Positions 1-18,889 of a DNA stretch of 18,889 nt are shown one piece after another. This DNA comes from Candidatus Aminicenantota bacterium (GTDB lineage Bacteria; Acidobacteriota; Aminicenantia; Aminicenantales; Aminicenantaceae). How positions within the stretch are numbered: position 1 is the first letter of the stretch; each line of letters opens with the position of its first letter. Made by a program: the position numbers and the translations under genes. A model generated the notes under the pieces. It was not told where the DNA came from. It searched no databases and was given only the letters and a program-made list of their open reading frames with translations. The DNA lies in contig JAFGNQ010000188.1 in the NCBI GenBank assembly GCA_016926925.1, forward strand, positions 1 through 18,889, written 5' to 3'.

Positions 1-85
1 CTTAGAAAATAGCATCGTAACGTCACTGTTTGCAACAAATCGGCTATTTTCATTGTTCGCGGGTGCGTACGCGCATGATAAATTC

Positions 86-133
86 ATGAGAAATGTTGAT
101 ATGTTTGATAATCCAAGTATGGAAGTTTCTCAT
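86..133. repeat. Weak inverted repeat downstream of the receiver gene
   Basis: The 8-bp arms ATGAGAAA (86-93) and TTTCTCAT (126-133) are perfectly complementary across a 32-nt gap. A second short hairpin, TCATCC/GGATGA (208-213 and 219-224), lies 12 nt past the receiver gene's stop codon. Neither has a U-tract on the minus strand, so neither is a convincing intrinsic terminator. The rest of 1-236 shows no gene that I can support. Confidence 0.25.
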
Positions 134-236
134 TTGTTTCTTTGAACAGCCCAAAAATGTTTCTGTTTTCGATGTCATTCTTATCTGTAATCGATATTTT
201 TTAAGACTCATCCAGGCCGGATGATTGAATACGGAA

Positions 237-713
237 TCAGGATTTTTCTTCTTTCTGCGAAGGCGCTTTTTTTTTGTACATCTGAGACAAATAGCCGATA
301 ACCGTGTCGGGGTCCGGAAGCTCATCTTCTATATCTATTTCATCCGAAAGCAGATTCATAACCGAATTTACGAGCTGCTTGTCGTCAAACGGCTTCTCAA
401 AATAGTCTGCGGCACCGAAAGAACGCAGCGCTTCGTTCTTGTACTGGGCACCTTTGTACAGGCCTGTGACGATGATAATAGGAATGCTTCCCTTAGTCTC
501 GCTATAGATTTTTTGCGTCAGGTCGAAGCCATGCAGCTTGGGGAGCATGGCTTCAAGTATGATGAGATCGGGTTTTTCCTCCAAGTATTTATCGTAGGCC
601 ATCTGGCCGTCTGTCGCTTCGACGATCGTCAGCTTATAGGGGGCAAACAAATCATTCATACGCTCGAGATTTTTGGAATCGTAGTCGACAATCAAAATCT
701 TTTTTTCCGACAT
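237..713 (-). CDS. Stand-alone response-regulator receiver domain with Glu at the phosphoacceptor site
   Basis: This is a CheY-fold receiver protein of 158 residues with no output domain. In the acidic pocket D10 is present, the next residue is Y11, and D12 follows. The signalling residues T83 (in IIIVTG) and K107 (in FEKPF) are intact. The phosphoacceptor position in LIILEAMLPK is Glu54 instead of Asp. In receivers generally an Asp-to-Glu change blocks aspartyl phosphorylation and can mimic the active state, so this is probably a pseudo-receiver or is controlled another way. The C-terminal 40 residues are acidic and then lysine-rich, and look like a tail. The ATG at 713 is preferred over in-frame starts at 758 and 767 because the promoter at 736-764 lies between them. 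No kinase gene is adjacent. It is divergent from a glycosyltransferase operon, but a regulatory link is only a guess. Confidence 0.85.
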   Translation of the reverse strand: MSEKKILIVDYDSKNLERMNDLFAPYKLTIVEATDGQMAYDKYLEEKPDLIILEAMLPKLHGFDLTQKIYSETKGSIPIIIVTGLYKGAQYKNEALRSFGAADYFEKPFDDKQLVNSVMNLLSDEIDIEDELPDPDTVIGYLSQMYKKKAPSQKEEKS

Positions 714-735
714 CCGTATAGCCTGTTTGGATTCA

Positions 736-764
736 ATTTTAGATAATACAATCACCATTGTCAA
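736..764 (-). promoter_or_regulatory. Sigma-70-type promoter for the receiver gene
   Basis: On the minus strand TTGACA (759-764) and TAAAAT (736-741) are separated by exactly 17 nt. Transcription should start near 729, leaving a leader of about 16 nt before the ATG at 713. This rules out the longer in-frame starts at 758 and 767. Confidence 0.7.
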
Positions 765-819
765 CAATCCCCCGGCCGAGGAGCTGCGCTCGTAAGTAAA
801 AAACCTCCATCTACCAGTT

Positions 820-859
820 TTGACAAGTATTTACGTTCCAAGGAAGTTTATGATATAGT
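820..859 (+). promoter_or_regulatory. Possible promoter of the GT2-GT4-SDR operon
   Basis: A consensus TTGACA lies at 820-825, but no good -10 sits 16-18 nt downstream. The best pair is TTTACG (830-835) with TATAGT (854-859), spacing 18. That would start transcription at about 866-867, on the ATG itself, giving a leaderless mRNA. AGGAAG at 841-846 is 20 nt from the ATG, too far for a Shine-Dalgarno site for that start. The exact assignment is uncertain. Confidence 0.35.
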
Positions 860-866
860 GACCGGG

Positions 867-1847
867 ATGAACAAAAAAAAGCCGCTCGACCTATCGATCG
901 TCACCCCGGTTTTCAACGAAGAGGAGAATCTTCGCACCCTGTATGAGGAAATCAAAGCAGCCTGCGACAACCTCGGGAAGTCCTATGAGATTATTTTCGT
1001 CGACGACGGAAGCAAGGACGGATCCTATCCTCTTTTGTTAGACATACAAAAGTCCGATCCCACGGTCAAACTGATAAAACTGAGAAGGAATTTTGGACAG
1101 ACGGCAGCACTGGCTGCAGGATTCGATTATGCCGGGGGCGATATCATTATCACTCTGGATGCAGACCTTCAAAACGACCCTCAGGACTTCGGCATTCTTT
1201 TAGAAAAAATCGAAGCCGGCTATGACATCGCAGCCGGATGGAGAAAAAAACGGAAGGATAAGTTTTTTACCCGGCGCATTCCCTCGATGGCGGCCAACTG
1301 GCTGATCTCCTTTATCACACGTGTAAAACTCCACGATTACGGCTGCACACTGAAGGCGTTCCGGAGAGAAGTCATCCAAAACATCAACCTCTATGGGGAA
1401 CTCCATCGCTTCATTCCTGCTATCGCAAGCACCATCGGCGTTTCCATGGCTGAAGTCAAAGTCAACCACAGGCCGCGGCGTCACGGCAAATCCAAATATT
1501 CCCTCACACGATTCGTTAGAGTTATTCTCGACCTCCTTACCGTGAAATTCCTTTTGAGCTACTCGACAAAACCCCTCCAGATATTCGGCATCTTCGGTCT
1601 TGCCAGCGGCCTGATCGGCGGTATTATCGGTCTCTACCTCAGTTACCAGCGGCTCATTCTAAAACAAGGTATCGCAGGGCGTCCTCTGCTCCTGCTCTCC
1701 ATACTGCTTATCGTCATCGGTATCCAGTTCATCACTCTCGGCCTTTTGGCCGAGGTCATGGTCCGCGCCTACCACGAATCCGCGAACAAAAGAATCTACT
1801 TCATCCGGGAAATCATAGACTCTGGAACGGAAAAGGCTGTCGAATAG
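867..1847 (+). CDS. GT2 polyprenyl-phosphate glycosyltransferase (ArnC/DPM1/GtrB type)
   Basis: This 326-residue membrane-anchored family 2 glycosyltransferase should move a sugar from a nucleotide donor to a polyprenyl phosphate on the cytoplasmic face. The GT-A domain opens with LSIVTPVFNEE (9-19), has VDDGS (45-49) for nucleotide binding, and has D98-A-D100 as the DXD metal site. Two hydrophobic hairpin segments lie at about 226-290, as in ArnC and GtrB. The ATG at 867 is preferred over GTG 858 because the N-terminus then aligns residue for residue with the paralogue at 11050-12039. It is the first gene of a three-gene operon, with the GT4 gene 12 nt downstream. The sugar cannot be read from the sequence. 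A general dolichol-phosphate-mannose-synthase-like role is equally possible. Confidence 0.9.
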   Translation: MNKKKPLDLSIVTPVFNEEENLRTLYEEIKAACDNLGKSYEIIFVDDGSKDGSYPLLLDIQKSDPTVKLIKLRRNFGQTAALAAGFDYAGGDIIITLDADLQNDPQDFGILLEKIEAGYDIAAGWRKKRKDKFFTRRIPSMAANWLISFITRVKLHDYGCTLKAFRREVIQNINLYGELHRFIPAIASTIGVSMAEVKVNHRPRRHGKSKYSLTRFVRVILDLLTVKFLLSYSTKPLQIFGIFGLASGLIGGIIGLYLSYQRLILKQGIAGRPLLLLSILLIVIGIQFITLGLLAEVMVRAYHESANKRIYFIREIIDSGTEKAVE

Positions 1848-1859
1848 ACTGAGGTTACC

Positions 1860-3026
1860 ATGAAAATCCTGATGCTCGCCCCGGAGCCTTTTTTTCAACC
1901 ACGCGGAACCCCAATCAGCGTCTATCAAAGAATCAAAGCGCTCTCCGACCTCGGTCACCAAGTGGACCTGGTGACCTATCATCTGGGTGAGGATAAGGAG
2001 ATTCCTAGCCTGAAAATATTGAGAATCCCCAATGTATTTTTCATAAAGAAAATCAAAATCGGACCATCTTACGTCAAAATCCCCCTGGATTTTCTTCTGT
2101 TGGTCAAAGCCGTCATCCGACTTATCAAAAAGAAATACGATCTTATCTTTTCACACGAAGAAGGCGCGCTTTTCGGTGCCGCTTTGGGACGGATCTTCCG
2201 GATCCCGCACATCTACGATATGCACTCCAGCCTCCCCCAGCAGTTAGAGAACTTCGATTTTTCGCGGTCAAGGATGCTGAAAAAGGTTTTCATGGGGATG
2301 GAGCGGTTCATCCTCAGATATTCGCAGTCTGTCATCGTCATTTGTTTGGACCTTCTCAAGCAAGTGGAGGAGGATGGATATGTGGAAAAAGCGGTACTCT
2401 TGGAGAATTTTATCGATTTCGAGCACCGCGATTATCCGGAGACCGAGATCCGGGAAGAGCGAGTAAAATATGCGTCGGAGAGCCAAAAAATCGTTCTCTA
2501 CGCGGGAAATTTCCAGCCTTACCAGGGTATCCCTCTGCTTCTGGAAGCAGCCTCAAAGGTCCAAGACGAGAGGATCGTTTTCCTGCTCGTCGGCGAAAGC
2601 GAAGCCGCCGTCACACGGATGCGGAAAAAGGCAGAGGAATGGGGTATAGCAGATAAGGTCATGTTTACGGGCCAGGTACCTCCATCGGCCATGCCGCTGT
2701 TCATCGGTATGGCAGATGTGCTGATCTCCCCGCGGCTCTCCGGAACCAACACCCCGCTCAAAATCTATTCCTTCCTTAAGTCGGGAAAACCCTTCATCGC
2801 CACACGGTTGTGGACACACACCCAGGTTCTGAACGAACGGATTGCCGTGCTCGTGGAACCCGAGGCGGAAAGCATGGCCCGGGGAATTCTTTTCGCATGC
2901 TTCGATGAAAAAGCTGCGCTTAGAGCAAGGGCTGCTAAAGAAATGGCTGATCGAGAATACACATATGACAAATACAAGCAAAAAATGACCCTCGTTCTGA
3001 CAAAAGCCGGAGAAAAAACCGGCTGA
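1860..3026 (+). CDS. GT4-family glycosyltransferase
   Basis: A 388-residue GT-B-fold retaining glycosyltransferase without a signal peptide or membrane span. The N-terminal Rossmann domain starts MKILMLAPEPFF, with the glycine loop in the segment PRGTPIS. The C-terminal donor domain begins near residue 210 (IVLYAGNFQPYQG). The donor-binding segment SGTNTPLKIYSFLKSGKP follows, matching the family's usual E-x7-E region in shape, although Thr-Pro-Leu-Lys stands where many members have a Glu. GAGG five bases before the ATG is a good ribosome site. It sits between a lipid-carrier glycosyltransferase and an SDR epimerase, which suggests assembly of a lipid-linked oligosaccharide. The donor and acceptor sugars are unknown. 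Confidence 0.88.
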   Translation: MKILMLAPEPFFQPRGTPISVYQRIKALSDLGHQVDLVTYHLGEDKEIPSLKILRIPNVFFIKKIKIGPSYVKIPLDFLLLVKAVIRLIKKKYDLIFSHEEGALFGAALGRIFRIPHIYDMHSSLPQQLENFDFSRSRMLKKVFMGMERFILRYSQSVIVICLDLLKQVEEDGYVEKAVLLENFIDFEHRDYPETEIREERVKYASESQKIVLYAGNFQPYQGIPLLLEAASKVQDERIVFLLVGESEAAVTRMRKKAEEWGIADKVMFTGQVPPSAMPLFIGMADVLISPRLSGTNTPLKIYSFLKSGKPFIATRLWTHTQVLNERIAVLVEPEAESMARGILFACFDEKAALRARAAKEMADREYTYDKYKQKMTLVLTKAGEKTG

Positions 3027-3039
3027 CGGGCTCTTGAAA

Positions 3040-4011
3040 ATGAACATCGCCATAACGGGAGCATCCGGCTTCATCGGCCGTCGCCTCCTCCGGGAATTCC
3101 GGCGCCGTCAGTGGAATGTCCGCGCGCTCCAGCACCGTATTTCTGTCGATTCCAACGATCCCAGCGAAGTCGTGGAAGGCGACATCACGGATCCCGGAGC
3201 GTTGAAGGCTTTGACGGAAGGAACGGACATCCTTTTTCATTTGGCCGCAGCCTTGGGAGCCAGGCTTATCTCTGAAAAAGATTTTTTCCGGGTCAATGCC
3301 GCAGGCACGAAAAACGTCCTTGATGCAGCTAAAGCCAACGGGGTACGCAGAATCATTCATTTCAGCTCTGCGGGAGTCATCGGTTCCGTTAAAATGGGAG
3401 AAGTGGCGGATGAAAACTATCCGAAAGCGCCAAAAAACATCTATGACAGCACAAAGCTGGAGGCGGAAAAGCTAGCTCTCGAATATGCAGCTGCGGGCTT
3501 GGATGTGGTCATCCTACGACCAGGCTGGGTTTACGGCCCCGGGGACCGCCGCACCTTCAAGTTGATCCATGCCATCGCAAAAAATCGCTTCGTGCTTGTA
3601 ACGAAGGGAGATGCCTGGCAGACTCCCGTCCACATCGACGATCTCATACGGGGCGTCCTGCTCTGTGCGGAGAAGGGTGAGGCCAAAGAGATTTACCACA
3701 TCGCAGGAGATGAGGTGCTTTCTGTGAAAAGGATTGTGGCCGCCATCGCCTCAGCTACGGAAAACAGGCTTCCGGCCTTCACGCTTCCTCTCTGGCCTGT
3801 AAAGGCGGCCGCCGGAATCATGGAAAAAACATTCGCCCTCTTCGGCAAAGAAGCCCCGCTCACAACAGGCCGGCTGGCCTTTTTCATCCATCCCAAGCCC
3901 CTGTCCATCGCAAAAGCTAAGAAAGAGCTGGGATTTCTGCCGCAGATCGATTTTAAATCCGGGATAGCTCAGACTGTCTCCTGGTGTAAAAGCAACGGCT
4001 GGCTCAGATAA
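3040..4011 (+). CDS. NAD-dependent epimerase/dehydratase, extended SDR
   Basis: A 323-residue extended short-chain dehydrogenase/reductase. The NAD(P)-binding TGASGFIG is at 6-13, the mid-strand FHLAA motif at about 66-70, the catalytic Ser at about 109-110 (HFSSAG), and the YxxxK pair is Y135/K139. RPGWVYGPGD follows as the substrate-loop motif, typical of sugar epimerases and of 3beta-HSD- and HpnA-like members. ATG 3040 is chosen over TTG 3034, six bases upstream, because it begins directly with the Rossmann strand. It is the last gene of the operon, 13 nt after the GT4 gene. By context it probably acts on an activated or lipid-linked sugar. The reaction (4-epimerase, dehydratase or reductase) cannot be decided from the sequence. 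Confidence 0.88.
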   Translation: MNIAITGASGFIGRRLLREFRRRQWNVRALQHRISVDSNDPSEVVEGDITDPGALKALTEGTDILFHLAAALGARLISEKDFFRVNAAGTKNVLDAAKANGVRRIIHFSSAGVIGSVKMGEVADENYPKAPKNIYDSTKLEAEKLALEYAAAGLDVVILRPGWVYGPGDRRTFKLIHAIAKNRFVLVTKGDAWQTPVHIDDLIRGVLLCAEKGEAKEIYHIAGDEVLSVKRIVAAIASATENRLPAFTLPLWPVKAAAGIMEKTFALFGKEAPLTTGRLAFFIHPKPLSIAKAKKELGFLPQIDFKSGIAQTVSWCKSNGWLR

Positions 4012-4066
4012 TACTACCGATTTTGGCTTGAATAAACGGCTGCTCGAAATCTTACTCCCAGTAATA

Positions 4067-4090
4067 AATTTTCGATAAATTCTTTTTTTT
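4067..4090 (+). terminator. Weak candidate terminator after the SDR gene
   Basis: A short AT-only stem (AATTT 4067-4071 with AAATT 4077-4081) is followed by eight T residues (4083-4090). The position, 56 nt after the operon's last stop, fits, but the stem is weak. Confidence 0.3.
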
Positions 4091-4185
4091 ATAACCGACT
4101 GTAAGGTTTAGCGGCCATAACTGCCCACAAATATTCCTACGCAAGAAAACTTCTATCCTCATCACCTGCCGAAACGAGACGGCCG

Positions 4186-4412
4186 CGATGATCAGTCATC
4201 GGATACGGAACTCGCTTATCGAGAAACGAAAAAATGCGTGCACGTCACGGTTGGATCTCGTTGCATGATGATTGGCGGCGAGATCTTCGACAAAAACAGA
4301 CTATGTCAGCCAACTCACGCTTAGCCGTATTTCATATAGCAAAGCCAGTGCGAGTCACTGTCTGTTTGAGTCGCATGGTGGTTGGTGGGGGGGTCTTCGA
4401 CGAGAACAGACA
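4186..4412. repeat. Diverged direct repeat, 110-bp period, in a gene-free stretch
   Basis: The interval 4012-4582 has no supportable gene. Segment 4263-4302 aligns without gaps to 4373-4412, with 31 of 40 bases identical by my count. The match extends weakly upstream to GTCAC at 4244 and 4354, so the unit repeats every 110 bp. A small hairpin (CGATGA 4186-4191, TCATCG 4196-4201) precedes copy 1. Copy 1 also has its own 7-bp stem (GATCTCG 4254-4260, CGAGATC 4279-4285). Copy 2 carries the strong hairpin listed separately. It looks like a decayed tandem or mobile repeat; its family is not recognised. Confidence 0.55.
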
Positions 4413-4423
4413 GTGACGAGCAC
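4348..4423. other. Strong hairpin with tandem G-A mismatch and G-rich loop
   Basis: The 13-bp arms GTCACTGTCTGTT (4354-4366) and AACAGACAGTGAC (4405-4417) are perfectly complementary. Outside them, GTGC (4348-4351) pairs with GCAC (4420-4423) across a tandem GA/GA mismatch (4352-4353 against 4418-4419), a common RNA helix motif. The 38-nt loop contains an inner GTCG/CGAC stem and, on the plus strand, a G-rich run (4377-4393) with four GG blocks that could form a two-tier quadruplex. There is no U-tract. The element lies 64 bp upstream of the promoter for the next operon. It could be a small RNA, a protein-binding site or a mobile-element end. Confidence 0.5.
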
Positions 4424-4486
4424 CGCCCCATATCCATGACAGCAGTCAACGAGCAAACGGAGCCGCTCGCCCGGAATCTCAAAAAA

Positions 4487-4515
4487 TTGACACGGTTGGG
4501 AATACTCTATAAGAT
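4487..4515 (+). promoter_or_regulatory. Sigma-70-type promoter for the methyltransferase-symporter-radical SAM operon
   Basis: TTGACA (4487-4492) and TAAGAT (4510-4515) are spaced 17 nt. Predicted transcription starts near 4522, leaving a leader of about 60 nt before the GTG start at 4583. GAGGAG (4566-4571) serves as the ribosome site. Confidence 0.65.
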
Positions 4516-4582
4516 ATCCCTTAAATTCGAGACAGGTTTTTGATGAATCCACAGAGAGCCGAATCGAGGAGTTAACACAAAA

Positions 4583-5353
4583 GTGGACAAAGAAAAAGTC
4601 GGAAAATTTTACGATGTCGTTTGGACCGAATACCTCCCCGAGTACGAAGCCTCCGAGAATCACTGGAAAATCTTTTATTCAAATTCCGAGGTCCGGGGAA
4701 AATCCGTGTTGGATGCGGGTTGCGGAACTGGGATCTTCAGCATTATTTTTGCCCGGAACGAAGCTGCTAAAGTTATGGGGATCGACATCAGCGAAGGCAG
4801 CTTGACCACAGCACGTTCCTTAAAGGAGCGGTTCGGACTGAGTAATGCCGAATTTCAGCGAGAGGACATGCTGAACCTTCCCTTTACCGCGGACACTTTC
4901 GATATCGTCTGGGCTTGGGGAACCGTCCATCACACCACCGATCCTTTCCAGGCTGTGTCCGAGCTGATACGAGTACTGAAACCTGAAGGCTCCCTCCTGT
5001 TGGCGGTCTACACCCGAACCAAACTCACTTTTCTCCACGAGATCATCCGCAAAACGCTTATTCGAACACCCAAAAACACATGGAAAGCCCTGTGCAAAAT
5101 CCTGGCCGTTTTTTTGTGGCCCGTGGTCTTCCTCTTCAAAAAGCGTGAAAAATCCCGTAAAGGAGAGAAACTGGAAGAGCTTATCATGGATTGGTACTTT
5201 GTCCCCATAAGACATTACTACTATCCGGAGGAGATCGAATCTTTTTTGGAAGAACGTGGGTTCACCATAGAAAAATTCCTGCCTGCTTCCGGCCGCTTCA
5301 ACAGCACCTCAAACTTCATCACCAAAGCCCGGAAGCACTCAAAGCAGCCATAG
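4583..5353 (+). CDS. Class I SAM-dependent methyltransferase (Methyltransf_11 type)
   Basis: A 256-residue Rossmann-fold methyltransferase. Motif I is VLDAGCGTG (42-50) and the acidic ribose-binding strand is MGIDIS. The post-II segment contains DIVWAWGTVHHTTDP, with a paired-His loop common in small-molecule and lipid methyltransferases. After the core there is an insertion with a hydrophobic stretch (about 170-186, CKILAVFLWPVVFLF) flanked by Lys/Arg, which suggests membrane association. The end, YYYPEEIESFLEERGF, is a usual C-terminal helix of this family. It starts at GTG, 11 nt after GAGGAG. It leads an operon with a carboxylate symporter 10 nt downstream. By context the substrate may be a sugar, a lipid-linked sugar or a quinone-like lipid, but this is not shown. 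Confidence 0.85.
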   Translation: MDKEKVGKFYDVVWTEYLPEYEASENHWKIFYSNSEVRGKSVLDAGCGTGIFSIIFARNEAAKVMGIDISEGSLTTARSLKERFGLSNAEFQREDMLNLPFTADTFDIVWAWGTVHHTTDPFQAVSELIRVLKPEGSLLLAVYTRTKLTFLHEIIRKTLIRTPKNTWKALCKILAVFLWPVVFLFKKREKSRKGEKLEELIMDWYFVPIRHYYYPEEIESFLEERGFTIEKFLPASGRFNSTSNFITKARKHSKQP

Positions 5354-5363
5354 AGCAGTACCG

Positions 5364-6623
5364 ATGAAAATCAAACTGCATACAAAAATCTTTCTGGGGC
5401 TTGTTCTTGGGATCGTGGCCGGAATTCTCTTCAGGGAAAAGGTCATGATCATCGAGCCGGTAGGAACCGTATTCCTGCACTTGATCACGATGATCGTCAT
5501 CCCTCTGGTCTTCGTCTCTCTGATGCTGGGGACAGCCAGCCTGGGCGATGTCAGAAAGCTGGGCCGCATCGGGGCAAAGACCGCCGTCTATTTCGTGATC
5601 ACTACGGTGATCGCCATTTGTATCGGCCTATTCCTGGCCAACACGGTCAACCCGGGGAAGGGCCTTCCCGACACCGCAAAAGCAAAACTCCTCAAGGATT
5701 ACGAAGCCAAAGCCCAAGCTGGAATACAGCGCCTCGAAGAAAAACCCTCGGTCCTCGAAATTCTGATCAACATCGTTCCCACGAATCCGGTGGCAGCATT
5801 CGTCGAAGGCAACATGCTCCAGATCATCTTCATGGCGCTGCTCTTCGGGATTGTCCTGACAATGATCCCGGCGGATAAATCCGCAATGTTGATAAAAATC
5901 CTCGATGCTCTGAACGATATCTTCATCCAAATGGTCCATGTCGTGATGAAGCTGGCGCCCTACGGAGTTCTGGCTCTCAGCGCGGTTGTCGTCGGCCGGT
6001 TCGGGACCGATATACTGCTCACGCTGCTGAAGTATTGCCTGGCGGTAATCTGCGGGCTCACTTTTTACGCCGTTACGTTCAACAGCCTCGCCGTCAGCCT
6101 GCTCGGCCGGATGAATCCTTTAAATTTCTTCAGGGGCGCCAAGGAGGCCATCATCATCGCTTTCAGCACATCCAGCTCTATGGCTACACTTCCCGTCGCC
6201 ATGGAAAGCGTGGAGCACATGGGAGTATCTCGAGAGTACTCCAGTTTCGTAATCCCCCTGGGGTCTACGATCAATATGGACGGAACCGCCCTCTACCAAG
6301 GTGTTTCGGCCGTCTTTATCGCCCAGATATACGGGATCGGACTCGGCCTCACCGGCCAGGTGATCATCGTGCTTATGGCTCTGCTTTCGTCCATCGGCGC
6401 TGCCGGGGTTCCGATGGCCGGGATCATCGCCCTGGCCATCGTCTTGAAGCAGCTGGGCATCCCCCTCGAGGGGATCGCCCTGATATTCGGCGTCGAGCGT
6501 TTGTTGGACATGACCCGTACCAGCGTCAACGTCATCGGGAATATGGCCTGCTCGGTCGTCATCCATGAGCTGGAAGAGAACACGAAAAGGCGCAGGGCCT
6601 CATCTGAGACCGATGTCGAATGA
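5364..6623 (+). CDS. DAACS-family dicarboxylate/amino acid:cation symporter (GltP/DctA-like)
   Basis: A 419-residue inner-membrane transporter of the glutamate transporter fold. HP1 carries the serine-rich FSTSSS (267-272). TM7 carries NMDGT (304-308), the sodium/substrate motif. HP2 has GAAGVP (345-350). TM8 has DMTRTSVNV, with D382, R385, T386 and N389 matching GltPh D394, R397, T398 and N401. The Arg indicates an acidic substrate such as glutamate, aspartate or a C4-dicarboxylate. The residue matching GltPh Asp405, a ligand of the Na1 site, is Asn393, so coupling may differ (possibly protons, as in DctA-like members). The extracellular TM3-4 loop has a charged insert (about 98-130). Its stop overlaps the next gene's start (ATGA), which implies translational coupling to the radical SAM gene, an odd partner for a transporter. 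Confidence 0.92.
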   Translation: MKIKLHTKIFLGLVLGIVAGILFREKVMIIEPVGTVFLHLITMIVIPLVFVSLMLGTASLGDVRKLGRIGAKTAVYFVITTVIAICIGLFLANTVNPGKGLPDTAKAKLLKDYEAKAQAGIQRLEEKPSVLEILINIVPTNPVAAFVEGNMLQIIFMALLFGIVLTMIPADKSAMLIKILDALNDIFIQMVHVVMKLAPYGVLALSAVVVGRFGTDILLTLLKYCLAVICGLTFYAVTFNSLAVSLLGRMNPLNFFRGAKEAIIIAFSTSSSMATLPVAMESVEHMGVSREYSSFVIPLGSTINMDGTALYQGVSAVFIAQIYGIGLGLTGQVIIVLMALLSSIGAAGVPMAGIIALAIVLKQLGIPLEGIALIFGVERLLDMTRTSVNVIGNMACSVVIHELEENTKRRRASSETDVE

Positions 6624-7954
6624 TTAAGGTGAAGTTCACATGTCACTGGCCTTATGAAACACTGGTCGTGCTTTCAGACGGAAAAGTCGTCTGCGGCTGC
6701 GCCGACCCTTACGGGGAGCGGCCTTTGGGCGATGCCGGAACAAAGCCGCTCTATGAAATCTGGAACAGCGATCAGATCAAATCCCTGAGGCATAGCCTGA
6801 ATCAAGGTTATGCCGCCTTTTGCGATCCCTGCGGACTTAAAACTTATATCCAGGAGGGAGCGGAAATCCCCCAGCGGACCGAACATGTAGATATCCTGCC
6901 GCGATTGTTCATCGAGACCTCGGTTGGGTGCAACTTGAATTGCTTCAAGTCGGTCTGTAATCAGGAATCAGGGATTGTCGGAACTAGGTCCCGGCGCATG
7001 ATGCCCTACAATGAATTCACCCGTATCATCGGCCAGGTCGGAGAAAAATTGCAGCGGCTCGACTTTTTCAATTACGGAGAACCGTTTGTTCATCCAAAAG
7101 CTGTGGACATGCTGGAATATGTCAAATCCCGGTATCCCCACATCTACTGCTACACCAGCACGAACGGGCTCCTGCTGAATGAAGAGAAGATCAGGCGGCT
7201 GGTCGATATCGGCATGGATGAAATCACCTTTTCCGTAGATGGCCCGGACCAAGGGACGTATGTAAAATACAGGCAAAAGGGGAATTTCGAACGCGTGATG
7301 CGCAACATGAAGCAGCTCCTGGCCGAGCGCAACCGGTGGGGAAAAGAATACCCCCTGGTCAACTGGCGCTACATCCTTTTCCAATGGAACGACTCCGAAG
7401 AAAAAATGAACAGGACCCGAAAGATAGCCCGGAAGATCGGCGTGGACAAGCTCGTATGGGAGATCACCGACCATCCCGAAGAGGCCAAGTCGGAGAAATA
7501 CCAGATAGGCACGCCGGCCTGGAAAGAGATCTACCATGAAATCTGGGACACAAGCTCCATCGCCAGCGCCATCCCTAACAAGCGCTATCTGGCGAAAATC
7601 CATGTCTCCGGCAATAGAAAGACATACAAAAAGGGGCATCCGTTCACGCTGAGGTTAAAAATAAAAAACACGGGTACCCATAACTGGCGCAAGGCCGTTC
7701 CCGGTTTCATCCATTCCATCCGGCTAGGTGCACAACTGCACGACGAAAAAAAGCGTATCCTTGACAGGGACTTTGCCCGCGAGTTTCTTCCTCAGGACAT
7801 CCGCAGGGGGGAGAGATTCAAAATGGACATCACGATTCCGGCCATCGAGAAAGCCGGCGTTTACTATCTGAAATTCGACATGGTCGCCGAAGGCCTTATC
7901 TGGTTCGAGAGCAACCGTTCGCCCGTGACCTTGACGAAAATTGCCATAAAATAA
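6620..7954 (+). CDS. Radical SAM protein with N-terminal SPASM-like Cys cluster and C-terminal Ig-like domain
   Basis: A 444-residue protein in three parts. Residues 1-90 contain C8, C25, C27, C68 and C71, with the text LYEIWNS...LR...FCDPC that usually marks the SPASM or twitch auxiliary Fe-S region; in most radical SAM enzymes that region lies after the core. The core (about 95-310) has its cluster motif as C104-X3-C108-X4-C113 rather than CX3CX2C, followed by NYGEP (151-155), STNG (180-183) and SVDG (205-208), all standard for the SAM-binding barrel. Residues 322-444 form an Ig-like beta domain with NTGTHNW (350-356) and EGLIWFE (424-430), a type I associate with the C-terminus of O-antigen ABC exporters (Wzt-like) and surface-glycan enzymes. 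The domain suggests a glycan or glycolipid target. Substrate and reaction are unknown. The start overlaps the symporter stop. Confidence 0.85.
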   Translation: MIKVKFTCHWPYETLVVLSDGKVVCGCADPYGERPLGDAGTKPLYEIWNSDQIKSLRHSLNQGYAAFCDPCGLKTYIQEGAEIPQRTEHVDILPRLFIETSVGCNLNCFKSVCNQESGIVGTRSRRMMPYNEFTRIIGQVGEKLQRLDFFNYGEPFVHPKAVDMLEYVKSRYPHIYCYTSTNGLLLNEEKIRRLVDIGMDEITFSVDGPDQGTYVKYRQKGNFERVMRNMKQLLAERNRWGKEYPLVNWRYILFQWNDSEEKMNRTRKIARKIGVDKLVWEITDHPEEAKSEKYQIGTPAWKEIYHEIWDTSSIASAIPNKRYLAKIHVSGNRKTYKKGHPFTLRLKIKNTGTHNWRKAVPGFIHSIRLGAQLHDEKKRILDRDFAREFLPQDIRRGERFKMDITIPAIEKAGVYYLKFDMVAEGLIWFESNRSPVTLTKIAIK

Positions 7955-7965
7955 AAACTCTTCTC

Positions 7966-8038
7966 TTCCATTTTGGGAGCAGGTTTTTCGCTACAGTTCA
8001 GAATATAAATATTGATGCATAAGCGAAACAAAATGGAA
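7966..8038. terminator. Inverted repeat between convergent operons
   Basis: The right side AGCGAAACAAAATGGAA (8022-8038) pairs with two left blocks, TTCCATTTTG (7966-7975) and TTTCGCT (7986-7992), separated by a 10-nt unpaired stretch, giving 17 bp in total. It sits exactly between the ends of two converging operons, as a bidirectional transcription stop would. Neither side has a clear U-tract, so a decayed insertion remnant is an alternative. Confidence 0.4.
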
Positions 8039-8062
8039 AAGTATAAAAGCTAATTGAGAAAG

Positions 8063-8815
8063 TCAGACAATGGCTTTGCGGTCTTTGGTCTTTTTGGCAG
8101 GGGTGCCGACGGCGATGCTGTATTCGGGGAGAGAGTGCGTCACAACAGATCCGGCGCCGACAATCGTGCCTTTGCCGATAGCGGCCCCGTCCAGAACGAT
8201 AACGCCGGCACCGAGCCATACGTCCTCACCGATATTTATCCCTCCCTTGGAATAAGAAGGCTGGAACATGATCGGAACCGAAAGCTTCTCAAAGCTGTGG
8301 TTACCTCCGGCCACCAGATAGCACTGGCCGGCCAGGAAGCAGTATTTCCCCATCCGAATTTCGGTCTCCGAGAGTAGGAGGCAGTTGGCCGAGATGTTGC
8401 AGTAGTCATCCAGGAAAATAGACCCTTCTTTACAGCTCATGACCGTGTTCCGGCCGATGTAGGCATTGGCACCGATGCGGATGCCTTCATTCTCTTCCCC
8501 TTTGGCATCCAGAACGACGTTGTCGTCGATAACGGTGTTGTCACCGACCACGATCTTCTTAGGGTGTCGGAGCGTCATGTGCCTTCCGAAGACGACTCCC
8601 TTGCCGACTTTTTTGAAGAGAACGGGATAAAAGATTTTTCGCAGGAAAAGACCCAGTGCTCCGGGAATTCCCGAGAAGAGCAGCACGACAAGCTCATATT
8701 TCAAGAAAGAAAACAGGCCTTTTTTCCCAAGAACGAGAGCTGTGTATTTCGCGTAGAAGGACCGTTTTTCGGCGATGAGCTCTTTCTGGACGCTCCCGCG
8801 ATAGTCCTCTTCCAT
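8063..8815 (-). CDS. Left-handed beta-helix (hexapeptide repeat) O-acyltransferase
   Basis: A 250-residue acyltransferase of the LbetaH superfamily, probably using acetyl-CoA to acylate a sugar hydroxyl. Hexapeptide repeats run from about residue 72 to the end: VGKGVVFG, IVVGDNTVIDDN, IRIGANAYIGRN, IFLDDYCNIS, IRMGKYCFLAG, then INIGEDVWLGAG and GKGTIVGAGSVV. The family's active-site histidine is likely H173 in GGNHSF. The N-terminus (about 40-68) is hydrophobic with PGALGLFLRKIFYP, seen in acyltransferases of exopolysaccharide loci and suggesting membrane contact. The ATG at 8815 is chosen over GTG 8821 because a perfect AGGAGG (8821-8826) stands five bases before it and would overlap the GTG. 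It is the last gene of the minus operon. Confidence 0.9.
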   Translation of the reverse strand: MEEDYRGSVQKELIAEKRSFYAKYTALVLGKKGLFSFLKYELVVLLFSGIPGALGLFLRKIFYPVLFKKVGKGVVFGRHMTLRHPKKIVVGDNTVIDDNVVLDAKGEENEGIRIGANAYIGRNTVMSCKEGSIFLDDYCNISANCLLLSETEIRMGKYCFLAGQCYLVAGGNHSFEKLSVPIMFQPSYSKGGINIGEDVWLGAGVIVLDGAAIGKGTIVGAGSVVTHSLPEYSIAVGTPAKKTKDRKAIV

Positions 8816-8889
8816 GTGCACCTCCTCTCTCAGGCTTTCACCTTAGAAATCGCCAACAGGACTTGATTCCATTTATTTCCCTGTATCAC

Positions 8890-11028
8890 CTACCTCCCTT
8901 CACTGGTAACGTTTCCTTCCGGACTCTCGGGTCTCTCTTTCTCCGGCTTAACCGGAAGGATGTCGACACAATCCAGCCAGACATTGCCCTTTCCCGTGAA
9001 GAGGAATTTCAGGTGAACCGGTCCTTCATTGGGGTGATAAAAGGTGAAACCGAAATCCTGGTAGCGGTCCTGCGCTTCAAGCATGTCGCCGGATATGATA
9101 TGGACGGCCTCTTGTGCACTTCCGTTGTCCTTGACGACAGCCAGGCCGAGCAGCTGATCCCGGGAGCCGAAAGCATCGGCCTGCATTCGGAGGGAAAACC
9201 TGTATCTTCCCGGCAGGTAGGCACCTTCCGTTTCATAAGCGGCTAATCTGCGTCCATCCTTCACCTTATCGACATAGAGGGCAGACCCTTTAGACGCGCC
9301 CTCCCCATAGGCAATCCGGCCAAAGAGCACGGGCAGCCATTCTCCCTCCAGAGTATGATGGCCGCCGGTGAGCCGGTCGTCTTTATCGTGCCACAAGTAG
9401 ACTTCGGACATTCCGTCTTTTCCCACGAACACGCGCTTGTCCTTATCAAACCTGATAAAATCGGCGATCTCTTTTTTTATGTGGTCGGTTCGAAAGAGCG
9501 AGGGGGATCCGATGATCCAGACTCTCCTCTCACTGTTCGTCTCCAACAGCCTCTGCAAGTCGGAAAGGGTGTTGATCCAGCGGGCCCCTATGTAAAAATC
9601 TTTCCAACCTTCGGGAGTCTCCTCCCAGGCATCCCAGGTGCCGGGACCGCCCGACCAGAGCCAGTAATCCACCCGGCCGGCATAGATGTACTGAAAGACC
9701 ACGTGGATGGCCACGACCAGATCGTCATCACCCAAAAAATGCCGGACATATTCGCCCGCTCCTCTGTGGTCATAGTGTTCATATCTTCCCGACCGGTTGA
9801 TGATATCCGTCCGGATCGGGTCCTTGTACTGACGCTTTACGATTTTTTTGACGGCATCCACTCCCGCCCCCTCCGTACAAACGAACAGGAGGCAGACACA
9901 AAGCACGCCGGAAACGACAGATTTGTAGCTCTTCTTCTGGATGGAAAAGGCGATGCTCAACAACTCGACCAGAACCTGACAGATCTTAAAGAGACCCGCG
10001 ACAAAGAGAAGAACAAAAAGCGGATAAAGCTGATAAAGGTAGCGCGGCTGGACGTGGGTTCTGAAGAATCCCAAGAAAACCAGGGGAAACACAAGGCAGA
10101 GGCTCAAAAAAACGCCTTTTATGTAAAAGGCATTTTCAGAGGCTTTCTTCCCTGTTCCTTCCAAGAGCCAGGCTCCCAAAAGAAGGAAAATGCCGGCGAA
10201 GATGATGAGACTCATCAGGGGGAAACTCCGGTAAAATTCCCAAAAATAGCTTAATGAAAAGCCGCCGAAAAAGTAGTTCCACATCCCGCGGAGGCTCAAA
10301 TCCGTTTTGGCATAGACATAGCCTACTTTCCAGAAAAAGAACTCGTGAATCTGAACGGCCGCATAAAACAAAGTGGTCACACCCAAGCTCATCAAGATGT
10401 CCTTCTTGAAGAACCTTTTTGCGCCTCTGACAAGGAAATAGGCCGGGAAACAAAACCATACTCCCATCCCCAACTGATGAATCAGAGGAGCTATGACGAA
10501 AACGGCCGTCGCTCCGACCTTGCTCCTTTTGCTCCCTTCGAAGAAACCTCTGTAAAAGAGGTAGACTCCCAGCAGGCTGACCAGTTGGAGCGGGGCAAAA
10601 TAGATGACTGTTCTGGAGTACTCGGCCACCCATATGCTCAGTGCAAAAACCACGACAGAAGCCAGGCCCACGAACCGGCCGAAAAATCGCTTCCCGGTGA
10701 GATAGACGACGGGAATGAGGCCGAGCGTGGCCAGCACGCTGATGAGCCTGAGGTTAAAGACCGTAAATCCGAAAATGAAGGAAAAGAGAGCCGACACATA
10801 GGCGTAAACGATCGCTTTCCAGTAAATGTGCCCGGAAGGAAAGAGGGGGTATCCGAACTCTGAGATTTTTTGAGCAGCCAGATAATAAAAACCCTCATCC
10901 ATCCAGAGGGAAAGCGCGTCTAAAGACTGAACAAGAAGAAACGCGATGAAGAGGGAAAAAAGAACGACTCCCACCCAGCTCAAGAGGTCGGATTTCTGTT
11001 GAACCTTTTTCAGCCACTGCCTGTTCAA
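8890..11028 (-). CDS. GT-C membrane glycosyltransferase (ArnT/PMT-like) with C-terminal beta-rich domain
   Basis: A 712-residue protein. The first about 400 residues hold roughly a dozen membrane spans, the first at about 18-38. The first extracytoplasmic loop has D44-E45 (SLWMDEGFYY), the acidic catalytic motif of GT-C enzymes such as ArnT and protein mannosyltransferases. RTHVQPRYLYQLYPLF in a later loop is also GT-C-like. Such enzymes take a polyprenyl-phosphate sugar and glycosylate lipid, glycan or protein on the outer face. The remaining about 300 residues are soluble. Residues about 555-690 look like a beta-sandwich, perhaps carbohydrate-binding (GRYRFSLRMQADAF, KGNVWLDCVDILPV). It starts at TTG 11028, four bases after AGGAGG (11033-11038); the next Met is inside the catalytic motif. 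The GT2 immediately upstream could make its donor. Confidence 0.85.
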   Translation of the reverse strand: MNRQWLKKVQQKSDLLSWVGVVLFSLFIAFLLVQSLDALSLWMDEGFYYLAAQKISEFGYPLFPSGHIYWKAIVYAYVSALFSFIFGFTVFNLRLISVLATLGLIPVVYLTGKRFFGRFVGLASVVVFALSIWVAEYSRTVIYFAPLQLVSLLGVYLFYRGFFEGSKRSKVGATAVFVIAPLIHQLGMGVWFCFPAYFLVRGAKRFFKKDILMSLGVTTLFYAAVQIHEFFFWKVGYVYAKTDLSLRGMWNYFFGGFSLSYFWEFYRSFPLMSLIIFAGIFLLLGAWLLEGTGKKASENAFYIKGVFLSLCLVFPLVFLGFFRTHVQPRYLYQLYPLFVLLFVAGLFKICQVLVELLSIAFSIQKKSYKSVVSGVLCVCLLFVCTEGAGVDAVKKIVKRQYKDPIRTDIINRSGRYEHYDHRGAGEYVRHFLGDDDLVVAIHVVFQYIYAGRVDYWLWSGGPGTWDAWEETPEGWKDFYIGARWINTLSDLQRLLETNSERRVWIIGSPSLFRTDHIKKEIADFIRFDKDKRVFVGKDGMSEVYLWHDKDDRLTGGHHTLEGEWLPVLFGRIAYGEGASKGSALYVDKVKDGRRLAAYETEGAYLPGRYRFSLRMQADAFGSRDQLLGLAVVKDNGSAQEAVHIISGDMLEAQDRYQDFGFTFYHPNEGPVHLKFLFTGKGNVWLDCVDILPVKPEKERPESPEGNVTSEGR

Positions 11029-11049
11029 CAGACCTCCTCTTCCTCGAAT

Positions 11050-12039
11050 TCAGTCTCCGGTTTCTTCACTCGCACCCGAGTGGGATTGGATGTCCCCGAC
11101 CGAATAAATGCGCATGTCATGAGTTTTAAAATAGACGCGCGATATGATTTCCGCCAGAAGTCCCGTCATGACGAACTGGAGCCCGAGGATCATCAGAAAG
11201 ACGGCCAGAATCAAATTCCCGAGGTTGTCTCTTATAGCCCATCCGAAGACGTAGAAACCCAAGGTCAAAACGAGAGCGAGCCCGAAACCGAGGCCTCCGA
11301 GCACGAGTCCGATCAGGCCGAAAAACTGAAGAGGCCTGTCAATAAAGCTGATGATGAACTTGACCGTCATCAGGTCGAAGAGGACACGCCTGACCCGGGA
11401 CAACCCGTACTTGGATTTCCCCTTCTGCCGGACGATGTTCTTGATCGGGATCTCGGTTATGGAGACGCCCGTGCGGCTGATGAGGGCTGGGATAAACCGG
11501 TGCAGTTCCCCGTAGAGACGCAGGCCATGCAAGGCATCCCTCTTGTATGCTTTGAAGGTCGTGCCGAAGTCGTGAATCTTCACTCCCGAGAGAAAGCGCA
11601 TGATCCTGTTAGCCACCCAGGAGGGAAACCGCCGCAGCAAAAAATGGTCCTTTCTCTCTTTGCGCCATCCGCTCACGATATCGAACCCCTCGCCGATCTT
11701 TTCCAGGAATTTTGGGATGTCCTCCGGATCATGCTGCAAATCTCCGTCCATGGAAATGATGATTTCGCCCCGGGCGTTGTCGAAACCGGCTTGCAGGGCG
11801 GCCGTCTGCCCGAAATTTTTTCGTAGCGTGATAACCTTTACCGCTTCGTCTCTGGCAAAAAGCTCGCTCAAGATGGCCTTGGTGCCGTCATTACTCCCGT
11901 CGTCTACGAAAATCATTTCATAAGACAGCCGCTGCTCACGCAGCACCCGGGTCAATTTTGTGTAGAGATCGCCGATGCTGTCCTCTTCGTTATAAAAGGG
12001 AATGACGATCGAAATCCTGGGTCTATTCTCTTTGTCCAT
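11050..12039 (-). CDS. GT2 polyprenyl-phosphate glycosyltransferase (ArnC-like), paralogue of the 867-1847 gene
   Basis: A 329-residue membrane GT2. Its parts are ISIVIPFYNEE (9-19), VDDGS (45-49), the DXD motif D98-G-D100, the conserved LRKNFGQTAAL and GWRKERKD segments, LYGELHRFIPAL, and two C-terminal membrane spans. It aligns without gaps to the other GT2 over at least the first 110 residues, and about half of positions are identical by eye, so the two are clear paralogues. ArnC-type enzymes load a sugar on undecaprenyl phosphate. Here the product could feed the GT-C enzyme encoded 21 nt downstream. Only 3 nt separate it from the deacetylase gene upstream. The sugar specificity is not visible. 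Confidence 0.9.
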   Translation of the reverse strand: MDKENRPRISIVIPFYNEEDSIGDLYTKLTRVLREQRLSYEMIFVDDGSNDGTKAILSELFARDEAVKVITLRKNFGQTAALQAGFDNARGEIIISMDGDLQHDPEDIPKFLEKIGEGFDIVSGWRKERKDHFLLRRFPSWVANRIMRFLSGVKIHDFGTTFKAYKRDALHGLRLYGELHRFIPALISRTGVSITEIPIKNIVRQKGKSKYGLSRVRRVLFDLMTVKFIISFIDRPLQFFGLIGLVLGGLGFGLALVLTLGFYVFGWAIRDNLGNLILAVFLMILGLQFVMTGLLAEIISRVYFKTHDMRIYSVGDIQSHSGASEETGD

Positions 12040-12042
12040 GAT

Positions 12043-12891
12043 CTAAAACTGATGATAATTGATCAACCGAATTCCGCGATCGGAGACAACATCCTTCAGT
12101 CGTTTATTCATCACTGCTCTCATCTCTTGTTCTCTGAACCTGTTTATGGTGTAGGCTCCGACGGTTTTCTCTAACTCTATCATGTCTTCCCTTAGAAATC
12201 CAGGATGAACCATAATTTCCGTAACTCCTTCCTTCAGATGGAGCAATGTTTTTTCGAGTCTTTGCGGCGTCATGCAGCCGGTGTCGCAGATTCCTCGGAA
12301 GTGGTCGGGGAACTTGATGCCTTCATCGGCCATCCTCTTTTTCATGGAGGCACTGGAGAAGGAAATGAAAGCCGATTTGCCCATTTGGGTGAGCCTGGCC
12401 GAAAAGCAAAATTCCCGGACAAAACGGATTTTAGGAATCCGGTATTCCTTTGCCAGGCGCATCACAATCTTGAGAATGGGTTTCAACATATGGACGTGCT
12501 TTTCGCTGTCGAGGTGGCTCGGCGCTATGCCCGCATTCAAGACCTTTTCTATTTGGAGCCTCATTTCTTTTTCGACTTCGTCCAGTTCAATTTTTCTCCG
12601 TATGAGCCGCCAATACAATCGAACAAGATCCGGCCGGAATCTTCCGTCTTCGGATACCAAACTCCCGAGTTCGCCCGCTGCAGAGAGCGGGTTCCCTCTT
12701 AAGATATTCAGATGCACGCCGACGCCGAGGCTTTTGTTCTGCCCGGCCAGTTCTACGGCCTGATCGAAGCCGGGTGTGTTGGCCATCAGACTGGCGTTGG
12801 TCAGAATTCCCTCTCTATGGGCCAGAAGGACACCTTCGTTCACGCTTTGAATCAATCCGAAGTCATCGGCATTGACGATTACGCTTTTCAT
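12043..12891 (-). CDS. ChbG/YdjC (HpnK-like) carbohydrate deacetylase
   Basis: A 282-residue YdjC-fold, metal-dependent deacetylase. The NADDFG motif (7-12) supplies the catalytic and metal Asp residues D9 and D10. H60 (GVGVHLN) and H126, H132 and H134 (SHLDSEKHVHML) are the expected metal and base residues, and IMVHPG follows near 226-231. Family members remove N-acetyl groups from chitin-derived oligosaccharides (ChbG) or from a hopanoid-linked GlcNAc (HpnK). The length is normal. The start overlaps the stop of the upstream B12-radical SAM gene (ATGA) and the GT2 follows after 3 nt, so the three are probably co-translated. By context it deacetylates an amino sugar on a lipid carrier or on the finished glycolipid. 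Confidence 0.88.
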   Translation of the reverse strand: MKSVIVNADDFGLIQSVNEGVLLAHREGILTNASLMANTPGFDQAVELAGQNKSLGVGVHLNILRGNPLSAAGELGSLVSEDGRFRPDLVRLYWRLIRRKIELDEVEKEMRLQIEKVLNAGIAPSHLDSEKHVHMLKPILKIVMRLAKEYRIPKIRFVREFCFSARLTQMGKSAFISFSSASMKKRMADEGIKFPDHFRGICDTGCMTPQRLEKTLLHLKEGVTEIMVHPGFLREDMIELEKTVGAYTINRFREQEMRAVMNKRLKDVVSDRGIRLINYHQF

Positions 12892-14273
12892 GATTTTCGA
12901 AAGAGGGACAGTGCATTGGAAGCAGCCAATTTCAGGTCCCTGAAGCTTCGGATCTGGCGGATTTTCTTAAACAGGTAGGAAGGCCTCAAATAGAACCCCC
13001 TGACTGCCTGACTGCGAAGCCGCCAAACATCTTCTTTGCTGAGTTTGTCCGTTTCTATGACGGGGAAATCCGTGCTGTCGAAAAAATCCTCATCCGAGCT
13101 GAGCCAGCCCATCTTCAGAGCTTCCCGGCGAAGAGGCGTTCCGATGTCGGGCGTGGCAATGGCAAAGGAGGCGAAGTCGAGATCAAGCTGCTTGGCCAGA
13201 TCGATCGTCTCGCGAATGGACTCATGGTCATCCCCAGGCAGCCCGATAATGAAATATCCCAAGACCCGGATTTTGTATGTGTTCAGCATACGGACGGTGT
13301 CTTTGATTTCTTGAGTGGTGATCGCTTTTGAATATTTTTTCAGGATTTCATCGCTTCCGCTCTCGATACCGAGAGAAACCGTGTGACAGCCCGCCTTCCT
13401 CATGTGCTTGATCTTTTCCTCGTTGAGCGCTTTGATATCCGCGTTGCAGCTCCACGTAAAATTCAAGTTGCCTTCTAGAATCTTCCGACAGATTTCAACC
13501 ACGCGCTTGGTGTTGATAGTGAACGTGGGATCCTGGAAGAGGATTTCCTTGACGCCGAGCCGCGAAAGCAGTTCCAGCTCGGCCATTACCCCGTCCACAT
13601 CCCGTGCCCTATAGCCGAAGGCGCCGGCCGTGCAGAATCCGCAGCTGTAGGGACAGCCTAAAGAGGTAATCACCACCGTAAAGGGGAACCTCCTGGCGAT
13701 CGGGATGCGGTACTTGCGAAAATCGAAGAGGTCGTGTCTGGGAAGGGGAACATGAAAACTCAACGGAGCTTTTTCTTGACTGGAAATCAATTGCCCGTTT
13801 CGCCGGAAGACAAGCCCCCGCAGCGGGTCATCATCTCCCCCTTTCAGGTAAGAAACGATGTTTTCTTCACTGAAATCCGTCAGCAAGGCATCGACGGCTG
13901 GGTATTTCTCCATGAACTCCGGGCCGATGAACTTCAGAATGCCGGCGCTGGCCACGATCCGGATGTCCTGCCGCTCTTTGATCCTCTTCATCAGCTGCAG
14001 GTCGGACTTCATGGTGGCCGTGCCCGTCGTGAAAATTAAGGCCTCGGCCCCGGAGCTGGCCACGAAGTCGAGGACGTCATTTTCGGAAATCCGGTTGATG
14101 ATGGCATCCACGACAGTGACGGAAAAGTCCCTGTCTAAAATACCGCTCAGATAGATGAGATCCTGCGGCGGCCAGTAATAGTCCGCCTTGGACGAGAAGC
14201 TGCAGTAGTAGTCCCGAATGTAGAGCTTGTCTCCGGGCGGATTCAGTAGAATGACTTTCTTTTTTTCGGGCAT
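12888..14273 (-). CDS. B12-binding-domain radical SAM protein
   Basis: A 461-residue protein from the ATG at 14273. Residues 1-145 form a Rossmann-like cobalamin-binding domain (KKVILLNPPGD, then VTVVDAI and GAEALIFTTGTATM). No DxHxxG motif is visible, so B12 would bind without the usual lower-ligand His. The radical SAM cluster is the canonical C207-PYS-C211-GF-C214. It is followed by the barrel motifs LFQDPTF, SLGIESGSDEILKKY and YFIIGLPGD. The C-terminus is helical and basic. Related enzymes methylate unreactive carbons or rearrange sugars; HpnJ makes the hopanoid cyclitol ether. The promoter at 14304-14332 lies downstream of the longer in-frame start at 14387, so the shorter start is preferred. 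First gene of the five-gene minus operon. Confidence 0.88.
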   Translation of the reverse strand: MPEKKKVILLNPPGDKLYIRDYYCSFSSKADYYWPPQDLIYLSGILDRDFSVTVVDAIINRISENDVLDFVASSGAEALIFTTGTATMKSDLQLMKRIKERQDIRIVASAGILKFIGPEFMEKYPAVDALLTDFSEENIVSYLKGGDDDPLRGLVFRRNGQLISSQEKAPLSFHVPLPRHDLFDFRKYRIPIARRFPFTVVITSLGCPYSCGFCTAGAFGYRARDVDGVMAELELLSRLGVKEILFQDPTFTINTKRVVEICRKILEGNLNFTWSCNADIKALNEEKIKHMRKAGCHTVSLGIESGSDEILKKYSKAITTQEIKDTVRMLNTYKIRVLGYFIIGLPGDDHESIRETIDLAKQLDLDFASFAIATPDIGTPLRREALKMGWLSSDEDFFDSTDFPVIETDKLSKEDVWRLRSQAVRGFYLRPSYLFKKIRQIRSFRDLKLAASNALSLFRKS

Positions 14274-14303
14274 CCTATTCCAACAGGAAAAAATTTTCCT
14301 CAA

Positions 14304-14332
14304 ATTATACCACAGCAGCCTTCTTCTTACAC
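14304..14332 (-). promoter_or_regulatory. Extended -10 promoter of the five-gene minus operon
   Basis: On the minus strand TGGTATAAT places a consensus TATAAT at 14304-14309 with an extended-10 TG. The -35 at 14327-14332 (GTGTAA) is poor, as is common for extended -10 promoters. The start site would be near 14297, inside a perfect 7-bp palindrome AGGAAAA/TTTTCCT (14285-14291 and 14294-14300) that could be an operator or a leader hairpin. Confidence 0.6.
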
Positions 14333-14450
14333 ATCCCTTTTCGCTCCTCGTTTGCATTTCCGCATCCGTGATAGTATTAGGGATCATTTAAACAGGTAGA
14401 GCTCGCCCGATCCATATTCGATGTCAACTCCACCGAATAAAATATCTTGG

Positions 14451-14485
14451 GACATGTACCGATTTAGTTAAATCGGTAACGTGTC
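14451..14485. repeat. 16-bp hairpin, possible insertion-element end
   Basis: GACATGT plus ACCGATTTA (14451-14466) pairs with TAAATCGGT (14469-14477) and ACGTGTC (14479-14485). The two inner bases GT are unpaired, there is one bulged A (14478) and one G-T wobble. A hairpin this tight in a gene-free stretch is unusual. The ACCGATT core reminds me of IS481-type termini, but no transposase is nearby. Confidence 0.5.
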
Positions 14486-14512
14486 ACAGATTTTTGGACC
14501 GCAAACAGGCTG

Positions 14513-14541
14513 CAACGAAGGCTTTGTGACAAGATCGGCTC
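14513..14541 (+). repeat. Repeat copy A, truncated relative of the 14625-14749 element
   Basis: These 29 bases match 14707-14735 at 28 positions (C to T at one). After 14541 the similarity stops, then resumes at 14611-14623 (GAACAGCCCAGGC, against GAACGACCCAGGC at 14738-14750). Copy A is therefore the right half of the same element, split by about 70 nt of unrelated palindromic sequence. Its left half is missing. Confidence 0.6.
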
Positions 14542-14608
14542 ACCTGTAAGGTGAAAACCACTGATAATAAAATATCAATGTTTTTTAAAAAGACTATCAG
14601 TGGTTTTT
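14541..14608. repeat. Palindromic insert, terminator-like
   Basis: A small hairpin CACCT/AGGTG (14541-14553) is followed by 13-bp arms AAAACCACTGATA (14554-14566) and TATCAGTGGTTTT (14595-14607) around a 28-nt AT-rich loop. A-tract, stem and T-tract together resemble a bidirectional intrinsic terminator, except that the loop is long. It sits between the two matching parts of repeat copy A, so it may be a small inserted element. Confidence 0.5.
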
Positions 14609-14624
14609 ATGAACAGCCCAGGCC

Positions 14625-14749
14625 CCTGGGTCGTTCACGGGTCGAGGTTGGTGCAAAGCCAAGGCAGTTGCCCCTGAGGTTGTAGTCAACTACGCCGAAG
14701 GGGTGACAACGAAGGTTTTGTGACAAGATCGGCTCGTGAACGACCCAGG
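14625..14749 (+). other. 125-nt near-complete hairpin element, candidate structured RNA
   Basis: The outer arms CCTGGGTCGTTCACG (14625-14639) and CGTGAACGACCCAGG (14735-14749) are a perfect 15-bp match. Inward, the strands keep pairing: 14640-14645 with 14729-14734, 14648-14650 with 14724-14726, CAAAGCC (14654-14660) with GGTTTTG (14714-14720), GTTG with CAAC, CCCCT (14671-14675) with AGGGG (14699-14703), a tandem GA/GA step, GGT/GCC, then GTAG-TCAA-CTAC (14682-14693) as a tetraloop cap. Several pairs are G-U only if the plus strand is transcribed. The left arm can instead fold back on 14611-14622. The asnB promoter starts two bases after the right arm. The family is not recognised; a palindromic mobile repeat is the alternative. 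Confidence 0.55.
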
Positions 14750-14751
14750 CA

Positions 14752-14780
14752 TTGATATTTGGTAGGCGTTCGGCTACATT
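14752..14780 (+). promoter_or_regulatory. Promoter of the asparagine synthase gene
   Basis: TTGATA (14752-14757) and TACATT (14775-14780) are spaced 17 nt. The start would be near 14787, giving a leader of about 13 nt, with AGGA (14790-14793) as ribosome site before ATG 14800. Confidence 0.5.
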
Positions 14781-14799
14781 AGTCACACTAGGAAACCCA

Positions 14800-16683
14800 A
14801 TGTGCGGCATATGCGGTATGTTCTCCGGAAAAGGCCTGGGACCCGAGGCGCAGGAGACCACGAAACGAATGTGTTCGGTCATGGTTCACCGGGGACCGGA
14901 TGACGAGGGCTACTACTTCGATACGAAAATCGCCCTGGGCATGCGGAGGCTGAGTATCATCGACCTGGCCACCGGGCATCAGCCCTTGACCAACGAAAAC
15001 CGCACCGTCTGGGTGGTTTTCAACGGCGAGATCTACAACCATCCGGACTTGAGAAAAGAGCTCATCCGGAAAGGGCATACTTTCGCCACCAAATCGGATA
15101 CGGAAGTCATCGTTCATCTTTACGAGGAGGAAGGTGAAGATTTCGTCCACCGACTGAATGGGATGTTCGCCATCGCCGTCTGGGATCAGAAAAAAGGAAC
15201 CCTGATCCTGGCAAGGGACCGGCTCGGTATCAAACCCCTCCACTATTACAGCATGGCCGGTGCACTCGTATTCTCCTCGGAAATCAAATCCATTCTGAAG
15301 ACGGACTACTCAAGAGAACTGGACTTGGAGTCGATGTCTCGTTTTTTTACCTTCGAGTATATTCCGGCGCCGGCCACGATTTTCAAGGGGATCCGGAAGC
15401 TTCTTCCCGGCCATATGATCATCGCCGACAACGACGGCGTCCGGATCAAACGCTACTGGGATATCCGCCACACGGCCGCCGAGAAATCCCGGCTCACGGA
15501 AGACGCTTACATGGAGGAAATTTATCGCCTTCTGAGGGAGTCTGTTAAAAGGCGGCTGATCAGTGATGTCCCCCTGGGCGTTTTCCTCAGCGGAGGCATG
15601 GATTCGAGCTCGATCACGGCCCTGATGAGCGAAGTGACGGATTCGCAGATCAAGACCTTTGCCATCGGCTTCAAGGAAGAGAGCTTCAACGAGCTTAGCT
15701 ACGCCAAAATCGTGGCCGAGCGCTTCGGCACGGACCACCGGGAATTCGTAGTGGAGTCGAACCTGGTCAAGGACCTGGTTCCGACCCTCATCGAATATCT
15801 GGACGAGCCTCTGGCCGACGCCTCCATCATCCCCACCTACATCATTTCCAAACTGGCCCGGGAACATGTCACCGTCGCCCTTGCCGGCGAGGGCGGAGAT
15901 GAGCTCTTCGCGGGCTACGACACCTACAAGGCCTACCAGGTAGCCCGGCTCTACAGAAAAGTTCCCTCACTTATCCGCAACGGCCTCGTCAAGAAAATCG
16001 TCCCTCTCCTGCCTGCCTCGAAAAAGAGGTTGAGTTTCGAGTTCAAAGCCAAAAAATTCATATCGGGAATAGATTATCCTCCGGAAATTTCGAATTCCAT
16101 CTGGTGGGGCGCCTACAATCCGGCCGATAAAGAGGGACTGTTCGCGGCCGGTCTCCAAGAAAAGATCGCAGAAGACGTGTTCGCACCTATCACCACGCAC
16201 CTCGGCAACACGAAGGCGGAAGAGATGGTGGACAGGATCGGCTATCTGGATTTAAAGCTCTACCTCCAGGATGATCTGCTGGTGAAATCTGATAGAATGA
16301 GCATGGCTAATTCGCTGGAGATCCGGGTTCCCTTTCTCGATCACACATTCGTCAATTTCGCCACATCCATACCCGGCTCCCTGAAGCTTAAAGGGATGCA
16401 GACCAAATACATTCTGAAGAAAAGCATGGCCAAAATCCTCCCCCGGGAAATCCTCACGCGGAAGAAAATCGGATTCGATATCCCTCTGGGATCCTGGATC
16501 AGACACGAGCTCAAAGATTTCGTCACCGATGTCCTATCCCCGGCTAACATGAGCCATGGCTTTTTCGATCACACCTACATCGACAGGCTGCTGAAAGAAC
16601 ATGTTCAAGGTGCACACAACCACAGGCAGTTGCTTTGGCCTTTGATCATATTCCAATTTTGGTACGACCATTACATGAAGTAA
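14800..16683 (+). CDS. asnB: Asparagine synthase (glutamine-hydrolysing), AsnB family
   Basis: A 627-residue two-domain amidotransferase. The initiator Met is followed by C2-G-I-C-G, the N-terminal-nucleophile glutaminase cysteine. R49/R50, N75-G-E77 and D100 form the glutamine pocket. The synthetase domain carries the ATP-binding PP-loop SGGMDSS (264-270), then AGEGGDELFAGY and the C-terminal RVPFLDHTFV and KKIGFDIPLGSWIR, all intact, so it should be active. It makes asparagine from aspartate, or amidates another carboxylate using glutamine nitrogen. Long AsnB paralogues of this kind are frequent in exopolysaccharide clusters, where they may amidate uronic acids. ATG 14800 is fixed by the need for Cys2 after Met; in-frame codons upstream would bury the nucleophile. 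A methyltransferase gene follows after about 150 nt. Confidence 0.93.
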   Translation: MCGICGMFSGKGLGPEAQETTKRMCSVMVHRGPDDEGYYFDTKIALGMRRLSIIDLATGHQPLTNENRTVWVVFNGEIYNHPDLRKELIRKGHTFATKSDTEVIVHLYEEEGEDFVHRLNGMFAIAVWDQKKGTLILARDRLGIKPLHYYSMAGALVFSSEIKSILKTDYSRELDLESMSRFFTFEYIPAPATIFKGIRKLLPGHMIIADNDGVRIKRYWDIRHTAAEKSRLTEDAYMEEIYRLLRESVKRRLISDVPLGVFLSGGMDSSSITALMSEVTDSQIKTFAIGFKEESFNELSYAKIVAERFGTDHREFVVESNLVKDLVPTLIEYLDEPLADASIIPTYIISKLAREHVTVALAGEGGDELFAGYDTYKAYQVARLYRKVPSLIRNGLVKKIVPLLPASKKRLSFEFKAKKFISGIDYPPEISNSIWWGAYNPADKEGLFAAGLQEKIAEDVFAPITTHLGNTKAEEMVDRIGYLDLKLYLQDDLLVKSDRMSMANSLEIRVPFLDHTFVNFATSIPGSLKLKGMQTKYILKKSMAKILPREILTRKKIGFDIPLGSWIRHELKDFVTDVLSPANMSHGFFDHTYIDRLLKEHVQGAHNHRQLLWPLIIFQFWYDHYMK

Positions 16684-16707
16684 TATCTTTACAAGGGAAG
16701 CCTATTC

Positions 16708-16860
16708 ATGGACTCGCAAAAGGAACAAAACACGAGGGGAAGCACCGGGTACCAGCGGAGGATTCGTCTTTTCTGTCCGGATCTCCCGGTATTACGGCCA
16801 TGCAGATGCTCACAATGGGGAAAATTCACAGGCAGGGATGCAGCGCAGCATGATAGATAA
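16708..16860 (+). CDS. Possible 50-residue small ORF before the methyltransferase
   Basis: An ATG at 16708 has AGGGAAG seven bases upstream and opens a 50-codon frame rich in Arg and Gln, with four Cys (CPDLP, PCRC). It overlaps the first 23 bases of the next gene in another frame. Good spacing from asnB (24 nt) and a good ribosome site are in its favour; the composition is not clearly protein-like. It could be a leader peptide for coupling, or chance. Otherwise 16684-16837 holds nothing. Confidence 0.2.
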   Translation: MDSQKEQNTRGSTGYQRRIRLFCPDLPVLRPCRCSQWGKFTGRDAAQHDR

Positions 16861-17491
16861 AAAAGACCTTTTTGTTCGCTATGGGGAATCCGGTATCGCC
16901 ACCAGAACCTACCTGAGAATCAAACTGAAAATCTGCCCGCTCATCCGGCTGGAGACACTCTTCCCCCGGCAGGGAAGGATCGTCGACCTGGGCTGCGGCA
17001 ACGGGCTTTTCCCCAACATCCTGAGCCTGGGTTCGGAGGAAAGGCAGATCATCGGTATCGATCTGGACTTAAAGAAACTGGCCATCGCCGATCAGACAAA
17101 AAGCGGGGCAGCCCCTATCGACTATCAGCCGGGGAATGTGGTCGAGGTCGATTATCCCGAAGCTGATGTCTTCAGCCTGGTGGATGTGCTGTATCTCATT
17201 CCCTACGAAAAACAGGAAGTCATCCTCAGGAAATGCGCCCGGGCCCTTTCTCCCGGGGGGACGCTCGTCATCAAGGAAATGGACATGCGGCCGCGGTGGA
17301 AGTACGTCTGGAACAACATCCAGGAAACGCTGGCCGTCAAAATCATCGGCTTCACGCTCGGAGAGCGTTTCTTCTTCAGGAGCAGCTCCGATTTTCAGTC
17401 CCTGCTCACAGCCCTGGGTTTCGAAGTAAAAACGGTCGCTATGGACAAGGGGTACTGGTACCCGCACATCGCCTACGTCTGCACCCGCTGA
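16838..17491 (+). CDS. Class I SAM-dependent methyltransferase
   Basis: A 217-residue methyltransferase. Motif I is IVDLGCGNG (48-56), followed by IIGIDLDLKKLAIA (motif II), VFSLVDVLYLIPYEKQ (motif post-I/IV) and ALSPGGTLVIKEMD (the usual pre-strand turn). The C-terminal HIAYVCTR ends on a beta strand as in Methyltransf_25-like enzymes. No membrane span is seen. Start choice is open between ATG 16838 (AGG at 16830-16832, spacing 5) and ATG 16850 (AGGG at 16834-16837, spacing 12). It follows asnB on the same strand, so it may share its transcript. Its relation to the other methyltransferase (4583-5353) is only the common fold. Substrate unknown. Confidence 0.82.
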   Translation: MQRSMIDKKDLFVRYGESGIATRTYLRIKLKICPLIRLETLFPRQGRIVDLGCGNGLFPNILSLGSEERQIIGIDLDLKKLAIADQTKSGAAPIDYQPGNVVEVDYPEADVFSLVDVLYLIPYEKQEVILRKCARALSPGGTLVIKEMDMRPRWKYVWNNIQETLAVKIIGFTLGERFFFRSSSDFQSLLTALGFEVKTVAMDKGYWYPHIAYVCTR

Positions 17492-17640
17492 GCTAAAAGA
17501 TAGACTTCATCAATCAATTCTTATTTATAGAAGTACGGCTTTCTTGTCTGAAATCTCACTTAGGTTCCTGGCCAGCTCTTTCTCACCAAAAAACCTCTTC
17601 CGTCCGATGGGCTAATCATTTTCATAATATTATAAAAGAA

Positions 17641-17669
17641 TTGACTTTTTTGCAGTATCACTGCATAAT
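17641..17669 (+). promoter_or_regulatory. Promoter with internal palindromic operator, ATPase gene
   Basis: TTGACT (17641-17646) and CATAAT (17664-17669) are spaced 17 nt. In the spacer lies a perfect inverted repeat, TGCAGT-atc-ACTGCA (17651-17665), which reaches into the -10. Transcription should start at about 17676, the A of the ATG, so the mRNA is probably leaderless. A repressor bound here would block polymerase; which protein binds is unknown. No other feature is seen in 17492-17640. Confidence 0.6.
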
Positions 17670-17675
17670 ATCCGC

Positions 17676-18848
17676 ATGTGGATAAAAAGAAGTTGCGAAC
17701 CTACGCTTTCCACGCTTTTCAGCCAGTTTCCATCCGTGGTCGTAACCGGTCCGCGGCAGGTCGGCAAAACCTCTCTGGTCCGAAGGATTTTCCCAGACCT
17801 GGAATACGTTTCGCTGGATCTGCCCTCCCTTGCAGAGCAGGCCGAGAAAAGCCCGAATTCCTTCCTGAACAGCCGTAAAGAGCCGCTGATCATCGATGAA
17901 ATCCAGTACGCTCCATCGCTTCCGAGACATCTTAAAGTGAAAATCGACGAAAATAAGAGACCGGGCCGTTTTATCCTGACAGGCTCTCAAAATTTTTCCC
18001 TCATGCAGGGCGTTTCCGAAAGCCTGGCGGGCCGCTGCGGGATCCTTAACATGCTGAACCTTTCTGCAGCTGAGGTCAAGCAGGCCTTCGACCGCTACGA
18101 TGAAAATGCCTACCTTTTGAAAGGCGGCTTTCCGGAACTCTATGAGAGACCCGACATCGATCCTCGGCTCTGGTATGCCTCGTATTTGAGCACCTACCTG
18201 GAAAGGGACGTCAGGAATATTCTCAATGTCGGAAGCCTGAGGGATTTCGATCGTTTTCTCCGGGCAGCGGCGGCAAGGACCTCTCAGATTCTCTCCTACT
18301 CCGAACTGGCAAGAGACGTGGGCATCTCGCCGAACACGGCCAGACAATGGATTTCCGTCCTCCAGGCCTCAGGCCAGATATTTCTACTGGAGCCCTATCA
18401 TCGCAATCTTGGAAAACGATTGATCAAATCACCGAAAATCTACTTCTGCGATACCGGCCTGGCGCTTTTTCTTATGGGTTTCGACACGTGGGAGGCGGTG
18501 AGCCGGCACCCCGTTGTCGGCGCGATTTGGGAAACGCATGTCGTCATGCAGGTGGTGAAGCATTATCAATCGTCGGCCAGAAGGGTTCCCCTCTGGTTCT
18601 GGCGCACGATACACGGAGCGGAAGTCGACCTGCTTGTCGAACGGGGCGGAAGGTTTGTCGCTGTCGAAGCCAAATTCTCAGAAAGCCCGGACAAGGCAAA
18701 CCTCAAAGGCATTCTAGCCTTCAAAAAGTTCTACGGCGGGGATTTCTTTGAAAAAGGCCTCCTCGCCTGCCGGACTCCTCATCCTTATCCTCTATCCGAG
18801 GAGGTCAGCGCCGTTCCAGGCAGTCTGATCGACCTTCACTTGTCCTGA
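17676..18848 (+). CDS. AAA-family ATPase with winged-helix and DUF4143 C-terminal domain
   Basis: A 390-residue protein of the AAA_14/DUF4143 type. Walker A is GPRQVGKT (25-32), Walker B is LIIDEIQ (71-77), and a sensor-like TGSQNF follows at 102-107. A helix-turn-helix stretch, YSELARDVGISPNTARQWISVL, lies in the middle. The C-terminal part (GAIWETHVV, then GAEVDLLVERGGRFVAVEAKF) has the acidic/Lys spacing of a PD-(D/E)XK-like nuclease fold, as is usual for DUF4143. These ATPases are widespread, often in accessory regions, and their function is poorly known. The start coincides with the predicted transcription start, so translation is probably leaderless. It seems unrelated to the glycan genes and marks the edge of the cluster. 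The last 41 bases of the window show nothing. Confidence 0.88.
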   Translation: MWIKRSCEPTLSTLFSQFPSVVVTGPRQVGKTSLVRRIFPDLEYVSLDLPSLAEQAEKSPNSFLNSRKEPLIIDEIQYAPSLPRHLKVKIDENKRPGRFILTGSQNFSLMQGVSESLAGRCGILNMLNLSAAEVKQAFDRYDENAYLLKGGFPELYERPDIDPRLWYASYLSTYLERDVRNILNVGSLRDFDRFLRAAAARTSQILSYSELARDVGISPNTARQWISVLQASGQIFLLEPYHRNLGKRLIKSPKIYFCDTGLALFLMGFDTWEAVSRHPVVGAIWETHVVMQVVKHYQSSARRVPLWFWRTIHGAEVDLLVERGGRFVAVEAKFSESPDKANLKGILAFKKFYGGDFFEKGLLACRTPHPYPLSEEVSAVPGSLIDLHLS

Positions 18849-18889
18849 CCTCACCCTAATTTTTTTATTTATAAAATCCATTAGTTGAA

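What the first reader, a model, noticed from the sequence alone, without database searches (positions are those of the whole stretch)
14625..14749. 125-nt element that folds almost end to end and favours plus-strand RNA
Seen directly: perfect 15-bp outer arms, then a near-continuous inner helix capped by a TCAA tetraloop. A tandem GA/GA step sits between the CCCCT/AGGGG and GGT/GCC helices. Five inner pairs (14640-14734, 14642-14732, 14652-14722, 14653-14721, 14658-14716) are G-U if the plus strand is transcribed but A-C mismatches on the other strand. This wobble bias and the sheared-GA-like step are what a selected RNA structure would show. Immediately downstream is the asnB promoter, so it could be a small RNA, an insulator or an interspersed structured repeat.
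Basis: partly seen in the sequence, partly recalled or inferred. Interest (0 to 1): 0.7.

Follow-up and report, generated by a model that had tools for sequence, protein, structure and literature searches.

The report
Three-copy palindromic repeat upstream of asnB
In a bacterium related to Aminicenantes, a short DNA unit occurs three times in alternating directions just ahead of a gene, so that its transcript could fold into a long rod; the fold is real and prefers one strand, but no relatives could be found to prove a function.

Summary
The stretch 14625-14749 folds end to end (RNA z -10.4 on plus, lowest of 724 strand-windows; -8.1 on minus). Its 18 mismatched or wobble positions are one-sided: 8 G.U against 1 A.C, and 9 purine-purine against 0 pyrimidine-pyrimidine. 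1 of 2000 simulated decaying palindromes matched its strand preference.

Its 3' arm (R2) has an upstream copy (R1) in three collinear blocks (13/15, 28/29, 11/13), interrupted by two hairpins. The 5' arm (R') is complementary to both. Folds of growing transcripts pair R' upstream first and with R2 once the end reaches about 14740.

R2 looks like a mosaic: inner part like R1, outer 15 bases like R'. I read the array as a locally duplicated palindromic repeat, built partly by template switching and kept where the plus strand folds.

No homologue was found, but reach was poor: the window's genome is not held, and the one genome-contig scan was a 22-mer. No Rfam family reached its cut-off. A REPIN, attC site, terminator or asnB switch was not supported; a mobile element is not excluded. 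Transcription and covariation remain untested.

The parts
14625..14749 (+). B, the reported 125-nt hairpin (R' pairs with R2)
14625..14671 (-). R', inverted unit (5' arm of B), complementary to both R1 and R2
14703..14749 (+). R2, direct unit (3' arm of B); inner 29 nt 28/29 like R1, outer 15 nt 15/15 complementary to R'
14513..14541 (+). R1 inner: second copy of the inner 3' arm, 28/29 identical to 14707-14735
14610..14622 (+). R1 outer: 11/13 identical to 14737-14749 and to the reverse complement of 14625-14637
14423..14437 (+). upstream copy of the B loop region 14685-14699, 13/15
14440..14495 (.). P1, hairpin palindrome between the first two upstream blocks
14554..14607 (.). P2, hairpin with 13-bp perfect arms and flanking A and T runs, splitting R1 inner from R1 outer
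14508..14687 (+). alternative fold I: R1 pairs with R', a four-way junction holding P2 and a hairpin of R1 outer with R' outer
14676..14698 (+). cap region of B with tandem GA/GA (14676-14677 / 14697-14698) and TCAA loop (14686-14689)
14800..16683 (+). asnB, start taken as ATG at 14800 (MCGIC...), 50 nt after B
12888..14273 (-). divergent radical SAM gene; start taken from database protein P0001 (461 aa)

Best explanation
The feature is the downstream half of a local array of one palindromic repeat: R1 (direct, interrupted by hairpins), R' (inverted), R2 (direct), in the intergenic region between divergent radical SAM and asnB genes. Shown: the three related segments, their order, the predicted fold, the strand bias. 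Inferred: R2 arose by duplication of R1's inner part plus an inverted copy (template switch) of R' outer arm. That explains perfect outer arms around an older, imperfect inner helix. Also inferred: when the plus strand is single-stranded, most likely as RNA reading toward asnB, R' pairs with R1 first and re-pairs with R2 into a 125-nt rod. The array is probably a repeat without its own protein, tolerated or kept because its plus-strand transcript folds. At most it shields or spaces the asnB transcript.
For: R1 inner 28/29. R1 outer 11/13 with R2 outer: 1 of 5000 shuffles of the 83-nt stretch as good, and R2 outer has no such match at 37430 other positions. Third collinear block 13/15: 1 of 1000 shuffles, 0 of 310 other stretches. 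R' against R2 is 15/15 outer and 16/29 inner (Fisher p 0.0015); R2 inner is nearer R1 (28/29) than R' (16/29; p 0.0004). Strand bias: 17 of 18 departures favour plus, and 1 of 2000 simulations is as strong; strand difference 25.7 kcal/mol, 0 of 306 other 125-nt windows as large. Folding of growing transcripts: R' mainly with the upstream side up to base 14730, mainly with R2 from 14740.
Against: No homologue in any collection reached, so the age and order of events are guesses. R1 outer also has an 11/13 match at 143-155 of the window, so an 11/13 match of so short a block is not unique. The largest strand difference among the 306 control windows was 24.2, not far below 25.7. Corrected for the inner arms' own base composition the bias is weaker: P 0.028 for purine-purine and 0.072 for G.U. 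R1 outer is not significantly less like R2 than R1 inner is (p 0.22), so the mosaic rests on the R'-R2 contrast. The pairing of R' with R1 follows automatically from R1 resembling R2. No promoter for a plus transcript was recognised upstream.
Confidence: 0.42

Rival explanations
1. A dispersed mobile palindromic repeat of the MITE, ERIC or REPIN kind, of which the array is a cluster of copies, mobilised in trans.
For: Size, intergenic place, palindromic form and clustering in alternating orientation resemble such repeats (passages of PMC2229807, PMC3733652 and PMC3116915). Hairpins P1 and P2 interrupt the upstream copy as nested insertions would. The 12/14 direct repeat 14610-14623 / 14737-14750 could be read as a diverged target-site duplication around 14624-14736.
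Against: No duplication of 3-14 bases directly at the ends of the 125-mer, and no TA ends. Single units fold only weakly, -8.4 and -10.2 kcal/mol. No clear copy elsewhere in the window. One 22-mer scan of genome contigs gave a single coding match that does not extend.
Confidence: 0.29
2. A stand-alone structured small RNA, or a large structured RNA covering about 14390-14750.
For: z -9.0 for 14388-14800. Plus strand more stable for P1, P2, fold I and B (4 of 4, fold I overlapping P2 and B). Purine-rich loops and a tandem GA step.
Against: No Rfam match at the gathering score; at E up to 5 three sub-threshold matches, one of which overlaps only the last 11 bases of B, on the minus strand. No promoter or compact terminator pattern at 14230-14630. 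No covariation evidence. The upstream segment 14388-14555 alone shows no strand preference (-51.1 and -51.8).
Confidence: 0.12
3. A cis-acting switch in the asnB leader in which R1 and R2 compete for R'.
For: Two mutually exclusive folds, with the flip between transcript ends 14730 and 14740. Inner duplex energies almost equal, -27.1 and -26.8 kcal/mol.
Against: No expression platform: no U-run follows B, and predicted accessibility of the ribosome-binding region differs little between seven contexts, mean 0.51-0.62. No ligand domain recognised by Rfam.
Confidence: 0.08
4. A site that works as folded single-stranded DNA, such as a recombination or transposition site.
For: DNA folding prefers plus as well, -35.4 (z -6.9) against -28.0 (z -5.0).
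Against: No attC-like R''/R' pair on either strand of 14381-14800. Of four window proteins scanned against Pfam none passes the cut-off of a transposase or integrase family; the AAA_14/DUF4143 protein has a sub-cut-off match to a transposase helix-turn-helix model. The other window proteins were not scanned.
Confidence: 0.05
5. A neutral quasi-palindrome or assembly artefact without function.
For: Short-range duplication and template switching make such structures (PMC8794818, abstract and start of the introduction). The copies found are all local. The window's radical SAM protein is in a cluster of one member on one contig of 18889 bases, so the window is probably a single metagenome contig (inference).
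Against: The one-sided pattern of mismatches. Artefactual inverted joins would be expected to give perfect arms (recall), whereas the inner arms here match at only 16/29.
Confidence: 0.18

Closest known systems
Bacterial MITEs and ERIC/IRU (127 bp)
   Same: Short, non-coding, intergenic, end-to-end palindrome of almost the same length; transcribed copies are reported to act as folded RNA, with orientation mattering (passages of PMC2229807).
   Different: No target-site duplication at the hairpin's own ends, no TA ends, no dispersed copies found (in a poor search).
REP dimers, BIMEs and REPINs
   Same: Units in alternating orientation whose inverted pair makes a hairpin (passages of PMC3116915 and PMC3733652; the description of BIMEs is partly from recall).
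   Different: The unit is about 45 nt without its own REP hairpin or an unpaired GTAG or CGTC tag. Whether the genome has a RAYT transposase is unknown.
Quasi-palindromes made by template switching
   Same: Stretch of perfect complementarity set against an imperfect remainder, as a switch would leave (PMC8794818, abstract and start of introduction).
   Different: There ancestral histories were reconstructed; here only one sequence is available.

Membership tests
MITE | terminal inverted repeats, under 200 bp, no protein | tested here: met
   15/15 outer arms, 125 nt
MITE | target-site duplication | tested here: inconclusive
   directly at the ends of the 125-mer, flanks of 3-14 bases share at most 2 letters; but a 12/14 direct repeat, 14610-14623 and 14737-14750, brackets 14624-14736
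MITE | TA at the termini | tested here: not met
   ends are CC and GG
MITE | several dispersed copies | tested here: inconclusive
   no clear copy elsewhere in 18.9 kb; genome not held; one 22-mer scan of genome contigs gave a coding match only
REP/REPIN | unit is itself a hairpin with an unpaired GTAG or CGTC tag | tested here: not met
   R2 and R' alone fold weakly; B has one GTAG per strand, both in the paired cap, and no CGTC
REP/REPIN | RAYT or Y1 transposase in the genome | not testable with these tools
   genome not held
ERIC | sequence match to the enterobacterial repeat | tested here: inconclusive
   no blastn match of 14500-14760 in 72,556 plasmid records; the ERIC consensus itself was not compared
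Rfam RNA families | covariance-model score above gathering | tested here: not met
   0 of 4227 families over the whole window
Integron attC site | RYYYAAC and GTTRRRY boxes (consensus from recall) 30-150 nt apart | tested here: not met
   no match on either strand of 14381-14800
Intrinsic terminator | stem followed by a T run | tested here: not met
   none found at 14380-14820; CATTGATATTTG follows B.
Riboswitch or attenuator | mutually exclusive folds | tested here: met
   R'-R1 against R'-R2, expected from the repeat alone
Riboswitch or attenuator | expression platform changed by the switch | tested here: not met
   no T run; ribosome-binding region accessibility 0.51-0.62 in the seven contexts tried
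Conserved structured RNA | compensatory changes among homologues | not testable with these tools
   no homologue found

The most novel reading that the evidence does not exclude
A new bistable RNA of Aminicenantes-like bacteria, in which two almost identical strands flanking a shared partner compete for it during transcription: a four-way junction forms first and is then displaced by a long rod with purine-rich loops, timing or shielding transcription into asnB.
Probability: 0.1. Interest if true: 0.65.

Novelty: new variant of a known kind. Interest (0 to 1): 0.35.

Why it matters
If the plus-strand bias reflects selection, this is a palindromic repeat caught while being turned into, or kept as, a structured transcript. 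Its mosaic arms would be a readable example of how template switching builds long hairpins in bacteria. It also shows that a hairpin judged alone can be part of a larger array with competing pairings.

Tried and rejected
Homologues by DNA: distant blastn found nothing in phages (14480-14770) or plasmids (14500-14760). One 22-mer scan of genome contigs gave one locus, a match of 24 nt inside what reads as a coding stretch of Flavobacterium. Six DNA-pattern scans of viral contigs for the element gave 9, 2, 19, 27, 32 and 47 stretches. The 138 loci then held were compared with the element: the best match was that 24-nt one, and at 135 seed places tested neither the fold (best -63.6 against -80.4 kcal/mol) nor the identity outside the seed (at most 42 of about 109 positions) suggested a relative. 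The two loci whose inverted arms matched (L012, L013) lie inside long open reading frames of viral contigs, and nothing beyond the arms resembles the element. P2 as a mobile hairpin: 0 stretches in viral contigs with its exact 12-nt arms. A viral-contig search with the radical SAM protein found no relative.

Homologues through open frames that might cross the repeat: no candidate shared three words.

14391-14546 as a second complete hairpin: rejected as weak. Its closing pairing was equalled in 28 of 1000 shuffles and 28 of 568 other stretches, although 14388-14555 as a whole folds better than 200 of 200 shuffles on plus (z -3.6).

R2 masking the asnB ribosome-binding site: considered, not supported.

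Papers: listings for Aminicenantes with palindromic (6 papers) and with noncoding RNA (1 paper) showed no title on such a repeat; a listing on structured RNAs and Acidobacteria gave four papers, none opened. Listings led to the four papers, of which I saw passages (three) or abstract and start of the introduction (one).

Full report
Source. A search with the window's radical SAM protein gave 988 hits, of which 120 were listed. Nine of these show an organism name: eight are Aminicenantes, Aminicenantaceae or Aminicenantales, one is 'Acidobacteriota bacterium'. The query's own cluster has one member, on a contig of 18889 bases. No whole genome is held for the window. The feature lies between a minus-strand radical SAM gene, whose start is taken at 14273 from the database protein, and asnB, whose ATG is taken as 14800.

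Observation. The 125-mer is as described. Its RNA fold is -80.4 kcal/mol on plus and -54.7 on minus. In a scan of 724 strand-windows of 125 nt, the element itself included on both strands, it gave the two lowest z-scores, -10.4 and -8.1 (25 shuffles each). The next, -5.5, was an overlapping window, and the lowest away from this region was -4.4.

Strand bias. Counting U.G 14652-14722, which sits in an internal loop, and leaving out the bulged T at 14681, the arms show 8 G.U against 1 A.C, and 9 purine-purine against 0 pyrimidine-pyrimidine oppositions. Under equal chances 17 of 18 has probability 7e-5. With the inner arms' own base composition as the null, the two parts give 0.028 and 0.072; this is conservative, because the composition includes the effect tested. 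A perfect palindrome decayed with 8 transitions and 9 transversions in the inner arms reached the observed strand difference of 25.7 kcal/mol in 1 of 2000 runs. Of 306 other 125-nt windows none reached it; the largest was 24.2. DNA parameters also prefer plus, so the bias points to a folded plus strand, RNA or single-stranded DNA.

The array. The 3' arm of B has an upstream copy in three collinear blocks. 14423-14437 matches 14685-14699 at 13/15 (1 of 1000 shuffles; 0 of 310 other stretches). 14513-14541 matches 14707-14735 at 28/29. 14610-14622 matches 14737-14749 at 11/13 (1 of 5000 shuffles; R2 outer has no such match at 37430 other positions). Against this, R1 outer itself has an 11/13 match at 143-155, far from the array (blastn E 0.044 for the surrounding 24 nt), so this third block is the least secure. 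Between the blocks lie hairpins P1 and P2. The 5' arm of B is thus an inverted unit lying between two direct ones. Elsewhere in the window the element has no blastn match better than E 0.26, and the 29-mer's best ungapped match is 17/29.

Mosaic. R' and R2 are complementary at 15/15 outer positions but 16/29 inner ones (Fisher p 0.0015). R2 inner is nearer R1 (28/29) than R' (p 0.0004). The R1-R2 contrast between inner and outer parts is not significant (p 0.22). I infer that R2 was assembled from R1 inner plus an inverted copy of R' outer. Template switching is reported to make and mend hairpins (PMC8794818, abstract and start of the introduction). The order of events is not proven.

Competing folds. 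Minimum-energy folds of transcripts starting at 14500 pair R' mainly upstream until the end reaches 14730, and mainly with R2 from 14740 (14 end points tried). Fold I, 14505-14692, has z -6.3 on plus and -4.5 on minus. This competition follows from R1 resembling R2 and is not by itself evidence of a switch. The asnB ribosome-binding region is about equally open in seven contexts, mean 0.51-0.62, and no T run follows B. The promoter-like match at 14752-14780 is at chance level, and none was found at 14230-14630.

Known kinds. No Rfam family matched at the gathering score; of three sub-threshold matches at E up to 5 one overlaps the last 11 bases of B on the minus strand. TA ends and attC boxes were tested and not met, and single units fold only weakly. 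A target-site duplication is absent at the hairpin's own ends, but the 12/14 direct repeat 14610-14623 / 14737-14750 leaves the point open. Passages read on MITEs and ERIC (PMC2229807), GTAG and CGTC repeats (PMC3733652) and REPINs (PMC3116915) give the yardsticks.

Limits. All external searches were blind to the window's own genome. The single genome-contig scan required a match to a 22-mer with one two-way position, so failure to find homologues says little about whether they exist. Transcription, covariation and copy number are all untested.

Noticed in passing
window 14440-14495: Palindrome P1 with arms about 79% complementary; plus strand slightly more stable (-21.4 against -17.0 kcal/mol for 14436-14500).
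   Followed up: partly
window 14554-14607: P2, 13-bp perfect arms with A run before and T run after: the shape of a two-way terminator, but with a long loop. It scores weakly against a microRNA family at E 0.036, far below that family's cut-off.
   Followed up: partly
window 14570-14580 and 14750-14760: 11-nt perfect inverted repeat, AAATATCAATG and CATTGATATTT, one copy in P2 and the other right after B.
   Followed up: no
window 130-153: 24-nt stretch 83% like the end of P2 plus R1 outer, with an exact TGAACAGCCCA (E 0.044 within the window). Chance or a remnant of the same repeat.
   Followed up: partly
window 17676-18848: Protein with AAA_14 and DUF4143 domains and sub-cut-off helix-turn-helix matches, not examined further.
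   Followed up: no
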